Assembly (NCBI RefSeq): GCF_037969765.1
Contig: NZ_CP150207.1
Location: 248,001-312,000 of the forward strand
Direction: 5' to 3'
From: Paenibacillus sp. FSL W8-0186
Lineage (GTDB): Bacteria > Bacillota > Bacilli > Paenibacillales > Paenibacillaceae
DNA: 64,000 bases
Below the pieces are notes generated by a model. That model made no database searches, was not told the origin of the DNA, and saw only the letters and a program-made list of their open reading frames with translations. Made by a program: the position numbers and the translations under genes. Of this stretch, positions 1-64,000 are shown piece by piece; within the stretch, counting starts at the first letter, position 1; each line of letters opens with the position of its first letter.

Positions 1-688
1 TGACGGTCAGCGTTTCTGTGCCTGCACGACCCTCAAATCCGCCGGTCGTTCCGTCCTCGAAGGTGATGGTGGTGAACTCCTTCGCTGGCGGTCTAGGCGG
101 TTCAGGATTGCCGCCGCCGGAATCGGCCTTCTCGGTGATCAGGATGTCCCCGATGTAGAAGGGAACGGAGGCTCCTACATCATTGGATTGAATGCGCAGA
201 GCCGTATCCATGCTGGTATCGACGGTAAACTCTCTGGTCAAAGAAACAGCTTTGCCAGCTTCATAGTTAACGCCGGTCCAGTTCCCATAGCTATTCACAG
301 TTAGAAGAACAGCCTGGGCACCGCTTGGTATGCTCTCGTTCGCATCCACATAGACGGATGCTGTGACGGTGTAAGTTTTGCCGTTAACCAGGTGGATGTC
401 GGCAAATTTGAAATCAACTGCGTCATAGTCATTCGTTCGGTTGCTGACATATAGGGCCGCACCATCATCGTTCCCGTCAAAGACCTTGCCGGTGACCGGT
501 GCCAGTTGAGCGCCACCCGACTGTGTCGCCACGCCTTGGCCGCTGGCAAAAGTCTCGTGATAGACTTCTACCGCATCATTCGTGGCCGATGGCGCCGCTG
601 CATTCGCTTCTGAAGGCAGCCAGCCTAAAGGAATAAGCAGGATTACTGCAAGCAAAATCGAGATGCCTTGCTTGATCATTTTTCCCAT
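1..688 (-). CDS. Secreted carbohydrate-binding enzyme, probably modular xylanase (N-terminal part)
   Basis: The reading frame enters from the left edge on the minus strand, so only the first ~229 residues are present and the catalytic part is not seen. It opens with a basic start and a hydrophobic signal segment ending near an ANA/AAP site. A beta-rich module of about 140 residues follows ([33 protein letters not shown]), typical of CBM22/CBM4_9 modules. A Pro-rich linker then leads into a second module that begins [12 protein letters not shown]. Tandem CBM22 modules usually precede a GH10 xylanase domain, so xylanase is an inference. The ATG at 688 was chosen because a GGGGGA ribosome site lies 9 nt upstream; an in-frame ATG at 697 abuts that site. 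A cre-like site lies upstream. Confidence 0.75.
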
Positions 689-724
689 TCGTTGCATTCC
701 CCCTACAGTAGATTGGTTAAAACG

Positions 725-738
725 GTAAAGCGCTTTCA
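725..738 (-). promoter_or_regulatory. cre-like catabolite repression site
   Basis: The minus strand reads TGAAAGCGCTTTAC, matching the CcpA consensus TGWAARCGYTWNCW at 12 of 14 positions around the AAAGCGCTTT core. It lies 37 bp upstream of the chosen start of the carbohydrate-binding protein, a usual place for glucose repression of a hydrolase gene. The role is inferred. Confidence 0.5.
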
Positions 739-1087
739 ATTGATTGAAGGAGTCCTCCTTTCCCACCCCAAATCATAGCATCCGTGCAAAAAACGCTTCT
801 AGCTAGAAATTAAAGATTATTCCGTAGTTTTTAAAGATAAATTTCCATTTGTGCTCTTTAGGCTGGGGAACAGAGGGGCTGTGTTAATAGAGCATTGCGT
901 TTAGCGGGATATCGAGTTAATGGGTTACACCCATAGTAAGACCACTTTGATTGTTGGGACTGTGGCGCTCGCTTGGTGGTTAGATTGTCGGCGGCGGTTC
1001 AGTTTCGGCCCCTGGTTTTCGTGGTAATTTAAAAACGAAATGTATTTCATACATCTAGTTAAGCTCTTTTTATAAAAAAACCATGCG

Positions 1088-1180
1088 CTAAATGGAAAAC
1101 ATGCAGTTAGTTTGTCTGAATTGAGCTAATTCGTCGAAAAAGCTTTTAACTAAATGTAGGTTCTGCAGTTAGTTCTCTCT
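1088..1180. repeat. Two-copy imperfect direct repeat, 62-bp period
   Basis: Both copies start CTAAATG and contain TGCAGTTAGTT followed by a TCT-rich end. The first begins at 1088 and the second at 1150. The spacer includes AAAAAGCTTTT. No function is apparent; a dispersed intergenic element is the likeliest explanation. Confidence 0.5.
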
Positions 1181-1245
1181 AACATGGCCAAAACCGATGA
1201 TCTACCTGCATGAAATACACTTAGCCATCTTAGCTTAGCTTACTA

Positions 1246-1285
1246 CCTCACCTCACCTCACCTCACCTCACCTCACCTCACCTCA
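1246..1285. repeat. CCTCA pentanucleotide tandem repeat, 8 units
   Basis: Eight perfect head-to-tail copies of CCTCA, followed by degenerate CCCTAACTA units up to about 1315. The tract is outside genes and has a C/T versus A/G strand bias. Such a tract is prone to slippage and could vary in length between isolates. Confidence 0.9.
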
Positions 1286-1525
1286 CCCTAACTACCCTAA
1301 CTACCTTACTACCCTATTTCCACCCTTATCCCTATCCATACCCTCTCATGACCCTCCAACCTTCCTATTATAGAAGCAAGAGGACTACCTTACGCCTCCA
1401 AGACATCCGGAAAAAGAGAACGGGCTTAAGGAAATATGAGCGGCGGTTGGCAGTCGGCTGTCCGCAGCCCAATAAAATCTTCCTTTTTAGGACATCATAA
1501 AATTATGAAGACTTCGTGAAGATGT

Positions 1526-1564
1526 TTGACAATGAGAATCAATAGCATATAATAATGATTATAA
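1526..1564 (+). promoter_or_regulatory. ahpCF promoter with Fur-like and PerR-like boxes
   Basis: A sigma-A promoter is visible: TTGACA (1526-1531), 16-bp spacer, TATAAT (1548-1553). A 15-bp element at 1550-1564 (TAATAATGATTATAA) matches the Bacillus PerR box TTATAATNATTATAA at all but one position and overlaps the -10. A second element at 1528-1546 (GACAATGAGAATCAATAGC) matches the 19-bp Fur box at about 15 positions and fills the spacer. Repression by PerR with derepression by peroxide is the established logic for this operon in Bacillus; a Fur contribution is inferred from the sequence. Confidence 0.75.
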
Positions 1565-1656
1565 ATAAGAATTAGTTTTAGTTGAGTGAGACGGTGTGAT
1601 AAACTAGTCTTAAGCTTCTATCACTAATTGCGAAAATTTAGGAGGTAAGATTAACC

Positions 1657-2220
1657 ATGGCATTGATTGGAACAGAGGTACTACCGTTTAAAGCAATGGC
1701 TTTCCACAACGGTGAATTCATCGAGGTATCTGACGAGAACTTCAAAGGCAAATGGAGCGTAGTTTGCTTCTACCCAGCAGACTTCACATTTGTGTGCCCA
1801 ACTGAGCTTGAAGACTTGCAGGATCAATATGCTACATTGAAAGACCTTGGCGTAGAAGTATACTCCGTATCCACGGATTCCCACTTCGTGCACAAAGCAT
1901 GGCATGACAGCTCCGAGGCCATCGGCAAGGTTACTTACATTATGATTGGTGACCCATCCCATACAATTTCCCGTAACTTCGACGTGCTGGATGAAGCAAG
2001 TGGCATGGCGAACCGCGCTACATTCATCATCGATCCAGACGGCGTAATCCAAACGGTTGAAATCACTGCAGACGGCATCGGCCGTGATGCAAGCACACTT
2101 ATCGACAAAATCAAGGCAGCTCAATACGTACGCAAACATCCAGGCGAAGTGTGCCCTGCGAAATGGAAAGAAGGCGGAGAAACATTGAAGCCTAGCCTTG
2201 ATCTCGTAGGTAAGATCTAA
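1657..2220 (+). CDS. ahpC: Alkyl hydroperoxide reductase subunit C (2-Cys peroxiredoxin)
   Basis: This 187-residue cytoplasmic peroxiredoxin reduces hydrogen peroxide and organic hydroperoxides, taking electrons from AhpF. The peroxidatic cysteine lies in FVCPTE (Cys47) and the resolving cysteine in GEVCPAKW (Cys166), as expected for the typical 2-Cys AhpC class; length is normal for the family. The ATG is preceded by an AGGAGG ribosome site at the usual spacing. ahpF follows after 13 nt, so the two form one operon. The promoter carries PerR-like and Fur-like boxes, pointing to induction by peroxide and perhaps iron limitation. Confidence 0.97.
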
Positions 2221-2233
2221 GGAGAGAGAAATC

Positions 2234-3766
2234 ATGAAACTGGATGCAGACATTAAACAACAACTGGAGCAATATCTTCAGCTTTTGGAAGGCGATGTTC
2301 TGCTGAAAGTCAGTGCAGGTAGCGATTCTGTATCTAACGACATGCTGGATCTAGTGAATGAACTGTCCAGCATGTCGGACAGAATCACAGTAGAGCGCAC
2401 GGAATTGGCTAGAACGCCAAGTTTTAGCGTAAATCGTGTAGGTGAAGAAGATACTGGCGTAGTATTTGCCGGCGTTCCATTGGGACATGAATTCACTTCG
2501 CTCGTTCTGGCACTGCTTCAAGTCAGCGGCAGAGCTCCAAAGGTAGAACAAAGCGTAATTGATCAAATCAAGAGCATTAAAGGCGAATATAACTTCGAGA
2601 CTTACGTAAGCCTATCCTGCCACAACTGTCCTGACGTTGTGCAGGCACTCAACTTGATGAGTATTCTGAACCCTGGCATCACACATACGATGATCGACGG
2701 GGCAGCCTTCAAGGAAGAAGTGGAGAGCAAGGACATTCTGGCCGTGCCGACCGTTCACCTGAATGGCGAGTTCTTCGAGAGCGGCCGCATGACGATCGAT
2801 GACATCCTTGCGAAGCTGGTTACCTCGGATGCCTCCGAGTTCGAGAACAAAGAGCCTTATGACGTCCTGGTCATCGGCGGCGGACCAGCCGGCGCGAGTG
2901 CGGCGATTTATGCGGCACGCAAAGGAATCCGCACAGGTATTGTGGCCGAGCGCTTCGGCGGTCAGGTTAATGATACCTTGAGCATCGAGAACTTCATCAG
3001 CGTGAAGTACACGGAAGGGCCTAAACTCGCTGCCAGCCTTGAAGAGCATGCGAAGGAATACAACATCGATATCATGAAGGCACAACGTGCGAAACGTCTG
3101 GAGAAGAAGGATCTAATTGAAGTTGAGCTGGAAAATGGCGCAATTCTGAAGAGCAAGACCGTCATCATCTCCACAGGAGCCCGCTGGCGCAATCTGGGCG
3201 TACCTGGCGAAGCAGAATATAAGAACAAAGGCGTAGCCTACTGCCCGCATTGCGATGGTCCTCTATTCGCAGGCAAGAAGGTTGCCGTAGTAGGCGGCGG
3301 AAACTCCGGTATTGAGGCAGCGATTGACCTTGCAGGTCTTACCGACCATGTTACCGTTCTGGAATTCATGCCAGAGCTGAAGGCAGACTCTGTACTGCAA
3401 GAACGTCTGAATAGTTTGCCAAATACGACTGTTATCAAAAATGCGCAAGTGAAAGAAATCACGGGTTCGAACCGAGTTGACGGCGTCAGCTACATCGAGC
3501 GCGAGAGCGGCGAGACAAAGCATCTTGATCTCGAGGGCGTATTCGTTCAAATCGGCCTGGTTCCAAACACCGACTGGCTCGGTGACACGATTGAGCGTAC
3601 TCGCATGGGTGAAATCGTGGTTGACAACCATGGCGCAACTAGCATCCCTGGCGTATTCGCTGCCGGCGACTGCACGAACTCGCCTTACAAGCAAATCATC
3701 ATTTCGATGGGATCCGGTGCTACCGCAGCTTTAGGTGCATTCGATTACCTGATTCGGAATCAATAA
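2234..3766 (+). CDS. ahpF: Alkyl hydroperoxide reductase subunit F (NADH:peroxiredoxin reductase)
   Basis: This 510-residue flavoprotein passes electrons from NADH through FAD and two disulfide centres to AhpC. The N-terminal ~200 residues form the tandem thioredoxin-fold domain with the CHNC redox centre (Cys129/Cys132). The rest is thioredoxin-reductase-like: FAD-binding GGGPAGASAA near residue 215, the CPHC redox centre (Cys337/Cys340), a second dinucleotide motif GGGNSGIEAA near 355, and the C-terminal FAD motif GVFAAGDC. Length matches the family. A GGAGAG ribosome site sits in the short gap after ahpC. The operon ends at a hairpin just downstream. Confidence 0.97.
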   Translation: MKLDADIKQQLEQYLQLLEGDVLLKVSAGSDSVSNDMLDLVNELSSMSDRITVERTELARTPSFSVNRVGEEDTGVVFAGVPLGHEFTSLVLALLQVSGRAPKVEQSVIDQIKSIKGEYNFETYVSLSCHNCPDVVQALNLMSILNPGITHTMIDGAAFKEEVESKDILAVPTVHLNGEFFESGRMTIDDILAKLVTSDASEFENKEPYDVLVIGGGPAGASAAIYAARKGIRTGIVAERFGGQVNDTLSIENFISVKYTEGPKLAASLEEHAKEYNIDIMKAQRAKRLEKKDLIEVELENGAILKSKTVIISTGARWRNLGVPGEAEYKNKGVAYCPHCDGPLFAGKKVAVVGGGNSGIEAAIDLAGLTDHVTVLEFMPELKADSVLQERLNSLPNTTVIKNAQVKEITGSNRVDGVSYIERESGETKHLDLEGVFVQIGLVPNTDWLGDTIERTRMGEIVVDNHGATSIPGVFAAGDCTNSPYKQIIISMGSGATAALGAFDYLIRNQ

Positions 3767-3776
3767 TATATTTATG

Positions 3777-3819
3777 AACGGCCTTGGTCCTGATCTATTT
3801 TGGGACTGGGGCCGTTTTT
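3777..3819. terminator. Bidirectional terminator between ahpF and the cyclase gene
   Basis: Imperfect stem AACGGCC...GGCCGTT with inner GGTCC/GGGAC pairing, followed by a T run on the plus strand. It sits between the convergent ends of ahpF and the cyclase gene, whose stop codon overlaps its right side. Confidence 0.75.
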
Positions 3820-5716
3820 AGTTATGCTTGTCATCATATTTCCTTCGATAGTGGCTCAGCGCCAGGAGCGGCCAAATGTACCGGTAGCTGTGATAATGAG
3901 TATAAAAATGGCCGGGAAGACCCGCGCCTGTCGGATAAGTGCTCTTCCAGTTGTCTTCATGCAGTAATGCGATAAGCCTGCGGATTCCTGCATTTATCGC
4001 AGACGTTGGCTGCGTGTGCACAGCGATAAGCGCGTCCAGCGCCCATGCGGTCTGGGAGGGAGTGCTGTTCCCTAAGGGCAAATAACGCTGCAGGCGGTCA
4101 CTGTGGCAGGATTCGCCCCATCCGCCGTCTGGATTTTGGATGGTTAGCAGCCAGCGGGTTCCTTTTTGTATCCCCGCATCGCTTGCCGGAAGGCCGACAG
4201 CCGCTAGTCCCGTCAGTGCAGCCCATGTCCCATAGATATAACAGACGCCCCATCTTCCATACCAGGAGCCATCCTTTTCCTGATGTTGGAGCAGCCACCG
4301 CGTTCCTCGCTGAATCCATTCCAGCCGGGTATCCAGCCCGGCGAAGTTCCCGAGATATTCCAGGGTCCGGCCTGTAAGATCCGCCTCCGAGGGATCAATG
4401 GCCGCGGATTTGGCGCCGTCGATGGCGAGCCAGGTCAGCAGCTCATGATTCGTGTTCTTCTCGAATGCCGGCCATCCGCCGTCGTTATTTTGCATGGATA
4501 TGACCCAATTTAGTCCGCGGTTCCACGATGCCAGGCAGGCAGGATCGGTATGGGACAAGCCCGCGATCACCCGTAGAGCCGCCGTTGTATCATCCACATC
4601 GGGATGGAGTGTATTGGTCTCCGAGAATCCCCAGCCTCCGGGAGGGGTGTCCGGATTGTGAATGCTCCAATCTGCCACCTTATGCTGTTGTCTGGAGAGC
4701 AGATACGAAGCGGCACGCCGAGCTGCTGGATGATCAGCGGCCATTCCGGATTCTTGCAGAGCATAGGCGAGCAAAGCAGTATCCCACACAGTAGAAGGGG
4801 AGTTTTGGATCGTTGTTTTACCATCATAGCGGCATTGCATAGCGGTAAGCCCTTGAATGGCGCGGGTAATGAGAGGATGCTGCCGATCATACCCAAGAGC
4901 CAGCAAGGCGAAAATCATGAGAATCGTGCTGCTGGCATAGCTGTAGAGAGTGCCGTCGGCCTCGATCCGCTCCAGCATAAATTGCTCAGCCTTGGCTGTA
5001 GCGGCTTTATGTATTTTATGGGGTGTCCCGATAAGCCGGTTTAGACCCGCTTGTATGCCGTCCAGCATATCCTGATAGCCGCGAGGGAGCTGCTCGTCCT
5101 CCTCCATAGGCCGGCTGCTGAGATCGGACAGATCGGGAGCATGAGCTCCCTTTATGGAGAAACTCTTGTCGGCCATGATCAGCATCGGGGTAAGATGAAC
5201 CCGGGAGTAACTGGAGAAGTCAAAGAAATTCATCGGAAAATCAGCCGGAAGCAGCAGAAACTCCAGCGGGATGAGCGAGATGGATTTAGGCCATTTCCTT
5301 TGCCCTGTGGCGGCGAGGATCGCTTTGGTCAGGAGATTGGTGACCGCCCCAAGTCCGCCTTGAGATAGAATATACCGTTTGGCCCGCTGTATCGGTTCGT
5401 CAGCTGCTTGGCTGCAACCAGAATAGAGCAGGGCGTAATAAGCCTCCACCGAAGCGGATAGATTCCCTTCTGCTTCATCGAAGAACCATTTCCAGCAGCC
5501 CTCGGGCTGCTGCTCTGCCAGGATCCGGTCATGGAGCTGGCGAATCAGCGCCTCATTCTCAATGCCCAGCGCCCGAAAGAGGATGATCACATACGCATCG
5601 ATCACCGTCCCATTTTCAAAGCAAAAATGCCAGGACCCATCCTTACGCTGCTGCTGAATCAGCGTTGTGGTCAGCCGCTTGATTTCCTCATCCACTGCAT
5701 GGAGCACGTCGCCCAT
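3818..5716 (-). CDS. sqhC: Squalene-hopene / sporulenol-type terpene cyclase
   Basis: This 632-residue class II cyclase protonates and folds a linear polyprenoid (squalene, or tetraprenyl-beta-curcumene in Bacillus-type SqhC) into a polycyclic triterpenoid. The protonating DXDD motif is present as DVDD (residues 373-376). QW-type repeats recur through the alpha/alpha barrel halves, for example QQRKDGSW near 22, QNNDGGW, QEKDGSWYGRWG and QNPDGGWGE. Length is that of bacterial cyclases. No isoprenoid-synthesis neighbours are visible; the gene stands alone between the ahpCF end and the GH3 gene. A spore-lipid role (sporulenol) is inferred from the Bacillus homologue; hopene synthesis is the alternative. 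Confidence 0.88.
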   Translation of the reverse strand: MGDVLHAVDEEIKRLTTTLIQQQRKDGSWHFCFENGTVIDAYVIILFRALGIENEALIRQLHDRILAEQQPEGCWKWFFDEAEGNLSASVEAYYALLYSGCSQAADEPIQRAKRYILSQGGLGAVTNLLTKAILAATGQRKWPKSISLIPLEFLLLPADFPMNFFDFSSYSRVHLTPMLIMADKSFSIKGAHAPDLSDLSSRPMEEDEQLPRGYQDMLDGIQAGLNRLIGTPHKIHKAATAKAEQFMLERIEADGTLYSYASSTILMIFALLALGYDRQHPLITRAIQGLTAMQCRYDGKTTIQNSPSTVWDTALLAYALQESGMAADHPAARRAASYLLSRQQHKVADWSIHNPDTPPGGWGFSETNTLHPDVDDTTAALRVIAGLSHTDPACLASWNRGLNWVISMQNNDGGWPAFEKNTNHELLTWLAIDGAKSAAIDPSEADLTGRTLEYLGNFAGLDTRLEWIQRGTRWLLQHQEKDGSWYGRWGVCYIYGTWAALTGLAAVGLPASDAGIQKGTRWLLTIQNPDGGWGESCHSDRLQRYLPLGNSTPSQTAWALDALIAVHTQPTSAINAGIRRLIALLHEDNWKSTYPTGAGLPGHFYTHYHSYRYIWPLLALSHYRRKYDDKHN

Positions 5717-5790
5717 CCTTGGGTACCTCCGAGGTATGTCTTTTTAGCATTATATGAAGGCAGGGGAGGGGAAATGAGGGGGAAGACGCA

Positions 5791-5857
5791 AAGAACATCT
5801 CCAGAGAGCTGCCCACTATCTAAACAGATAGGGGAAAACCCGCTTGGAGATGTTCTT
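5791..5857. other. Long two-part hairpin between sqhC and the GH3 gene
   Basis: A perfect 12-bp inverted repeat AAGAACATCTCC / GGAGATGTTCTT (5791-5802, 5846-5857) encloses a second stem CTATCT-AAAC-AGATAG. There is no long T run on either side, so it is either a weak terminator for the beta-glucosidase transcript or a structured leader of sqhC. Confidence 0.55.
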
Positions 5858-5939
5858 GAATTATTACGATGAAATTTGGTTCAAGCTCAGAGTATCAAAG
5901 CTCAAAGCTCAGAATGGCTTGTAGCTTACTGCATATTTC

Positions 5940-8201
5940 TTATTGCCGTTCATACTCAGCGATCATCTCTGCGATCACATCGTCCGGTGAACGATCGACC
6001 AACCAGGTCTGGCCAAACATCTGGAAGATCTTAATGGCCGGGAAGTCGCCCCAGAAGCCAATGAATACATCGTCCAGAATGACTTGCTCGCTGACATGCT
6101 TGTTCATCTCCGCAAGATAAGCTTCAAAGATGCCTCTCGCCTTCGGTGTGTTGATCCAGTCGTTCAGCAGGCTGAACTTGTGGAAAGAGACTGGCTCCAA
6201 GCCGAAGTCGCAATGAACACGTTCACGCAAGCGAATGTCCCGGGAAGAACTGCCGATCGCGATTTGGAAGTACCCTGTCTCCGCCACCCATTTGTTGTAC
6301 TTCGTGTTGTAATAAGCGAAGTCGCGTTCCTCCAGTACGAATTGAACCTGCTGCTTCTCGCCGGGAGCAAGGGCAATCTTCGCAAATGCTTTAAGCTCTT
6401 TCTCCGGACGGCCCCAGCTGCACTCTTCATCATGAACATAGAGCTGAACAACCTCTTTACCGGACATCTTCCCGGTATTCTCTACTGTAAAGCTTACGTT
6501 CACATTTCTGCCCTGCTGAACAGCCTTCAGATCGGAGTAAGCGAAGGTCGTATACGACAAGCCATGCCCGAACGGGAATTGCGGCGCCAGCTCCTTGCGG
6601 TCATAGTAACGGTAACCGATATAGAGCCCTTCGCGATAGTAGAGCTTGCCGTTCTCGCCGCGAATCCGCATATGCGCCGGGTTATCAGACAGCTTGACAG
6701 GGAAGGTCTCCGACAGCTTGCCGGACGGATTGACGCGTCCGAACAGAATATCGGCAATCGCCTTGCCGCTGCCTTGGCCGGTCAGCCAGGAATGAAGCAC
6801 GCCTGGCACATACTGAACCCAGGAATTCATCGCTAGTGCTGATCCGCTGCTAGTAACGACGATGCAGCGAGGCTGAAACTCTGTCACCGCCTTGATGAGC
6901 TTCTGCTGATGAACCGGCAGCTCAATCGTCTCCAGATCGTGCATTTCTGATTCAACATACTCCGGCTGACCGACGAACAGTACAGCAACGTCTGCGGATG
7001 CTGCAAGCGCCGCACTCTCCTGAATCATTTGCTCATCGATGCGGTCATCCTGCGGATATCCATCCGCATAGATCAGGTCAACCTGATCGCCTGCGATGTT
7101 CTTCAGTTCATCGAATGGAATGTCGACGCGGGTCGGGGTTACTCTCGCACTGCCAGCTCCCTGAATTCTTGGGTGCTTCGCAAACGTTCCGATGACGGCC
7201 ATTTTGGACAGCTTCTTGGAATCAAGCGGCAGAATGCCATTGTCATTTTTCAACAATACGATACTTTCCGCAGCCGCCCGGCGCGCCAGTTCATGATAAT
7301 CCACGTTCGCAGGAGCCGATTCGATATTCGCTTCCTTAACCTTGCGCACAAGCTCGATAATACGGCCAGCGGACTGATCAACAACCGCTTCGTCCAATTT
7401 GCCCTCCTCGACGGCCTTTACAATCGCTTTAGTATTGTAGTAAGCAGGGCCCGGCATTTCCAGATCCAGACCTGCAGCCAGGCCGCGAATCCGGTCATTG
7501 ACAGCGGTCCAGTCCGAGATGACTACTCCGTCATAGCCCCATTCCTCGCGCAAAATATCGTGCAGCAAGTGCTCATTCTCACTCGTATAGGAGCCGTTAA
7601 GCAGGTTGTAGGAGCACATGACGGTCCATGGATTGGCTTTTTTCACAATCCGCTCGAAGGCAGAGAGGTAAATTTCACGCAATGTCCGCTCATCGATTTC
7701 GGAGCTTGTGACGATTTTTTCGAACTCCTGGTTGTTCCCGGCAAAATGCTTCAACGAAGCGCCGACGCCTTGGCTTTGCAGACCGTTCACGAAGGCGGCT
7801 CCAAGCTCGCCCGACAGGACCGGGTCCTCGGAATAATATTCGAAGTTCCGGCCGCCCAGCGGCGTACGCTTCATGTTGATCCCAGGCCCTAAGAGCAAAT
7901 CAACCTCCATATCGCGTCCTTCTATTCCTAAGGCCACACCAAGTTCATGCAGCAGCTCCGTGTTCCAGGACGAGCCGATCGCAGATCCCGTAGGATAGCA
8001 GGTTGCAGGGATATTCTCCCCGGTGATGCCCATCTCTTCATTGCTGTTCGTTTTACGGATTCCGTTTGTTCCATCGTACATTTGCAGAGCGGGAATCCCG
8101 TGTTGTTCAAAGCCCTTTGTCATCCACATATTTAGTCCGGCGCAGATGGCCGCTTTTTCTTCCAAAGTCATAGCCGCGAGCAGTTCTTTTGTTGGTTTCA
8201 T
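5940..8201 (-). CDS. GH3 family beta-glucosidase
   Basis: This protein of about 753 residues hydrolyses terminal beta-linked sugars from short oligosaccharides. The GH3 N-terminal barrel carries KHFAGNNQE (151-159) and the nucleophile Asp in VVISDW (Asp230). A C-terminal alpha/beta sandwich domain and a fibronectin-III-like end (NTGKMSGKEVVQLYV) follow in normal order. No signal peptide is visible, so it probably acts in the cytoplasm on imported disaccharides. The start at 8201 was chosen because AGGAGAG lies 9 nt upstream; a longer frame to 8249 lacks such a site. It lies 67 bp downstream of the PTS EIIC gene on the same strand, so both are likely one transcript under the cre-like site at 9571. 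Confidence 0.92.
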   Translation of the reverse strand: MKPTKELLAAMTLEEKAAICAGLNMWMTKGFEQHGIPALQMYDGTNGIRKTNSNEEMGITGENIPATCYPTGSAIGSSWNTELLHELGVALGIEGRDMEVDLLLGPGINMKRTPLGGRNFEYYSEDPVLSGELGAAFVNGLQSQGVGASLKHFAGNNQEFEKIVTSSEIDERTLREIYLSAFERIVKKANPWTVMCSYNLLNGSYTSENEHLLHDILREEWGYDGVVISDWTAVNDRIRGLAAGLDLEMPGPAYYNTKAIVKAVEEGKLDEAVVDQSAGRIIELVRKVKEANIESAPANVDYHELARRAAAESIVLLKNDNGILPLDSKKLSKMAVIGTFAKHPRIQGAGSARVTPTRVDIPFDELKNIAGDQVDLIYADGYPQDDRIDEQMIQESAALAASADVAVLFVGQPEYVESEMHDLETIELPVHQQKLIKAVTEFQPRCIVVTSSGSALAMNSWVQYVPGVLHSWLTGQGSGKAIADILFGRVNPSGKLSETFPVKLSDNPAHMRIRGENGKLYYREGLYIGYRYYDRKELAPQFPFGHGLSYTTFAYSDLKAVQQGRNVNVSFTVENTGKMSGKEVVQLYVHDEECSWGRPEKELKAFAKIALAPGEKQQVQFVLEERDFAYYNTKYNKWVAETGYFQIAIGSSSRDIRLRERVHCDFGLEPVSFHKFSLLNDWINTPKARGIFEAYLAEMNKHVSEQVILDDVFIGFWGDFPAIKIFQMFGQTWLVDRSPDDVIAEMIAEYERQ

Positions 8202-8268
8202 CGTTATGTCTCTCCTATCGTTACAAATTTCGTCGTTTAGAAAGTCCACTTATGATCACAAATTTAAA

Positions 8269-9507
8269 TTATTCAGCAGCAGCGAGCTGCTCTTTCTTAA
8301 GCTCTTGCTTGTCGTACACTTTGAAGAACGGGAACCAGACGAGGAACATCTGGAACAATACAATTGCCAGAAGCACGACGCCCTTGAATCCGGTCAAGAG
8401 GTACGTGGAGATACCGATCGGCGTATACCAGAGCTGGAACACTTTACTTGGAATGTCTACCAGCCCAAGATCAAGCACGATGTAGACGATAATCGGCGTA
8501 ATGATGCCGTTGATCCACATTGGAATCATCAGAATCGGGTTAAAAGCGACCGGAGCCCCGTAAATGACCGGCTCATTGATATTGAACAGCGAAGGGACAA
8601 TCGTTGCTTTCCCGATCGATTTTAATTTTTTCGACTTCGCGAACATGAACCAGACAATCAGCGGCAGAGTGGCCCCGAGTCCGCCGACGCCGACCCAGCC
8701 GGAGAAGAACGTCTCGAACGTGTTGATATTGACCGGCTCCAAGCCTTGGGCGACGAGCGAAGCGTTCTGTTCTATCGCCGGAATCCAGATCGAGTAGAAA
8801 ATCGGAGTCATGACCCACGGACTGACACCGAAGGAATAGAGCAGAACTCCGATAAAGTTGAACAAGACGAAGCCAATTAAGGTCTGGCTAATTTTTTGCA
8901 GCGGGTTGAAGATGTTTACGATCAGTGCAAACATATCGAAATGCAATTGGTAGATCAGAACCCAGCCGATCACAAGAACCAGAGCAATCGGAACGAGAAA
9001 GTCGAACCAGTCCTTAATGAACTCAGGCAGGGTCGTATTTTTTTTGAAAAAAGAGAATCGGTTAAAGACATTAAAGATAGCAGCTACAAATGCACCCACC
9101 AATAGAGCAGTCACCATCCCCGAAGGCCCGAAGCGCTCCAGGACGAATTGTACCGTTCCGTCGTCACTGAAGGTCGGCTTGAGCAGCATCATGAACAGGG
9201 ATAAGCCAGTTGCGCCCGCTATGAGCTTAATCTTGTCGTGTCCCTTCTTCTGCATGACGGTATATGGTGTCAGAAAAGCAATAAAGATGCCCAGCAATCC
9301 AAAGCTGAACGTCGTAATTGGCGACAGATCAGGCATGCCTGGGATGAAATCATTCAGAATGGACACTAAGGTTATCAATGAACCAATGAAGATCATCGGT
9401 AATGCGACCATAATCGCTTCCTGAATGGAATCGACCCAGACATTCTTCGTAAATGCTTCTAATCGTGGGGCGAAATTCTCTTCCATCCACTTCATTAGAC
9501 GTTGCAT
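8269..9507 (-). CDS. PTS lactose/cellobiose-type EIIC permease
   Basis: This 412-residue polytopic membrane protein is the channel subunit of a phosphotransferase system for beta-glucosides. It has about ten hydrophobic segments and the family signature NINEPVIYG around residue 293, plus the GGLGATLPL loop. Length fits CelB-type EIIC. No EIIA or EIIB gene lies next to it, so those subunits must come from elsewhere. It heads a probable operon with the GH3 beta-glucosidase, which would cleave the imported disaccharide if it arrives unphosphorylated or after dephosphorylation. Start ATG follows AGGAGGAAT. A cre-like site and a TATAAT lie 50-80 bp upstream, indicating glucose repression. Confidence 0.92.
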   Translation of the reverse strand: MQRLMKWMEENFAPRLEAFTKNVWVDSIQEAIMVALPMIFIGSLITLVSILNDFIPGMPDLSPITTFSFGLLGIFIAFLTPYTVMQKKGHDKIKLIAGATGLSLFMMLLKPTFSDDGTVQFVLERFGPSGMVTALLVGAFVAAIFNVFNRFSFFKKNTTLPEFIKDWFDFLVPIALVLVIGWVLIYQLHFDMFALIVNIFNPLQKISQTLIGFVLFNFIGVLLYSFGVSPWVMTPIFYSIWIPAIEQNASLVAQGLEPVNINTFETFFSGWVGVGGLGATLPLIVWFMFAKSKKLKSIGKATIVPSLFNINEPVIYGAPVAFNPILMIPMWINGIITPIIVYIVLDLGLVDIPSKVFQLWYTPIGISTYLLTGFKGVVLLAIVLFQMFLVWFPFFKVYDKQELKKEQLAAAE

Positions 9508-9556
9508 TATGATTCCTCCTATATCGTTAAGCTTGGTATGGATGACTTACAAGATC

Positions 9557-9584
9557 ATTATAAACAGCCCTGATAGCGCTTTCT
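9557..9584 (-). promoter_or_regulatory. cre-like site and -10 box upstream of PTS EIIC
   Basis: TGATAGCGCTTTCT (9571-9584, plus strand) matches the CcpA cre consensus at 13 of 14 positions. On the minus strand a TATAAT lies at 9562-9557, so the cre overlaps the expected -35 zone of a promoter for EIIC and the beta-glucosidase. Glucose repression is the expected outcome. Confidence 0.65.
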
Positions 9585-9854
9585 CGTTGTTCCTTGTCCT
9601 CTGTGGGTATGTTTCTTGTTGTGTTGGTTGTTCACTTTCTAGATGGATACGGGCTTCGCTCAGCCATACAGCAAGAAACACCTCTTGGGGCGGATGAAGC
9701 TGGATGGTGAGGCAACCACGCCCTTCAATAGCATGTAGTTGGGCGACTGTTTTCATGCAGAATGATCACATATTGTAACGCTAACCATACGAAAAGGAGC
9801 GCCATTCCCGCATCCAGCGAGAACAGTCACTCCTTTTTTACTAAAGTCCATATA
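9585..9854. other. Upstream region of PTS operon, no convincing gene
   Basis: A 69-codon minus-strand frame (9756-9547) has no ribosome site, resembles no family I know, and overlaps the cre-like site and -10 box. It is therefore not annotated as a gene. The stretch also holds the hairpin at 9792-9837. Confidence 0.5.
9792..9837. terminator. Hairpin downstream of the AraC-GH39 gene
   Basis: AAAAGGAG (9792-9799) pairs with CTCCTTTT (9830-9837), with T runs on both strands. It lies just past the stop of the AraC-GH39 gene and can end that minus-strand transcript. Confidence 0.65.
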
Positions 9855-12350
9855 TCAATACTGTGGCTGCAAAGTCAGCAGCAAAATGCCATGCGGAGGA
9901 ACGATATAAGTATGCTCTAAACGCTCCGCCGCAGCCAGCCATTCAATTTGCATTTGCGGTCCGCTCCGATGCTGCAGGAACTGGAGCTCTTCTTCGGTCG
10001 GGTAGGCTGGCGCTCCCAAGCGAATCCATTCGTCGAAGACAGAGCCGTGCTCGCGATCTAGCCGGTAGCGGGTTACTTTATAGCCATGCTCCCGTTCATT
10101 CAGCTTGATATGGTAGGCGCGATTCCCCTTTTCCTCAAAAATGGTGTACCTGCTTAGCTCCGTCAATCCCGACCAGTCGCCGCTGGCGAAGAGCTGATCT
10201 ACATGGGCGTAATTATACATTAGGATTTGCAGGCTGCTATTCTGGCCGCTCGTTACGATGTACCCGTCGCCTTGGGATACAATACGGTCCCCGAGCTTGG
10301 CGAGCAGCTCGAAGGCGTAATAACTCGGCTTCTTCAACCCGTTGCGGTTCATGAGGCCAAACCCGCCATACAGCATCGAGGAAGGCACCTGGCTCTCCTC
10401 AAATACATCCGTAAATGACCAGTAGGCAAGAGATTCTAGCGTACCCAGCGTCTGCAGCGCATGATGGACGACGAACGCGCCCATGAACATCGTATCGTGA
10501 ATCAGGTTGCGGTCATAGAGCGAGAAGTTCCACTCCGTCATATGCAGCTCCAGATCCGGCATGGCAGTCGCGGCCAGCTTCGATCGTAACCGTTTCACAC
10601 TGTCCAAATAGAACGTAGGAGGCATCAGAGTCGTAAGCTTGGGCTGTTCTTCTTTCAGACTCGGATATTCCGAATAGACATGGAACGAGAAAAAGTCGAG
10701 CGGAGCTTGTCTGTCGCTGCAGAATGCAATGAATTCCTCCGTCCAGTTGTCGTTCCAGAGCGAGCCGTAGCCCATCGCAGGACCGCCTACGCGGAGCCGT
10801 GGGGAGATGGACTTGATCGTCTTCGCCGTCTCGGCATAGAACTGGAAATATTCCTGCTTGGAACCCGCCCAGCATACCCCGGAGAGATCAGGCTCGTTCC
10901 ACACTTCGAAGTACCACGAGGATACTTCCTCCAAGCCGTAGCGGTTCAGGCAGTGCCGGACGAATTCACGAACTAGCGCATTCCATTTATTCTGATCCCG
11001 CGGCGGAGCAATATGCCCTCTCCACCAGAAAATAGTCTCCTTCGAGCGAGCCAGTGCTGAAGGCATGAAGCTTAAGGCGACGAACGGGCGAATCCCGGCT
11101 TGGAGCAGGAAATCGTACAGTTTATCCACATAAGCCCAGTTGTAGATCGGCTCGCCATCCGCTGTCTCCGCATACACCATCATCTCATCATTAAAAATAC
11201 CGTGAAAGCGGATATGCGAGAACCCAAGTCTGCGCTGCAGCTCAAGAAATTGTGCCTGCCAATCAGCACGCAGGCCTTCCACCGCCCTGCCAGCTGTCGT
11301 AAGCCAGCTCCAGTGCTTCGTATACGGAGTACCCGCCGCCTTCTCGTCGACGAGGATTTCCACTTCATCATAAAGGACGCTGGATGCGGAGGAGAGGACA
11401 GCCGATGCTTGCGACGGCTCCAAATACCGGTAGAGCGATTCCATCGCCTGAATCGTATCCACCTCATAATAGTCGGCGCTTGTCGATTCCTCATAGGTGA
11501 GCGGCTTCCGGTCAGGGTCCACAGGTTTTGCCGCCGTGAGGGCCTCGCGGAAGGCCCCGGGGGTCGTGTCATATTTCTCTTTAAAATATTTATTGAACAG
11601 CTTGACGTTGGCGAAGCCGCAATCGAGCGCAATCTGAGTCACGCTATGATTGGTGTCCATCAATGCATTAACTGCCTTCTCCAATCGGACAGAGGTCAGA
11701 TATTTCTGGAACGGAATGCCGATCTTGTCGCTAAAGAAATGGGAGAAATAATGAAGGCTTAAATGCTCCTGATCGGCAATCGATTGCAGCGTAATTTTCT
11801 GGCTGTAATTATGGTCGATAAATTGCAGCACGCGGTTCAGCCGCTGATAGTCATAATCGTTGACATTGTTCTGCTTCTCCTCCGTCAATTGGATAGAGAA
11901 GTAGCGCATCAGATGCCCCGCCAGCATATGCAGAAGACCCAGCGAATAATTCCGGCTGCCCTGCGTCTTCTTGCTCGCTTCCCGGGCCATCTGGGCCAGA
12001 TAGCGGCGAATGCTGTCATAGATATCCTGGCTCTCTGGCGTCTGATACAGGGAATTACACGACACCGCCCGCTGCTCGTCCAGCAGATCCGGACTAAATT
12101 GCAGCGTAAGCAGGACATTATCCTGATTTGTACGGTCGATCTGATGCACAGACATGCTGTTGACTACGATAATATCATCTTGCTTCAGTTCATAATTCCG
12201 TTGATCCACATGAATGGTAATCGCGCCCTGCAGAACATAAATAATTTCAACCTCCTTATGCCAATGAAAAGGGACATATGCGACACTGTTCACGAACAGC
12301 CTGATCGGCAGATCCTCTTGATATTCGATAAACTCGTAGAGATAACTCAT
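9855..12350 (-). CDS. AraC-type regulator fused to a GH39 glycosidase domain
   Basis: This protein of about 831 residues has three parts. Residues ~1-110 form a cupin sensor fold (FHWHKEVEIIYVLQG). Residues ~175-275 form an AraC DNA-binding domain with two helix-turn-helices (SIADQEHLSLHYFSHFF; IALDCGFANVKLFNKYF). Residues ~300-831 form a GH39 beta-xylosidase-like domain. In that domain the acid/base WNEP (Glu486) and nucleophile TEW (Glu606) glutamates are both kept, 120 residues apart as in GH39 xylosidases. No signal peptide is present. The start at 12350 has AAAGGAG 9 nt upstream; TTG at 12356 is too close to it. It probably regulates plant-polysaccharide genes and may bind or cleave the inducing sugar; catalysis is untested. 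Confidence 0.88.
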   Translation of the reverse strand: MSYLYEFIEYQEDLPIRLFVNSVAYVPFHWHKEVEIIYVLQGAITIHVDQRNYELKQDDIIVVNSMSVHQIDRTNQDNVLLTLQFSPDLLDEQRAVSCNSLYQTPESQDIYDSIRRYLAQMAREASKKTQGSRNYSLGLLHMLAGHLMRYFSIQLTEEKQNNVNDYDYQRLNRVLQFIDHNYSQKITLQSIADQEHLSLHYFSHFFSDKIGIPFQKYLTSVRLEKAVNALMDTNHSVTQIALDCGFANVKLFNKYFKEKYDTTPGAFREALTAAKPVDPDRKPLTYEESTSADYYEVDTIQAMESLYRYLEPSQASAVLSSASSVLYDEVEILVDEKAAGTPYTKHWSWLTTAGRAVEGLRADWQAQFLELQRRLGFSHIRFHGIFNDEMMVYAETADGEPIYNWAYVDKLYDFLLQAGIRPFVALSFMPSALARSKETIFWWRGHIAPPRDQNKWNALVREFVRHCLNRYGLEEVSSWYFEVWNEPDLSGVCWAGSKQEYFQFYAETAKTIKSISPRLRVGGPAMGYGSLWNDNWTEEFIAFCSDRQAPLDFFSFHVYSEYPSLKEEQPKLTTLMPPTFYLDSVKRLRSKLAATAMPDLELHMTEWNFSLYDRNLIHDTMFMGAFVVHHALQTLGTLESLAYWSFTDVFEESQVPSSMLYGGFGLMNRNGLKKPSYYAFELLAKLGDRIVSQGDGYIVTSGQNSSLQILMYNYAHVDQLFASGDWSGLTELSRYTIFEEKGNRAYHIKLNEREHGYKVTRYRLDREHGSVFDEWIRLGAPAYPTEEELQFLQHRSGPQMQIEWLAAAERLEHTYIVPPHGILLLTLQPQY

Positions 12351-12429
12351 CGGCAAGGGCTCCTTTCTGACGGGAGAATAGTCTTATTCTTGAGGTTCTC
12401 CGTTATTTTATTCGGGGGTTCTCACGGCA

Positions 12430-13365
12430 TCATAATTGCTGATAGTGATGTAAGAGACGCTCTGCCCGGTCTTGGATCATTCGTCTCAGGGATTCAGGCT
12501 TCACGGATACAACAGAGCTGCCATATCTCATCAAATAATCAGCTATAAACGCCTCTTCCCCCGGATTATAGAATCCCCGTATGACCGTCTTCTTCCCGCA
12601 GTCCAGGCTCATCGAAGGGTAATGTTCTTTATAGAAAAGATCCTTGGCCTGTTCTAAAATCTCCACTTCAAAGTCAATACTATGCTTAGATTGATAAATT
12701 TCTAACGAACGGTGAAGGAGCTCGTCTATAGTAAAAGGAGCTTCAGCCTCCACTTCTTCTACAGAAGTGATCCGGTCACATCTGAACACCCGATACTGCT
12801 GCGTACTTAACTCGATTCCGGAAGCATACCATTGACCAAACTTAGCGGATATTTTGAAAAATTGAACATGGTAGCTTGTTTGCATATTTTTCCGATATTG
12901 AATCGTACAGCTGCTTTCCTGAAGAATGCTTTTCAGAATGCGATCTAGATACCGGCTCACATGCGCATGCTGGACCATTTCAAACTGCAGGACTTTTCTC
13001 ATGCTGCGGATCTGCTGGAGCTGTTTATCGGAGAGGCAGTGTTCAAACTTTTCACCCAGCTTATTCACACTAAGGTGAAATGGCGTGGATTGATAAGCCT
13101 CCAGCGTCAACATGGCAAAATACAGAGCATACACCTCGTCCATCGTGAAGACAATGGGGGATAGCAGCCTGTTCTTAAGGATTCCATATCGTCCATGCCG
13201 GCCATGCTCGGAGAAGATCGGCATGCCTAATTGCTCTAATGAATGAATGTCGCGCAGGGCGGTGCTTTTGGAAATATCGTATTTATCCATCAGGTCATGT
13301 AAATTAAAAAACTCCCGGCCGTTCAAGTATCGGATCATGTCATTTAGTCTTTCCGATTTCTTCAT
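12430..13365 (-). CDS. WYL-domain helix-turn-helix transcriptional regulator
   Basis: This 311-residue cytoplasmic regulator has an N-terminal DeoR-type winged helix (residues ~5-60: LHDLMDKYDISKSTALRDI) and a WYL ligand-binding domain in the second half, recognisable by GQWYASGIEL and the following FRCDRI strand. A C-terminal WCX-like extension (VIRGFYNPGEEAFIADYL) follows. It is divergent from the VOC-family gene at 13485. The shared 119-bp gap holds a 14-bp inverted repeat at 13377-13409, the natural candidate operator. The ligand is unknown. Confidence 0.85.
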   Translation of the reverse strand: MKKSERLNDMIRYLNGREFFNLHDLMDKYDISKSTALRDIHSLEQLGMPIFSEHGRHGRYGILKNRLLSPIVFTMDEVYALYFAMLTLEAYQSTPFHLSVNKLGEKFEHCLSDKQLQQIRSMRKVLQFEMVQHAHVSRYLDRILKSILQESSCTIQYRKNMQTSYHVQFFKISAKFGQWYASGIELSTQQYRVFRCDRITSVEEVEAEAPFTIDELLHRSLEIYQSKHSIDFEVEILEQAKDLFYKEHYPSMSLDCGKKTVIRGFYNPGEEAFIADYLMRYGSSVVSVKPESLRRMIQDRAERLLHHYQQL

Positions 13366-13376
13366 CCTGGATCTCC

Positions 13377-13409
13377 TTATAAAGGTGTCATATTTTGATA
13401 CCTTTATAA
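13377..13409. promoter_or_regulatory. 14-bp inverted repeat, candidate WYL operator
   Basis: TTATAAAGGTGTCA (13377-13390) and TGATACCTTTATAA (13396-13409) form an inverted repeat with one mismatch and a 5-bp centre. It lies 12 bp upstream of the WYL regulator start and 75 bp upstream of the VOC gene, so one bound dimer could control both. Confidence 0.65.
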
Positions 13410-13484
13410 ATTATGATGAGTTCAAGGGCAAAGATCAAATGTAGATGAGATGTACCTAAATCACGATCAAAGGAGACTGATCCC

Positions 13485-13934
13485 ATGAGTGCAACATTAG
13501 AAGTAGCTATTTTCTTGTCCATGAACGGAAGGGCGAGAGAGGCTATCGATTTTTACAAAAAACATTTCAACGCCAAGGAACTGCTGTTGGTGACCTATGA
13601 GGATATGGCCAAGCTCGACAGCTCGTTCCAGCTTACGGACGCGAATAAGCATTATATCACGCACTCCGTCCTATCCATCGGAACAACAAAGATCATGCTG
13701 GCAGAGGACACCATGGACCCTCGGGAAAAATACACGGTCGGCAACAACACCTCCTGGTGTATTCAAAGCGCAGACCTGGAGGAAATTGAACATTTCTACA
13801 AGAGCCTGACTTCAGATGATCGGGTGAGGGTCATTGTTCCCTTATCCAGCAATGTGTTCAGCAAGGCGTACGGGATTATTGAAGACCCGTTCGGGATTCA
13901 GATTCAGTTGATGTATGATGAGAGATTGCGGTGA
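13485..13934 (+). CDS. VOC (glyoxalase/PhnB-like) family protein
   Basis: This 149-residue protein has the PhnB/YjdN-type vicinal-oxygen-chelate fold: an N-terminal strand IFLSMNGRAREAIDFYKKHF, a central THSVLSIGTTKIMLAED strand pair, and the C-terminal GIIEDPFGIQIQL hallmark. Members of this fold include metalloenzymes and non-catalytic ligand-binding or resistance proteins; the substrate cannot be told from sequence. AAAGGAG precedes the ATG. It is divergent from the WYL regulator across a palindromic operator, so induction by the regulator's ligand is likely. A terminator follows at 13994. Confidence 0.85.
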   Translation: MSATLEVAIFLSMNGRAREAIDFYKKHFNAKELLLVTYEDMAKLDSSFQLTDANKHYITHSVLSIGTTKIMLAEDTMDPREKYTVGNNTSWCIQSADLEEIEHFYKSLTSDDRVRVIVPLSSNVFSKAYGIIEDPFGIQIQLMYDERLR

Positions 13935-13993
13935 GAAGTGCTAGATGATCCCGATCCCAAGTTCACATGCCATATGAAAAAGTCCCTAATTTG

Positions 13994-14018
13994 AAAGGAG
14001 CCATAAGGCTCCTTTTTT
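13994..14018 (+). terminator. Rho-independent terminator after the VOC gene
   Basis: Perfect stem AAGGAGCC-ATAA-GGCTCCTT followed by six Ts, 60 bp past the VOC stop codon. Confidence 0.9.
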
Positions 14019-14152
14019 GCATACCGACATACGCTTCATGACCATTAAATATGATGAAGAAGATGGCTTGTTTCATCTGCATTATGAATCGGATGAGGTG
14101 ATGTCTGAGAGGTGCTGAAATTTTTGGACTAAGAGACCAAGGAGAATCCAAA

Positions 14153-15949
14153 ATGATGAAGCTAACCGGGATCCTCAATGATATTAAGCTGCGAAATAAA
14201 CTGTCATTGATTTTCATTGCTGCTGCCGTTATACCGATGCTAATCAGCGGTGTCATTCTTACGGTGCAGCTTCGCGAAATTTTAATTGCGGGCGCATTTC
14301 AGCAGGCTGTGAGCAATGTGGAGCGGGTAAGACAGCGAACCGAGGAGGTGATCAAGGTTCCCTTGGACATCTCTTATCGGCTCTCCAACGATTCGCGATT
14401 AAAGACCGTCGTGAACCGGGAGTATGGCAGCAATTACGAAGTTGTCCATGCGTATAAGCAGTATACCGATCTCAGGAGCTACGTCCATATGTATAAGGAA
14501 ATCCAGGGGATCCGCCTGTACACTCCCAATTCAACGATGCTGAATAACTGGGATTTTATGCAGCCTGATGAGGTTATACAGAGCCTGCCTTGGTATAAGC
14601 AAGCGTTAGAGCAGAAGGGGCTTGTCGGGTGGAGTTTTATAGAGGATGAGCGGGATGGGCAATCCTATCTAAGTCTGGTGCGCAGAATTAACCTCGAAGA
14701 CTGGCTGTATGATAGCGTCCTTGTCATCAACGTAGATACGGTGCTGCTGGAGGCGATATTAGCCCAGGAGACCTTCGCCACATGGATTGTGGATGACCAG
14801 AATAACATTGTAGCGGCGAACCGTCCGGATTTGTACGGGAAAAATCTAAAAGAAATGCATGGGGACAACCCGGAGATGTTAACGAGGAGTGAAGGAAGCT
14901 TTGACGTCATGCTGGCGGGGCATCCGTCCAAGGTTGTCATATCCAGTCTTAGTCTCCAGAATAGCTGGAATGGACTGAGAGTCATCTCGGTCTTCCGTAT
15001 TCCGGAGATTGTAAAGGAAGCAAATGGGGTGATCGGGCGCGCGGCACGGGTCATTGCCGCCAGCTTCTTCGCCGCGATTCTGCTAGTGTACAGCTCGGCC
15101 TCCCTCATTACAAGGCGTCTGCTGCGTCTTAGCAAGCATATGTCTAAGGTGGGGAGCGGGTCGTGGAAAGCGTTCCTGACGATCGACGGCAAGGATGAAA
15201 TCGGACAGCTGTCCCGACAATTTAACGGGATGGTCGAGCGGCTGAATCAGCTGATGAATGAAGTAGAGGAGAGCAACTACCAGAAGAGCCTGCTGGAGCA
15301 GAAGCAAAATGATATCAAGTTCAAAATGCTGGCCAGCCAGATCAATCCCCATTTTTTATTTAATACGCTCGATTCGATCCGCATGGAGGCGCATGTTCGC
15401 GGGCAGGAGGACATCGCTGTGGCTGTATGGCAGCTTAGCAGCATGATTCGGAGCAGCCTCGAGATCGGGAACCGGGCCATCCAGCTGCGAGAAGAGATGA
15501 ATATCGTGCTCTGTTACCTTGAGCTGCAGAAATTCCGTCATGAGGAACGGCTGCAGTACGAGTTAAATATTGAACCGGATGCGGAGCAGGTCGAGATTTT
15601 GCCCCTCATCATTCAGCCCTTGGTGGAGAACTCCATTATTCACGGCCTGGAGAATAAAGAGGAAGGAGCTACCCTAGTCCAAGTTCATGTATATCGCATA
15701 CAGGAGGGCGTTCGAATTGAAGTTATCGATAATGGCGCGGGGATTTCGCAGGACAAATTGCTTGAAGTTCATGGCCATCTGGAGGACCTGGAAGAAGAGG
15801 CGGCGGATCGGAGAATTGGACTTCGCAATGTGCATGACCGGTTAATCCTCTCTTACGGCAAGCCGTACGGGCTTCGCATCGATAGCGTAGAAGGGAAAGG
15901 AACTAGCGTGTCATTTTTAATCCCGAAGGAGGGTCATATGCATGTATAA
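14153..15949 (+). CDS. YesM-type sensor histidine kinase
   Basis: This 598-residue membrane kinase has an N-terminal membrane segment (LIFIAAAVIPMLISGVIL), an extracellular Cache-like sensor of ~250 residues, and a second membrane segment near 300 (AARVIAASFFAAILLVYSS). A HAMP linker, the His_kinase domain with QINPHFLFNTLDS (phospho-acceptor His400), and a HATPase domain (LVENSIIHGLE; VIDNGAGIS) follow. This architecture is the YesM/LytS class that pairs with AraC-type response regulators. AAGGAG lies 8 nt before the ATG. It overlaps the response-regulator gene by 8 nt, so translation is coupled. Sugar importer 1 lies directly downstream and is the probable target. Confidence 0.93.
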   Translation: MMKLTGILNDIKLRNKLSLIFIAAAVIPMLISGVILTVQLREILIAGAFQQAVSNVERVRQRTEEVIKVPLDISYRLSNDSRLKTVVNREYGSNYEVVHAYKQYTDLRSYVHMYKEIQGIRLYTPNSTMLNNWDFMQPDEVIQSLPWYKQALEQKGLVGWSFIEDERDGQSYLSLVRRINLEDWLYDSVLVINVDTVLLEAILAQETFATWIVDDQNNIVAANRPDLYGKNLKEMHGDNPEMLTRSEGSFDVMLAGHPSKVVISSLSLQNSWNGLRVISVFRIPEIVKEANGVIGRAARVIAASFFAAILLVYSSASLITRRLLRLSKHMSKVGSGSWKAFLTIDGKDEIGQLSRQFNGMVERLNQLMNEVEESNYQKSLLEQKQNDIKFKMLASQINPHFLFNTLDSIRMEAHVRGQEDIAVAVWQLSSMIRSSLEIGNRAIQLREEMNIVLCYLELQKFRHEERLQYELNIEPDAEQVEILPLIIQPLVENSIIHGLENKEEGATLVQVHVYRIQEGVRIEVIDNGAGISQDKLLEVHGHLEDLEEEAADRRIGLRNVHDRLILSYGKPYGLRIDSVEGKGTSVSFLIPKEGHMHV

Positions 15950-17501
15950 AGTGATGATCGTAGACGACGAGCCTAAGCTCCGCAACGGACTGAGAACCTT
16001 GATTCCATGGGAGTCTATCGGCTTTGAAGTCATTGGGACAGCGGCCAGTGGAAAAGAAGTGCTTCGCTCATTCGATACACAGCTGCCTGACCTGCTCATT
16101 GTCGATATCCGCATTCCTGGCATGAGCGGCTTGCAGCTCATCCAGGAGATCCGTACTCTCGGAGTGCCTATGCGTTACGTGATCGTTAGCGGCTATGCCG
16201 ACTTTGAATATGCCCGGACAGCGCTGCAGCTAGGAGCCGACGGCTATTTGCTGAAGCCTGTGAACAAGGACGAAATGACCTCATTGTTAATAAACGTGCG
16301 AGAGAAAATGGTGCAAGAGAGGCAGCAGCAAAGCTCTGGGCGCAGTGACCCCCCATCGAAGGAGTGGCTTATATATTCGCTGTTATCAGGCAGCGCTAAT
16401 ATGGATCAAAGTACGGTTCAGGACATGGCCATGGAATACGAGTTAAGCTGGCCGGAATATGAAGTGGTGCTTGTGGAGGTTCGGGGGGAGGGCTCCAGGA
16501 ATAAAGCCGACATCCATCGCTTCCGCGAACAGCTTGCTGATCTGTTTAACCGTCAGAAGCGCGGTGTTGTTCTGGATACTGCTGCTTATATCGCCATACT
16601 GCTCAAGAATCCGCTGGAGGGGGAAGAGGAAAGGCTGGAGCTCTATCAGGAATTGCAGCACATATCTGGAGAGCTGCGCCCTTACATAACGATAGCCGCA
16701 GGCGGCAAGGTGAAGCAGCTGCTGGAGATTAGGCAGTCCTACACCGCATCCCAAAGTTTATTGGAGAAGAGCTTCTTCTATGGTCAGGATGCCATTCTAT
16801 GCCCCGATTCTTCCACAGCCAGCCTAACCCAGGGGACAGAACTGGATCGCTGCGAGCTGCCGGATGTACAGGAATGGGGCTTTCGGTTATTTTACCTCAT
16901 CGATGTCGGGGATGGCGGCTATCTGGAACCCTTATTGAAGGATGCGGCCCAAATTTATATGAACAAGGGATGCAGCGAGCAGGAGGTCAAGGAGGCCTTC
17001 TTCCAAATGATCAATGAAGTGATTCGGAGGATTTCAGCGAAAACATGGCACGATGCAAATTTGGCATGCAGTCCAGCGCAATTTCTAAGCAGTATTTACG
17101 GACACCATACTCTGGCCCGGTTAATTGAAGATGTGCTTAGCGTACTGGAGAAATTGTCGATCGTGTCCGCTTCCTCGGGTCAACATAGCGAAATTAAGAA
17201 GATGCTGGATTTTATAGACCGCCATTATGCGGAGAACCTCAAGCTGGAGACCTTAGCCCGCATGTTTAATTACAGCAGCGCTTATTTAGGACAAATTTTC
17301 AAGAACAAGACGGGGGAGTACTTTAACACCTATTTAGATAAGGTGAGGATTCAGAAGGCGAAGGAATGGCTGGCCCAAGGGGACAAAGTATATGAAGCAG
17401 CTGAGAAGGCCGGTTTCTCGAGCGTAAACTATTTCTACAGCAAATTCAAAAGGTACGATGGAAAATCTCCATCCGATTATCAGAAAAAAGCTAAAAATTG
17501 A
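15942..17501 (+). CDS. YesN-type AraC-family response regulator
   Basis: This 519-residue regulator has an N-terminal receiver domain (IVDDEP; phospho-acceptor Asp55 in LLIVDIRIPG; ISGYAD-like VSGYADF; LLKPV). A divergent middle linker follows, then a C-terminal AraC DNA-binding domain (residues ~415-519: LETLARMFNYSSAYLGQIF and AAEKAGFSSVNYFYSKFKR). Its ATG lies inside the end of the kinase gene, a typical coupled two-component pair. The downstream permeases begin after a 122-bp gap with notable RNA structure. It probably activates importer 1 in response to an oligosaccharide. Confidence 0.93.
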   Translation: MYKVMIVDDEPKLRNGLRTLIPWESIGFEVIGTAASGKEVLRSFDTQLPDLLIVDIRIPGMSGLQLIQEIRTLGVPMRYVIVSGYADFEYARTALQLGADGYLLKPVNKDEMTSLLINVREKMVQERQQQSSGRSDPPSKEWLIYSLLSGSANMDQSTVQDMAMEYELSWPEYEVVLVEVRGEGSRNKADIHRFREQLADLFNRQKRGVVLDTAAYIAILLKNPLEGEEERLELYQELQHISGELRPYITIAAGGKVKQLLEIRQSYTASQSLLEKSFFYGQDAILCPDSSTASLTQGTELDRCELPDVQEWGFRLFYLIDVGDGGYLEPLLKDAAQIYMNKGCSEQEVKEAFFQMINEVIRRISAKTWHDANLACSPAQFLSSIYGHHTLARLIEDVLSVLEKLSIVSASSGQHSEIKKMLDFIDRHYAENLKLETLARMFNYSSAYLGQIFKNKTGEYFNTYLDKVRIQKAKEWLAQGDKVYEAAEKAGFSSVNYFYSKFKRYDGKSPSDYQKKAKN

Positions 17502-17566
17502 TGGAAGTGATTGAAAAATTTCAGAAACAATCGAAGATGTTGGAGGAATTTATGCGAAATCCCTAG
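17501..17566 (+). CDS. Possible 21-residue leader peptide coupled to the response regulator
   Basis: The stop of the response regulator overlaps an ATG as TGATG, and this opens a 21-codon frame rich in Glu and Lys (begins MEVIEKF, ends FMRNP). It has no family and could be chance. Its position, translationally coupled upstream and followed 7 nt later by two mutually exclusive hairpins that cover the permease ribosome site, makes a regulatory leader plausible. Confidence 0.3.
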   Translation: MEVIEKFQKQSKMLEEFMRNP

Positions 17567-17572
17567 TCTGTT

Positions 17573-17615
17573 GGGGTGCTCCCCTCCTGCGTTACTATGA
17601 AATGCAGGAAGGGGG
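17573..17615 (+). promoter_or_regulatory. Alternative hairpins over the permease ribosome site
   Basis: GGGG-TGCT-CCCC (17573-17584) can form one hairpin. CCCCTCCTGC (17581-17590) can instead pair with GCAGGAAGGGG (17604-17614), burying the ribosome site of the permease at 17624. Both use the same CCCC, so they exclude each other. The regulatory role is inferred. Confidence 0.45.
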
Positions 17616-17623
17616 CGAAAGGG

Positions 17624-18580
17624 ATGAAAGCGGTAACAAGGGGTGAGCCGGAGCTGGGATTAACCAGGAAAAGGACAAAGTGGACCACATTCAAAAACCA
17701 AAAAGTGCTGTACATGATGTCCGTACCCTTCGTGCTATGGGTTCTGGTGTTCCAGTACTTGCCCTTATGGGGCTGGACTATGGCTTTCCAAAATTACAAA
17801 CCGGGAAAGAGCTTCCTCGAACAGAAATGGGTAGGCTTCGAGCACTTTGCCGCTTTATTTCAGGATGACCGATTCTATCTGGTGCTTAGAAATACCCTGG
17901 CTATGAGCAGCTTGGGGCTTGTCGCTGGATTTGTATTCCCTGTCATGTTTGCGCTGCTGCTAAATGAAGTGAGGGTACAGGTGCTGAAGCGTTTTGTGCA
18001 GACGGTATCGTACCTGCCCCATTTCGTATCGTGGGTTGTGGCCGCCGGGATTGTGAGTAAAATGCTGTCCACAGACGGAGGCGTCGTGAATGCTGTCTTA
18101 ATGAGCCTTCATGTGATAGACCAGCCTATTCAATTTATGGCCAAGGGCCACATGTTCTGGGGCATTGTAACCGCGGCGGACGTCTGGAAGGAGACCGGCT
18201 GGAACGCCATTATTTACTTGGCTGCCATTGCGGGAATTGGACCGGAGCTGTATGAGGCGGCGAGAGTGGATGGAGCCAGCCGATTGCGCCAGATGTGGCA
18301 TATTACGCTGCCGGGCATCCGGCCGACGATTATCGTTCTATTAATTATGTCGATCGGTCATTTGATTGGCATTGGATTTGAGAGACAGTTTCTGCTTGGC
18401 AACCATATGGTCAGTGATTATTCCGAGGTCCTCGATTTATATTCTCTAAAATATGGGCTTGAAATGGGACGGTATTCATTTGGTACGGCGATTAATATTT
18501 TTAATTCCGTCATCAGTCTCATGCTGCTGTTTATTGCGAACGGAGCGTTCAAGAGAATAGCGAATGAGAGCATCATGTAA
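17624..18580 (+). CDS. ABC sugar transporter permease, LplB-type (importer 1)
   Basis: This 318-residue inner-membrane permease belongs to the carbohydrate-uptake-1 LplB family. Six hydrophobic segments are visible, beginning with MMSVPFVLWVLVFQYLPLWG. The cytoplasmic EAA loop that docks the ATPase is EAARVDGASRLRQMWHITLP. The ATG at 17624 was chosen because AGGAAGGGGG lies about 9 nt upstream; a frame extending to 17576 has no site. It is followed by the second permease and the binding lipoprotein. No ATPase gene is nearby, as usual for this class, which shares an MsmX-type ATPase. Control by the upstream kinase/regulator pair is likely. Confidence 0.92.
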   Translation: MKAVTRGEPELGLTRKRTKWTTFKNQKVLYMMSVPFVLWVLVFQYLPLWGWTMAFQNYKPGKSFLEQKWVGFEHFAALFQDDRFYLVLRNTLAMSSLGLVAGFVFPVMFALLLNEVRVQVLKRFVQTVSYLPHFVSWVVAAGIVSKMLSTDGGVVNAVLMSLHVIDQPIQFMAKGHMFWGIVTAADVWKETGWNAIIYLAAIAGIGPELYEAARVDGASRLRQMWHITLPGIRPTIIVLLIMSIGHLIGIGFERQFLLGNHMVSDYSEVLDLYSLKYGLEMGRYSFGTAINIFNSVISLMLLFIANGAFKRIANESIM

Positions 18581-18598
18581 GGGAAGGAGGAGCTTGCC

Positions 18599-19486
18599 AT
18601 AGCATCCAAATCGTTATTCGACAGACTGTTTGACGTCGTGGTCTATGTTCTTATTACGCTCATTACGATCATTACACTGTACCCGTTCTTGAACGTGCTG
18701 GCGATTTCTTTTAACGATTCGGTAGATACCGTCAGGGGCGGCATTACGATCTATCCGCGAGACTTCACCTTGCAGAATTACAAGCTGATTTTCAGCTACG
18801 ACGGTCTTATTACCGGGTTTAAAATATCCGTTCTGCGTACGGTAGTCGGCACGATTGCGGGACTGATCAGCGGCTCGATGCTTGCCTTTACGCTGGCCCG
18901 GACGGAATTCCAGGGCAGAAGGTTCATCTCGACCTTCCTGGCGATCACGATGTACGTGTCAGGCGGGCTCATTCCGGGCTTCGTTCTGATTCGTAATCTG
19001 GACCTGGTGAACACGTTTGCCGTCTATATTTTGCCGGGGCTGGTAAGCGCCTTCAACATTTTTGTCATCCGGTCGTTTATTGATGGGATTCCGTATTCCC
19101 TTCAGGAATCTGCGAAGCTGGATGGGGCGAATGATTTCACGATTTACTATCGGGTAATTCTTCCGCTATGCAAGCCGGCACTGGCTACTGTTGCTCTGTT
19201 CCTTGCCGTGGGCCAGTGGAATTCCTGGTTCGATACTTATTTATTTAACGGCTCTAACAGCAAGCTGACTACCTTGCAATATGAATTGATGAAGGTGCTG
19301 CAGAGCACGACCGTGAATGCGAACAATGTCCGCGGGGACAACATGAACCAATTGATGGCCCAGATTTCTCCGGATTCCGTTAAGATGGCCATTACGATCG
19401 TAGCCACGGTTCCGATTCTCGTCGTATATCCGTTTCTGCAGAAGTATTTTGTGAAAGGGATGACTCTCGGCGCAGTCAAAAGCTAG
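18599..19486 (+). CDS. ABC sugar transporter permease, YtcP-type (importer 1), apparent AUA start
   Basis: This permease of about 295 residues has the usual six membrane segments (VLITLITIITLYPFLNVLAI first) and the EAA-type loop ESAKLDGANDFTIYYRVILP. Conserved N-terminal residues of the family (SLFDRLFDVVVY) lie upstream of the first standard start, a GTG at 18638 with no ribosome site. The only codon placed correctly after AAGGAGG (8-nt spacing) is ATA at 18599, which restores these residues. Either an AUA start is used, or a point change or sequencing error altered an ATG. It forms an operon with the LplB-type permease 18 bp upstream. Confidence 0.85.
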   Translation: MASKSLFDRLFDVVVYVLITLITIITLYPFLNVLAISFNDSVDTVRGGITIYPRDFTLQNYKLIFSYDGLITGFKISVLRTVVGTIAGLISGSMLAFTLARTEFQGRRFISTFLAITMYVSGGLIPGFVLIRNLDLVNTFAVYILPGLVSAFNIFVIRSFIDGIPYSLQESAKLDGANDFTIYYRVILPLCKPALATVALFLAVGQWNSWFDTYLFNGSNSKLTTLQYELMKVLQSTTVNANNVRGDNMNQLMAQISPDSVKMAITIVATVPILVVYPFLQKYFVKGMTLGAVKS

Positions 19487-19567
19487 GGGAGCCCGATGAT
19501 CCGTGAGACCGGTATCGTCAGGTGTGGACCTGTTCAATACGCAATCATAACTAAGGGGTGTGATCAT

Positions 19568-21268
19568 ATGAGGCTAGGAAGGAAGGGGCTGGCAGCTACA
19601 CTACTCGTTCTGCTGATGCTGTCTACGGCATTAACGGGTTGTGGCGGGGCCAGAAATGGGGAGCAGCCTGACGAGTCGCAGCAATCAGACACCATACCGT
19701 CTAATGAAGTTATCACGTTGACGTATTTCTCTGAGGATCCGAACCCGAATTGGAATAAGATGCAGGACCGTATCGGCAAAATCATTACCGAAAAGACGGG
19801 TGTCATCCTGGATGCCGAATTTGCGGTGGGCGATCCAGGGCAGAAGGTGTCCATTATGGCCGCTACCGGGGAGTACCCTGATCTCATCGCTGCCAAAGCC
19901 GATTTGGGCAAATTGGTCGATGTCGGCGGGGTTCTTGATTTAACCGACTTGATTGAACAGCATGCGCCCAATATTAAGAAGATGTTAGGGGATAAGATTG
20001 TCCGGGCCAAATACAGCCTGGAGGATCAGTCGATCTATGCCATTCCTACCTGGTCCGCAGTAGAGGAGAAGAAATTTAGAGCAGAGCACGGCTTCGAATT
20101 GCAGCATCGGGTTGTAAAAGAAGCCGGCTATCCCGAAATTCGCACCCTTCAGGATTATGAGAAAGTCATCTCCGACTATTTAGCGAAGTATCCTACCGAT
20201 GAGAACGGAAATAAGAATATCGGCCTTTCCCTGAATGCAGATGATTGGCATATGTATATGGTGACTAACGTGGGCTTCATGACGACGGGCGCGCCTGATG
20301 ATGGAGAATATTATGTGGATCAGGAAACCTTTGACGTGACGTATCACTTCCGCCGCCCGGAAGAGAAGGAATATTTCCGCTGGCTGAACCACATGAACGA
20401 TATCGGCCTCTTGGACCCGGAGAGCTTCGTTCAGAAAACAGATCAGTTCAAGTCTAAAGTAGCATCAGGACGCGTGCTTGGTCTCATTGTTCCGATGTGG
20501 GAATTCGGGGATGCGCAGCAATCGCTGAAAGCGGCCGGCAAGTTCGATCATACCTATGGTCATTATCCAGTAACGCTGAGCAAGGAATATAAAGATCCCA
20601 GCTTCTGGTCAGCCGGCTTTGACGGAGGATATGGCGTAGCGATTTCCAGTCAATGCAAAGATCCTGTAGCTGCCATCAAGTTTCTGGACTACCTGGCTTC
20701 CGAGGAGGGACAAATTCTGGTGAACTGGGGCGTGGAAGGAATCGATTACGTCGTGGAGAATGGCAAACGATTTGTGCCTAAAGACATTCAGGACAAAATG
20801 GACCGGGAGGGCACGGCTTACACCAAGGAATCCGGCCTTGGATTCTACTGGAACATGATGGTTCATTATGGAGATGGAATCAAAGATTCCACAGGCAACT
20901 ATTTCACCAAGACGAATGCCGAGGAGCTGACGGCTTCCTACAGTGAGCCGGAGAAGGAAGCACTGGCCGCATACAATATAGAGCATTGGAAGGGCCTCTT
21001 CCCTAGTGAAGAGGAATTCCCGGAGAGAAAGGCCGGCGCAGTATACAACATCTCCTTGCCGGCAGATAACAAGGCGACTATACTGGGAGCCAAAATGAAG
21101 GATATTACTTGGAAGCGCATCCCGGAAGCGATTATGGCGAAGCCAGCGGACTTCGATGCCATTTGGGACAGCTACATGAAGGAGCTTGATAAAGCCGGCG
21201 TCAAGGAGATGGAAGAGGCTTATGGCCAGTTTGTTAAAGACCGGGTTAAGCTGTGGTATGGAGAGTAA
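19568..21268 (+). CDS. Extracellular solute-binding lipoprotein (importer 1)
   Basis: This lipoprotein of about 566 residues captures the transported sugar outside the membrane. A basic N-terminus, hydrophobic segment and lipobox LTGC (cysteine at ~24) mark a lipoprotein. The family fold of LplA-type binding proteins follows (TEKTGVILDAEF; ASGRVLGLIVPMWEF; the closing ADFDAIWDSYMKELDKAG). The ATG at 19568 follows AAGGGGTG at proper spacing; the in-frame extension upstream lacks a signal peptide. It closes the five-gene cluster and is followed by a strong terminator. Ligand unknown; the neighbourhood suggests a plant oligosaccharide. Confidence 0.92.
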   Translation: MRLGRKGLAATLLVLLMLSTALTGCGGARNGEQPDESQQSDTIPSNEVITLTYFSEDPNPNWNKMQDRIGKIITEKTGVILDAEFAVGDPGQKVSIMAATGEYPDLIAAKADLGKLVDVGGVLDLTDLIEQHAPNIKKMLGDKIVRAKYSLEDQSIYAIPTWSAVEEKKFRAEHGFELQHRVVKEAGYPEIRTLQDYEKVISDYLAKYPTDENGNKNIGLSLNADDWHMYMVTNVGFMTTGAPDDGEYYVDQETFDVTYHFRRPEEKEYFRWLNHMNDIGLLDPESFVQKTDQFKSKVASGRVLGLIVPMWEFGDAQQSLKAAGKFDHTYGHYPVTLSKEYKDPSFWSAGFDGGYGVAISSQCKDPVAAIKFLDYLASEEGQILVNWGVEGIDYVVENGKRFVPKDIQDKMDREGTAYTKESGLGFYWNMMVHYGDGIKDSTGNYFTKTNAEELTASYSEPEKEALAAYNIEHWKGLFPSEEEFPERKAGAVYNISLPADNKATILGAKMKDITWKRIPEAIMAKPADFDAIWDSYMKELDKAGVKEMEEAYGQFVKDRVKLWYGE

Positions 21269-21286
21269 GAATATAGCGTGAACTGG

Positions 21287-21317
21287 AACTGCCAACTTGT
21301 TGGTTGGCAGTTTTTTT
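21287..21317 (+). terminator. Terminator of importer 1 operon
   Basis: Perfect stem AACTGCCAAC / GTTGGCAGTT with a 6-nt loop and a run of seven Ts. Confidence 0.95.
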
Positions 21318-21346
21318 GTTGCAAGAATTGACTGCCGATGGCTTGC

Positions 21347-21739
21347 TTAAGATTTGGCGGCTGGCTCGCTGGCCGTGTGCTGAATATATTCCAGGTGTTG
21401 AAATCCCCAGCCGCACATCTCCGTCAGTACCTTGTGGAGAGATTTGCCGTAGTCCGATATGGAATATTCCACTTTAGGGGGGATTTCTTGATGAATCGTG
21501 CGGATCACCAGGCCGTCCCGCTCCAGCTCACGCAGCTGATTAGTCAGCATGCCTTGCGTGATATTCGGGAGCAGGCGCCGCAGTTCGCCGAAGCGTTTCG
21601 TGCCGTCCTGCAGCAAAATGAACAAAATTAAGGGCTTCCACTTTCCTCCGATCACGCGGAGTGTGGTCAATATGCCCGCTGTCTTTCCGTCATCGCGCAC
21701 CTCATCGCGCATCTCGTCTTGCATTTCGTCTTCCATCAT
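21347..21739 (-). CDS. HxlR-family transcriptional regulator
   Basis: This 130-residue winged-helix protein has the HxlR core from residue ~20: [16 protein letters not shown], the recognition region [18 protein letters not shown], and the wing [15 protein letters not shown]. The N-terminus is unusually acidic ([14 protein letters not shown]). It has a single cysteine (about residue 109) and no N-terminal cysteine, unlike the thiol-sensing YodB type. It is divergent from a flavodoxin-fold oxidoreductase gene, the common arrangement for HxlR quinone or electrophile sensors. GTAC-rich palindromes in between are likely operators. Confidence 0.9.
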
Positions 21740-21828
21740 CGTCCGCGCCCCTTTCGTATGAGCACCTGTTTAACACAGATTTTACCAGAGGGCTAAGAAA
21801 TAGAACAGTACGCTCATTTGCAGTACTA

Positions 21829-21846
21829 AGTACGGTATACCGTACT
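21829..21846. promoter_or_regulatory. 18-bp perfect palindrome, candidate HxlR operator
   Basis: AGTACGGTATACCGTACT is a perfect palindrome in the regulator-oxidoreductase gap. Related AGTAC half-sites occur at 21806 and 21822. Confidence 0.75.
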
Positions 21847-21930
21847 AAAGGGGATGTCTGCTGGATATCTGTAAAATGTACCACCAACAAATGAACAAAC
21901 TTCCGGCTAAATGTACGATTTGGCATACAT

Positions 21931-21951
21931 AGTACGATAATAATGCGTACT
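21931..21951. promoter_or_regulatory. Second AGTAC...GTACT inverted repeat, candidate HxlR operator
   Basis: AGTAC (21931-21935) and GTACT (21947-21951) form an inverted repeat separated by an AT-rich 11-bp centre, 68 bp upstream of the oxidoreductase start. It shares half-sites with the palindrome at 21829. Confidence 0.6.
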
Positions 21952-22018
21952 TTACACCTCAGCGCATTCTCGCCAATAATGGGATTGCATCGCGATGCAC
22001 CATTTAGGAAGGAGAGAT

Positions 22019-22561
22019 ATGCTGGTGAAAATCATGGCTATCCTGGCCCATCCCGATTTGAACACTTCTCGCGCAAACCGGGCGCTATGTCTGGAATTAC
22101 AGCGAGCGGGAGTGCTGCTTCATGATCTATATGGGGCGTATCCGGACTGGAACATCGATGTGAAGCAAGAACAACAGCTGTTATTGGAGCATGACCGAAT
22201 CATTCTTCAATTCCCTTTGTACTGGTACAGCAGTCCGCCGCTGCTCAAAAAATGGTTCGATGACGTACTGGAGTATGGCTGGGCCTATGGATCAGGTGGA
22301 GATCAACTGAAGGGCAAAGCATTCATGGTGGCAACGACGACGGGAGGGTCGGAGAAAGAGTATCGCTCAGGAGGGTTTAACCGATATACCCTTAGCGAGC
22401 TTCTGCGGCCGATCGAGAGAACCCTCACCCGGTGCGATGCCGAATTTCTGCCGCCATTCGTCACGTACAATACAACGAAGGCGACGGATGCAGAGCTTCT
22501 GGAGGAAGCGCAGCGTTATGCGGAGACCGCCCGGATGCCGTCGGAGCTGCTGATGAGTTGA
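22019..22561 (+). CDS. NAD(P)H-dependent oxidoreductase, flavodoxin-2 fold
   Basis: This protein of about 180 residues belongs to the KefF/MdaB-type quinone reductase family, which uses FMN or FAD and NAD(P)H for two-electron reduction of quinones. Visible family features are the N-terminal AHPDLNTSRANRAL loop, FPLYWYSSPPLLKKWFD, the YGWAYG loop, and TTTGGSEKEY. The ATG at 22019 follows AAGGAG at short spacing; a GTG six nt later is an alternative. It is divergent from the HxlR regulator, which probably represses it until an electrophile or quinone appears. Confidence 0.9.
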   Translation: MLVKIMAILAHPDLNTSRANRALCLELQRAGVLLHDLYGAYPDWNIDVKQEQQLLLEHDRIILQFPLYWYSSPPLLKKWFDDVLEYGWAYGSGGDQLKGKAFMVATTTGGSEKEYRSGGFNRYTLSELLRPIERTLTRCDAEFLPPFVTYNTTKATDAELLEEAQRYAETARMPSELLMS

Positions 22562-22587
22562 AGCTGGTCAAACCAGAGCAATTTACA

Positions 22588-22618
22588 ATGGTCCTGTAAG
22601 GAGCACTTACAGGACCAT
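22588..22618. other. Perfect 13-bp hairpin between convergent genes
   Basis: ATGGTCCTGTAAG-GAGCA-CTTACAGGACCAT. It lies between convergent genes but lacks a T run on either side, so it is a weak or non-intrinsic terminator. Confidence 0.6.
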
Positions 22619-22645
22619 ACTGAATATATGAAGCAGTCACATGAA

Positions 22646-23071
22646 CTATTGAAGCGTAAAATCAAGGGACTTTTGAATGTCCAACCCTCGCTTAAAGTGA
22701 AGAGTGTAGTCTCCCTTCTCCCATTCCAAATTATGAAGCCGCATCTCAAACGCGGCTAAGTCCTCGGTTTCTCTCATTGACTCTTGCTGAAGAATTTCGC
22801 TTTCCCCGCGTTTTGTCACATATAATTGAGCCTGAAGTAAGCTTTCCTTCTGATCTGGATAAATGGCTATTGCGGTTAGCGGAGCATGGTTGATAAAACG
22901 ATCAGAACTGTCGTTTATTTTGGGCAATTCGTGATTCGGTGTAAACCCAAGTTGGAGATCGTAGCTGTTGTTCATGGTTAGATTTGAAATAAGTGCTCGG
23001 GACAGCATCCAGAGGCAGATGATCCCTAGAATTGAAATAAGGATCAGGGAGGTTCTTCTTCTTGGCATCAT
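22646..23071 (-). CDS. Membrane-anchored protein of unknown function
   Basis: This 141-residue protein starts with a short basic stretch and one hydrophobic segment (SLILISILGIICLWMLSRALI), leaving about 110 residues outside. The remainder is hydrophilic beta-prone sequence ending DIQKSLDFTLQ. I do not recognise the family. AGGAAAGGGG precedes the ATG. It is monocistronic by spacing. Confidence 0.7.
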   Translation of the reverse strand: MMPRRRTSLILISILGIICLWMLSRALISNLTMNNSYDLQLGFTPNHELPKINDSSDRFINHAPLTAIAIYPDQKESLLQAQLYVTKRGESEILQQESMRETEDLAAFEMRLHNLEWEKGDYTLHFKRGLDIQKSLDFTLQ

Positions 23072-23148
23072 TGCTTTCCCCTTTCCTCCAAATATAATAT
23101 TACTATATAGCTATACCACTGAGATTAAATAGCAAGGGAGCATCAGAC

Positions 23149-23364
23149 ATGGCCATCCGTCGTGGAGCTGTAGAGCAAGATTACATTATTGAGCATGTCA
23201 CAGAGGTATTTCAATGCAGAGTTCTTTGGAGCGAAGGGCGTCCATGCTTGGAGTATAGGAGTGACCGAGAGCTGGAGCAAATCACGGAGTATGTCCAAGT
23301 TAACTTTGAAGTCGAGCTGCTGGATGTATTTTTTACAGCGGTGGAGAGCTTGCCGGCAGACTAG
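23149..23364 (+). CDS. Small acidic protein of unknown function
   Basis: This 71-residue protein has AAGGGAG before its ATG and balanced protein-like composition (FQCRVLWSEGRPCLEY in the middle, acidic C-terminus with VELLDVFF). It has two cysteines and no membrane segment. I recognise no family. It converges on the stalk-protein gene, ending 5 bp before that stop codon. Confidence 0.6.
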   Translation: MAIRRGAVEQDYIIEHVTEVFQCRVLWSEGRPCLEYRSDRELEQITEYVQVNFEVELLDVFFTAVESLPAD

Positions 23365-23369
23365 AGCGA

Positions 23370-24335
23370 CTATCGATAATCCGTTCTTACCTCGCCTGGC
23401 AGCGTAAATGCCGTAACCCCCTCTGAGTCAGTGACCCTATCGCCAACAATGCGTTCGTAAGCGAGAGTCGTATATTGGTAGTTTGTATCGATCATCCCGT
23501 ATTCGGTATGACTGCTGTCTCCAAAAATACCATACGAATAGTACAGCATGTTTTTGTTGATTTCAGGAGCTTTTCCCGTGGAGTTTGTGATACTCGTTCC
23601 CATAAGGGTCTCCGTGTGACCGGTAGAGGCGTACTCAAAGTTAGCTTGCCAAGTACATACTAGAAAGTTATCCTGCAGTTCGACCCAGGATATCGTATCC
23701 CCATAAATGTAGTAATAACTCAACGCTTCGCCTTCCGGAAAAATAAACGTCCTATCGTAATTTTCATCTATAATCTTGGTCTCCAGCGGGGGGTTCATGT
23801 AGTGAACGGACTGAATGAGCCGCATGATTTTCGGTCTTGCCTCTTCGAGAGAGCCGCGATACAAAATATTCTTAGTCTCCTCGCTGAGCGGCGAGTAAAT
23901 TTTAATTACCCCTTGAGTCCACTCCACCTCATATCCAAAGGAATGGGCAATCAGGCGCATCGGAACATAAACGGTTCCATTTTTTAATTTGGCTGGCGCA
24001 TCCAGGTCTAGAGCTAGATCGCCGGATTTTGTCCCCCGCAATGTGGCTTTTTTGGTGCCGGGCTTCAAGCTTAGGCGTTCTCCCCATTTCTGTACGGTGA
24101 CCGTAGATGTTTTGGTATCCCACTGCACCTGAGCGTCCAACGCTTCGCTAATGATGCGCAGCGGGACCAGGGTTCGTCCGCGATCCGTGATGACGGGCAG
24201 GCGCTCGGTGATCGTTTTTCCTTCTATAATCAGCTTGGTGGCAGGTGCAGAGGCGGCATAGGCCGCTGGAAGGTTAGCAAGAAGTACAATAAAAGCTACC
24301 GCCGCAAGGACGGCGTGGCGAAGCCAGTTCTTCAT
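23370..24335 (-). CDS. Secreted protein with copper-amine-oxidase N-terminal (stalk) domain
   Basis: This 321-residue exported protein has a signal peptide ending at AYAASA. Residues ~35-150 carry the Cu-amine-oxidase-N repeat common in Paenibacillus surface proteins: PVITDRGRTLVPLRIISEAL, VQWDTKTSTVTV, GTVYVPMRLIAHSFGYEVEW. The domain is a binding or structural module and implies no oxidase activity. The C-terminal ~170 residues are a unique beta-rich region with many Tyr and Thr (SYYYIYGDTISWVELQDNF). Function unknown. Confidence 0.85.
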   Translation of the reverse strand: MKNWLRHAVLAAVAFIVLLANLPAAYAASAPATKLIIEGKTITERLPVITDRGRTLVPLRIISEALDAQVQWDTKTSTVTVQKWGERLSLKPGTKKATLRGTKSGDLALDLDAPAKLKNGTVYVPMRLIAHSFGYEVEWTQGVIKIYSPLSEETKNILYRGSLEEARPKIMRLIQSVHYMNPPLETKIIDENYDRTFIFPEGEALSYYYIYGDTISWVELQDNFLVCTWQANFEYASTGHTETLMGTSITNSTGKAPEINKNMLYYSYGIFGDSSHTEYGMIDTNYQYTTLAYERIVGDRVTDSEGVTAFTLPGEVRTDYR

Positions 24336-24537
24336 GGTACGTTACCTCCGTGAAAATTTTCATTGGTACTGTATTAGACGCATAGAGGGACTGGAAAGTT
24401 TTGTTAGTATGAGTTTATGGAGCATCAGCTGGGGGCTTACACTGGTTAATGATAAGCAGTGCAAAACACATGTAAATTTGATTGAAAATCGACGAATTAT
24501 AAATACAATGTATTTTTGTGATTGCTAGGATAGAAAT

Positions 24538-24565
24538 AAAAAGGACTGCTAGCAGCAGCCCTTTT
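24538..24565 (-). terminator. Terminator of the 222-residue secreted protein gene
   Basis: AAAAGG...CTGCTAGCAGCAG...CCCTTTT stem, followed on the minus strand by a T run, 21 bp past the stop at 24587. Confidence 0.8.
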
Positions 24566-24586
24566 AGATACGCGCTTGATATTCTA

Positions 24587-25255
24587 CTAAATGCAACCTG
24601 GGATTCCTGCTTGTACAGTAGTCCATTCCTTTGTTGTTCTAACTGTTGTTGTCGTTACCTTAATAAGTCCCATATTTCCAATTGATATCCACGAATCTAC
24701 TTTAACGGTAGCATTCAATTCAATTTTTTCGCCGGAACTAGTCACTTTAGCTCCAACATCTTTACTAGCTATCGTAAAAGTTGTAAATAAATTATCATCG
24801 TTATCTATTACTGAAACGGTCGCATTATTGACAGAAGTAAATTTGTTCCACGAGTAATTTGCAGCTACTTCATAAGATAATTCAAACGATCCACCAAGAT
24901 TAGTTGTATAATATAACATTTTTAATCCAGTGCAAAAGTCAGACGCAGCACGAGGAGCTATTCTATTAAGGTTTTCTGTTGATGTAACTTCTTTAGGGGC
25001 TTGTTTTAATTGATTAAGGGCTTGTTCCAATTCCCCGACAGTAACAGTAACGGATTCATCTGAAAAAGTAGCATCAGTTTTTTTTAGATCTTCAGGATCT
25101 AATCCTAGATATTCAATAACTTGGTTTACATTTTCTTCAGTTACAATTGTGTCTGTTGATAATGATCCACTTGCGCTCGCTAGTCCACCAACCGGTAAAA
25201 TTAGAACGATAGATAGACATAGAGCGATACATAAATTAATAGACTTTCTTACCAT
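24587..25255 (-). CDS. Secreted protein of unknown function
   Basis: This 222-residue protein begins with a clear signal peptide (basic start, long hydrophobic core, cleavage near ASASGS). An acidic segment of ~80 residues follows (YLGLDPEDLKKTDATFSDES), resembling a propeptide, then a Thr/Val-rich beta domain containing two cysteines (FCTGLKML near 107 and the penultimate GCI). AT content is higher than in neighbours. The leader, acidic pro-region and C-terminal domain resemble processed secreted peptides of Firmicutes, but no family is recognised. Confidence 0.75.
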   Translation of the reverse strand: MVRKSINLCIALCLSIVLILPVGGLASASGSLSTDTIVTEENVNQVIEYLGLDPEDLKKTDATFSDESVTVTVGELEQALNQLKQAPKEVTSTENLNRIAPRAASDFCTGLKMLYYTTNLGGSFELSYEVAANYSWNKFTSVNNATVSVIDNDDNLFTTFTIASKDVGAKVTSSGEKIELNATVKVDSWISIGNMGLIKVTTTTVRTTKEWTTVQAGIPGCI

Positions 25256-25373
25256 TAGACTATTACCTCCCTCTTTTTTTACTATAATACCATATTATAT
25301 ACATATTTTACATAATTTTAGGTAAAATGTAAATATGCACTATTGTGGCACCTAATAATACAAAAGTATAAAT

Positions 25374-25388
25374 TCCACTTGAAGTGGA
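25374..25388. promoter_or_regulatory. 15-bp palindrome upstream of small membrane peptide
   Basis: TCCACTT-G-AAGTGGA is a perfect palindrome 45 bp upstream of the 51-residue membrane peptide start, in an AT-rich promoter-like region. It is a candidate operator or a short 5' leader hairpin. Confidence 0.5.
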
Positions 25389-25432
25389 TGTTATGTATAT
25401 AATCATAAATGAAAAGGAGGTGCTGTATCTAA

Positions 25433-25588
25433 ATGGAATCTATTGAAATAGGACTAAAATTATTTGTGATTATAATAGTTATCTCACTATTTTTTGCTCT
25501 GGTAGGTTTTCTAGCCAAGATATATTTAAGTAACTTCTTTGATAAAATATTTTCTTTAATTAAAAATATCTTCAAAAAAAAGGACTGA
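25433..25588 (+). CDS. 51-residue single-membrane-span peptide
   Basis: This short frame follows AAGGAGG at slightly long spacing. It encodes an N-terminal acidic start, one hydrophobic span (LFVIIIVISLFFALVGFL) and a strongly basic tail (FSLIKNIFKKKD). Size and layout resemble small membrane peptides, including type I toxins and modulins, but no named family matches. It is divergent from the secreted 222-residue protein across AT-rich DNA with a palindrome. A terminator at 25950 lies on its strand. Confidence 0.5.
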   Translation: MESIEIGLKLFVIIIVISLFFALVGFLAKIYLSNFFDKIFSLIKNIFKKKD

Positions 25589-26087
25589 CTATATTGTGGT
25601 GCGTACCCGCTTGGGGGCACCTGAAAGGGTGAGAAATCAGTTCCAGTCCGTCCCAATAGCATTAGGGAAGGGCTCATTCAACAACTAGAAGACTTACTTT
25701 TGCGTATGCCGGATGAAGTAGAAGAAGGACAAGCGAAAGATGTTATAAAACCAAAAGAGGATACAGGGTACGACGGGTTGCGTCGTAAAGGAAGGGAAGA
25801 ATCTCCTGCCTGAGTATTACGGGTATGGAAGAGCAATGGATAATCTCGCTGTGTACTGCAAGTGATTTCAAAGTGAAAAGGAGCTTTGGCTGCTGACTTG
25901 CTGGTTTAGCAACATTGTCTAAAGGGAACAAGTTAATAGTAAGTTATTAAGGGCTTGGGGCAACCAAGCCCTATTTTTCTTGCAAATGTGGCAAAAGATG
26001 ATCTTTTTAGAGGAGTATGTGAGGGAGTGTGGAAGTAAATAGGGCAGAGTAACTATTTTTTGCATTGATTTTATAGGAGGGATTGAT
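25589..26087 (+). other. Gap with a protein-like fragment and a terminator
   Basis: A frame from about 25625 to 25813 reads like the tail of a real protein (SIREGLIQQLEDLLLRMPDE, then an acidic and basic end) but has no plausible start. An overlapping frame from 25596 (VVRTRLGAPERVRNQ) stops at 25688. This may be a frameshifted remnant. No family is recognised. Confidence 0.35.
25950..25978 (+). terminator. Rho-independent terminator
   Basis: AGGGCTTGG-GGCAA-CCAAGCCCT followed by ATTTTT. It ends a plus-strand transcript from the small membrane peptide region. Confidence 0.85.
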
Positions 26088-27143
26088 ATGGGATTTTACT
26101 TCAGGAAATCCGTATCATTTGGAGGGTTGAGGCTTAACTTTTCCAAGTCGGGGGTAGGTGCTTCCGTTGGGACGAAAGGATTCCGCTTTGGAATAAGTCC
26201 CCGAGGCAATTATGTTCGTATCGGCGCAAACGGGCTTTATTATAGAACCATGATCGGTAAAAAAAGAAATACGAGTAATACAGTACCTCGTGAAGAAAAT
26301 ATACAGACGATCCAACAATCCGATGTCGTTATGCATGAAATTGAAAGCAACGATGCGTTGGAGATTTTTGACTCAAGTTCGCAAGACCTGTTAAACGAAA
26401 TAAATAAGAAATATAATCAAATCCCCTTATGGACAATCGGTATTGTAATAACTATTCTCTTGGGTTCAACTTCATTTCTGTTTTTGGGCCTATTGTCCAT
26501 TGGCCTACTTTATTGGCTGGACATGAATAGAAGGACGACATTCATTGTATATGACATTGAGGAAGCTGCGGAATCAAGAATCCAAGCGTTTTATGATACT
26601 TTCAATGAGATCATGAGTGCTAATCACAAGTGGCATGTCTCCGCCTCGGGTCAAGTCCAAGACCGGAAATATCATGCTGGAGCATCAAGACTCCTTCGTC
26701 GGAGCTCAATTTCAATCAACTACTCGCTTCCTAAACTTATAAAAACAAATGTTAGGGTTCCCTGTGTTCCGGTGGGAGAGCAAAAACTATACTTTTTTCC
26801 TGACAAAATCTTAGTTGTACAACGAAAGAAGGTTGGAGCGGTAAGCTACGGCAGTTTAATGTTGGAATGTTCGAATACCCGTTTTATTGAGGATGGGGTG
26901 GTTCCTAGAGACACAATTGTTGTAGATCACACTTGGAAATATGTGAATAAAAATGGTGGGCCAGATCGGAGATTTAAAGACAATAAGCAATTTCCAGTAG
27001 TTCTCTATTCGGAACTCTATTTCCGGAGTGAGACTGGATTAAATGAACTGGTTCAAGTTTCGCGTCCTGATGTTGGGCAGGGTTTAAGAGAATATTTGAA
27101 CAATTCGGATTTCCTCTATGCTAAGGAGAGAGACCACAGTTAA
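26088..27143 (+). CDS. DUF4236-domain membrane protein
   Basis: This 351-residue protein begins with the DUF4236 domain (FYFRKSVSFGGLRLNFSKSG, VGASVGTKGFRFGISPRG), a glycine-rich beta module of unknown function. A variable linker leads to a two-helix membrane hairpin near residues 120-147 (WTIGIVITILLGSTSFLFLG). About 200 residues of soluble C-terminal domain follow. AGGAGGG precedes the ATG. It lies 114 bp upstream of the McrB-type gene, same strand, so it may be an accessory of that system; that link is inference. Confidence 0.8.
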   Translation: MGFYFRKSVSFGGLRLNFSKSGVGASVGTKGFRFGISPRGNYVRIGANGLYYRTMIGKKRNTSNTVPREENIQTIQQSDVVMHEIESNDALEIFDSSSQDLLNEINKKYNQIPLWTIGIVITILLGSTSFLFLGLLSIGLLYWLDMNRRTTFIVYDIEEAAESRIQAFYDTFNEIMSANHKWHVSASGQVQDRKYHAGASRLLRRSSISINYSLPKLIKTNVRVPCVPVGEQKLYFFPDKILVVQRKKVGAVSYGSLMLECSNTRFIEDGVVPRDTIVVDHTWKYVNKNGGPDRRFKDNKQFPVVLYSELYFRSETGLNELVQVSRPDVGQGLREYLNNSDFLYAKERDHS

Positions 27144-27162
27144 TTTAATGGGTGGTCTCCTT
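27130..27162 (+). terminator. Weak hairpin at the end of the DUF4236 gene
   Basis: GAGACCAC (27130-27137) pairs with GTGGTCTC (27152-27159), spanning the stop codon. Only a short pyrimidine tail follows, so some read-through into the McrB-type gene is possible. Confidence 0.5.
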
Positions 27163-27184
27163 CATTTCATGTTTGGACTATAAT

Positions 27185-27204
27185 ATGTATAACTTGCTAT
27201 ACAT
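27185..27204. promoter_or_regulatory. Inverted repeat by the McrB-gene promoter
   Basis: ATGTATA-ACTTGC-TATACAT lies just downstream of a TATAAT-like box (27179-27184), about 55 bp before the McrB-type start. It could be an operator for the restriction genes. Confidence 0.35.
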
Positions 27205-27257
27205 CACTATATCCCAATATATCTACATAAACTCAACTTTCACCTGGAGGAACAGAA

Positions 27258-29471
27258 ATGTCATTACCGACTGAATTAGCATCTATTTTTCGTGTGAAGC
27301 AAAAATCTTACAAGATGGTACTTGTACTCTCTATGATTGGCATTTGGCGTGAAACCCAGCAAAGGTTTATATCGTTAGATTCCATTGCGGAACGGTTTGT
27401 AACCTACTGCAGAGATCGGGAAGTTAATAATCTAATAGTGGATGTTCCACCGAATAGTATGGCTTCTCGCTGGTCAGAGGTGAGTGCTACACAAGTGAAG
27501 GCGATATTAGATACCCCGGTCGAGGCTCTTAGAAGTATTCTAGCTAAAAACGACATGAATGAGCTAACATTCACCAATGCGATATGGGACGGAGGGGAAG
27601 AAGTTCTGACTGAACTCGAAAGATATGCGAACCGGGAATTAGAGTCATATTATACTCAGCTTCAGTCTAACTCTTTCTCTCTGAAGGAGCACCTGAGCCA
27701 GATATTGCTTACATATAGAACGGCTAAGCAGGAACCGTTTGCGAATCATCCTCTGGGGACTGCTTTTCGAAGAACGATTCCCGAAGGAATAAGGCAATAT
27801 CCGTTCATCTCAGATCATATTCGGGTTCAAGGTTCTGTAGGTCAAGGAAATTGGGCTACCGTTCCCTGGATTGCATTGATGGATACACGTCTTACGGGAT
27901 CAACTCAATATGGCGAATATTTAGTTTATCTTTTTGCAGAGGATATGAGCTCTGTTTATTTAACTTTTATTCAAGGTGTGACGAAACCTATTCGGGATTA
28001 TGGGAGAAGGGGAGGTTACACATACCTAGAAAATAAAGTCGACCAAATCAGAAAACAGTTGCCTTTGGTTGGCTTTGCAAAGGACGATCAAATTGAGCTA
28101 ACCACAAGCGGGCTAGGACGTGATTACCAGGTATCTACCGTTGCCTACGTCCGATATGACAGCAATAATCTTCCAGAAAACGAACAGCTTGTAGCTGATT
28201 TACAACGAATGATGGAGGATTATCAGATCTATGTACGAAGTCAATTGCAGACGGCGCATGAAGAGGTAGATGACCAAATCGAGGATGAGGAGTCAGAAGA
28301 AGTGGAGACACTGTCCGTAACAGAACGGCTATCACAAATACGTTCATTTATTCGGAATAGAGGATTCTCGTATCCAGATGGATTAATAGAGAATTTCTAT
28401 CTTTCCATAAAAACAAAGCCGTTCGTCATTCTAGCAGGGATATCAGGCACTGGAAAGACAAAATTAGTGAAGTTGTTTGCTGAAGCGATGGGGGCGACCG
28501 TGCAGAATGGACAGTTCGCGCTTATCCCAGTTAGACCTGACTGGAGCGATCCCTCAGACTTATTAGGATATAAGGATTTATCAGGAACCTTTCGTCCTGG
28601 GCGATTAACAGAAGTGCTATATGAAGCATCTAAGCCGGAAAACCGCTCGAAACCCTACTTTATTTGCTTAGATGAAATGAATTTAGCAAGGGTAGAGCAT
28701 TATTTCAGCGATCTTCTCAGTGTATTGGAAACCCAGGAATGGAGAGATGGTGAAATTGCGACGGCTCCATTAATTTCAGCTGCTTCTCTATCTTCGGAGG
28801 AGGATCAGCAGAAGTACGGGGACCTATCGATTCCTGATAACGTGTATTTCATGGGTACGGTCAATATGGACGAGACAACCCATCCTTTTAGTAAAAAGGT
28901 TCTTGATCGAGCCAATACCATTGAATTTAACTATATCAATTTATTGCAGCTTCCAGATGAAGTGGTGGGAGAGACGATAACGGAAGCCGTTGCTCCGAAT
29001 TCCTTTTTGAGAAGTGATTTCCTTCAGCTTGTCGACGCAATGGAAGAGAACAGGGAGCTCATTTCAGAAACGACACAAAGTCTAGCTCAATTGAATGGAA
29101 TTCTAGAAGGCATACACGCCCATGTAGGGTTCCGAGTTCGTGACTCCGTAAGCTTCTACATGATATACAATCGCCGTGACAACTTAATGTCGGCTGATGA
29201 GGCGTTCGACCTTCAATTACTTCAGAAGATATTACCTCGAATCCAAGGGAGTAGCTCAGCAGTTCGACGAGTTCTCTTGGAATTGTTGAAGGTGTGTTTA
29301 GATCGACCTCTTGCCATCAATGAACTAATGGAGGACTTATCCCCAGTATATAATGAGGCGGAATTTCTCAACGCACAGTCGCAGATCAAATATCCGCAAA
29401 GTGCCCGCAAGATTGTGTTCATGTTACGGAGGTTAGAAGAGGATGGATTCACTTCATACTGGTTATCGTAA
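27258..29471 (+). CDS. McrB-type GTPase/AAA+ motor with DUF3578 N-terminal domain
   Basis: This 737-residue protein is the motor subunit of a McrBC-like modification-dependent restriction system. Residues ~130-330 form the DUF3578 (MrcB N-terminal) domain: LSQILLTYRTAKQEPFANHPLG and GNWATVPWIALMDTRLT. The AAA+ core has Walker A GISGTGKTKL (~393), Walker B FICLDEMNLARVEHYFSDLL (~467) and the McrB signature GTVNMDETTHPFSKKVLDRA (~535). GGAGGAACAG precedes the ATG. The nuclease gene overlaps its end by 29 nt. Substrate is unknown; McrBC relatives act on modified DNA and some variants are predicted to act on RNA. Confidence 0.92.
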   Translation: MSLPTELASIFRVKQKSYKMVLVLSMIGIWRETQQRFISLDSIAERFVTYCRDREVNNLIVDVPPNSMASRWSEVSATQVKAILDTPVEALRSILAKNDMNELTFTNAIWDGGEEVLTELERYANRELESYYTQLQSNSFSLKEHLSQILLTYRTAKQEPFANHPLGTAFRRTIPEGIRQYPFISDHIRVQGSVGQGNWATVPWIALMDTRLTGSTQYGEYLVYLFAEDMSSVYLTFIQGVTKPIRDYGRRGGYTYLENKVDQIRKQLPLVGFAKDDQIELTTSGLGRDYQVSTVAYVRYDSNNLPENEQLVADLQRMMEDYQIYVRSQLQTAHEEVDDQIEDEESEEVETLSVTERLSQIRSFIRNRGFSYPDGLIENFYLSIKTKPFVILAGISGTGKTKLVKLFAEAMGATVQNGQFALIPVRPDWSDPSDLLGYKDLSGTFRPGRLTEVLYEASKPENRSKPYFICLDEMNLARVEHYFSDLLSVLETQEWRDGEIATAPLISAASLSSEEDQQKYGDLSIPDNVYFMGTVNMDETTHPFSKKVLDRANTIEFNYINLLQLPDEVVGETITEAVAPNSFLRSDFLQLVDAMEENRELISETTQSLAQLNGILEGIHAHVGFRVRDSVSFYMIYNRRDNLMSADEAFDLQLLQKILPRIQGSSSAVRRVLLELLKVCLDRPLAINELMEDLSPVYNEAEFLNAQSQIKYPQSARKIVFMLRRLEEDGFTSYWLS

Positions 29472-31854
29472 TGGGACGGTAGAGTTACTACGGATCGAGA
29501 CCAATCTATTTAACTTATATATTCAGGGCAAGCCGTTTCACCCCACGGTAGAGGCATTACAGCTACACCGGGATGAGGAGGGTGCCCTGGTAAATGCCCA
29601 CTGTCGTATAGAGAAATTCTCCTCCAATTTAGAGATTAGCTCCATATCGGTCTTCTCGCCAGAGGAGAACGGTTTGCAAGCATGGGAAGAGGGCCAAGCC
29701 TGCGCCCCTCTTTTCTTCGAGACGCAGGCTTATGAAATTGTAGTGGAGAAAAAGCAAGATGTGGCTATTCAGTTTTATCATGAGAATAGGTATTTAAGAG
29801 AGGCGGTAAAGCCACTCGGGAAAAATATATTATCTGGTATTTTGAACTTCCAGAATGAGGTTGGATTTACGGAATTAGAGCTTCGTTTACATGGACAAGC
29901 GCTCATGCAATTACAGTTAGAAATTTTTCCGACGAAGATGGATTATAAAAAGGACTATGAAACGATACTGAGCGATGTGAATCAACAAATTTATAATCTG
30001 TCCTTTGATTTTTTGCGGAAAACCTATCATTTGACAGGGCTAAAAGATACCACCCAGCAAAGTATGACGGAGTTCTTTGCGATCTTAAGACATATGTTTC
30101 AGCATTTGGTTCAGGCCGTAGAGCGCATCAAGAATGCGCCGCACATTAAGACGAATATAGTGAATCAGAAAGTATCCTCTGGTAAGGCAAGGCATGCTGG
30201 GAAAGGTAATTTAGCTTACCTCTCCAGACATCCAGAGCTGTTTGTTAAGGATAACAAGAACGGGATTATTCATGTTAATGGCCAAAAAATGTACCCTACT
30301 CATGTATTGGAATCCAAGAAGTACATGGATTTTGATACGGGGGAGAATCGCTTTGTTCGATGGGTTTTAATACGGATTTCAAAGAAATTGCAAGCTCTCC
30401 GTATTCGATTAAAGTCCGTAGAGCGTACTTCCGATCCTCAACTATTAAGAAGTGTAGATGTTATGGAATCACAGTTGCAAAGGCTGCTACGATACGATTT
30501 TCTGGCAGTCGGCGATATGACGCACATGTCAGTATCCCTTGTTCTACAGATGGCACCCGGGTACAGAGAGGTATACCGTTGTTATCTCATGCTGATGAAG
30601 GGCCTCTCGGTTCAAGGAGATCTTATTCGCTTGTCGTTAAAGGACTTAGCCCAGTTGTATGAGTACTGGTGTTTCCTGAAAATTCACGATTTATTAAGTC
30701 GTAAATATGAACTCATCAAACAAGACATCGTCAAGGTGAATCGTTCAGGGATTTTTGTGAAGCTCGACAAAACTCAGAAATCCAAAATCATGTATCGGAA
30801 TCCCCAGAATGGTGAAGTATTTACGCTTTATTATAATTCACTACCAAGTGGAGAGCAGACCCCTACAGTCGGCCAGATGCCGGATAATGTGCTGACCTTG
30901 AAAAAAAGCGATTCTTCGATTGAATATAAATATATTTTTGATGCGAAGTATCGCTTAAATCCAGCTTATGAGGGGACTCCTTACCGAAGAATGTACACTA
31001 ATCCTGGACCTGAGGAATCAGATATTAATACGATGCACAGGTATCGGGATGCCATTGTATATGGGGATGGAAATCAAGAGTTGGAACGTAGCATGTTTGG
31101 GGCATATGTTCTGTTCCCCTATGACAATGAAGAGCAGTTTCGCGATCATAAATTCTACAAAAGTATTGAGCTCGTCAACGTGGGAGCATTCCCATTTCTA
31201 CCTAATGCGACAAGCCTGATGGAGAGGTTCCTGGACGAAATCATTATGGATAGCCCAGAGAAGGCTTATGAGAGGTCTACCCGTCCTCGTGGGACGAAGG
31301 CTTATTATCAGAATAAGTTCACAGGTAAGAATGTGTTAGTAGGCTCTTTAAGGCAAGACACGCAGCTGGAAGCTGCCTTGAAATATGGCTTTTACCATAC
31401 CCCGTTAAAGAATATCTCGAATCATCAACTGCTCACGCAGATCGAATATGTAGCCATCTATCAGTCCATCAATAAATTTGGCAGATTCGGCGAGACGGGC
31501 ATTCATTGGTATGGGAAAGTTACAGAGTGGAAAGTGTTGCGTCGTAAGGAAATCACCGAGCGTCCCGTAAGACCGGGAACTGGTGAGGAGCTGTATGTTA
31601 AGTTTTCGGTAGAGAAGTGGATAAGGAAGGCACCTTCAATTGTTCCGGGCGGTCACGGGATAAAGACCCTCTTGTTCACGTCAAAGTACATTTTTGATCG
31701 TGCGCAGGAAATCGCAGAGCTCAGACTCGAGACGGAAGAAGAGCTGAACACATGGCGTGAAGAGCGAAGACGAGGGCCGATTACTGTAGAGCTTAATCAT
31801 GATCAGGTAGATCTGGCTAGTGCTGTTGTGGATATACGGTTGCGGGAGGAGTGA
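29443..31854 (+). CDS. DUF2357 / McrC-like PD-(D/E)XK nuclease
   Basis: This 803-residue protein is the probable nuclease partner of the McrB-type motor. The N-terminal ~300 residues fit the DUF2357 region. The C-terminal part has the PD-(D/E)XK nuclease core: YIFDAKYRLN (Asp-Ala-Lys, ~500), then DINTMHRYRDAIVYG (~526) and the SMFGAYVLFPY strand. It is larger than classical McrC (~350 residues). It starts at ATG 29443, inside the motor gene, with GGAGG 10 nt upstream, so the two are translationally coupled. DNA degradation on recognition of foreign nucleic acid is the expected role. Confidence 0.87.
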   Translation: MDSLHTGYRNGTVELLRIETNLFNLYIQGKPFHPTVEALQLHRDEEGALVNAHCRIEKFSSNLEISSISVFSPEENGLQAWEEGQACAPLFFETQAYEIVVEKKQDVAIQFYHENRYLREAVKPLGKNILSGILNFQNEVGFTELELRLHGQALMQLQLEIFPTKMDYKKDYETILSDVNQQIYNLSFDFLRKTYHLTGLKDTTQQSMTEFFAILRHMFQHLVQAVERIKNAPHIKTNIVNQKVSSGKARHAGKGNLAYLSRHPELFVKDNKNGIIHVNGQKMYPTHVLESKKYMDFDTGENRFVRWVLIRISKKLQALRIRLKSVERTSDPQLLRSVDVMESQLQRLLRYDFLAVGDMTHMSVSLVLQMAPGYREVYRCYLMLMKGLSVQGDLIRLSLKDLAQLYEYWCFLKIHDLLSRKYELIKQDIVKVNRSGIFVKLDKTQKSKIMYRNPQNGEVFTLYYNSLPSGEQTPTVGQMPDNVLTLKKSDSSIEYKYIFDAKYRLNPAYEGTPYRRMYTNPGPEESDINTMHRYRDAIVYGDGNQELERSMFGAYVLFPYDNEEQFRDHKFYKSIELVNVGAFPFLPNATSLMERFLDEIIMDSPEKAYERSTRPRGTKAYYQNKFTGKNVLVGSLRQDTQLEAALKYGFYHTPLKNISNHQLLTQIEYVAIYQSINKFGRFGETGIHWYGKVTEWKVLRRKEITERPVRPGTGEELYVKFSVEKWIRKAPSIVPGGHGIKTLLFTSKYIFDRAQEIAELRLETEEELNTWREERRRGPITVELNHDQVDLASAVVDIRLREE

Positions 31855-31941
31855 ATAAAACACCCCCTTCTTATTGATTAGGCCTTAATTTGAGGCTTTA
31901 GCATCGGTGGGCGTATGCTTTTCTTGCATTGATCATACAAC

Positions 31942-31974
31942 GAAGAAGAGAGTAGAATATCTGCTCTCTTCTTC
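31942..31974 (+). terminator. Hairpin after the DUF2357 gene
   Basis: Perfect 11-bp arms GAAGAAGAGAG / CTCTCTTCTTC with an 11-nt loop, 87 bp past the stop. No T run follows, so termination is less certain. Confidence 0.55.
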
Positions 31975-32068
31975 AACGCATCATTGATAATGAATAAAGT
32001 TAACGTGAAATACAACTAATTGGAGTAATAATGTAATGTAAACCAAAAAATCCTTTAAGTCAACAGAA

Positions 32069-32275
32069 TTATTGTTCTTTTATTCCCTCTCTACTAACTG
32101 TAGCTTGTGCTGTGGATTCATCTAGTAATCTTGATGCCTCTTCGGTTAATATATTGTTTCTACTCCCGTTATCGATGACTTTTACCCCATGATTTCAGCT
32201 AAAAATGATAGAGCGTTCATACCTTCTTCGTGCTTTGTGTTATTCGCCGGAGTTTTGTATTGACTGTAGTTTCTT
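32069..32275 (-). pseudogene. Decayed protein remnant, unknown family
   Basis: Two minus-strand frames read as protein-like sequence when joined by a frameshift: one contains NYSQYKTPANNTKHEEGMNA and ends at a stop, and the next continues VIDNGSRNNILTEEASRLL and ends at TAA 32069. A stop lies just upstream as well. It suggests the 3' end of a lost gene. No family is recognised. Confidence 0.35.
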
Positions 32276-32732
32276 CTTAGCTATCCATGTTTATAACTTA
32301 CCTTTGTAATTTCCTCATTGGATTAAAAATTTACTAAAAATGGTATAATATTTTGTGCTAAAGGGCCTGAATTGGGTACATATGTAATTAAATATATTTT
32401 TAAAATAGTGGGTTTTCCTTCTTAGTAGCTTGGTTTAAGCAGGCATTCATGGTCTTAAAGACAAGAATTACATCGCAAAATGATTATCTTTTCATTGTCC
32501 TAACTCCATTTATAAAATTAGGAAGGATTTCCCTGAATGTTGTCGAAAGTACACTAACTAGAACTTTAGGCATGGAAGGGTCATCAGTAATATTATTACT
32601 CTATATCCTTAGGCAAAAAATTGCTGTTGGAAAATATGGAGTAAAGATGGGGCTCGAAATGGGTAGGATATGAATTTTGTTGAATGCAATCAGTGAAGTA
32701 TTATAAACATTAATGTTTCAGGGGGATTTGGT

Positions 32733-35700
32733 ATGGGCGATTATAGTTTCAGTAGATTCAATTCTAGAGACTTCGAGCATTTTATTCAGGCATTAACGAG
32801 GAAAATAATGGGCAACGGTACTATAATATTTGGAGATGGGCCAGATGGAGGAAGAGAGGCTACGTTTGAAGGAAGTTGTCCATTTCCAAGTGCGACCGAT
32901 AATTGGTCAGGTTATTGGGTTGTACAAGCTAAATATAAGAATCGTACTGATGATGAATCAGATTTTTCCTGGCTGAAAAGGCATTTTAAAAATGAAATGA
33001 ACAAATTTATTGAAAATAAGAAGAAAGGTTTAAAAGTTCCTAATAATTATTTGTTTTTTACGAATGCAATTCTCACAGGAACACAAGATACAGGTGGCAG
33101 AGATAGGATATCTAAAATATGCAAAGAATATGAAGATACTATACCTAATATAAAAATTTTTGGATATGACGATCTCTGTAGGTTTCTTGATGATAATAGA
33201 GATATTGCAACTACTTACTCTAGTTTTACTCTTCCTGGTGATATACTTTTTGAACTGACAAATACGTTAAAAAAATTAAATGAATGCTCAAGTAATCATA
33301 TGGATTTACTGACTAGATTTTTAGAAAAGGAGTTCAAAGAAGACTTGACGTCTCGACTAGAGCAAGGTGGCCAACTAACTGATGAAAAAGTTAATCTGGA
33401 GAAGGTTTTTGTGGATTTGAACATAGTAAGTATTGATCCCAAAAAAAGACGGATAGAGGGAGAACGCTTTGTAAAAAAGTGCATTGAATTAGGAAATAAT
33501 CTAAATAAACCTGATAATGAGAATTTAAATGAAAGCAGACTAGTGCTGATTGGAGGGCCGGGTCAAGGTAAGTCAACTCTTACGCAATTTTTAAGTCAAA
33601 TATATAGAGCATTTTTTCTAGAAAAAAACTCGGAATGCAAGATAATGGAAGAGGTATCTGGTTTTATTAAACAATTTAAAGACTTAGATATTGAGGTACC
33701 TAATTGTATTCGTTTTCCTATAAGGATTGTACTAAAAGATTACGCTGGGTGGATGGTAAAGCAAAAAGAGCAATTTTCAGTAATAGAATATTTAAAATAT
33801 AAAATTGAAGCCAAAGGTAAAGGCCAAATTAGTTTAATGGATATACGAAAGATACTAGGTTCTTTGTCAATTCTTTTTATATTCGATGGTCTTGATGAAG
33901 TGCCGGTAACCTCCAATAGAGAAGATGTTCTTAATGAAATAAATGACTTTTTAGATATAGAGTTGAGAAGAGTAAATTGTGATTCAATTGTTATTGGCAC
34001 TACTAGGCCTCAAGGCTATTCGAAAGAGTTTGATAGTACGAAATTTGATCATTATCAGTTAGCCGATTTATCAGAGGAAGATTGTCTGAAGTATCTAGAA
34101 AAACTAATGGATAACTTCGATAATTCATTGGAGCAGAAAGCTTCCTATATGAACATACTATCCAAGGCTCTTAATGATGATGGCATAAAGCGGTTAATGA
34201 AAAGTCCTCTACAAGCTACTATTATGGCGATTTTGGTAAGAAGTGGGGGTGAACCTCCAAGAAACCGATATAATCTATTCACACAATATTATACTACTAT
34301 TCTTAACAGAGAAAGACAAAAGGGTGTAGTTACGGTATTAAATGATGAGTATAATGAATACATTGATCTTATTCATTATAAATTAGGTTTTATGCTGCAA
34401 AAGAATTCAGAGGACTACGATAATCCTTCTTCAAGCGTATCATATCAGGAGTTTGGCGAGTTTGTATTAGAAATATTGGTCGATGAAATGGGTATTGATA
34501 CTGAAAAAGCAAATAAATTTAAAGAAGATATACTATTTGCAATTACTGATAGGTTGGTGTTTATTTCTGAAGTGGAGGATTCAAGGGTAGGTTTTAGTAT
34601 TAGATCAATGCAAGAATACTTTGCAGCTAATTATTATTTGCATAACCAACCAGATGAAATAATTCCTAATAAAATCAGAATTATCGCCAAAAATATTTAT
34701 TGGAGAAACACTTTCCTGTTTGCAATGGGTTACTTAGCTAAGTATAAAAGTTATTTAATTGATGTAGTTTTTTCTATATGTGGGGAATTAAACGGTAATA
34801 ATCAGGATTATGCAGCGATTACTACTGAAAAGATTACAAAGATCGGTTCTTGGTTAGCCCTGGATCTTTTATGTGAAGGAGTATTTAGGAGTAGGCAAAA
34901 ACAGGAAAATAAATTTTGTAATTTACTTGAAGAGTTGTTCAAAATAGCTCCTTCCACTAATCACTCATATTTCTCAAAATTACCCGATTCAATTCAAGAG
35001 AGATTTGTTGAAAAATTTATAGAGAAATATATTTCACAGTCTAGTAGTATCAGAGAAGCAGTAACAGCCTGGTCAATAGCTTGTTCATTGCTGATAAATA
35101 GAAATAATAGAATGGAGGATTTAATTGAAAAGTACTGGCCAAAAAATAATGATGAGGAGATTTTTCTCCTTAAATTTATGGTTCAGGAAGGGGCCAAAAC
35201 AAGTAGCTTTGTTTTAAAGAAGCTTATATCTTCCATTGAGAGAAATGAAGTAACGACATATTTTAATGAATTAGATGATGACACCTTATTGGAAAACTTA
35301 CTTGTATTTGAATTTTCCCCTAAAGTACAAGAATACCTTTTGGAAATTACATTTTTTGCGAGCTTGGATAGTTCTTTTTCTAGAAACAAACGTACTTTAG
35401 AATTTATTAATTTAATTAGTAGAAGAGAGATAATTGATTTAAGTTCTCAGGATATCTCAGTTTCTCTAATTTCAGATAGAAATAATGAAATAATAATGGA
35501 TAATTTTAAAGACATCAGTGCATATTTAATTAGTACAAAAAATGATAATCCTAATGTACCACGATTACGTGACTTATTTAAGGATTTTGGAATTGAATAT
35601 TTGTTTGCGTTATTAAATTTTACAGTGACTCCATCAGAAGAGAATTTATATTTACTTTCAGATGTACTAAATAATACGGATCAAATAAGAATGAATATAC

Positions 35701-36722
35701 TCATAAATAATAATGCTAGATTTAACTGGATAATAAAAAAACTGTTGTTGATTTATGAAAATGTTGGTCAGTTACAAAAAAACCAATTAATTAATGAAAT
35801 TGGGGACAAAAGTAACTGGATAGCATTTGAAAGAAAAGTACAGGAAGATAATTTAAATTTATCGGATAATGACTTTACTTTAATTAATTATAGTCTAAAA
35901 GGGTTTAGTAAAGGTACTTCAATATCAACATTTATTAATGATATATATAGACCCTATACTGGTAAATTTAACAGTAATATCTCACATATTTTATTTTTGA
36001 ACTTTGTTTGTTTTGGTTACTCAAACGATATTGAAAAAGAACCTTATGTAAGTGATGAAGTTTTGGATGAAATAGTAACTGCCACTATTAATATTCCAAA
36101 TGATTATAGAATATTAATTAATAGAGTTTGGGGAACATTAATACAAATAATCTCTGCGGAACAATTATTTCGATTATTACAGAAGAGAGAGATTGATATT
36201 TTTCAAGGAATTACAATAGAAGATACTATTATATTTCCATTGCTTTCAGCTAATATTAATGATAACTACCAGAAAATACTATCTGCCATTAACATTTATA
36301 ATAAAGAGACCAGTTTAATTTGTTTACTGCCTTATTTGCTTGCTCTCCAAGGGATGAATAAAGTTTCAGTAAATTTTAATCATGAATTTCTTTTGAATCT
36401 GAAGTTTAGTCAGCCAAAAAATGAAATAAGCAGACTGTTATTGCTACTGATATTTTTTCATTCTAACGAAACAGTAAATTTAAATAAATTGATTGATGAA
36501 GTGATAATTCTAGTTAAGGGTAATTACAAGATAGCTACCCATATAATTAATTTACTCGAGAAAATTAAAAGTTCATCTGCCGGTATAGTTGAAATGGTAT
36601 ACCGGATTCATTATGAATTAAACTTAAATTATTCGGAAAATATTAACATTTTATCACTTTATGAAGAGTATTTAAAGGAAATGATTGAAAATTATCCGAC
36701 AGAATTAAGAAGCAAAATTTAA
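32733..36722 (+). CDS. Nuclease-NACHT (STAND) NTPase, probable single-gene antiphage defence
   Basis: This 1329-residue protein has a restriction-endonuclease-like N-domain, an NTPase and a long C-terminal sensor. Residues 14-67 carry FEHFIQALTRKIMG, PDGGREATF (Asp38, Glu42) and VVQAKYK (Gln65, Lys67), the pattern of Mrr-type PD-(D/E)XK nucleases. The NACHT module has Walker A GGPGQGKST (~273) and LFIFDGLDEVP (~383). About 700 residues of Leu/Ile/Asn-rich helical sequence follow without a named domain, as in Avs and bNACHT sensors. AGGGGG precedes the ATG. Composition is far more AT-rich than the flanks, a sign of transfer. Phage sensing followed by nuclease activation is inferred from the family. 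Confidence 0.88.
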   Translation: MGDYSFSRFNSRDFEHFIQALTRKIMGNGTIIFGDGPDGGREATFEGSCPFPSATDNWSGYWVVQAKYKNRTDDESDFSWLKRHFKNEMNKFIENKKKGLKVPNNYLFFTNAILTGTQDTGGRDRISKICKEYEDTIPNIKIFGYDDLCRFLDDNRDIATTYSSFTLPGDILFELTNTLKKLNECSSNHMDLLTRFLEKEFKEDLTSRLEQGGQLTDEKVNLEKVFVDLNIVSIDPKKRRIEGERFVKKCIELGNNLNKPDNENLNESRLVLIGGPGQGKSTLTQFLSQIYRAFFLEKNSECKIMEEVSGFIKQFKDLDIEVPNCIRFPIRIVLKDYAGWMVKQKEQFSVIEYLKYKIEAKGKGQISLMDIRKILGSLSILFIFDGLDEVPVTSNREDVLNEINDFLDIELRRVNCDSIVIGTTRPQGYSKEFDSTKFDHYQLADLSEEDCLKYLEKLMDNFDNSLEQKASYMNILSKALNDDGIKRLMKSPLQATIMAILVRSGGEPPRNRYNLFTQYYTTILNRERQKGVVTVLNDEYNEYIDLIHYKLGFMLQKNSEDYDNPSSSVSYQEFGEFVLEILVDEMGIDTEKANKFKEDILFAITDRLVFISEVEDSRVGFSIRSMQEYFAANYYLHNQPDEIIPNKIRIIAKNIYWRNTFLFAMGYLAKYKSYLIDVVFSICGELNGNNQDYAAITTEKITKIGSWLALDLLCEGVFRSRQKQENKFCNLLEELFKIAPSTNHSYFSKLPDSIQERFVEKFIEKYISQSSSIREAVTAWSIACSLLINRNNRMEDLIEKYWPKNNDEEIFLLKFMVQEGAKTSSFVLKKLISSIERNEVTTYFNELDDDTLLENLLVFEFSPKVQEYLLEITFFASLDSSFSRNKRTLEFINLISRREIIDLSSQDISVSLISDRNNEIIMDNFKDISAYLISTKNDNPNVPRLRDLFKDFGIEYLFALLNFTVTPSEENLYLLSDVLNNTDQIRMNILINNNARFNWIIKKLLLIYENVGQLQKNQLINEIGDKSNWIAFERKVQEDNLNLSDNDFTLINYSLKGFSKGTSISTFINDIYRPYTGKFNSNISHILFLNFVCFGYSNDIEKEPYVSDEVLDEIVTATINIPNDYRILINRVWGTLIQIISAEQLFRLLQKREIDIFQGITIEDTIIFPLLSANINDNYQKILSAINIYNKETSLICLLPYLLALQGMNKVSVNFNHEFLLNLKFSQPKNEISRLLLLLIFFHSNETVNLNKLIDEVIILVKGNYKIATHIINLLEKIKSSSAGIVEMVYRIHYELNLNYSENINILSLYEEYLKEMIENYPTELRSKI

Positions 36723-37084
36723 TTTCAAAGATTAGAAATTATTATATCATTACTTTAATAATTAAATTGAGTAGTTGAGTGAATTTTAATTATCTTTGGT
36801 AGGTGGACGTGACTCTAAACTTTGATGTCGAAGGGATGATAGGTTTAGACTGAGCAGAAGAAGAATATGTGATCAAAATCATTAAACAAATTTCCAACTT
36901 GGAATCATTACTATGTTGAATGATAACAACATAGTAATGATTCGTTTGATATGAATTCCGATTGAGATAGGCTGTTACTTACCTCTATTCACCAACCCAA
37001 TTACCCCACCTTTCTATTATTACGCATTTCCGTACCACATATCGCCTCTTCTTCTGCTATCCTATAAAAAAAGGAGGCTCCCCC
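36723..37084. other. Gap after the NACHT gene
   Basis: No gene is visible. It holds the 17-bp hairpin at 36902-36943 and, at its right end, the AAGGAGG site of the next gene. Base composition returns to the surrounding level within this gap, marking the right edge of the AT-rich block. Confidence 0.6.
36902..36943 (+). terminator. Perfect 17-bp hairpin downstream of the NACHT gene
   Basis: GAATCATTACTATGTTG (36902-36918) pairs perfectly with 36927-36943 around an 8-nt loop. Only GTTTG follows, so it may be a terminator or a relic of an element end. Confidence 0.55.
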
Positions 37085-37387
37085 ATGCAATCCCTACTCG
37101 AATCCCTATACTACGGTCATCTCATTCCCGAAGAACAATTGGTTCCCAAAGATCCCATGTATCGCAAAAAGGGCAGAGAACTGTCCGAGAAAATAGAAGC
37201 CTGGAAAAAGAAGCTGTCCAGCGATGAGTTTGCCGAGCTTGAGGCGCTGTTGGACTTGCAGCAGCAGATTCAGAGTATGGAGATGACGGCGGCGTTCACC
37301 TACGGCTTCAAGTTGGGAGCGGTTATGATTATCGAAATCCACCTCGATCATGGGGTAGGTAATAACACCAAACATGATGAGGAATAA
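37085..37387 (+). CDS. Small DUF6809-like protein
   Basis: This 100-residue soluble protein has features I associate with the DUF6809 family of Firmicutes: a start LLESLYYGHLIPEEQLVPKD, a middle KIEAWKKKLSSDEFAELEAL, and the closing EMTAAFTYGFKLGAVMIIEI. The role is unknown; such genes often sit near mobile or conjugative DNA. AAAGGAGG lies close before the ATG. The family name is from memory and not verified. Confidence 0.7.
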   Translation: MQSLLESLYYGHLIPEEQLVPKDPMYRKKGRELSEKIEAWKKKLSSDEFAELEALLDLQQQIQSMEMTAAFTYGFKLGAVMIIEIHLDHGVGNNTKHDEE

Positions 37388-37690
37388 GCAGAAGCCCAAC
37401 CCAGCTAAAGTTCCCCATAACGAATACTCTTCACCCTTAAGTCCCCCCAAATTCCTTCCATGTTCTCTAACTCCCATCCACGTCTACATTTATAATATAG
37501 TCACACAGCAGCATGGCTGACTTAAGCCACATTTACTACCTAACGAGGGCTGCAGGTGATGGGCCTCACAGCGGTCGCATTGCGGCTAGTTCGCTGCCAG
37601 CCTCTTTGCTGCCTACATCCATCATCGTCCACAGCGACAATTCAAAAAAATGGTTGTAAATTTCAAATTCTTCTTATATTTTCTTTACTA
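37388..37690. other. Gap before the regulator pseudogene
   Basis: I see no gene, hairpin or clear promoter here. The 123-codon minus frame crossing the DUF6809-like gene is an antisense shadow. Confidence 0.5.
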
Positions 37691-38114
37691 ACAACACCCT
37701 GCTGTATGTAAGAAGCATCGGTTATTTGTTCTCCAAAACTGGAGACGTTTACAGTGTGGGGGATATTGGGGGGGCGGGGTTGGCTTTTATTATGAGTGTT
37801 TGATCTCATAACGATTTGACCGAAACGCTGAACGCGCTGTATTCTCTCATGGTTCGGCCCGTTGAGGCGGTGCTGATTTCCCGAATAACCGGGTACGGAT
37901 TCTGACGTTCCTACATCGGCTTCTGGCTTTCAGCACCCATTCGCCCGACGTGTTGATGATCATGGTCCGGGAAGGATACGATTCTCCGCATGATGCGATT
38001 GTCTCGGCAGCGTATAAGAGGGACTTCTTTATTTTTGATGCGCAGGAACAGCCACTCGTTGCCTTCAACAAGGCGTTTGCTCAGAGCTCAGGGGATTTAC
38101 CCCAGCTGGTAAGC
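37691..38114 (+). pseudogene. Truncated, decayed copy of the membrane AraC regulator sensor domain
   Basis: This stretch aligns almost base for base with 38945-39369 inside the intact regulator (for example AACACCCTGCTGTATGT and GGACTTCTTTATTTTTGATG in both). It has an in-frame TGA where the intact gene reads through (GAGTGTTTGATCT versus GAGAGCTGGCCT) and small indels. Both the N-terminal and DNA-binding parts are missing. The copy ends exactly where the intact gene's Ser/Gly/Thr-rich insert begins, and a different minus-strand gene follows within 20 bp. It is a partial duplication followed by decay. Confidence 0.9.
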
Positions 38115-38131
38115 CGTATCGGAGGAATAAG

Positions 38132-38497
38132 TTATTCATTAGAGAGATCATCAATCGCTTGAACAGCCAGTTCCAATGATTTCATTCTTCTTTCTAATAG
38201 TGTTTTTTGCGGACTACCTGCCTTTGACTTGGCATGACTGTTTTCAATGGATGGGAATAAACCAGTAAGCACATGGCGTGCTTCTGCTATATCTTTCTGG
38301 GTGTAATAATGGGGCTTTTGGTTCCATACGTGTTCTAGCAGGGCTAAGCCAATGTAAAGAGCTTGGAGTCGTTTCGTGATTAAGGTGGTATTTGCACCTT
38401 TTTGTGTCATCTGAGCCAAGGCATTTTCGCATTTGCTGATTGTCGATTGGAAGGATTTGATGGATTCCATTTGAACTTCGTTTGATACGTTCTCCAT
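38132..38497 (-). CDS. Small helical protein of unknown function
   Basis: This 121-residue protein is predicted all-helical and Lys/Glu/Gln-rich (FQSTISKCENALAQM; LYIGLALLEHVWNQK). It has no membrane segment or known motif. AGAGGA lies upstream of the ATG. It is wedged between the decayed and intact copies of the AraC regulator on the opposite strand, so it may have arrived with the rearrangement. Family not recognised. Confidence 0.65.
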   Translation of the reverse strand: MENVSNEVQMESIKSFQSTISKCENALAQMTQKGANTTLITKRLQALYIGLALLEHVWNQKPHYYTQKDIAEARHVLTGLFPSIENSHAKSKAGSPQKTLLERRMKSLELAVQAIDDLSNE

Positions 38498-38622
38498 GTT
38501 AGTGCTGTCCTCTCTTCGTTTCTAAATGATTAAGCCTGATTCCTGATTAAAATCGTTAAGAATCTCATTGGGGGCTTTTGGGGTAGTTATGGAGTGTAAA
38601 AAGAAAAAGGGGGTGAGCCAGC

Positions 38623-41088
38623 ATGGGTAAAACTAGGGTGAATTTGCTGACCAAGCTATTGATTTCCTATTTGCTGGTGCTGCTATTTCCAGTCATGATT
38701 ATTGTGCTGTATTATTATCCGTATTCGGCGAAGGTAGTCAAGGTGAAGGAGATGGACTGGAACGCCCACATTACGGAGCAGTTCATGACGTCGATGGATA
38801 CATTCACGCGGTATGTGTACAATCTGCCGTTTGAGCTGGTGCAGAACCGGGAGTTCCGGCTGTATCAAGCCGAGGAGAGCGATTATCAGCGCGTGCTGAT
38901 TGCGAATGAGATGAAAAAGTACAATGCGACCGATGCTTTTATCTACAACACCCTGCTGTATGTGAGAAGCACCGGTTATTTGTTCTCCAAAACTGGAAGC
39001 GCATACAGTGTGGAGGATATGGGGAAGCCGGGGGTTGGTTTTTATTATGAGAGCTGGCCTCATAACGATCTGACCGAGACGCTGAACACGCTGAATTCCC
39101 TCATGGTTCGGCCCGTAGAGGGAGTTTTGGTCCCCGGCCATAACCGGGTACGGATGCTGACCTTCCTGCAGCCGCTTCCGGTGGGCGGCACGAGTTCGCC
39201 TGGCGTGGTGATGATCATGGTCCGGGAGGATACGATTCTCCGCATGATGCGGTCGGTCTCGGAGGCGTATAAGGGGGACTTCTTTATTTTTGATGCGCAG
39301 GGACAGCCGCTCGTTGCTTCCAACGAGGCGCTAGTTCAGAGTTGGGAGGATTTACCGCAGCTGGTAAGCAGTCTAGGAAAAGACAGCGGCTCATTCCGGG
39401 ATACGTCGACTGGTACGGCCTCTGGCATGTCCTCTGGCACGCCCTCCAGTATATCTCCGGGCTCGTCTTCCGGTTCGACCTCTAACCCGATCTCAGGTTC
39501 GTCCTCCGGTATCCACCGGATCGACGGCGTGTCCTACCTCGTATCCTATTCGGTCTCGGATAAGAACGGCTGGAAGTATGTCAGCCTGCTCCCGGTGTCG
39601 GAATCGCTCCAGGGGCTGCGCGCGATCCAGCTCAATACGATTCTGCTTGTGGGATGCATTCTACTGCTTGAAGTGATTGTCATCTACGTCTCGATCCGCA
39701 AAAACTACCACCCAATTAAGCGTTTGGTCGAGTTCGCCGCCGGTTTGTTCGAGCCCGAGGAGCTTGGGCCAATGAACGAGATCGAGGCGATCCGTTACAC
39801 GTTAAGCGGTCTATCTGCGGTCAACAGCCGGCTGGATGAAGAGGTGAAGGAGACGCTGCCGATCATGCGGGACAATATGCTGCTGGAGCTGGTCAACGGG
39901 CATTTCCTGAGCGGGGAGCAACTGCAGCGGGAAGCGGAGAAGGTCGGGGTAAGTCTGGACGGAGCCCGTCTGACGGTGGCGGTCATCTCCTGTGATTCCG
40001 AGACGGAGAAGACGAATCTTGTGCAGCTTTATTGCAAAAACCGGGAGAGCCAGCTGCCTGAAGGGGTTCAGGGTTATTTTTTCAAAAGCAACTACCATCA
40101 CGAGATCGTATTCGTCTGCTCCCATGGGGCGGATTTCTCCGTTCAAGCGTATTTAGCCCGGCTGCAGGAGGAGCTCCAGGTGCGAACGGGCTGGAAGACG
40201 ATCATCGGCATTGGCGAGCCAGGGGAGGCTGTAAGGACTGCCGGACATGGCCAACCAGAAGGAGCACGAAGGACTGCGGGACAGAACCAACCTGAACTAA
40301 CTTGTACGTACATCCTTGATCCCAACTCGGCACATGTCTCCTACTTGCAGGCGCTGCGTACGGTCGAGCAGCTGCGGCTGCGCCATACGAGCCCGATTCT
40401 GAGCTTTGCTGAGATCGAGACATCGCCGTCCGGCACGGTCTCTTATTTCGCCGAGCTGTTGCAGTCGCTGGAGCTGGCGATTTTGAAGAACGAAGCCTCC
40501 CTGGTGGAGTCGCTGATTGAGCGGATTGTCTGCTATCTGAGCAGCGAAGGGCTGCCTCCGCATATGCTGCGGAGTGTGTATTTGAACACGGCTAGCGTGA
40601 TTTTTAACGGGCTGCAGCGCTTCCGCCATGATGACCAGAGTCTGCTGCGCCTGACGGATGCGGCCTTCCAGCCCCGCTATACGTTGGAGCAGATGACGGG
40701 GATTCTGCAGGAGAGCGGCGCCAAGCTATGCGAGATGATTCGCGAGACACTGCCGAAGGGACGCACGGCTTCCCGCGAGGAGATTCTTGCGGTGATCGAA
40801 GACAAGGGGATGGACCCGAATTGCTCGCTGCAGCTGATGGCCGATCATTTTGGTATGTCGGTTTCGAATTTTAGCCACCATTTCAAGAAGGAGATGGGCC
40901 AGAACTTCAAGGAATACATCGATCGTCTCAGAATCCAGAGGTCGATTCAGCTGCTGCGGGAGAGCGAGGAGACGCTGGAGGGCATCGCCACCCAGGTCGG
41001 GTTCACGAACACCTCTAGCTTCATCCGCTCCTTCAAAAAAATCGTCGGTACCACGCCCGGCCAATACCGCACCACCCACAGAAGCTAA
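38623..41088 (+). CDS. Membrane-spanning AraC-family regulator
   Basis: This 821-residue one-component sensor has a first membrane span at ~11-31 (LLISYLLVLLFPVMIIVLYY), an extracellular Cache-like domain, and a second span at ~335-355 (LNTILLVGCILLLEVIVIYV). A cytoplasmic linker and a C-terminal AraC DNA-binding domain (~720-821: LMADHFGMSVSNFSHHFKKE and IATQVGFTNTSSFIRSFKK) follow. An unusual Ser/Gly/Thr-rich repeat (~264-299) interrupts the sensor, and a short repeated segment (~535-552) interrupts the linker. GGGGGTGAG precedes the ATG. It sits upstream of importer 2 and probably controls it. Confidence 0.9.
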   Translation: MGKTRVNLLTKLLISYLLVLLFPVMIIVLYYYPYSAKVVKVKEMDWNAHITEQFMTSMDTFTRYVYNLPFELVQNREFRLYQAEESDYQRVLIANEMKKYNATDAFIYNTLLYVRSTGYLFSKTGSAYSVEDMGKPGVGFYYESWPHNDLTETLNTLNSLMVRPVEGVLVPGHNRVRMLTFLQPLPVGGTSSPGVVMIMVREDTILRMMRSVSEAYKGDFFIFDAQGQPLVASNEALVQSWEDLPQLVSSLGKDSGSFRDTSTGTASGMSSGTPSSISPGSSSGSTSNPISGSSSGIHRIDGVSYLVSYSVSDKNGWKYVSLLPVSESLQGLRAIQLNTILLVGCILLLEVIVIYVSIRKNYHPIKRLVEFAAGLFEPEELGPMNEIEAIRYTLSGLSAVNSRLDEEVKETLPIMRDNMLLELVNGHFLSGEQLQREAEKVGVSLDGARLTVAVISCDSETEKTNLVQLYCKNRESQLPEGVQGYFFKSNYHHEIVFVCSHGADFSVQAYLARLQEELQVRTGWKTIIGIGEPGEAVRTAGHGQPEGARRTAGQNQPELTCTYILDPNSAHVSYLQALRTVEQLRLRHTSPILSFAEIETSPSGTVSYFAELLQSLELAILKNEASLVESLIERIVCYLSSEGLPPHMLRSVYLNTASVIFNGLQRFRHDDQSLLRLTDAAFQPRYTLEQMTGILQESGAKLCEMIRETLPKGRTASREEILAVIEDKGMDPNCSLQLMADHFGMSVSNFSHHFKKEMGQNFKEYIDRLRIQRSIQLLRESEETLEGIATQVGFTNTSSFIRSFKKIVGTTPGQYRTTHRS

Positions 41089-41490
41089 GCTCGGTTCCAT
41101 CCGAAGCTGTCATGGCAAGCTGCGGATAGTCGACAACCACCCAAGCATGCCCGGATCTGCATCGTCCGCACAAGGGAACAGTGCGCACGATGCGGCTCCC
41201 CGCCAACTGCCGCTGTATGGCCGTTATCGGGTCGCCTGCATACACCATCGCAAGGGGCATTTTTTGAACATCTGCAATATTTGAAGACGCCCCCGAAGCA
41301 GCCGGGAACAACCTTCTAGCCACGCACCTTATTAAGCGCTTTCAAAAAATGAAGACCCGCACAAAAACTGCCCGTTTACGCGGCTTGGCATCTCCCATTA
41401 CTGTCTAAGGTGCCTGCGATTCAGTCCAGGCAAAGCTGTGGCAGCGGTCTGTATCGATCGGGCCCATATCAAATGTGTGGAGGTATGGAT
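41089..41490. other. Regulator-importer 2 gap with a cre-like site
   Basis: No convincing gene. A GC-rich minus-strand frame (41323-41033) has some protein-like sequence (KMPLAMVYAGDPITAI) but no ribosome site and overlaps the regulator's end; it could be a remnant. A cre-like site lies at 41332-41345. Confidence 0.45.
41332..41345 (-). promoter_or_regulatory. cre-like site upstream of importer 2
   Basis: The minus strand reads TGAAAGCGCTTAAT, matching the CcpA consensus at 13 of 14 positions. It lies about 150 bp upstream of the binding-protein start and suggests glucose repression. Confidence 0.55.
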
Positions 41491-43104
41491 ATGCGGAAAA
41501 AGGTAAGCGTTCTCACATCACTCGTCTTGATCACAGCCATGCTGCTGTCGGGGTGCGGTTCAGGGGGAGATAGCGAATCCGCAGGGACAACGCCCGGGAA
41601 TGCGTCCGGGGAGAAGGTGAAGCTGACGGCGATTATGACCAAGCATCCGCTCACCAAGCCGCTGGCGGAAATGGAGTGGCTGCAGGCGGTCGAGGATGCC
41701 GCTGGAGTGGAAATTGAGTGGCAGGAGATTACCACCGACTATGGACAAAAGAAAGGCACGATGCTGGCCAGCGGCGACATCCCGGATCTGTTCATTGGGC
41801 CGAATGTCATCACGGATGCGGATTTTGCCCAGTTCCAGGGGCTGTTCCAGGATTTGTCCGGTATGCTCGACCAGGCTCCGAACGTGCAGAGGATGTTCAG
41901 CGAGAAGCCGGAGACGAAGCTCATCGCCACGCAGCCAGATGGCAAAATCTACGGCCTCCCCAAATACCAGCGGTTCTGGCCGTCAACCGGCACCAGGCAG
42001 TTCATCAACCAGAAATGGCTGGATGAGCTAGGGCTGCAAAAGCCGACGACCTGGGATGAGCTGTATGACGTCCTCGTCGCTTTTAAAGAGAAAGACGCCA
42101 ACGGCAATGGCGATCCGAAGGACGAGATCCCGATGGATTGGCCGGGCGGGATCGGCGGGTACTTTAATCCGGCTGTGCTTCTGGGCAGTATGGGCATCAC
42201 GCTGTCGGAGGGCAGCGGGCAGGGCTATTTTGTCGAGGACGGCCAGATCAAGAATTTCCTCATCGACGAACGCTACAAGACCATGGTGGCTTTCCTCAAT
42301 AAGCTGTACAAGGCGGGACTGATCAATCCTGAAGTTTTTACACACGACTATACGAAATATCAATCCATCGCCCGCGGTGAAGGGGACACGGCCAAGGTTG
42401 GCTTCACCTGGGGCTGGGTAGCGTCCGACCGGTTCGGGGAGCAGTTGGCCCCGCAGTATGTCACTCTGCCTCCGCTGAAGGTATCGGCGGATTACACAGG
42501 TAAGCTGTCGTGGAGCTATGATTACTATTCTTTGAACTACGGCACGAATCACGTCGTAATGTCCGCCAAGACGAAGCAAAAGGAAGCGGCGATGCGTTTT
42601 ATCAACGAGCTGTACGATCCGAAGGTCGGCATACAGGCGTTGTTCGGCTCGATCGGCCCGAATATTGAGGATCATGGAGACGGGACTTACAGCGTACTGC
42701 CTCCGGCCAATCCGGAGATGGACCCCGGCACCTGGAAATGGACGTCCACGATGGCGGATCACGGGGCTTTTTATATCCCGGACGATTTGCAGCTGACGCT
42801 CGGCAAAGACATGCAGGAGGTGCTCGGCCAATCCGAGCCTTTGGAGGAAGCGCTGAAAGTGGATCTGGATAAGGATGTTTTTCCCGGCCTGTTTATTAAA
42901 TACTCGACCATGGACAACAACACGATGAGCCTGAACAACACGAACATTATGAATCTGGCCGAGTCCAGCTTCGCCAAGTGGGTGACCAAGGGCGGCATCG
43001 AGGCAGAATGGGACGCGTACGTGAAGGAGGCCCAGAAGGCCGGCATCACCCAGAATCTAGAGATCATGCAAAAATACTACGAGGAATATAAGAGCAAAAA
43101 ATAA
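41491..43104 (+). CDS. Extracellular solute-binding lipoprotein (importer 2)
   Basis: This lipoprotein of about 537 residues has the lipobox LLSGC after a short signal (cysteine ~22) and a Gly/Ser linker. It is an LplA-type carbohydrate-binding protein (MEWLQAVEDAAGVEIEW near the start; KPTTWDELYDVLVAFKEKD; closing EWDAYVKEAQKAGI). The segment EKDANGNGDPKDEIP looks like the calcium-binding-type loop common in this family. The ATG at 41491 has GGAGG 7 nt upstream. It heads a three-gene operon with two permeases; no ATPase gene is nearby. Confidence 0.93.
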   Translation: MRKKVSVLTSLVLITAMLLSGCGSGGDSESAGTTPGNASGEKVKLTAIMTKHPLTKPLAEMEWLQAVEDAAGVEIEWQEITTDYGQKKGTMLASGDIPDLFIGPNVITDADFAQFQGLFQDLSGMLDQAPNVQRMFSEKPETKLIATQPDGKIYGLPKYQRFWPSTGTRQFINQKWLDELGLQKPTTWDELYDVLVAFKEKDANGNGDPKDEIPMDWPGGIGGYFNPAVLLGSMGITLSEGSGQGYFVEDGQIKNFLIDERYKTMVAFLNKLYKAGLINPEVFTHDYTKYQSIARGEGDTAKVGFTWGWVASDRFGEQLAPQYVTLPPLKVSADYTGKLSWSYDYYSLNYGTNHVVMSAKTKQKEAAMRFINELYDPKVGIQALFGSIGPNIEDHGDGTYSVLPPANPEMDPGTWKWTSTMADHGAFYIPDDLQLTLGKDMQEVLGQSEPLEEALKVDLDKDVFPGLFIKYSTMDNNTMSLNNTNIMNLAESSFAKWVTKGGIEAEWDAYVKEAQKAGITQNLEIMQKYYEEYKSKK

Positions 43105-43117
43105 GGGGGGGGTTCAT

Positions 43118-44032
43118 ATGCAGGCTCGCAAAGGGCTAATTCAAGCCGTCACGCGTGACTATCAACTCTGGATTATGATCCTCCCGGCGATCATCGTCAT
43201 TCTGATTTTCAACTACATTCCGATGTACGGGATTCAGCTCGCTTTTCGCGATTATGATTTCAGCAAAGGGCTGACCGGGGGCGAGTGGCGGGGACTGGCG
43301 TATTTTCAGCAATTCATCGACAGCTATCTGTTCACCGACCTGATGAGGAATACCTTTCTGATCAGCCTGGCGAGCATTGTGCTTGGTTTTCCGGCTCCCA
43401 TCATTTTGGCGTTGATTCTGAACCAGATTCGGCGCAAAAAAATGAAGCAGCTCATGCAGACGACCGTCTATCTGCCGCACTTCATCTCAATCATCGTGCT
43501 GGTCGGCATGCTGAATGTGCTGCTGTCGGCGGAGACCGGGGTCGTCGGTCATTTGATGAAAGCGGTCGGGCTGGGGCATATCAACCTGCTCGCCTCAACC
43601 GGCACCTTCATTCCGGTGTACGTGCTCTCGGATATTTGGCAGCACTGCGGCTGGAACAGCATTATTTATTTGGCTGCCCTGTCCACGGTTGATCCCCAGC
43701 TCTATGACGCAGCCCGCATCGACGGGGCCAGCCGCTGGCAGACGATCCGCTATGTCGATATTCCGGCGCTTGTGCCGACGATTATTATTTTGTTCATTCT
43801 CAGCATGGGCAACATTCTCAGTACCGGCTTCGAGAAAATATTCCTGATGCAGAACTCGCTCAATCTGCCCGTGTCCGAGGTCATTGCCACCTATGTGTAC
43901 AAAATCGGGATCGTCTCGAGCCAGTTCAGCCTGGCCTCGGCCATCGGCCTGTTCAATACGGTGATCAACTTCATCTTCTTGTTTGCCATGAACACGATCT
44001 CAAAGCGGGTATCCGAGACGAGCCTATTCTAA
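43118..44032 (+). CDS. ABC sugar transporter permease, LplB-type (importer 2)
   Basis: This 304-residue permease has six membrane spans starting with LWIMILPAIIVILIFNYIPM. The ATPase-docking loop is DAARIDGASRWQTIRYVDIP. Length and span order are normal for the LplB family. A purine-rich GGGGGGG site precedes the ATG, 13 bp after the binding-protein stop. It pairs with the YtcP-type permease downstream. Confidence 0.93.
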   Translation: MQARKGLIQAVTRDYQLWIMILPAIIVILIFNYIPMYGIQLAFRDYDFSKGLTGGEWRGLAYFQQFIDSYLFTDLMRNTFLISLASIVLGFPAPIILALILNQIRRKKMKQLMQTTVYLPHFISIIVLVGMLNVLLSAETGVVGHLMKAVGLGHINLLASTGTFIPVYVLSDIWQHCGWNSIIYLAALSTVDPQLYDAARIDGASRWQTIRYVDIPALVPTIIILFILSMGNILSTGFEKIFLMQNSLNLPVSEVIATYVYKIGIVSSQFSLASAIGLFNTVINFIFLFAMNTISKRVSETSLF

Positions 44033-44059
44033 AAGTCTATGAGGGAAGGAGGAACGGAC

Positions 44060-45211
44060 ATGGATCGTACGTATAAGCGTAATAGTGGAACCGAAAAGGA
44101 ACATACTCCAATGGGCCGCCATGGAGCCTTGAGCAGCGACGGAGCCGGACCAAGATTCCATGGGGCCTTGAGCGGAGGCGGAATCTTACTCACCCAAGGA
44201 ACTCCAGGAAGCAATGGGCAGCCACGACTCGGTAGCACCATGCCAAGCAACCAGGGGGCCGGGTTAAGCGCCCATAGCCGCAGGCCAAGTATCGGTGGAA
44301 CCCGGCCGCCTACCAATGGAGCCCGCCCGCGCCTCACCGGCAAAGAGCTGGTCTTCAAAATCACGCTGGGCCTCCTATGCACGTTTATTTTTCTAATCAT
44401 CGTTTATCCGCTGTATTTCATCGTGATCGCTTCCTTCAGCGACTCCACGCTCGTAGCGACAGGCAAGGTCTGGCTGTTTCCGAAAAACATCAGCTTTTTC
44501 GGGTATCAGGAAATTTTCAAGGATATGCGGATCTGGACGGGCTACCGGAACACGGTGTTCTACACCCTGTTCGGCACCTTGGTCAATATGCTGTTTACGC
44601 TGCCGGCGGCGTATGTGCTGTCCCGGCGGGAGTTCCGGGCGAGGAAGGTCATTATGTTTATTTTCGTGGTGACGATGTTCTTCAACGGCGGTCTCATTCC
44701 GACTTATCTTCTAATGAAGGATTTGCATCTGACCAATACGATTTGGGTGTTCATTATCCCGTTTTGCGTCAATGTGTTCTATCTGATTATCGCCCGGACG
44801 TTCTTTGAGAGCTCGCTGCCCCAGGAGCTGTACGAGGCGGCGGTTATGGACGGCTGCTCGCATTTCATCTTTTTCTTTAAGGTGGCGCTGCCGCTCTCCA
44901 AAGCGATGATCTCGGTAATCGGTCTCTATTATCTGGTCGGGCATTGGAACGACTTCTTTACCGCGCTGATCTATATCCGCAATAACAACCTGCAGCCGCT
45001 GCAAATTATTTTGCGGGACATCCTGCTGTCCAATCAGGTGTTTGCCGGCGGGGCGGGCACCGGAGGAGACGCGGGAGGTTATGCGCAAAGATATGCCGAC
45101 CAGATCAAATACGGCGTCATTATCGTATCCACGCTGCCGATTTTGATGATCTACCCGTTTATCCAGAAATATTTTGAGAAGGGTGTCATGATCGGTTCGA
45201 TCAAGGGGTGA
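44060..45211 (+). CDS. ABC sugar transporter permease, YtcP-type, with long N-terminal extension (importer 2)
   Basis: This permease of about 383 residues has the normal YtcP-type membrane core from residue ~100 (LLCTFIFLIIVYPLYFIVIA; EAAVMDGCSHFIFFFKVALP). It carries an extra ~95-residue hydrophilic N-terminus rich in Gly, Pro, Arg and Ser with repeated GALS and G-x-R-P elements, which family members lack. AAGGAGG lies upstream of ATG 44060; an in-frame ATG at 44039 has no site. Codon content of the extension differs from the core, suggesting recent expansion of low-complexity sequence. Transport itself should be unaffected. Confidence 0.9.
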   Translation: MDRTYKRNSGTEKEHTPMGRHGALSSDGAGPRFHGALSGGGILLTQGTPGSNGQPRLGSTMPSNQGAGLSAHSRRPSIGGTRPPTNGARPRLTGKELVFKITLGLLCTFIFLIIVYPLYFIVIASFSDSTLVATGKVWLFPKNISFFGYQEIFKDMRIWTGYRNTVFYTLFGTLVNMLFTLPAAYVLSRREFRARKVIMFIFVVTMFFNGGLIPTYLLMKDLHLTNTIWVFIIPFCVNVFYLIIARTFFESSLPQELYEAAVMDGCSHFIFFFKVALPLSKAMISVIGLYYLVGHWNDFFTALIYIRNNNLQPLQIILRDILLSNQVFAGGAGTGGDAGGYAQRYADQIKYGVIIVSTLPILMIYPFIQKYFEKGVMIGSIKG

Positions 45212-45246
45212 CCTTGTAGGGGCGTCCAACGTTCTGTTGATGTATG

Positions 45247-45296
45247 AAAAATACCGTCCAATACGGCAGTTTATGCCGCCATTGGGCGGTATTTTT
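45247..45296 (+). terminator. Terminator of importer 2 operon
   Basis: ATACCGTCCAAT pairs with ATTGGGCGGTAT, with an inner CGGCA/TGCCG stem and a T run. The arm sequence is shared with the hairpin at 50273. Confidence 0.9.
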
Positions 45297-45425
45297 GTGT
45301 TAAAACAGGGGGAAGGCTCGGAAAGTTTATACAATCATCCCACGCAAGGGTTCCAGGTATCCGCCCCCTATGTTAATCTGGATGTATCAATGGGAAAAGT
45401 TGCAAATCATTAGGAGGTAGAATTG

Positions 45426-45800
45426 ATGGCTGAGACAAGTCATATACTGGAATGGACACTTGTATCCGAGTGCCCGATTCCCCCGGATGTGAACAACCTG
45501 CTCGTTCCCGGGGAAGAGGCGGTCGCTGCCTACAAAACCTTTCGCGACAGCGCCGTTTTTACGAACAAAAGATTGATTGTCCGGGATGCGCAGGGCTTTA
45601 CGGGCAAGAAAGTCGAAATCTACTCGCTGCCTTACTCCTCGATTGATATGTGGTCTACGGAGAATGCGGGCGGATTTCTGGATATGAACGCCGAGGTAGA
45701 ACTGTGGACGCGTGCGGGCCATATTAAGGTGAAGCTGCAGAAAGGCGTCGATATCCGCAGGTTCGATATGCTCATCGCAAATGCGCTGTTAACGAAGTGA
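45426..45800 (+). CDS. Bacterial PH-domain protein
   Basis: This 124-residue protein fits the bacterial pleckstrin-homology fold (bPH/DUF1696 type): a strand pair SAVFTNKRLIVRDAQGF, YSLPYSSIDMWSTENAG and a C-terminal helix VDIRRFDMLIANALL. Such proteins are cytoplasmic or membrane-peripheral and poorly characterised; envelope-stress roles are suspected in the family. AGGAGG lies 8 nt before ATG 45426. It has its own terminator at 45885, so it is transcribed alone. Confidence 0.82.
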   Translation: MAETSHILEWTLVSECPIPPDVNNLLVPGEEAVAAYKTFRDSAVFTNKRLIVRDAQGFTGKKVEIYSLPYSSIDMWSTENAGGFLDMNAEVELWTRAGHIKVKLQKGVDIRRFDMLIANALLTK

Positions 45801-45884
45801 GTTGTATGGGAGAAGCTGGTATTCCCCTGCTGTTGAATGTGATGGTTCAGGTCTAAAGTTGGAATTATTCATAGAGTTAGGATG

Positions 45885-45912
45885 AAAGACACTTTTTATA
45901 GTGTCTTTTTTT
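45885..45912 (+). terminator. Terminator after the PH-domain gene
   Basis: AAAGACACT-TTTTAT-AGTGTCTTT followed by a T run. Confidence 0.9.
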
Positions 45913-45989
45913 GTATTTTCATAGGTTAAAAGTAGGCATTTTGGTAAAATATCAGACACTAATATTTTCTGAAATGAGGTTGGACAAGC

Positions 45990-48362
45990 TTGAATAAGGT
46001 GGATCCTAGCCGAGTTGGGGGCTTGGCACGCGACTTGGAGCGTTTGGAGCGCACAATGGAGAACGGAATTACGGGAATGTCCAGGGAATTAAACCGGCTA
46101 ATAAGCGATGTGGAGGCGGCATATTCCGATCCGTCCGAGCATTACGTGCGATCTGCGGCACGCGAAGCCAGCGGCCTGCTGCGGGAAATCGGCAAGCTGG
46201 CCGAGCGGATTGACGAGCAGATGAGGAAGAAGGTTCAGGCTTTACGCTATGCGGAAAATACATACATAAAGGCAGAGAAGGATTCGGCAAAGGCGACCGG
46301 GGTGAAAAAATCAGCGACGTTTACCCTCAAGGGGACGATTCAGAGCTGGTTTCAGCGCTTCATGGAGAAAGCGAGACAGAATGTCGCTGATCCAGACGAG
46401 GCTTCGTCTGCGGAGTCAAGGCCATCGCTGCTGCAATGGATCAAGGGCAGCTTGCTGGAGCTTCAGGACGCCTCTTTGGTGCAGCGTCTCGACCCGGTGA
46501 AGGAGGATGAGCGGATCGCCTCTTTGCTGCAAATTTTGGACACCGGGACGGCGAAGGAGCAGGTGTGGGCGCGGGAGGAGCTCGAGGCCATCGCTTCAAG
46601 CTTCAAAGAGATTGCCCGAAACCAAGCGGCCTATAAAATATATGCGATTTACAATAATGAACTGTATATGGGTTATGCACATCGGTCTGCCCAGCAGCAA
46701 AGGGAGCAGCTAGCGAAGCTCGGCGTCGCTGAGGAATGGTATAAGTCCGGGGTCAGCTTGGCCGTGTTCTATAAAGGCTCTCCGCTGGATGCCTGCGAAT
46801 ATAACCCGCTGAAACAGGATCTGTCCGCGATGCCGAAAGAGAGCGAGCTGCGCTTGATAATTGCAGCCGGTATGATTAATCCCCTCTACCGGGAATGGGC
46901 GAAACTCCACTATGACGCGATTGCGGCGGCGGTGCGTCAAGCGGCAGAGCGGCGCAGGGAAATGCAGGCGCTGCTGGATGAATACAATCAGGCGGTTCCT
47001 GCGGAGGATATCCGCAACATGCAGCAATATTTGAAGGACATGAACATCTACCAAGGCGAGATTACGGGCGAATATAATCAGGAATTCCTGATTGCTGTAG
47101 CCGGTTACCAGCATATCGCGAACACAGTGAGCTCCATGGCGGCAGTTCGGCGCGATTGGTTCGGATGGGAGATGTTCGAGGTAGATGGGAAGATCACGAA
47201 GGACCTACTGGATTTGGCCCGCTCAGAAAGAGGCTCGGGAATTCGCAATGATCCGAACCTGAAAACCGGCGGATTGACCGCTGCCGTAACGATCGTAGGC
47301 GTTGGAGACGGCATTGTCAGTCAATTGTTTGAAGACGTAAAGGACTTGGCCGAGTTCGCCGTCAATTCCAATCCGGCAACCCTGGGATTCTGGACAGATA
47401 CCGTGCCGGGATATTACGCTATAGGGGAAGCAATTGCGACCGGTGAGCTGACGATCCATGATATGAAGAAGCTGCTCGGCGACGCCGCGGCAGAGGAGTT
47501 CGTGGTTCCTTTCCAGGATATCATCGAGCTGCAGCCGAAGGTTCTTTCCGGCAAAGCCACCTATGAGGAGAGCGTAAGATACGGACGAGCTGTGACGAAG
47601 GCGTTCTTTGCGATCACGGTAGTAGAAGGCGCCGCCAGAGCGGGAGCCAAATTCTCCGGCAAGACCGTGAAGGAGCTTGTGAAGAATGTGAAGGAAGCGG
47701 CGCAAACGCGGCCGCAAGTATCGTTTGCTACCCCCGGTGGCCCTGAAGTCCCTGTCCGGGATATGGACATGCCGAAGACGGAGCCGCAGTTCTCTAAGTC
47801 TAAGCCTGATTCGGGATCAGGCGGCGGGAAGATGGATTCTGTTGAGGGGGCGGGTAAGGCTATTGAAAATGCACTTGCAAAAGGAAGTGCAAATACCTGG
47901 GAAAAGTTCCTAGCTGAAAATCCAGGGAAAAGTATTGAAGAGGCCTCAAGGTCTTATATTAAGTTAATAGAAGAACAATCTCCATGGCCTGAGGGATTCG
48001 ACATAACAGTACATAAAACTACACTAAAACCAGGGGATACATTCCAGATGGCTCTGGATAGTACACAACCAGTAACATCGCCAGGAAATTTTGCTACGTT
48101 TGATAACATTCCTAATATAGATTTTGTTAGGAACAATTTGGCCGTCAAATCAGATTGGAAAGTCGATTGCAGCAAAGTTGTTACTTATAAAGTGAAAGAA
48201 GGTGTGGAACTACCAGTAATCAAAGGGCCTGTTGGACCTCAGATAGATCTAAATGCTGATAAATATTTACCTGGTGGAAGTAATCAAATACAAATGCTAC
48301 TTCCTAGAGGTACAGACAAGATGGATTACCTAGAGGTTGTATCAGTAAGGTCAATCAAATAA
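45990..48362 (+). CDS. Polymorphic toxin with helical N-domain, pretoxin region and C-terminal toxin tip
   Basis: This 790-residue protein starts at TTG after ATGAGGTT. Residues ~1-110 form a helical region typical of WXG/LXG-like export domains (LARDLERLERTMENGI; LLREIGKLAERIDEQMRKK). A middle region and a Gly-rich pretoxin-TG-like part (~435-570) follow. The last ~175 residues differ in composition and end KGPVGPQIDLNADKY, PGGSNQIQML and LEVVSV. This end pattern resembles the TNT/ADP-ribosyl-type toxin fold, an inference. GC drops sharply near 47850, where the tip begins, as in tip exchange. The next gene, 16 nt on, is the likely immunity gene. Contact-dependent or type VII secretion is inferred. 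Confidence 0.83.
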   Translation: MNKVDPSRVGGLARDLERLERTMENGITGMSRELNRLISDVEAAYSDPSEHYVRSAAREASGLLREIGKLAERIDEQMRKKVQALRYAENTYIKAEKDSAKATGVKKSATFTLKGTIQSWFQRFMEKARQNVADPDEASSAESRPSLLQWIKGSLLELQDASLVQRLDPVKEDERIASLLQILDTGTAKEQVWAREELEAIASSFKEIARNQAAYKIYAIYNNELYMGYAHRSAQQQREQLAKLGVAEEWYKSGVSLAVFYKGSPLDACEYNPLKQDLSAMPKESELRLIIAAGMINPLYREWAKLHYDAIAAAVRQAAERRREMQALLDEYNQAVPAEDIRNMQQYLKDMNIYQGEITGEYNQEFLIAVAGYQHIANTVSSMAAVRRDWFGWEMFEVDGKITKDLLDLARSERGSGIRNDPNLKTGGLTAAVTIVGVGDGIVSQLFEDVKDLAEFAVNSNPATLGFWTDTVPGYYAIGEAIATGELTIHDMKKLLGDAAAEEFVVPFQDIIELQPKVLSGKATYEESVRYGRAVTKAFFAITVVEGAARAGAKFSGKTVKELVKNVKEAAQTRPQVSFATPGGPEVPVRDMDMPKTEPQFSKSKPDSGSGGGKMDSVEGAGKAIENALAKGSANTWEKFLAENPGKSIEEASRSYIKLIEEQSPWPEGFDITVHKTTLKPGDTFQMALDSTQPVTSPGNFATFDNIPNIDFVRNNLAVKSDWKVDCSKVVTYKVKEGVELPVIKGPVGPQIDLNADKYLPGGSNQIQMLLPRGTDKMDYLEVVSVRSIK

Positions 48363-48378
48363 AAAGGGGATTAAATAT

Positions 48379-48936
48379 ATGGGTATTGATAATTTTAAAT
48401 GGGATGATCAGGATCGAAGTGTTTCCTGGTTGTATAATGGAAAACATATAACTAAAAAGTATGACAATGCATATTTTGCTTCTTTAAATAATGAAAAACA
48501 ATATGTAGTTGTTGAAGCAGGGCAAAACTATTCTCCGGACCTAATTTTTTATCTTTCATTTGAGGGTAAACAGATTTTTAATTTAGATAAAGTTAATGAT
48601 AAGATCAGTTGGCAATTACAAGATCATTTAATTCAAGTAAATTGTAAGAATATACTGAATGCTCAAATTTACCCGGAGCAGGGTGTTGCAATCGTTATTT
48701 CCAAAGAAAATCAGTTTGAGAAAGTGTTAAAAGGGTATGCAATGGATGGTACATTGTTATTTGTTAAACATCCTCCTCAAGGTTTTGATTTTAGTTATTT
48801 ATCGACCTTAAAGAATCAGCCGTCTGTTGTTTGTGAAGGAGATGAGGATCATACTGATGTTTATGGAAGAAGTGGTTGGAGCTTTATTATTGATACAAAG
48901 ACAGGTGATATGACCAAAGGGAATTTAGCATATTGA
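48379..48936 (+). CDS. Probable immunity protein for the toxin
   Basis: This 185-residue soluble protein begins MGIDNFKWDDQDRSVSW and is beta-rich with many aromatic residues. It lies 16 nt downstream of the toxin, with AAGGGGA before the ATG, and shares the toxin tip's AT-rich composition. It has no membrane span or signal, fitting a cytoplasmic inhibitor. No family is recognised; the immunity role rests on position and composition. Confidence 0.72.
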   Translation: MGIDNFKWDDQDRSVSWLYNGKHITKKYDNAYFASLNNEKQYVVVEAGQNYSPDLIFYLSFEGKQIFNLDKVNDKISWQLQDHLIQVNCKNILNAQIYPEQGVAIVISKENQFEKVLKGYAMDGTLLFVKHPPQGFDFSYLSTLKNQPSVVCEGDEDHTDVYGRSGWSFIIDTKTGDMTKGNLAY

Positions 48937-48945
48937 ACTAAGGTG

Positions 48946-48992
48946 AAAGGCCTATTCCAGCTTGAATCACAAGTTAGGAATGAGCCTTTTTT
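48946..48992 (+). terminator. Terminator of the toxin-immunity operon
   Basis: AAAGGCCTATTCC pairs with GGAATGAGCCTTT, followed by a T run, immediately after the immunity stop. Confidence 0.8.
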
Positions 48993-49021
48993 GCATGTCC
49001 CTAATCAAAGGGGAGGAGATT

Positions 49022-49156
49022 TTGAACCAAAGTATCAAATTATATAAAAAAGGACTTTTGAAATCTAGCAAACTTCCATTTGCTCAGCTAAGTTATTCAA
49101 ATGAGACGATAAAACTTTCGGTTGTGATAAGAATGGGGAGTGGTCTGTATCCATAG
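49022..49156 (+). CDS. Possible short orphan frame after the toxin locus
   Basis: A TTG start behind GGGAGGAG opens a 44-codon frame (begins MNQSIKLYKKG) that overlaps the tail of the convergent hydrolase gene by 92 nt. It may be the stub of a displaced second immunity or toxin-tip gene, but evidence is thin and chance is possible. Confidence 0.25.
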   Translation: MNQSIKLYKKGLLKSSKLPFAQLSYSNETIKLSVVIRMGSGLYP

Positions 49157-49802
49157 TAATAATGGACCTGCAAGGTGTTCGAGCGTACATTTCTCTTTGA
49201 CATCTTGTGGAGAGAGCATTGTCCTTGAGTGTTTCAATATACACACGGGGGATCCTTCCGAAATTATCTTCCGTTGTCCGAACGGGTGTGGCAAAAGGCA
49301 GCAGTGGTTGGAAACAAAGTTTTTGTATTGCCTCAAAAGAATCATTTTCAGAGCACTCACCAAAAAAAGCGTCTTTTACAAATGACTTATTGAGCTTTAA
49401 ATAAGTGTTATCCTCGCTTCTTATGATAGGAAGAGGCGATGCTGTATCGTCCTTTTCGAGGATTTGAAGTAAGCTTTGACCATTTACCGGCAGAAAGGCA
49501 CATACATAAACGAGCAATTGAATTTTGTCAGGACGATATTCAGCGGTTTGGGTGATCACAAGTCCACCCATGCTGTGCCCCACCAAAATCATCGGTTCAG
49601 ACTCATTGTCCAAAACACGGCATAGATGATCCGTGTAGTCTTGCAAAGTAACTTTCGAAACTGCAGTTGTATCCGTATCCGTTCCATGTCCGGGCAAGTC
49701 TACAGTAAGAACCCGGTGTCCGGCGTCTCGCAACAAGGGGACTATTTTATCCCAACTCCATCCTCCGTGCCATGCGCCATGGACTAAAACAAATGTACTC
49801 AT
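49065..49802 (-). CDS. Alpha/beta hydrolase (methylesterase/EstC-like)
   Basis: This 245-residue cytoplasmic hydrolase has the N-terminal FVLVHGAWHGGWSWDKIVPL oxyanion strand-loop, the nucleophile elbow GHSMGG (Ser ~82-84), and the catalytic His in DTDHSPFLS near the end. The order and spacing fit the plant-methylesterase / pyrethroid-hydrolase EstC group. The start has GGAG upstream on the minus strand. The substrate is unknown; small esters or aromatic compounds are typical. Confidence 0.9.
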   Translation of the reverse strand: MSTFVLVHGAWHGGWSWDKIVPLLRDAGHRVLTVDLPGHGTDTDTTAVSKVTLQDYTDHLCRVLDNESEPMILVGHSMGGLVITQTAEYRPDKIQLLVYVCAFLPVNGQSLLQILEKDDTASPLPIIRSEDNTYLKLNKSFVKDAFFGECSENDSFEAIQKLCFQPLLPFATPVRTTEDNFGRIPRVYIETLKDNALSTRCQREMYARTPCRSIITMDTDHSPFLSQPKVLSSHLNNLAEQMEVC

Positions 49803-50272
49803 TTTTTCACTCCTTTTTATTGGTCCCGACGTTCCCCAAACACTTATGTGATATATAACACTTTATTCTAACTTATGCATAAAGCTCAAAAGATACAACC
49901 CCATAGTATTTGCGTTTCCACTAGCGAGCACGAGCTAGGAGTAAGTTAAGGCACAATTGCTAACGGTCAGGAGATCCGCTATTTGCCGTTTTTTCGCGAA
50001 ATTGGCCAGCCAACGGACACAGAAGGCGCTATTTTGTGAAAATGACCATGGAACGCATCGATTTGGTACCAATAAGGTCCGCTGTGTCCGTTAGCTCTAG
50101 AAAAAGCAGAATTCTTGTGAAATAGCGGAACCAGGGTCCGCAAGGATCAGCAGCACAACTGTCCAGCAGTTCACCATATCAGCAGTTCACCATATCAGCA
50201 ACTCAGCAACCCAGCAATTCATCAGCTCATCAGTTAAACAGTTCACCAGAAACGCCAGCTTACTCCCCCAAA
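49803..50272. repeat. Intergenic dispersed repeat and a 16-bp tandem repeat
   Basis: No gene is seen. The inverted repeat AACGGACACAG (50012-50022) / CTGTGTCCGTT (50082-50092) and several GCTATTT/AAATAGC words form a folded element of a type I associate with Paenibacillus intergenic repeats. The unit CAGCAGTTCACCATAT occurs twice in tandem at 50164-50195, followed by degenerate CAGCAA/CAGCTCAT words. Confidence 0.6.
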
Positions 50273-50317
50273 AAATACCGCCCAACAGGCAGCTGCTGCA
50301 GCCGTTAGGCGGTATTT
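50273..50317 (-). terminator. Terminator of the TetR gene
   Basis: Arms AAATACCGCC / GGCGGTATTT with inner GGCAGCTGC pairing. A T run follows on the minus strand, 29 bp beyond the TetR stop. Confidence 0.85.
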
Positions 50318-50345
50318 GGTCTATTTTCACCAACCAACTCATCAT

Positions 50346-51218
50346 CTATTGCCTCATATATCTCCAGATCATGGTCATAATATCCTTAGACTGGTCATAG
50401 CCGTCAGAGCCCCTGAAGGCTTCGACATAGGGCTTCAGGAGTGCGTTGACGACGGATTCGCGCAAAGGCTGTTGATCGATTTCATAACGCAGCGCTGCCG
50501 ATAGTTCGGCCTGCGATTTCGTAAATCTAAGCTGGCATGCGAAATCGTCCAGTGCCTGGAGAATATCCTCCTGCTTGACCTCTTCTTGCATCAGTTGGCC
50601 TTTCATCACATGCAGCTTCTCGTCATCAATGACGGAGGTGTTCTTCTCGACCAGGCATTCGATAATATGACTCATATAGTGCAGAAATATTGTACTGGCG
50701 ACATCCTTTGGATCGAGGGTTTGATTGATATTTTTGGCCGTAAACAGCAGGTGCTGCTGAACCCCCATGAAAATCACGGCCGCCTCAAATGCAGAACGGC
50801 GTAATTTCTCGCCATATACTTCAACCAGGCGATCGGCGAGCCAACCGATTTCAATGATCCGGTGGTACATGACATATTGCTTCATTTCTTTATCGTGGGA
50901 ATGCAGAATTTCCTCGAACAAGGCGGATAACCCGTACTTCTGGCTCGTTTGCGAGATCATCGCGATTTGCTCGATTAAGATATGGATATCGCTGGGGTCT
51001 TTGCCGATCTGCAGCTCGCTTCTTTTCATGCGCGCTTCGTAACGCAGCTTCTCTAATACGGCGCTGACGCAATCATTTTTCGAGGAGAAGTAGTTGTAGA
51101 ATGTCCCTTTGGAAATGCCTGCGCGTTCAATAATATCTTGAATAGAGGTTTGCATGATTCCCTTTTCAATAAACAGGGCAAAAGCATGGTCCACCACTTG
51201 CATTTTACGTCGATTCAT
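50346..51218 (-). CDS. TetR-family transcriptional regulator
   Basis: This 290-residue regulator has the TetR DNA-binding domain at residues ~5-50 (HAFALFIEKGIMQTSIQDII and ISKGTFYNYFSSK). A long ligand domain follows with no named subfamily. The start at ATG 51218 has GGAGG 5 nt upstream; the longer frame to 51338 would run through the operator region and lacks a site. It is divergent from an MFS drug exporter, the standard repressor-pump arrangement. A perfect 17-bp palindrome lies between. Confidence 0.92.
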   Translation of the reverse strand: MNRRKMQVVDHAFALFIEKGIMQTSIQDIIERAGISKGTFYNYFSSKNDCVSAVLEKLRYEARMKRSELQIGKDPSDIHILIEQIAMISQTSQKYGLSALFEEILHSHDKEMKQYVMYHRIIEIGWLADRLVEVYGEKLRRSAFEAAVIFMGVQQHLLFTAKNINQTLDPKDVASTIFLHYMSHIIECLVEKNTSVIDDEKLHVMKGQLMQEEVKQEDILQALDDFACQLRFTKSQAELSAALRYEIDQQPLRESVVNALLKPYVEAFRGSDGYDQSKDIMTMIWRYMRQ

Positions 51219-51282
51219 GAGTTCCTCCGTACAACTTGATACCAACAAGTATATCCACGATGCTTCAAAAATACAATGTGAA

Positions 51283-51299
51283 TTATACCCTGGGTATAA
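51283..51299. promoter_or_regulatory. 17-bp perfect palindrome, candidate TetR operator
   Basis: TTATACCC-T-GGGTATAA lies 65 bp from the TetR start and 81 bp from the pump start. Flanking ACTTGAT/ATCAAGT arms (51302-51308, 51334-51340) form a second inverted repeat. Confidence 0.7.
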
Positions 51300-51379
51300 A
51301 AACTTGATTTTATTGTACCGATGATATAAAATCATCAAGTAACTTTAAATTTTAAATAGAGAATAGGAGAAACTTCAGG

Positions 51380-52879
51380 ATGAGCGATACTGTGAAACAG
51401 TTGGAAAAACCGCCCTATTTAATGATAGGCTTGTTATTCTTTGCAACCTTCGTTGCCTTTCTTAATAACTCATTGCTTAATGTCGCTTTGCCGACAATCA
51501 TGCATGATTTCAGCATTGATTATTCTGCCGTTCAGTGGCTGTCCACCGGCTATATGCTGGTCAGCGGGATTTTAATACCCGTCTCAGCCTTTTTGCTGAC
51601 GAAATTCACGAACCGCAGTTTGTTTATTACGGCATTATCCATCTTTACTTTGGGAACCTTGATCGCGGCCTATTCGCCGAACTTCGGCTGGCTGATCGCT
51701 GGACGGATGATCCAGGCTGCTGGATCCTCTGTCATGTCGCCATTGTTGATGAACATCATGCTCATCAGCTTCCCGCGTGAGAAACGCGGCGCAGCCATGG
51801 GGGTATTCGGTCTAGTTATGATCGTGGCTCCGGCCATCGGACCGACACTTTCCGGTTATATCGTGGAATATCACGATTGGCGCCTGCTGTTCGAGATGAT
51901 TCTTCCGTTTGCGGTTATCGCGCTGCTGCTGGCCATCTGGAAGTTCCGCAGTGTGATGCCAACGAAGGAGACCAAGCTGGACTACCTGTCCGTGGTGCTT
52001 AGCACAATCGGTTTTGGCGGATTGCTGTACGGCTTCAGTGACGCAAGCAGCGCCGGCTGGGGCGACCCTGTCGTCGTAACCTGCATCGTTGCCGGTGTTA
52101 TCGGAGTTGCGCTGTTCGTCATTCGCCAGCTGCGCCTTGAAATTCCGCTGTTGAACCTGGGCATTTATAAATATCCGATGTATTCGATGGCTGCCATCAT
52201 TTCGGCCGTCAATGCGGCGGCGTTGTTCTCGGGTATGATCCTGACGCCAGCCTACGTGCAAAATGTGCGCGGCATTACGCCGCTGGATTCCGGTCTGATG
52301 ATGCTTCCCGGCGCTATCGTCATGGGGATTATGTCCCCGATCACGGGTAAGCTCTTCGATAAGTTCGGACCGCGTGTGCTTGGCTTTGTCGGCTTGACCA
52401 TTACCGCTATTGCTACGTTTATGATGTCCAAATTCGATTTGGAAACGACATATAGCCACATCATCATGCTGTATTCCCTGCGTATGTTCGGGATCTCCAT
52501 GGTTATGATGCCGATTATGACGAACGGCTTGAACCAGCTGCCTACGCGCCTGAATCCGCACGGTACGGCGGCGAACAACACGATTCAGCAAGTTGCCGGG
52601 GCGATTGGCACCGCAATCTTCGTATCGATCATGAACTCGAAAACGAAATCGAGCGCGGCCAGCCAAATTGCTACCATGGATCCCACTACAATTACGGATC
52701 AAGTAAAGGCCCAAATCGGCCAAACGGCCCTGCTTGAAGGGATTCAATATTCCTTCCTGATTGCGGCTGCGACTACCGTGGTTGCACTAGTGCTTACGCT
52801 GTTCGTCAAGCGCGTAGACGTGAGCAAGGCGGCTCTAGCCAAGCTGGAGAGCGAGCCTGAGCCTAGCGCGGCGAAATAA
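51380..52879 (+). CDS. MFS multidrug transporter, DHA2/EmrB-QacA type
   Basis: This 499-residue exporter has the 14 hydrophobic spans of the DHA2 class. The class motif C region is visible as VMIVAPAIGPTLSGYIVEY, with WLSTGYMLVSGILIPVSAFL in span 2 and GRMIQAAGSSVMSPLLMNI in span 4. Proton-driven export of toxic compounds or dyes is the family role. AGGAGA precedes the ATG. A divergent TetR regulator and palindrome suggest substrate-inducible expression. A strong terminator follows. Confidence 0.93.
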   Translation: MSDTVKQLEKPPYLMIGLLFFATFVAFLNNSLLNVALPTIMHDFSIDYSAVQWLSTGYMLVSGILIPVSAFLLTKFTNRSLFITALSIFTLGTLIAAYSPNFGWLIAGRMIQAAGSSVMSPLLMNIMLISFPREKRGAAMGVFGLVMIVAPAIGPTLSGYIVEYHDWRLLFEMILPFAVIALLLAIWKFRSVMPTKETKLDYLSVVLSTIGFGGLLYGFSDASSAGWGDPVVVTCIVAGVIGVALFVIRQLRLEIPLLNLGIYKYPMYSMAAIISAVNAAALFSGMILTPAYVQNVRGITPLDSGLMMLPGAIVMGIMSPITGKLFDKFGPRVLGFVGLTITAIATFMMSKFDLETTYSHIIMLYSLRMFGISMVMMPIMTNGLNQLPTRLNPHGTAANNTIQQVAGAIGTAIFVSIMNSKTKSSAASQIATMDPTTITDQVKAQIGQTALLEGIQYSFLIAAATTVVALVLTLFVKRVDVSKAALAKLESEPEPSAAK

Positions 52880-52910
52880 TTGAAATAACAAGGGTTTATC
52901 CAATAACAAG

Positions 52911-52951
52911 CTCGAAGCCCCAGTCTTAGGACAGGGGCTTCGAGTCTTTTT
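52911..52951. terminator. Terminator between MFS pump and MerR gene
   Basis: Perfect CTCGAAGCCCC / GGGGCTTCGAG stem with a 12-nt loop and TCTTTTT. It separates convergent genes. Confidence 0.95.
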
Positions 52952-52982
52952 ACAAACCGATATGGTAGAGCCGGGGAAGCTG

Positions 52983-53690
52983 CTATCCGCCGTTTCGTTT
53001 GAGCAGCTCAATGAGCTTATAGAGATAATGTGCGCCGTGAAGCTGCTGCTCGATTTGCACATCCATATAAGCCAATGAATCCATGGTAATTCTTCGAACC
53101 TCGGACAGGCTTTGCTGATTAATTTTCTCCATGATCCCGCGGACCGTTTCCAGCAAATAAACAGAGGACTGTACGGTTCTAATAATTAATAACCGGCGGA
53201 TATCGTCGCGATGATATCGCCGATAACCGCTCTCGGGATCGCGGTCAGGGGCAATCAAGCCCTCCTTCTCCCAGTGCCGTAATGTGGTAGCAGGCACATC
53301 TATTTCCTTCGCGACTTCCCCGATGGTATACCACTGCTTCTTCCGGCTGGCAAGGAAGCTTTCCATTTGATCCGGCTTCAGAATCTCCAATGCCTGCAGG
53401 GCTTGCTGTTTCTTCTGATACAGCTCGGCTTGTACCCGGTTGATCTCCCACAACGCTTCCGTATATTTTTTCTGCTGAAGCATCGGCATCACCTTCCGAA
53501 CCAAGGCCATGCCGAAGCCCGGGTACATCGCCCGGATACACTTAAAATAAGCCTCATGTTCTTCCGTATAGATGCGATAGCCATTGGCACCCCGCTGTGG
53601 AGTTGGAACAATCCCCCAATCTTCATAATGCCGCAATGCACTCGTACCAACATCTAATTTCCTCGCAATTTCAATGGGTTTAAGTTTCAT
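52983..53690 (-). CDS. MerR-family regulator with two helix-turn-helix domains
   Basis: This 235-residue protein carries two MerR-type DNA-binding domains. The first is at ~1-70 (IEIARKLDVGTSALRHYEDW, GYRIY) and the second at ~118-185 (WYTIGEVAKEIDVPATTLRH, SGYRRYHRDDI). A short helical tail follows. Most MerR proteins have one such domain; tandem forms are known beside antibiotic-resistance ABC genes. GGGGAGG precedes the ATG. It lies upstream of, and divergent from, the UvrA-like gene, but an insert now separates them. The palindrome at 53728 suggests autoregulation. Confidence 0.88.
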   Translation of the reverse strand: MKLKPIEIARKLDVGTSALRHYEDWGIVPTPQRGANGYRIYTEEHEAYFKCIRAMYPGFGMALVRKVMPMLQQKKYTEALWEINRVQAELYQKKQQALQALEILKPDQMESFLASRKKQWYTIGEVAKEIDVPATTLRHWEKEGLIAPDRDPESGYRRYHRDDIRRLLIIRTVQSSVYLLETVRGIMEKINQQSLSEVRRITMDSLAYMDVQIEQQLHGAHYLYKLIELLKRNGG

Positions 53691-53727
53691 ACAGTCACCT
53701 CCCCATACGGCGAAAGTTTAAATTAAA

Positions 53728-53742
53728 ACATTAGAGTAATGT
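53728..53742. promoter_or_regulatory. 15-bp palindrome upstream of the MerR gene
   Basis: ACATTA-GAG-TAATGT, perfect, 38 bp from the MerR start; candidate operator or autoregulatory site. Confidence 0.5.
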
Positions 53743-53801
53743 GACGGCCTATGATCTTGTTTACGACCTTGATTGGTTATTCTACAAAGCATCATAAACC
53801 A

Positions 53802-53841
53802 AAACCTTCACACTTGCACGAATGTTGTAATATCGAGGTAG
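53802..53841 (+). repeat. Left copy of 40-bp promoter-bearing direct repeat
   Basis: Identical to 55509-55548 at 39 of 40 positions. It contains a TGTAATAT -10-like box and is followed by GGAGG at 53861 with only a short open frame. It is the left boundary of the AT-rich insert. Confidence 0.85.
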
Positions 53842-53920
53842 ATTTAGCGATTTCACGATAGGAGGTTCTTGGGTATTTTCTATTCTATTAGCAAGAACTT
53901 ATTACATAACCTTAATTCAT

Positions 53921-54520
53921 TTAATCAGTAATTTTTTTAAGCTCAAAAATAGTTGCCTCTGATAACAAGATGAGCCTATCGTTATTAACAACAAAAAAAC
54001 TTACACTTACAGGTATGCTAAGTTTTGTAGAAGGGTCACTTATGTCTATTGCTTTTACTACATCAGTTATATTTAAGTCTGGGATATCTATTTTATATAA
54101 TCTATAAAAAGAGTCAGAGTTATAGCATGTCGCTGTAATCTCATATAATGGATTTTTAAGTTCATGCTGATAATCAGTATAGTTTTTAAGTCCCTTTGAT
54201 GAAAAAAAGTCTTTTTTGATTATTAATTCATCTCCAATAAATTTTTTCCCGGTTGGATATTCAGAAGCATCATTATATGAATTTGCAAATCCTAAAAGCT
54301 TCTCAACTTTCCAAGTTCCATAGAAATATTTTTCAGTTTCACTATCCAAAAGTATACGTTCTACAAGACAAGATTCGGATGTTTTTTTTGGAATAATAGA
54401 CTCATCCGTTTCAAATTTAGTCTCACTAGAAGTATCTGGATTTGATGTCATTTCAACATTTCCACAAGCCGATGCTAGCATCAACATTATCATAATACAA
54501 ACCAATAATATTTTTTTCAT
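53921..54520 (-). CDS. Lipoprotein of unknown function
   Basis: This 199-residue protein has a lipoprotein signal (basic start, hydrophobic core, ASAC lipobox at ~19). An acidic, Ser/Thr-rich linker follows, then a soluble domain with WKVEKLLGFANSYNDA and GKKFIGDELIIKKDF. This layout resembles the widespread Firmicute lipoproteins that begin 'YGTWKVEK' with an unknown ligand. Composition is AT-rich, unlike the MerR and UvrA-like genes on either side; it lies in the repeat-bounded insert. Confidence 0.75.
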   Translation of the reverse strand: MKKILLVCIMIMLMLASACGNVEMTSNPDTSSETKFETDESIIPKKTSESCLVERILLDSETEKYFYGTWKVEKLLGFANSYNDASEYPTGKKFIGDELIIKKDFFSSKGLKNYTDYQHELKNPLYEITATCYNSDSFYRLYKIDIPDLNITDVVKAIDISDPSTKLSIPVSVSFFVVNNDRLILLSEATIFELKKITD

Positions 54521-54543
54521 ATTTCACACTCTTTTTTATTTTT

Positions 54544-54633
54544 TTATTGTGTCACAATCTCTTCAGACATCAAGCTCTCCATTGGAGCGTTATCCCAACA
54601 GTTCCCTTTCTGGCCCATGGAACACATCGTTTG
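54544..54633 (-). pseudogene. IS3-family transposase remnant
   Basis: Read on the minus strand, 29 codons end at TAA and contain SMGQKGNCWDNAPMESL. This is the hallmark near the C-terminus of the IS3/IS150 integrase (S-x-x-x-K-G-N-C-x-D-N-A-x-x-E-S). The rest of the transposase and any terminal repeats are absent. It marks past insertion-sequence activity inside the repeat-bounded insert. Confidence 0.8.
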
Positions 54634-54872
54634 AGCACTATCGGCTCACTACGTAGTGTTGGTGATGTCGCTTACCTTTTTTCATTAAAAAACACATTGA
54701 AATCTGCAAAGGAGATCCGTCTTGTTAGACATTGGATACGAAGATATTATCCCTGGTCATTGTATGTATTTTTGGTACTATGGTATATAATTCCATGTAA
54801 CAACCCCATCCCCTTCCTTACGGAAATTAAATTTACGTTATTAATCTATTATTTAGGAGGCCTTTGGATTCA

Positions 54873-55241
54873 ATGAATAAATATGCCAACATTATTTGTA
54901 GTATAATTCTTTCTGCTTCCTTTCTAGGAGGATGTTATTTGTTAGCTGAGAGAGGAAGAAATATCCCTAATGACGAAGCTGAAAAAGTGATTAGCGATAG
55001 TAAAACCATACTTACAGAGAATGAACTGTCCGATTTTCTTGGGATCACAACCAGTGATTTAAAGAACTTGATTGATTCGGATAGAAAAAAGAGAGAGGAA
55101 TTCAAAGGGGGAATATACGACAGGTATTCGTTCTTACCTATCATGGAGCTCCCTGGCGGACATAGGGTTTTTCTAAAAAGTGAAATTGAAAACTGGGTAC
55201 AATACCACTCTTTAAAAGTGATTATACCGATGGATGAGTAA
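54873..55241 (+). CDS. Exported or lipid-anchored helix-turn-helix-like protein
   Basis: This protein of about 122 residues has an N-terminal hydrophobic segment ending FLGGC, a plausible lipobox. A domain like excisionase/MerR helix-turn-helix follows (LTENELSDFLGITTSDLKNL, HRVFLKSEIENWVQYH). A DNA-binding-like fold behind an export signal is odd, so a protein- or peptide-binding role outside, or a membrane-tethered domain, are alternatives. GGAGG lies 12 nt before ATG 54873; TTG 54864 is an alternative start with 3-nt spacing. AT-rich, inside the insert. Confidence 0.65.
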   Translation: MNKYANIICSIILSASFLGGCYLLAERGRNIPNDEAEKVISDSKTILTENELSDFLGITTSDLKNLIDSDRKKREEFKGGIYDRYSFLPIMELPGGHRVFLKSEIENWVQYHSLKVIIPMDE

Positions 55242-55246
55242 GAACA

Positions 55247-55333
55247 ATGACGGAAGCTAACAAATTTGTTGACTGTTTTAAAGATGTGAATGTTCTGGTT
55301 AAGGAAGTTGAAATCGCCAAGAAAATCCAATAA
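55247..55333 (+). CDS. Possible 28-residue peptide
   Basis: A short frame (begins MTEANKFVDCF, ends VEIAKKIQ) starts 5 nt after the preceding stop and ends just before a terminator. It has no strong ribosome site and no family. It may be the remnant of a longer gene or a small peptide of the same transcript. Confidence 0.3.
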   Translation: MTEANKFVDCFKDVNVLVKEVEIAKKIQ

Positions 55334-55344
55334 TAATCCAATCG

Positions 55345-55373
55345 AAAGCAGCTCATGCAGGGCTGCTTTTTTT
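55345..55373 (+). terminator. Terminator of the insert genes
   Basis: AAAGCAGC...GCTGCTTT with a 9-nt loop and seven Ts. Confidence 0.85.
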
Positions 55374-55508
55374 GCATCAAATGAGCAAATCAATAGCTTC
55401 AGCGCCATCCATCCCCATCTGGGGAAAGCCTAGCTTCATTTAAAACCTTAAAGTAGCGTGGACGGCTTTTGTTTCTGATTACACCGCTGCATACAGCAGC
55501 TGCTTCTT

Positions 55509-55548
55509 AAACCTTCACACTTGCACGAATGTTGTAATATCGGGGTAG
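55509..55548 (+). repeat. Right copy of 40-bp direct repeat / promoter of UvrA-like gene
   Basis: One mismatch to 53802-53841. It lies 29 bp upstream of the UvrA-like start and contains the TGTAATAT -10-like box, so it is the working promoter of that gene. It is probably controlled by the MerR regulator. Confidence 0.8.
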
Positions 55549-55577
55549 GCTGAGAAATTTTTCGAGGAGGAGATCGT

Positions 55578-58034
55578 TTGAATAACGAGATATTTATTAA
55601 GGGTGCGAGGGAGCATAATTTGCGCAATATTTCCCTGTCCATCCCTAAGAACAAGCTGGTTGTACTGACAGGACCATCCGGATCGGGCAAGTCAACCTTA
55701 GCGATCGACACTTTATTCCGGGAATGCCAACGGCAGTATCTGGAGTCGATGGGCATGCAGGGGATCAATAAACCCAAGATGGACTCCATCGTCGGCCTAT
55801 CCCCGGCCATCAGCGTCAGCCAGCATGTGACCAACCGCAATCCCCGTTCCACCGTAGGCACAGTCACCGATATGTACACGAGCTTGCGCATGATCTTTGA
55901 GAAGCTGGGGAAACGCCCTTGCCCGAATTGCCATCAGGAGATTCTGCCAACGCTGAACCAGGAGGACATCGAGAAAGAAGCGGGCAGCTTCAAGGAGTTT
56001 ATCAAGTGCCCGCATTGCCAGCATCGCATGGAGAAGCTGACGCGCACCCATTACTCCTACAATACGATAGAAGGCGCATGTCCGACCTGCAAGGGGTTAG
56101 GCGAGGTGGTGCAAATTCATGAGGCATCCGTCTTTCATCCGGAGAATTCGATCGAAGGTGGCGCTGTTGACCTGTGGAAGGGGCGGTATGCGGATTATCA
56201 GGTGTCGATTGTTAAGACCGCTATGAAGCACTACGGTGTACCGATCGAGGACGGTCTTCCTCTAAAGGACTACAGCCCGGCGCAACGAGCGATTCTGTAC
56301 CATGGCGTGGAAAGTCAGGAAGTGAAGCAATGGTTCCCTCATATCGCCCCTCCGAAGGCGGTAGGCGATGGAAAGTTTGAAGGCGTGCTGACGGGCATGT
56401 GGCGGCGCTTCTCTGAGAAGTCAGGCGCGTCGGCGGAGGGAGAAGCTTACTTCTATTCGCAGCAATGCCATGACTGTCAGGGCAGCCGGTTAAATGAAAT
56501 CAGCAGAACCGTTACAGTTGCGGATACGACGATCCCCCAGCTTGTCCACCATTCCCTGGAGGAAATGCTGGACTGGGTGAAGCGGGTCGAGTCAGCGCTG
56601 GATCATGATTCCCTGCTGCAGGTAGAGACGTTCACTCTGGATATGGCCACCAAGCTCAATCGATTGATTCGAACCGGGCTGGGGTATCTGACCTTAGACC
56701 GCCAGACGGTCAGCCTCTCCGGCGGCGAAGCCCAGCGCATCCGGCTAGCCTCCATCCTGGATTCGGCCTTGACCGGCGTGCTGTATATTCTGGATGAGCC
56801 TACGGCGGGGCTGCATCCGCGGGATACCCTGGGCTTGGTTAGCGTGATGAAGGATTTACGGGATCTGGGGAATACCGTCCTTGTCATCGAGCATGATGTC
56901 GATGTGATGAGAGAGGCGGATTATATTATCGATATGGGGCCGGGAGCGGGAGCTTATGGCGGAATGGTCATCGGCGAGGGCACACTGTCCGAGCTCATCC
57001 ATCAAGAACAATCCATCACCGGACAATACTTGCGCCATGATCCTGCAGCAAGAAGAAATGTCCGCCAAGGTACAGGACAAGCGATCGTCGTGCATCGGGC
57101 CAGCCTGCATAATTTGCAGGATGTGACGGTATCTTTTCCGGTCGGCTGTTTAATTGCAGTTACGGGAGTTTCAGGCTCTGGAAAATCCACGCTCGTGTTC
57201 GATGTGCTGGCGAAGGGAAATGATAAAATCCATGAAGGCTTTGAGCGGGTGGACGGCTTGGAGCACTTCGGCCAAATGGTAATTGTCGGACAATCGCCTC
57301 TCAGCAGGATGAAGCGTTCGAATGTCGCAACGTATACAGAGGTATTCACCGAAATCCGCAATGCCTTCGCACAACGAAAGGAAGCCAAGCAGCGGAAGCT
57401 GACGGCCAAGCATTTCTCCTTCAATACGGAGGGCGGACGCTGCGAGAATTGTCAGGGGCTCGGGTATGTCCCGATGAACATGCTGTTTTTCCCGGAATTG
57501 GAGGTGACATGTCCGGTCTGCCATGGACAGCGCTTCAAGCAGGAGGTACTGGCCGTTCAATATAACGGGTATTCCATTAATCAAATTCTGGAGAGCTCTG
57601 TACAGGATAGCTTGGATATTTTTAAGGAGGAAGGGAAAATCCGTTCAATCCTTGCATTGCTGGTGGAGATTGGCTTAGGCTATCTAAAATTGGGGCAGTC
57701 GCTGACCACGCTCTCCGGCGGGGAAGGACAGCGGTTGAAGCTGGCGAAGGAGCTGATGAGGACATCGCAGACCAGCACCCTCTACTTATTAGACGAGCCG
57801 ACGACCGGGCTGCATCCGAGTGATGTGAAGCAATTGTCCAAGCTGCTGGATCGCCTCGTGGATGCAGGCAATACCGTGATCATTGTCGAGCATAACAGCG
57901 AGCTGATCAGAACTGCGGACTGGATCATTGATCTAGGTCCGGAAGGGGGACGGCAGGGCGGTCATATCATCGCAGAAGGGACGCCGGAAGCAATCATGAA
58001 GCATGCGGGCTCGCATACCGGCCGGTATTTATGA
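55578..58034 (+). CDS. UvrA-like ABC ATPase (UvrA2/resistance type)
   Basis: This 818-residue protein has two ABC ATPase modules of the UvrA family but is about 130 residues shorter than housekeeping UvrA. Module 1: GPSGSGKST (~32), a reduced zinc/UvrB-binding insert with CPNC, CPHC and CPTC pairs, LSGGEAQRIRLA (~381) and LYILDEPTAGLHP. Module 2: GVSGSGKST (~530), CENC...CPVC zinc motif (~621-647), LSGGEGQRLKLAKEL (~713) and LYLLDEPTTGLHP. Start is TTG 55578 behind GGAGGAG. Short UvrA paralogues act in DNA-binding-drug resistance or DNA repair. MerR control suggests inducible resistance, which is inferred. Confidence 0.9.
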   Translation: MNNEIFIKGAREHNLRNISLSIPKNKLVVLTGPSGSGKSTLAIDTLFRECQRQYLESMGMQGINKPKMDSIVGLSPAISVSQHVTNRNPRSTVGTVTDMYTSLRMIFEKLGKRPCPNCHQEILPTLNQEDIEKEAGSFKEFIKCPHCQHRMEKLTRTHYSYNTIEGACPTCKGLGEVVQIHEASVFHPENSIEGGAVDLWKGRYADYQVSIVKTAMKHYGVPIEDGLPLKDYSPAQRAILYHGVESQEVKQWFPHIAPPKAVGDGKFEGVLTGMWRRFSEKSGASAEGEAYFYSQQCHDCQGSRLNEISRTVTVADTTIPQLVHHSLEEMLDWVKRVESALDHDSLLQVETFTLDMATKLNRLIRTGLGYLTLDRQTVSLSGGEAQRIRLASILDSALTGVLYILDEPTAGLHPRDTLGLVSVMKDLRDLGNTVLVIEHDVDVMREADYIIDMGPGAGAYGGMVIGEGTLSELIHQEQSITGQYLRHDPAARRNVRQGTGQAIVVHRASLHNLQDVTVSFPVGCLIAVTGVSGSGKSTLVFDVLAKGNDKIHEGFERVDGLEHFGQMVIVGQSPLSRMKRSNVATYTEVFTEIRNAFAQRKEAKQRKLTAKHFSFNTEGGRCENCQGLGYVPMNMLFFPELEVTCPVCHGQRFKQEVLAVQYNGYSINQILESSVQDSLDIFKEEGKIRSILALLVEIGLGYLKLGQSLTTLSGGEGQRLKLAKELMRTSQTSTLYLLDEPTTGLHPSDVKQLSKLLDRLVDAGNTVIIVEHNSELIRTADWIIDLGPEGGRQGGHIIAEGTPEAIMKHAGSHTGRYL

Positions 58035-58129
58035 TCATACAAGGCAAGTTCTCTGCATCCGCAGATAAGAAGACGGTAAGCCGGCGGAAGAGGGGATACA
58101 AGCTTTGTCATACAAAGTAAGCTCACCAC

Positions 58130-58179
58130 AAAACAGCTCCAGCTCCATACCTAAGCAGGTATGGAGCTGGAGCTGTTTT
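58130..58179. terminator. Perfect 23-bp bidirectional terminator
   Basis: Arms 58130-58152 and 58157-58179 pair perfectly around AAGC, giving T runs on both strands. It separates the UvrA-like gene from the convergent importer 3 operon. Confidence 0.97.
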
Positions 58180-58182
58180 GTT

Positions 58183-59928
58183 CTATTTATACTCGCCTGT
58201 ATATTTCGGAGATACCAGTTTGACGCCCGTTGCTTGCTTGAACTCTTGGACACGTGCATTCTTAGCAGCTTCGATGCTGCCCAGACCCAGCTTATCCAAG
58301 GTAGCCATAGCTTCGTTGTAAAGAGATTCGAATTCTGCGGCGTTCTTGGCTAAAATCATCTTGGGAACGATCTGCGCCCAGTAGACGGTGATCTTGGCTT
58401 CGGCGTTCGCCTCTTTGGAGCCTGGCTCATAAGCGTCGAACAGGTTGCCGGAGTCTAAGACGTCGTTGCTGTACATGTATTTGGCCGATCCATAGAATAA
58501 GCCGTCCATGTATTGGGTCTGCTCTGTCTCTTCGGCTTCCCTGACATGCTTAAGCCATACCTCGTTCGTTAACCACCAGATTGACTCGAAGCCCCACTTC
58601 TTCGTAGCGGCGTTCCAATCCGCGTTAAACTCTTGATCAATCTCTGGATTGCGCTTGTATTTGCCATCGGTGGTGATCGTAAATGTCTCGCCTTCTTTGC
58701 CAAAGAAGCTGGCTGCATGGCCTTGCTCGCTGTACAGGTACTCCAAAAATTGAATTGCCCGGTCTGCGTGCTTGGACTTCTTGTTCACGAAGGTCAGCGT
58801 CCAGCCTTTGTTCAGAGATCTGCCATACTGGGGCAGTGTACCCTTGTTGGATTTGATCGCATCGATCGTAATGTATTTCGCATTTGGATCCGAGAGATAC
58901 AGCTGGCTGACGGGTGTCGTATAATCGGCGTAGCTGCCGATCTTCATGAAGACGGCGCCCTGCGTCATTTTCTCTTCAATTTGATTACGTGCGCTGGTGA
59001 AGTTCTCCAGAGACAGTAGTCCTTCGGAATATAATCGATTGGCGAACTCCAGCACATGCTTGAATTCCTCCGTTCTGCGGAAGTCAACGTATGAGCCGTC
59101 CTCCGCTTCAGGTACCGCACCAAAGGAGCCGGCGAGCACACCCAGGGAGTCATTGATATATTTGTCCTTGTCATCGAAATACAGCGGCAGTACGGTCATG
59201 CCATTGTATTGAATATTCGCCTCTTTCACTTTCTTCAGGGCTGCAATGAAGGAGTCCTCCTGCTGCAGGTCCTCTACCGTAATCCCTAATTGATCCATGA
59301 TGTCTTGTCTGACGATAATCTGGCCGTTCGAGCGTTCGTTATAGAATTTCTTGACGTCAGGATATTGCTCCAGCATTTCCGGCGACACATAGTAGTTCGG
59401 AATCGCGTAGAGATTCCCGTCTGCCTGCGTATACCAATCAACCATCGTCTCCGGCAGAATTGTAGACAGGTAAGGATCGTATTTCTCCATTAACTCATTC
59501 AGCGGAGCTACCATTCCGCTATTCATCAGCGTCTGGATGAGCGAAGTGCTGTTCCAGCGGTCGAGTGTAATGATATCCGGCAAATTGCTGGTCGCCATCA
59601 TAACGTTGAACTCCGCGTTCACATCGTTGCCCGCATGAATGAACTCCACGCTGACCCCGGTTTCTTCGGTGATGAGCTTATCCACGTAGTTATTTTTGGC
59701 GTCCCACTTCTTGGAATATCCCGCCACTCCGGTGTACCAGGACAGGGACACGGGCGAGGTGTTCGATTTCCAGCCAGGCTCGCTGTTGGATTGGGAGGCT
59801 GCTGCCTCTGGAGAAGAATTAGACTCGGCCGGTGTGCTGTTGCCTGCGCCCTTTTGGCTGGAGCAGCCGGTGATCATGACCGTTAGAGCCAACGCAATCG
59901 CCAATAATCGCAATGATGCTTTGTTCAT
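58183..59928 (-). CDS. Extracellular solute-binding lipoprotein (importer 3)
   Basis: This lipoprotein of about 581 residues has an ITGC lipobox (cysteine ~22) followed by a Ser/Ala/Asn-rich linker. The LplA-type binding domain is recognisable from LSWYTGVAGYSKKWDAKNNY, ITEETGVSVEFI and the closing LYNEAMATLDKLGLG. The ATG at 59928 follows GGGGGAAA at proper spacing; the longer frame overlaps the upstream permease and lacks a signal. It is the last gene of the kinase-regulator-permease-permease-lipoprotein cluster. No ATPase is present. Confidence 0.93.
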   Translation of the reverse strand: MNKASLRLLAIALALTVMITGCSSQKGAGNSTPAESNSSPEAAASQSNSEPGWKSNTSPVSLSWYTGVAGYSKKWDAKNNYVDKLITEETGVSVEFIHAGNDVNAEFNVMMATSNLPDIITLDRWNSTSLIQTLMNSGMVAPLNELMEKYDPYLSTILPETMVDWYTQADGNLYAIPNYYVSPEMLEQYPDVKKFYNERSNGQIIVRQDIMDQLGITVEDLQQEDSFIAALKKVKEANIQYNGMTVLPLYFDDKDKYINDSLGVLAGSFGAVPEAEDGSYVDFRRTEEFKHVLEFANRLYSEGLLSLENFTSARNQIEEKMTQGAVFMKIGSYADYTTPVSQLYLSDPNAKYITIDAIKSNKGTLPQYGRSLNKGWTLTFVNKKSKHADRAIQFLEYLYSEQGHAASFFGKEGETFTITTDGKYKRNPEIDQEFNADWNAATKKWGFESIWWLTNEVWLKHVREAEETEQTQYMDGLFYGSAKYMYSNDVLDSGNLFDAYEPGSKEANAEAKITVYWAQIVPKMILAKNAAEFESLYNEAMATLDKLGLGSIEAAKNARVQEFKQATGVKLVSPKYTGEYK

Positions 59929-59986
59929 GGTATTTCCCCCTATGTGTAGAATAATAAATCTAATATCATCAATCCTCAAATACCGC

Positions 59987-60877
59987 CTAGCCTTTGACAG
60001 AACCAATGAGCATTCCTTTAATAAAAAATTTCTGTACGAAAGGATAGACCAGCACAATCGGCAGTGATGCAGCAACCATGGCGGCTAACTGCAGGGTGGT
60101 GGTGGTGACTGAACCCTGTGCCGCTCCGAGGGAGCCTGACATATTCGCAAGCAATAGGGCCGCCTCCGTGCTCTGAATCAATTTCAGGATGTACAGCTGC
60201 ACGGTCTGCAGGCTGTCGCCCTGGGTGAAGATCATGGCATCGTAGTAGGCATTCCAGTGTCCGACCGCCGTAAATAATGAAATGGCAGCAATAACAGGCT
60301 TGGACAGCGAGAGAATAATGCGGAAGAATATGGTGTACTCGCCTGCGCCGTCAATTTTGGCCGATTCGATCAATGCTTCGGGAAGCTCGGCAAAATAAGA
60401 CCGGAACAGAATCACATTCCAGAAGCTGAACAGCGTCGGAATAATAAAGACCAGGAAGTTATTGTAGAGCCCCAGCGCATTAATCAGAATGAAGTAAGGG
60501 ATCAGTCCGCCGCTCAGATACATGCTCATCAGCCCTAGTGTTGAATAGAGCCTTTTAAATTTCAGGTTCCTCCGCGAGAAGGCATAGGCGAACAAGGCCG
60601 TAAAAAGTACATGGGTGACGGTGCCGATCACCGTTCTGGATAAGGTTACAACGAAGGACTTCACTAATGCGGTATCGCTGAACAGCGCGCTATAGTTATC
60701 CCATGTGAACTGCCTTGTCCATAGATACACGCCGCCCTTGGCATAGTCGAGGCCATCATTGAATGAGCCGATGACGGAATACCAGAAGGGATACAGGGTG
60801 AGTACGATTAAGCAAGCCATGATGAATACGTTGAACATATTAAACAGCCGATTCGGCCATGAATGATCTCTAACCAT
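59987..60877 (-). CDS. ABC sugar transporter permease, YtcP-type (importer 3)
   Basis: This 296-residue permease has six spans (MFNVFIMACLIVLTLYPFWY first) and the docking loop ESAKIDGAGEYTIFFRIILS. GGGAGG precedes the ATG, 10 nt after the stop of the LplB-type permease. It ends with the family tail FFIKGMLIGSVKG. It is normal in length. Confidence 0.93.
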   Translation of the reverse strand: MVRDHSWPNRLFNMFNVFIMACLIVLTLYPFWYSVIGSFNDGLDYAKGGVYLWTRQFTWDNYSALFSDTALVKSFVVTLSRTVIGTVTHVLFTALFAYAFSRRNLKFKRLYSTLGLMSMYLSGGLIPYFILINALGLYNNFLVFIIPTLFSFWNVILFRSYFAELPEALIESAKIDGAGEYTIFFRIILSLSKPVIAAISLFTAVGHWNAYYDAMIFTQGDSLQTVQLYILKLIQSTEAALLLANMSGSLGAAQGSVTTTTLQLAAMVAASLPIVLVYPFVQKFFIKGMLIGSVKG

Positions 60878-60887
60878 AGGTTCCTCC

Positions 60888-61856
60888 CTAAAAAATCCCT
60901 TTCCCGGTTATTTTCTTAGCTATGAAATTAGCCAGGTACAGCAGGAATAACGCAATAACGGTCTTCATTAATCCGACGGCCGTTGCATACTCCATGCGGA
61001 ATTCCCGTAATCCGACCTTGTACACGTAAGTATCGATGACCTCACTGGCGTCAATGTTTAGCGGGTTCTGCAGGACGAAGAATTGGTCAAAGCCGCTGTT
61101 CAGAATATTGCTGATCGAGAAGACAAGCAGGATGACGATCGTGCCTGTAATCGCCGGCAGTGTAATATGCCAGATGCGGCGAAACCGCGAGGCCCCGTCC
61201 ATATAAGCCGCTTCGTACATTTCCTGATCGATGCTGGCAATCGCCGCAAGATATAGAATGGCGCCCCAGCCCAGTTCCTTGACTAAATTCGTAAGCACCG
61301 CCAGCAGCCAGAAGTAATCCTTCTCGGCGAGAAAATGAATCGGCTCGGAGATGATGCCGAAATTCACCAGCAGGTAGTTCAATACACCGTTGCTTGGCGA
61401 TAGAATATTGATGATTAACCCCCCGAAGATGCTCCAGGAAATAAAGTGCGGCAGATAAGTGATCGTCTGCGTCAGCTTCTTGAAGCGGGGGAAGGTGAGT
61501 TCGTTCAGAAACAATGCAAACAGGATCGTGACCGGGAAGGTGATGCAGAGACCTAGTAAATTGATCCCGAGGGTATTGCGCAGCATGTTCCAAAAGTTAA
61601 TATCTGAAATAAATTCCTTGAAGTTCGCCAATCCGACCCATTCCGATGAGAAAATCCCCTGGATTCCCGTAATGATGTTGTAGTCCTTAAAGGCGATAAT
61701 GACGCCGTAAAGCGGTATGAACGTGAAGATCAGAATAAACAGGATGCCCGGGATGATCATCGATTGGAGTGAAAGCTGGTCACGATTGTGGGAGGATCCT
61801 TTCTTTCGTGCCAAAGCCAGATTTGATTTCGCTGTAGAAGCCTCCGAGTCTGTCAT
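60888..61856 (-). CDS. ABC sugar transporter permease, LplB-type (importer 3)
   Basis: This 322-residue permease has six spans from residue ~30 (MIIPGILFILIFTFIPLYGV) and the docking loop EAAYMDGASRFRRIWHITLP. Its N-terminus is a basic, Ser-rich tail of ~28 residues. It is the first gene of the three-gene transport operon. A weak cre-like word lies about 40 bp upstream. Confidence 0.93.
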   Translation of the reverse strand: MTDSEASTAKSNLALARKKGSSHNRDQLSLQSMIIPGILFILIFTFIPLYGVIIAFKDYNIITGIQGIFSSEWVGLANFKEFISDINFWNMLRNTLGINLLGLCITFPVTILFALFLNELTFPRFKKLTQTITYLPHFISWSIFGGLIINILSPSNGVLNYLLVNFGIISEPIHFLAEKDYFWLLAVLTNLVKELGWGAILYLAAIASIDQEMYEAAYMDGASRFRRIWHITLPAITGTIVILLVFSISNILNSGFDQFFVLQNPLNIDASEVIDTYVYKVGLREFRMEYATAVGLMKTVIALFLLYLANFIAKKITGKGIF

Positions 61857-61895
61857 CTCTCTCTAAACCCCTCTCTTTTTGCTGTATAACTAAAT

Positions 61896-61909
61896 TGTAA
61901 GCGCATTAT
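61896..61909 (-). promoter_or_regulatory. Weak cre-like word upstream of importer 3
   Basis: TGTAAGCGCATTAT matches the CcpA consensus at 12 of 14 positions, 40 bp upstream of the permease start. Confidence 0.3.
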
Positions 61910-61982
61910 TTAAGGGGAAACAGGACTCGGGTTTGCGAAAAGGTATCATTTTTCGTCATCCGAAAAATATCTACCGACGTGC

Positions 61983-62018
61983 AAAAGCCTTCGCATTCGC
62001 ATAACGAACGTGAAGGCT
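61983..62018 (-). terminator. Terminator after the importer 3 response regulator
   Basis: AGCCTTCGCATTCG pairs with CGAACGTGAAGGCT (two internal mismatches) around CATAA, followed on the minus strand by TTTT. It lies between the regulator and the permeases, so these are separate transcripts. Confidence 0.8.
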
Positions 62019-62070
62019 GGAATTCCTCTATGAAGAACGTCAAGCACCATGAAGCTTCATATAGTACCGC

Positions 62071-63588
62071 TTATTTCATGAGCTTCTGGTATTCCTTCGG
62101 GCTCATGCCGCAATAACTTTTGAATACGCGGGTGAAATTTTTTGGATTGCTGTACCCCAATGCGGAAGCGACATCGCAAATTTTGACATTGATGCCGTTC
62201 AGAGCTTTCTTGGCGTAGTCCATCCGCTGCATCGTGACATAATCTTGAAAGTTCATCCCGGTACTCTCCTTAAACAACTTGCTGAAATACGCGTAGCTGA
62301 CATTGCAGTAGTTGGCGATCACAGCCATATTAATCTCGCCGAGCAATTGCTCTTCGACGTACTTCTTGGCGATTTCCACCATATCATAGCTGCGGATCAA
62401 GCCCTGGCGCGCCTCGATCGTCTGCAGTATTCGGGATATGAGGTATAAGCGCAATTGCTCGCTCTGTTCAAAGGCAGAGAAATCCTGCTTCTGACGGGGA
62501 ATCCAGCGGATGGTCTGCAGGATCGCATCATAATTGCTCCGGATGCTGTCCAGGGTGCTTCTTCTTAATGATTCATCATTGAAATACTTTTGAATATAGG
62601 GGAGCACCTGATCCTTCCGGCCCATATCGATGATTTCGGTCAAAATCCTCAGATCCGCAGGCGAGATATGGCGGTCCTCCCTTGTCAGAATCTCGTCGTA
62701 AAGCAGGATGGACCGCGGGCCTGCGGTCAGCTTGTAGCTCAATACTTGTAATGCGCTCCGGTAGGCTAGAGCCAGCCCTGTCGCTGCCGAGACGGTCATG
62801 CCTACGGCAATAACAACAGGGAGCTCTGGAGTGCTCCCCAGGAGTTGCTCCAGAGCCTGCTTGACCGCGGAGCTTCCGCCCCGCAGTCTATCGTAATTGA
62901 TCCATACGACAAGATCATTCTGTCTATTGTAGAACGAATACAGCTTCATAGGTAAACGATTCGTGTCCGGCCTAGTTAAGAGGGCATCCCAGTCGGCGCC
63001 CAACGATTCGGCGTTTGAGGCGGAATGCATGGGGGAGAGAATCGCTGCCGCCGTATCCGGATAAGGCAGGCTGAGGCCCAATTCGGCGAATACGCGTTCC
63101 AGAGCATGCTCATCCTGCTCAGCGCTTTGGAGCACCCAATTCATGCTTCTGCTGACTCTCTCCATTTGGGTTAACATTTTCTCCGACTCGCCCTTCTGGT
63201 ACTGCTGCTCCTCCTGGCGGAGCTCGCGGACAATCTTATCCAATACTTCCAGCAGCTCTTCTGAATGCGCAGGCTTGAGCAAGTAATCGCGCACGCCCAG
63301 CTTGAAGCTCTCCTTGACCAGATGAAAATCATCATATCCGCTAACCACGATGATTTTATGCTCATGCTTCCCTTGCAGCTGTTTGATCATTTCAATCCCG
63401 TCCAGCACCGGCATGTTCAGATCGGTGAGTATGATTTGCGGGTTCTCTATATTAATGATGGACAGCGCATCCGCGCCATCCTTGGCCGTCAGGATTTGCC
63501 CGATATGCTGAACCTGCAGGTAGGCGACAATGTCCCGAAGTCCTTCGCGCACGATTTCTTCATCGTCGACAATAAGCAGTTTATACAT
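62071..63588 (-). CDS. YesN-type AraC-family response regulator (importer 3)
   Basis: This 505-residue regulator has a receiver domain (LLIVDDEEIVREGL; phospho-acceptor Asp56 in ILTDLNMPVL; VVSGYDDFHLV; LLKPAHSEELL). A middle region follows, then a C-terminal AraC DNA-binding domain (~405-505: VIANYCNVSYAYFSKLFKES; VASALGYSNPKNFTRVFKSY). The ATG at 63588 has AGAGG at good spacing; the longer frame overlaps the kinase. It lies 13 bp after the kinase stop, so the pair is co-expressed. It probably controls importer 3. Confidence 0.93.
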   Translation of the reverse strand: MYKLLIVDDEEIVREGLRDIVAYLQVQHIGQILTAKDGADALSIINIENPQIILTDLNMPVLDGIEMIKQLQGKHEHKIIVVSGYDDFHLVKESFKLGVRDYLLKPAHSEELLEVLDKIVRELRQEEQQYQKGESEKMLTQMERVSRSMNWVLQSAEQDEHALERVFAELGLSLPYPDTAAAILSPMHSASNAESLGADWDALLTRPDTNRLPMKLYSFYNRQNDLVVWINYDRLRGGSSAVKQALEQLLGSTPELPVVIAVGMTVSAATGLALAYRSALQVLSYKLTAGPRSILLYDEILTREDRHISPADLRILTEIIDMGRKDQVLPYIQKYFNDESLRRSTLDSIRSNYDAILQTIRWIPRQKQDFSAFEQSEQLRLYLISRILQTIEARQGLIRSYDMVEIAKKYVEEQLLGEINMAVIANYCNVSYAYFSKLFKESTGMNFQDYVTMQRMDYAKKALNGINVKICDVASALGYSNPKNFTRVFKSYCGMSPKEYQKLMK

Positions 63589-63601
63589 TCCATATTGCCT
63601 C

Positions 63602-64000
63602 TCATTCATAGGGTAATTTGATCTGTACTTGAGTATAATCGTTCTTTTTGCTCTCGATGGTGATATAGTAGGACTCCCCATAATACAGGCGCAGCCGGGA
63701 GTTGATATTATATAGTCCGATGGAGCGCTCGGGTGCATTCGGAGCGGGAGCGGATTCTTCATAATGAAGCGGAGCTTGAAAATGCTCGTTAAGCATGTTC
63801 AATTTCTCTTCGCTCATCCCCGCGCCATTGTCGATAATATCGACCCGAACCTGCTGCTTCAGCACATAGCAGCGAACTTGAATCTGCAGTGAATCCTTCT
63901 GCACGGTTTTCCCATATTTAATGCTGTTCTCCACGATCGGCTGCAGCAGGAATTTGATCACCGGGTACGATTTCAGCTCCTCGGTAATTTCAACCTCGAG
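63602..64000 (-). CDS. YesM-type sensor histidine kinase, C-terminal part
   Basis: Only the last 132 residues are present; the gene runs off the right edge. The ATP-binding domain is visible: LLQPIVENSIKYG (N-box), DIIDNGAGMSEEKL (G1) and SIGLYNINSRLRLYYG (G2-like). This fits the YesM/LytS kinase class that partners AraC-type response regulators. The phospho-accepting histidine and sensor lie outside the window. Confidence 0.9.
   Translation of the reverse strand, partial: LEVEITEELKSYPVIKFLLQPIVENSIKYGKTVQKDSLQIQVRCYVLKQQVRVDIIDNGAGMSEEKLNMLNEHFQAPLHYEESAPAPNAPERSIGLYNINSRLRLYYGESYYITIESKKNDYTQVQIKLPYE

Follow-up and report, generated by a model that had tools for sequence, protein, structure and literature searches.

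An unnamed, widespread family of nuclease-NACHT proteins with a predicted C-terminal solenoid, represented in Paenibacillus sp. FSL W8-0186

Described nuclease-STAND systems and the Paenibacillus protein

The closest described systems combine a DNA-cutting effector with a STAND NTPase. In bNACHT25 and bNACHT32 (clade 6), an N-terminal PD-(D/E)XK nuclease precedes a central NACHT domain and a C-terminal sensing part; an active-site residue is reported to be needed, DNA is degraded on infection, and a phage coat protein activates bNACHT32 (PMC12169576). Avs1-Avs4 (AVAST) likewise join a nuclease effector to a STAND NTPase, and are described as recognising the terminase, the portal or another phage protein, upon which the nuclease is activated, both phage and host DNA are cut and altruistic cell death follows (PMC12931631). 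A third group, the TIR, SIR2 and Mrr_cat-STAND-repeat proteins reported from the P4 hotspot, combines a STAND NTPase with C-terminal repeats and with N-terminal effectors that can be exchanged, one of them Mrr_cat (Rousset et al. 2022, PMC9122126).

How does the protein described here compare? Its gene lies in a 64,000-nucleotide stretch of the genome of Paenibacillus sp. FSL W8-0186 (the window), with the following features:

32733..36722, + strand: nuclease-NACHT-solenoid gene, 1329 amino acids (open reading frame list)
32733..33257, + strand: putative PD-(D/E)XK-type nuclease domain, residues 1-175 (conserved residues, predicted topology, weak profile matches)
33300..34982, + strand: NLR-type NACHT module (NBD, HD1, WHD, HD2), residues 190-750 (predicted structure)
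33552..33578, + strand: Walker A motif GGPGQGKST, residues 274-282 (K280 in 85 of 85 sequences)
33873..33902, + strand: Walker B motif LFIFDGLDEV, residues 381-390 (D385 and D388 in 83 of 85 sequences each)
34983..36719, + strand: putative sensor, residues 751-1329 (all-helical ARM/HEAT-like solenoid in the predicted structure)
36902..36943, + strand: hairpin with a perfect 17-bp stem, a possible terminator 180 bp 3' of the stop codon (consensus scan)

The gene is a single intact copy in the 5.66-Mb genome, with an ATG start, no internal stops in its 1329 codons and a Shine-Dalgarno-like AGGGGGAT at 32720-32727. The consensus scan that yielded the hairpin found four terminator-like sites in 31855-37100, where 1.9 were expected. 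The motifs named in the preliminary description are present, and its numbering of K67 is correct; GGPGQGKST begins at residue 274 and LFIFDGLDEV at 381.

The putative nuclease active site consists of D38, E42 and Q65-x-K67, plus E15 in helix 1, with DGGREATF running from residue 38 and VVQAKYK from residue 63. In an alignment of the window protein with 84 relatives, D38 and K67 are identical in all 85 sequences and Q65 is kept in 84; position 42 is always acidic (57 E, 28 D), and position 15 is E in 74 and Q in 11. Part of this conservation reflects how the sequences were selected, since the genome relatives were fetched with two patterns, of which one spans residues 33-42 and the other is the Walker B motif. 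The control consists of the 36 rows, out of 85, in which the nuclease fetching pattern is absent: D38, E/D42, Q65, K67 and K280 are present in every one of them. Judged by the alignment, the conservation of the nuclease residues is far beyond chance and holds without the fetching pattern. The preliminary description had called the domain an Mrr-like nuclease, and the structural model does show a predicted core of topology helix-strand-strand-helix-strand within residues 11-143. Pfam did not find Mrr_cat in the window protein, and a targeted nuclease scan matched it weakly in 5 of 25 family members (best E 0.011). The single PADLOC match, to Aga_REase-TIR, which we take to be a short-Argonaute partner nuclease, was weak and covered residues 3-169 (E 1e-3). 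The fold assignment rests on the predicted topology and the motifs.

The roughly 560 residues that follow are predicted to form an NLR-type NACHT-HD1-WHD-HD2 module, in which G277, G279, K280 and T282 of Walker A are identical in all 85 sequences. The Pfam NACHT score is borderline, 25.1 bits for the whole protein and 26.7 for residues 1-765, against a cut-off of 26.7. The best structural matches of the model are animal NACHT-NLRs, at 13-16% sequence identity to NLRP3, NLRC4 and NOD2. Compared with these, the nuclease takes the place of the death-fold domain, and the helical solenoid that of the leucine-rich repeats.

The proposed nuclease-NACHT plan is thus borne out by the conserved residues in 85 rows and by the predicted fold, and the protein has both the central STAND-superfamily NACHT and the N-terminal PD-(D/E)XK effector of the bNACHT proteins. 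The resemblance appears to be one of plan and fold. Described bNACHT clades have C-terminal domains such as SNaCT and NCH1; bNACHT25 and bNACHT32 differ in their NCH1 helical domain and in needing DnaJ to protect (PMC12169576), and the C-terminus of the present family is instead modelled as a solenoid of about 580 residues or, in a short class, is a part of about 200. The preliminary description had named Avs and bNACHT together; the bNACHT likeness survives, whereas Avs membership finds no support. Neither PADLOC nor NCBIfam, libraries that presumably both contain Avs models, gave an Avs match for the window protein or for any of 49 relatives scanned over residues 1 to about 765. The Avs fold was also absent from the best 50 rows of the structure search, which were mostly animal NLRs.

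No library searched gave a full-length counterpart. NCBIfam gave only one irrelevant match to the window protein (E 0.022), and PDB sequences gave none. Among 50 members scanned with PADLOC over residues 1 to about 765 (window included), PDC-S73 matched 33 and Aga_REase-TIR 21, and NCBIfam EruA matched one of the 50 (E 8e-4). These two PADLOC families share similarity with the present one in the N-terminal nuclease and the P-loop. When seven relatives were scanned at full length, each matched four and two relatives matched no model, all matches being confined to the nuclease or the P-loop; PDC-S73, with no match in three of the seven, matched the others only in the P-loop or within about 185 residues of the N-terminus. 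The matches suggest no full-length relation to either.

A conserved module and a fast-changing C-terminus

The preliminary description had noted some 700 helical residues with no named domain. The absence of a named family stands, and the length does not: the part in question is about 580 residues (751-1329). Pfam had no match in residues 690-1329 of the window protein and only one, to DUF7639, among 45 C-terminal parts; in the PADLOC, Pfam and NCBIfam libraries searched, the C-terminus matches no named family.

By length, the 84 relatives comprise 52 of 1206-1375 residues, 25 of 901-992 and seven others (388-870 and 1127 residues, several of them fragments). The short class, with its C-terminal part of about 200 residues, is mostly actinobacterial. 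Most of its members form one 24-row clade nested inside the long family on the tree, actinobacterial by label or plasmid host with one Vibrio exception, and size class as a whole needs five changes on the tree.

Among the window protein and its 52 long relatives, every one of the 1378 pairs shows lower identity in the C-terminus than in the module. In 21 pairs at 60-80% module identity, the mean is 65% for the module against 32% for the C-terminus, and in the closest pair, two Streptomyces proteins (L026 and L067), 83% against 47%; in distant pairs, alignment error can depress C-terminal identity. Since length is kept and close pairs can still be aligned, the pattern suggests rapid change within a single scaffold and not exchange of unrelated domains. 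Relaxed constraint could explain it as an alternative to adaptation.

The gene is not peculiar to its source genome: the family is found in many phyla. The alignment query found at least 168 relatives in genome contigs, of which 80 were kept, and nine loci in viral contigs. Counts are based on 84 of 99 loci, after exclusion of duplicates (L001, L003, L004), a NACHT-only locus (L005) and 11 loci with matches beginning beyond residue 15. A tree of 81 module sequences, from which the fragments L052, L056, L068 and L089 were left out, carries 11 phylum labels and 23 label changes, against a minimum of 10, which agrees with transfer between phyla without proving it. Two Paenibacillaceae genomes, G010 and G350, the latter at a Paenibacillus soyae locus (L011), each carry a full-length relative at about 40% identity, and another such relative lies on a Priestia megaterium plasmid. 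Matches were found in 4 of 394 genomes of the family, own genome included and one covering only residues 3-730, and in 2 of 398 class-level genomes, own included, the other being NACHT-only (E 1e-7), so the distribution is patchy. No description of a nuclease-NACHT-solenoid family was found in the paper listings and freely readable passages searched. As far as its sequences tell, the family is widespread across many phyla, unnamed, and of an already known NLR-like kind.

Proposed function

What would such a protein do? By analogy with the bNACHT and Avs proteins, it most probably acts as a self-contained NLR-like receptor, in which sensing of an invader by the solenoid would lead to oligomerisation through the NACHT module and then to DNA cleavage. 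At rest, the NACHT-HD1-WHD-HD2 module would bind ADP and keep the N-terminal nuclease away from its neighbours. Binding of a product or consequence of infection to the C-terminal solenoid would free the module for nucleotide exchange and oligomerisation, and DNA would be cleaved by the clustered PD-(D/E)XK domains, so that the infected cell dies or is arrested and the genome of the invader is lost.

It is location, together with architecture, that suggests an anti-phage activity. Flanking genes are shared between a Lelliottia locus (L070) and three viral contigs (L092, L094, L095), and the L070 flanks match the capsid-terminase-portal side and the gpA side of P2-like phages, P2 itself included. 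A search with the gene of a Klebsiella member gave matches, at 65% over 60% of that gene, in 3 of 5426 E. coli genomes. In strain H2, the gene has an incomplete portal gene on one side and, on the other, the replication endonuclease of a P2-like prophage; the SC487 record contains only the replication side of such a flank. The E. coli and Lelliottia relatives sit between gpQ and gpA of P2-like prophages. The gpA-gpQ interval is reported as a hotspot with validated anti-phage systems, which carries non-defence cargo too, and the STAND-repeat proteins of the same study come from the P4 hotspot, whereas the present family is seen in that of P2 (Rousset et al. 2022, PMC9122126). Remote homology to defence proteins is by itself weak evidence; in one report, only 1 of 24 units with such homology and low predicted scores was protective (PMC13092281). 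It also speaks against an anti-phage role that the 50,697 phage records searched gave no match, nor did IMG/VR when the window protein alone was the query; the nine viral-contig loci were found there with the alignment query.

If the protein is a defence, its target could be plasmids or other incoming DNA, with the solenoid or the nuclease recognising DNA or DNA ends directly. That the gene adjoins McrBC-like restriction genes fits this explanation, as do the 59 plasmid records that match, although a single one reaches 80% query coverage or more and in several the match is confined to the NACHT part. It is nonetheless rather improbable: the protein has the plan and fold of NLRs that sense proteins, a fast-changing C-terminus fits protein targets better than DNA, and the placement in P2-like prophages fits competition between phages.

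Inactive nucleases attached to NACHT proteins exist, and the protein might accordingly be a NACHT regulator or a decayed, inactive effector with no defence role. This is very improbable, since the catalytic residues are kept in 85 of 85 sequences under eleven phylum labels, also in the rows without the nuclease fetching pattern, and the reading frame is intact and its length conserved.

The exchange slot beside the McrBC-like genes

The receptor function proposed above would be carried by one gene, and the surroundings of the gene bear on this. The local features are:

27258..29471, + strand: McrB-like AAA protein, MrcB_N plus AAA_5 (Pfam; PADLOC PDC-M26A, E 5.6e-53)
29443..31854, + strand: McrC-like DUF2357-PDDEXK_7 nuclease (Pfam, E 2.2e-63 and 6.3e-49)
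32495..32581, no strand: 87-bp stretch common to genome G073, at 86.5% identity, just upstream of the exchange point (BLASTN)
32582..37068, no strand: interchangeable slot, with about 7.7 kb carrying Lamassu and Mokosh instead in G073 (BLASTN breakpoints, PADLOC)

A DUF4236 gene also lies upstream of the nuclease-NACHT gene.

Genome G073, of the same species, keeps window positions 27083-31770, with the McrB-like/DUF2357-PDDEXK_7 pair, at 91% DNA identity, has no match to the nuclease-NACHT protein, and resumes the right flank after about 7.7 kb that replace 32582-37068. The replacing genes include LmuA, LmuB and LmuC of Lamassu and MkoC of Mokosh, all near full-length matches to the PADLOC models. 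A PDC-M11A candidate and dCTP-deaminase-like proteins are also present; of the ten proteins of this island scanned with PADLOC, four had no match and one a weak one. Because Lamassu and Mokosh occupy it in G073, the slot is an exchange point for defence systems, and because G073 keeps the pair without it, the NACHT gene is separable from the McrBC-like genes.

That the NACHT protein belongs as a subunit to the McrBC-like type IV restriction system next to it, as might be suggested by its lying 0.9 kb downstream and in the same orientation as the pair, is therefore very improbable and already largely refuted, since in G073 Mokosh and Lamassu stand in its place beside the retained pair and no neighbour family occurs in more than 7 of 85 loci. 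That count took in up to 5 kb a side, 2.5 kb or more being available to either side at 73 of the 85 loci, and it upholds the original reading of a single-gene system. At the G010, G350 and Priestia loci, 8 of the 10 neighbour proteins scanned had no PADLOC match, which counts against a defence role; the two that matched were a reverse transcriptase and an OLD/AriA-like ATPase (L120:6196-8160).

Acquisition of the gene, proposed from its AT-rich composition, is supported: its GC content is 30.0%, against 48.2% for the window minus 32582-37068, the slot holds other genes in G073, and only 4 of 394 genomes of the family have a match. The four relatives examined are likewise AT-rich against their local flanks, at 31% against 54% in G010, 30% against 42% in G350, 30% against 36% on the Priestia plasmid and 36% against 50% in E. 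coli H2.

The family is thus tied to two defence hotspots, the slot of the G073 type and the P2-like prophage interval. The analysis bounds a phylum-spanning, NLR-like nuclease family for which the copies of PADLOC-DB 2.0.0, Pfam and NCBIfam searched yielded no full-length model, and it places a boundary at about residue 750 between the conserved signalling module and the fast-evolving sensor. One may tentatively go further, although the odds are somewhat against it, and regard the nearly frozen nuclease-NACHT half, joined to a length-conserved solenoid that is continually remade by rapid substitution and local recombination, as a pan-bacterial receptor chassis with a single ancestral fold, by which different members would recognise different invader proteins. 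If so, the family would be a bacterial counterpart of NLR/LRR diversification, achieved without swapping in unrelated sensor domains.

The slot in a sibling strain and its possible traces in the window

In G073, a genome of the same species, other genes replace the NACHT gene in the slot.

L117:1883-16626, the island as it stands in G073: Lamassu, Mokosh, the candidate PDC-M11A, and two genes for dCTP-deaminase-like proteins

By BLASTN, this island DNA has no counterpart in window 20001-45000 except for short pieces. Such pieces, with 83-95% identity to three separate places of the G073 island, lie at window 25655-25846, and look as if they were leftovers of an older cassette.

Restriction-like genes and AT-rich patches

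Restriction-like genes lie near the NACHT gene (Pfam, PADLOC).

Window 26088-31854: DUF4236 gene, then McrB-like gene (MrcB_N + AAA_5), then DUF2357-PDDEXK_7 gene

The latter two are a type IV restriction-like pair, and the pair is matched by the PADLOC candidate PDC-M26. Elsewhere, window 48001-49000 (34% GC) and 54001-55000 (33% GC) are also AT-rich, and may represent other acquired genes.

Relatives of the NACHT gene

Immediately upstream of the Paenibacillus soyae member lies an OLD/AriA-like AAA ATPase gene (L120:6196-8160), the product of which matches PADLOC AriA (E 1.6e-18). The Tolypothrix (L050) and Scytonema (L054) members have nearly identical modules, whereas their C-terminal parts, the putative sensors, are far more different, also when synonymous sites alone are compared (dS 0.195, versus 0.041 in the module), and one of the two proteins is shorter. 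Possible sources of this divergence are recombination inside the sensor, or decay.
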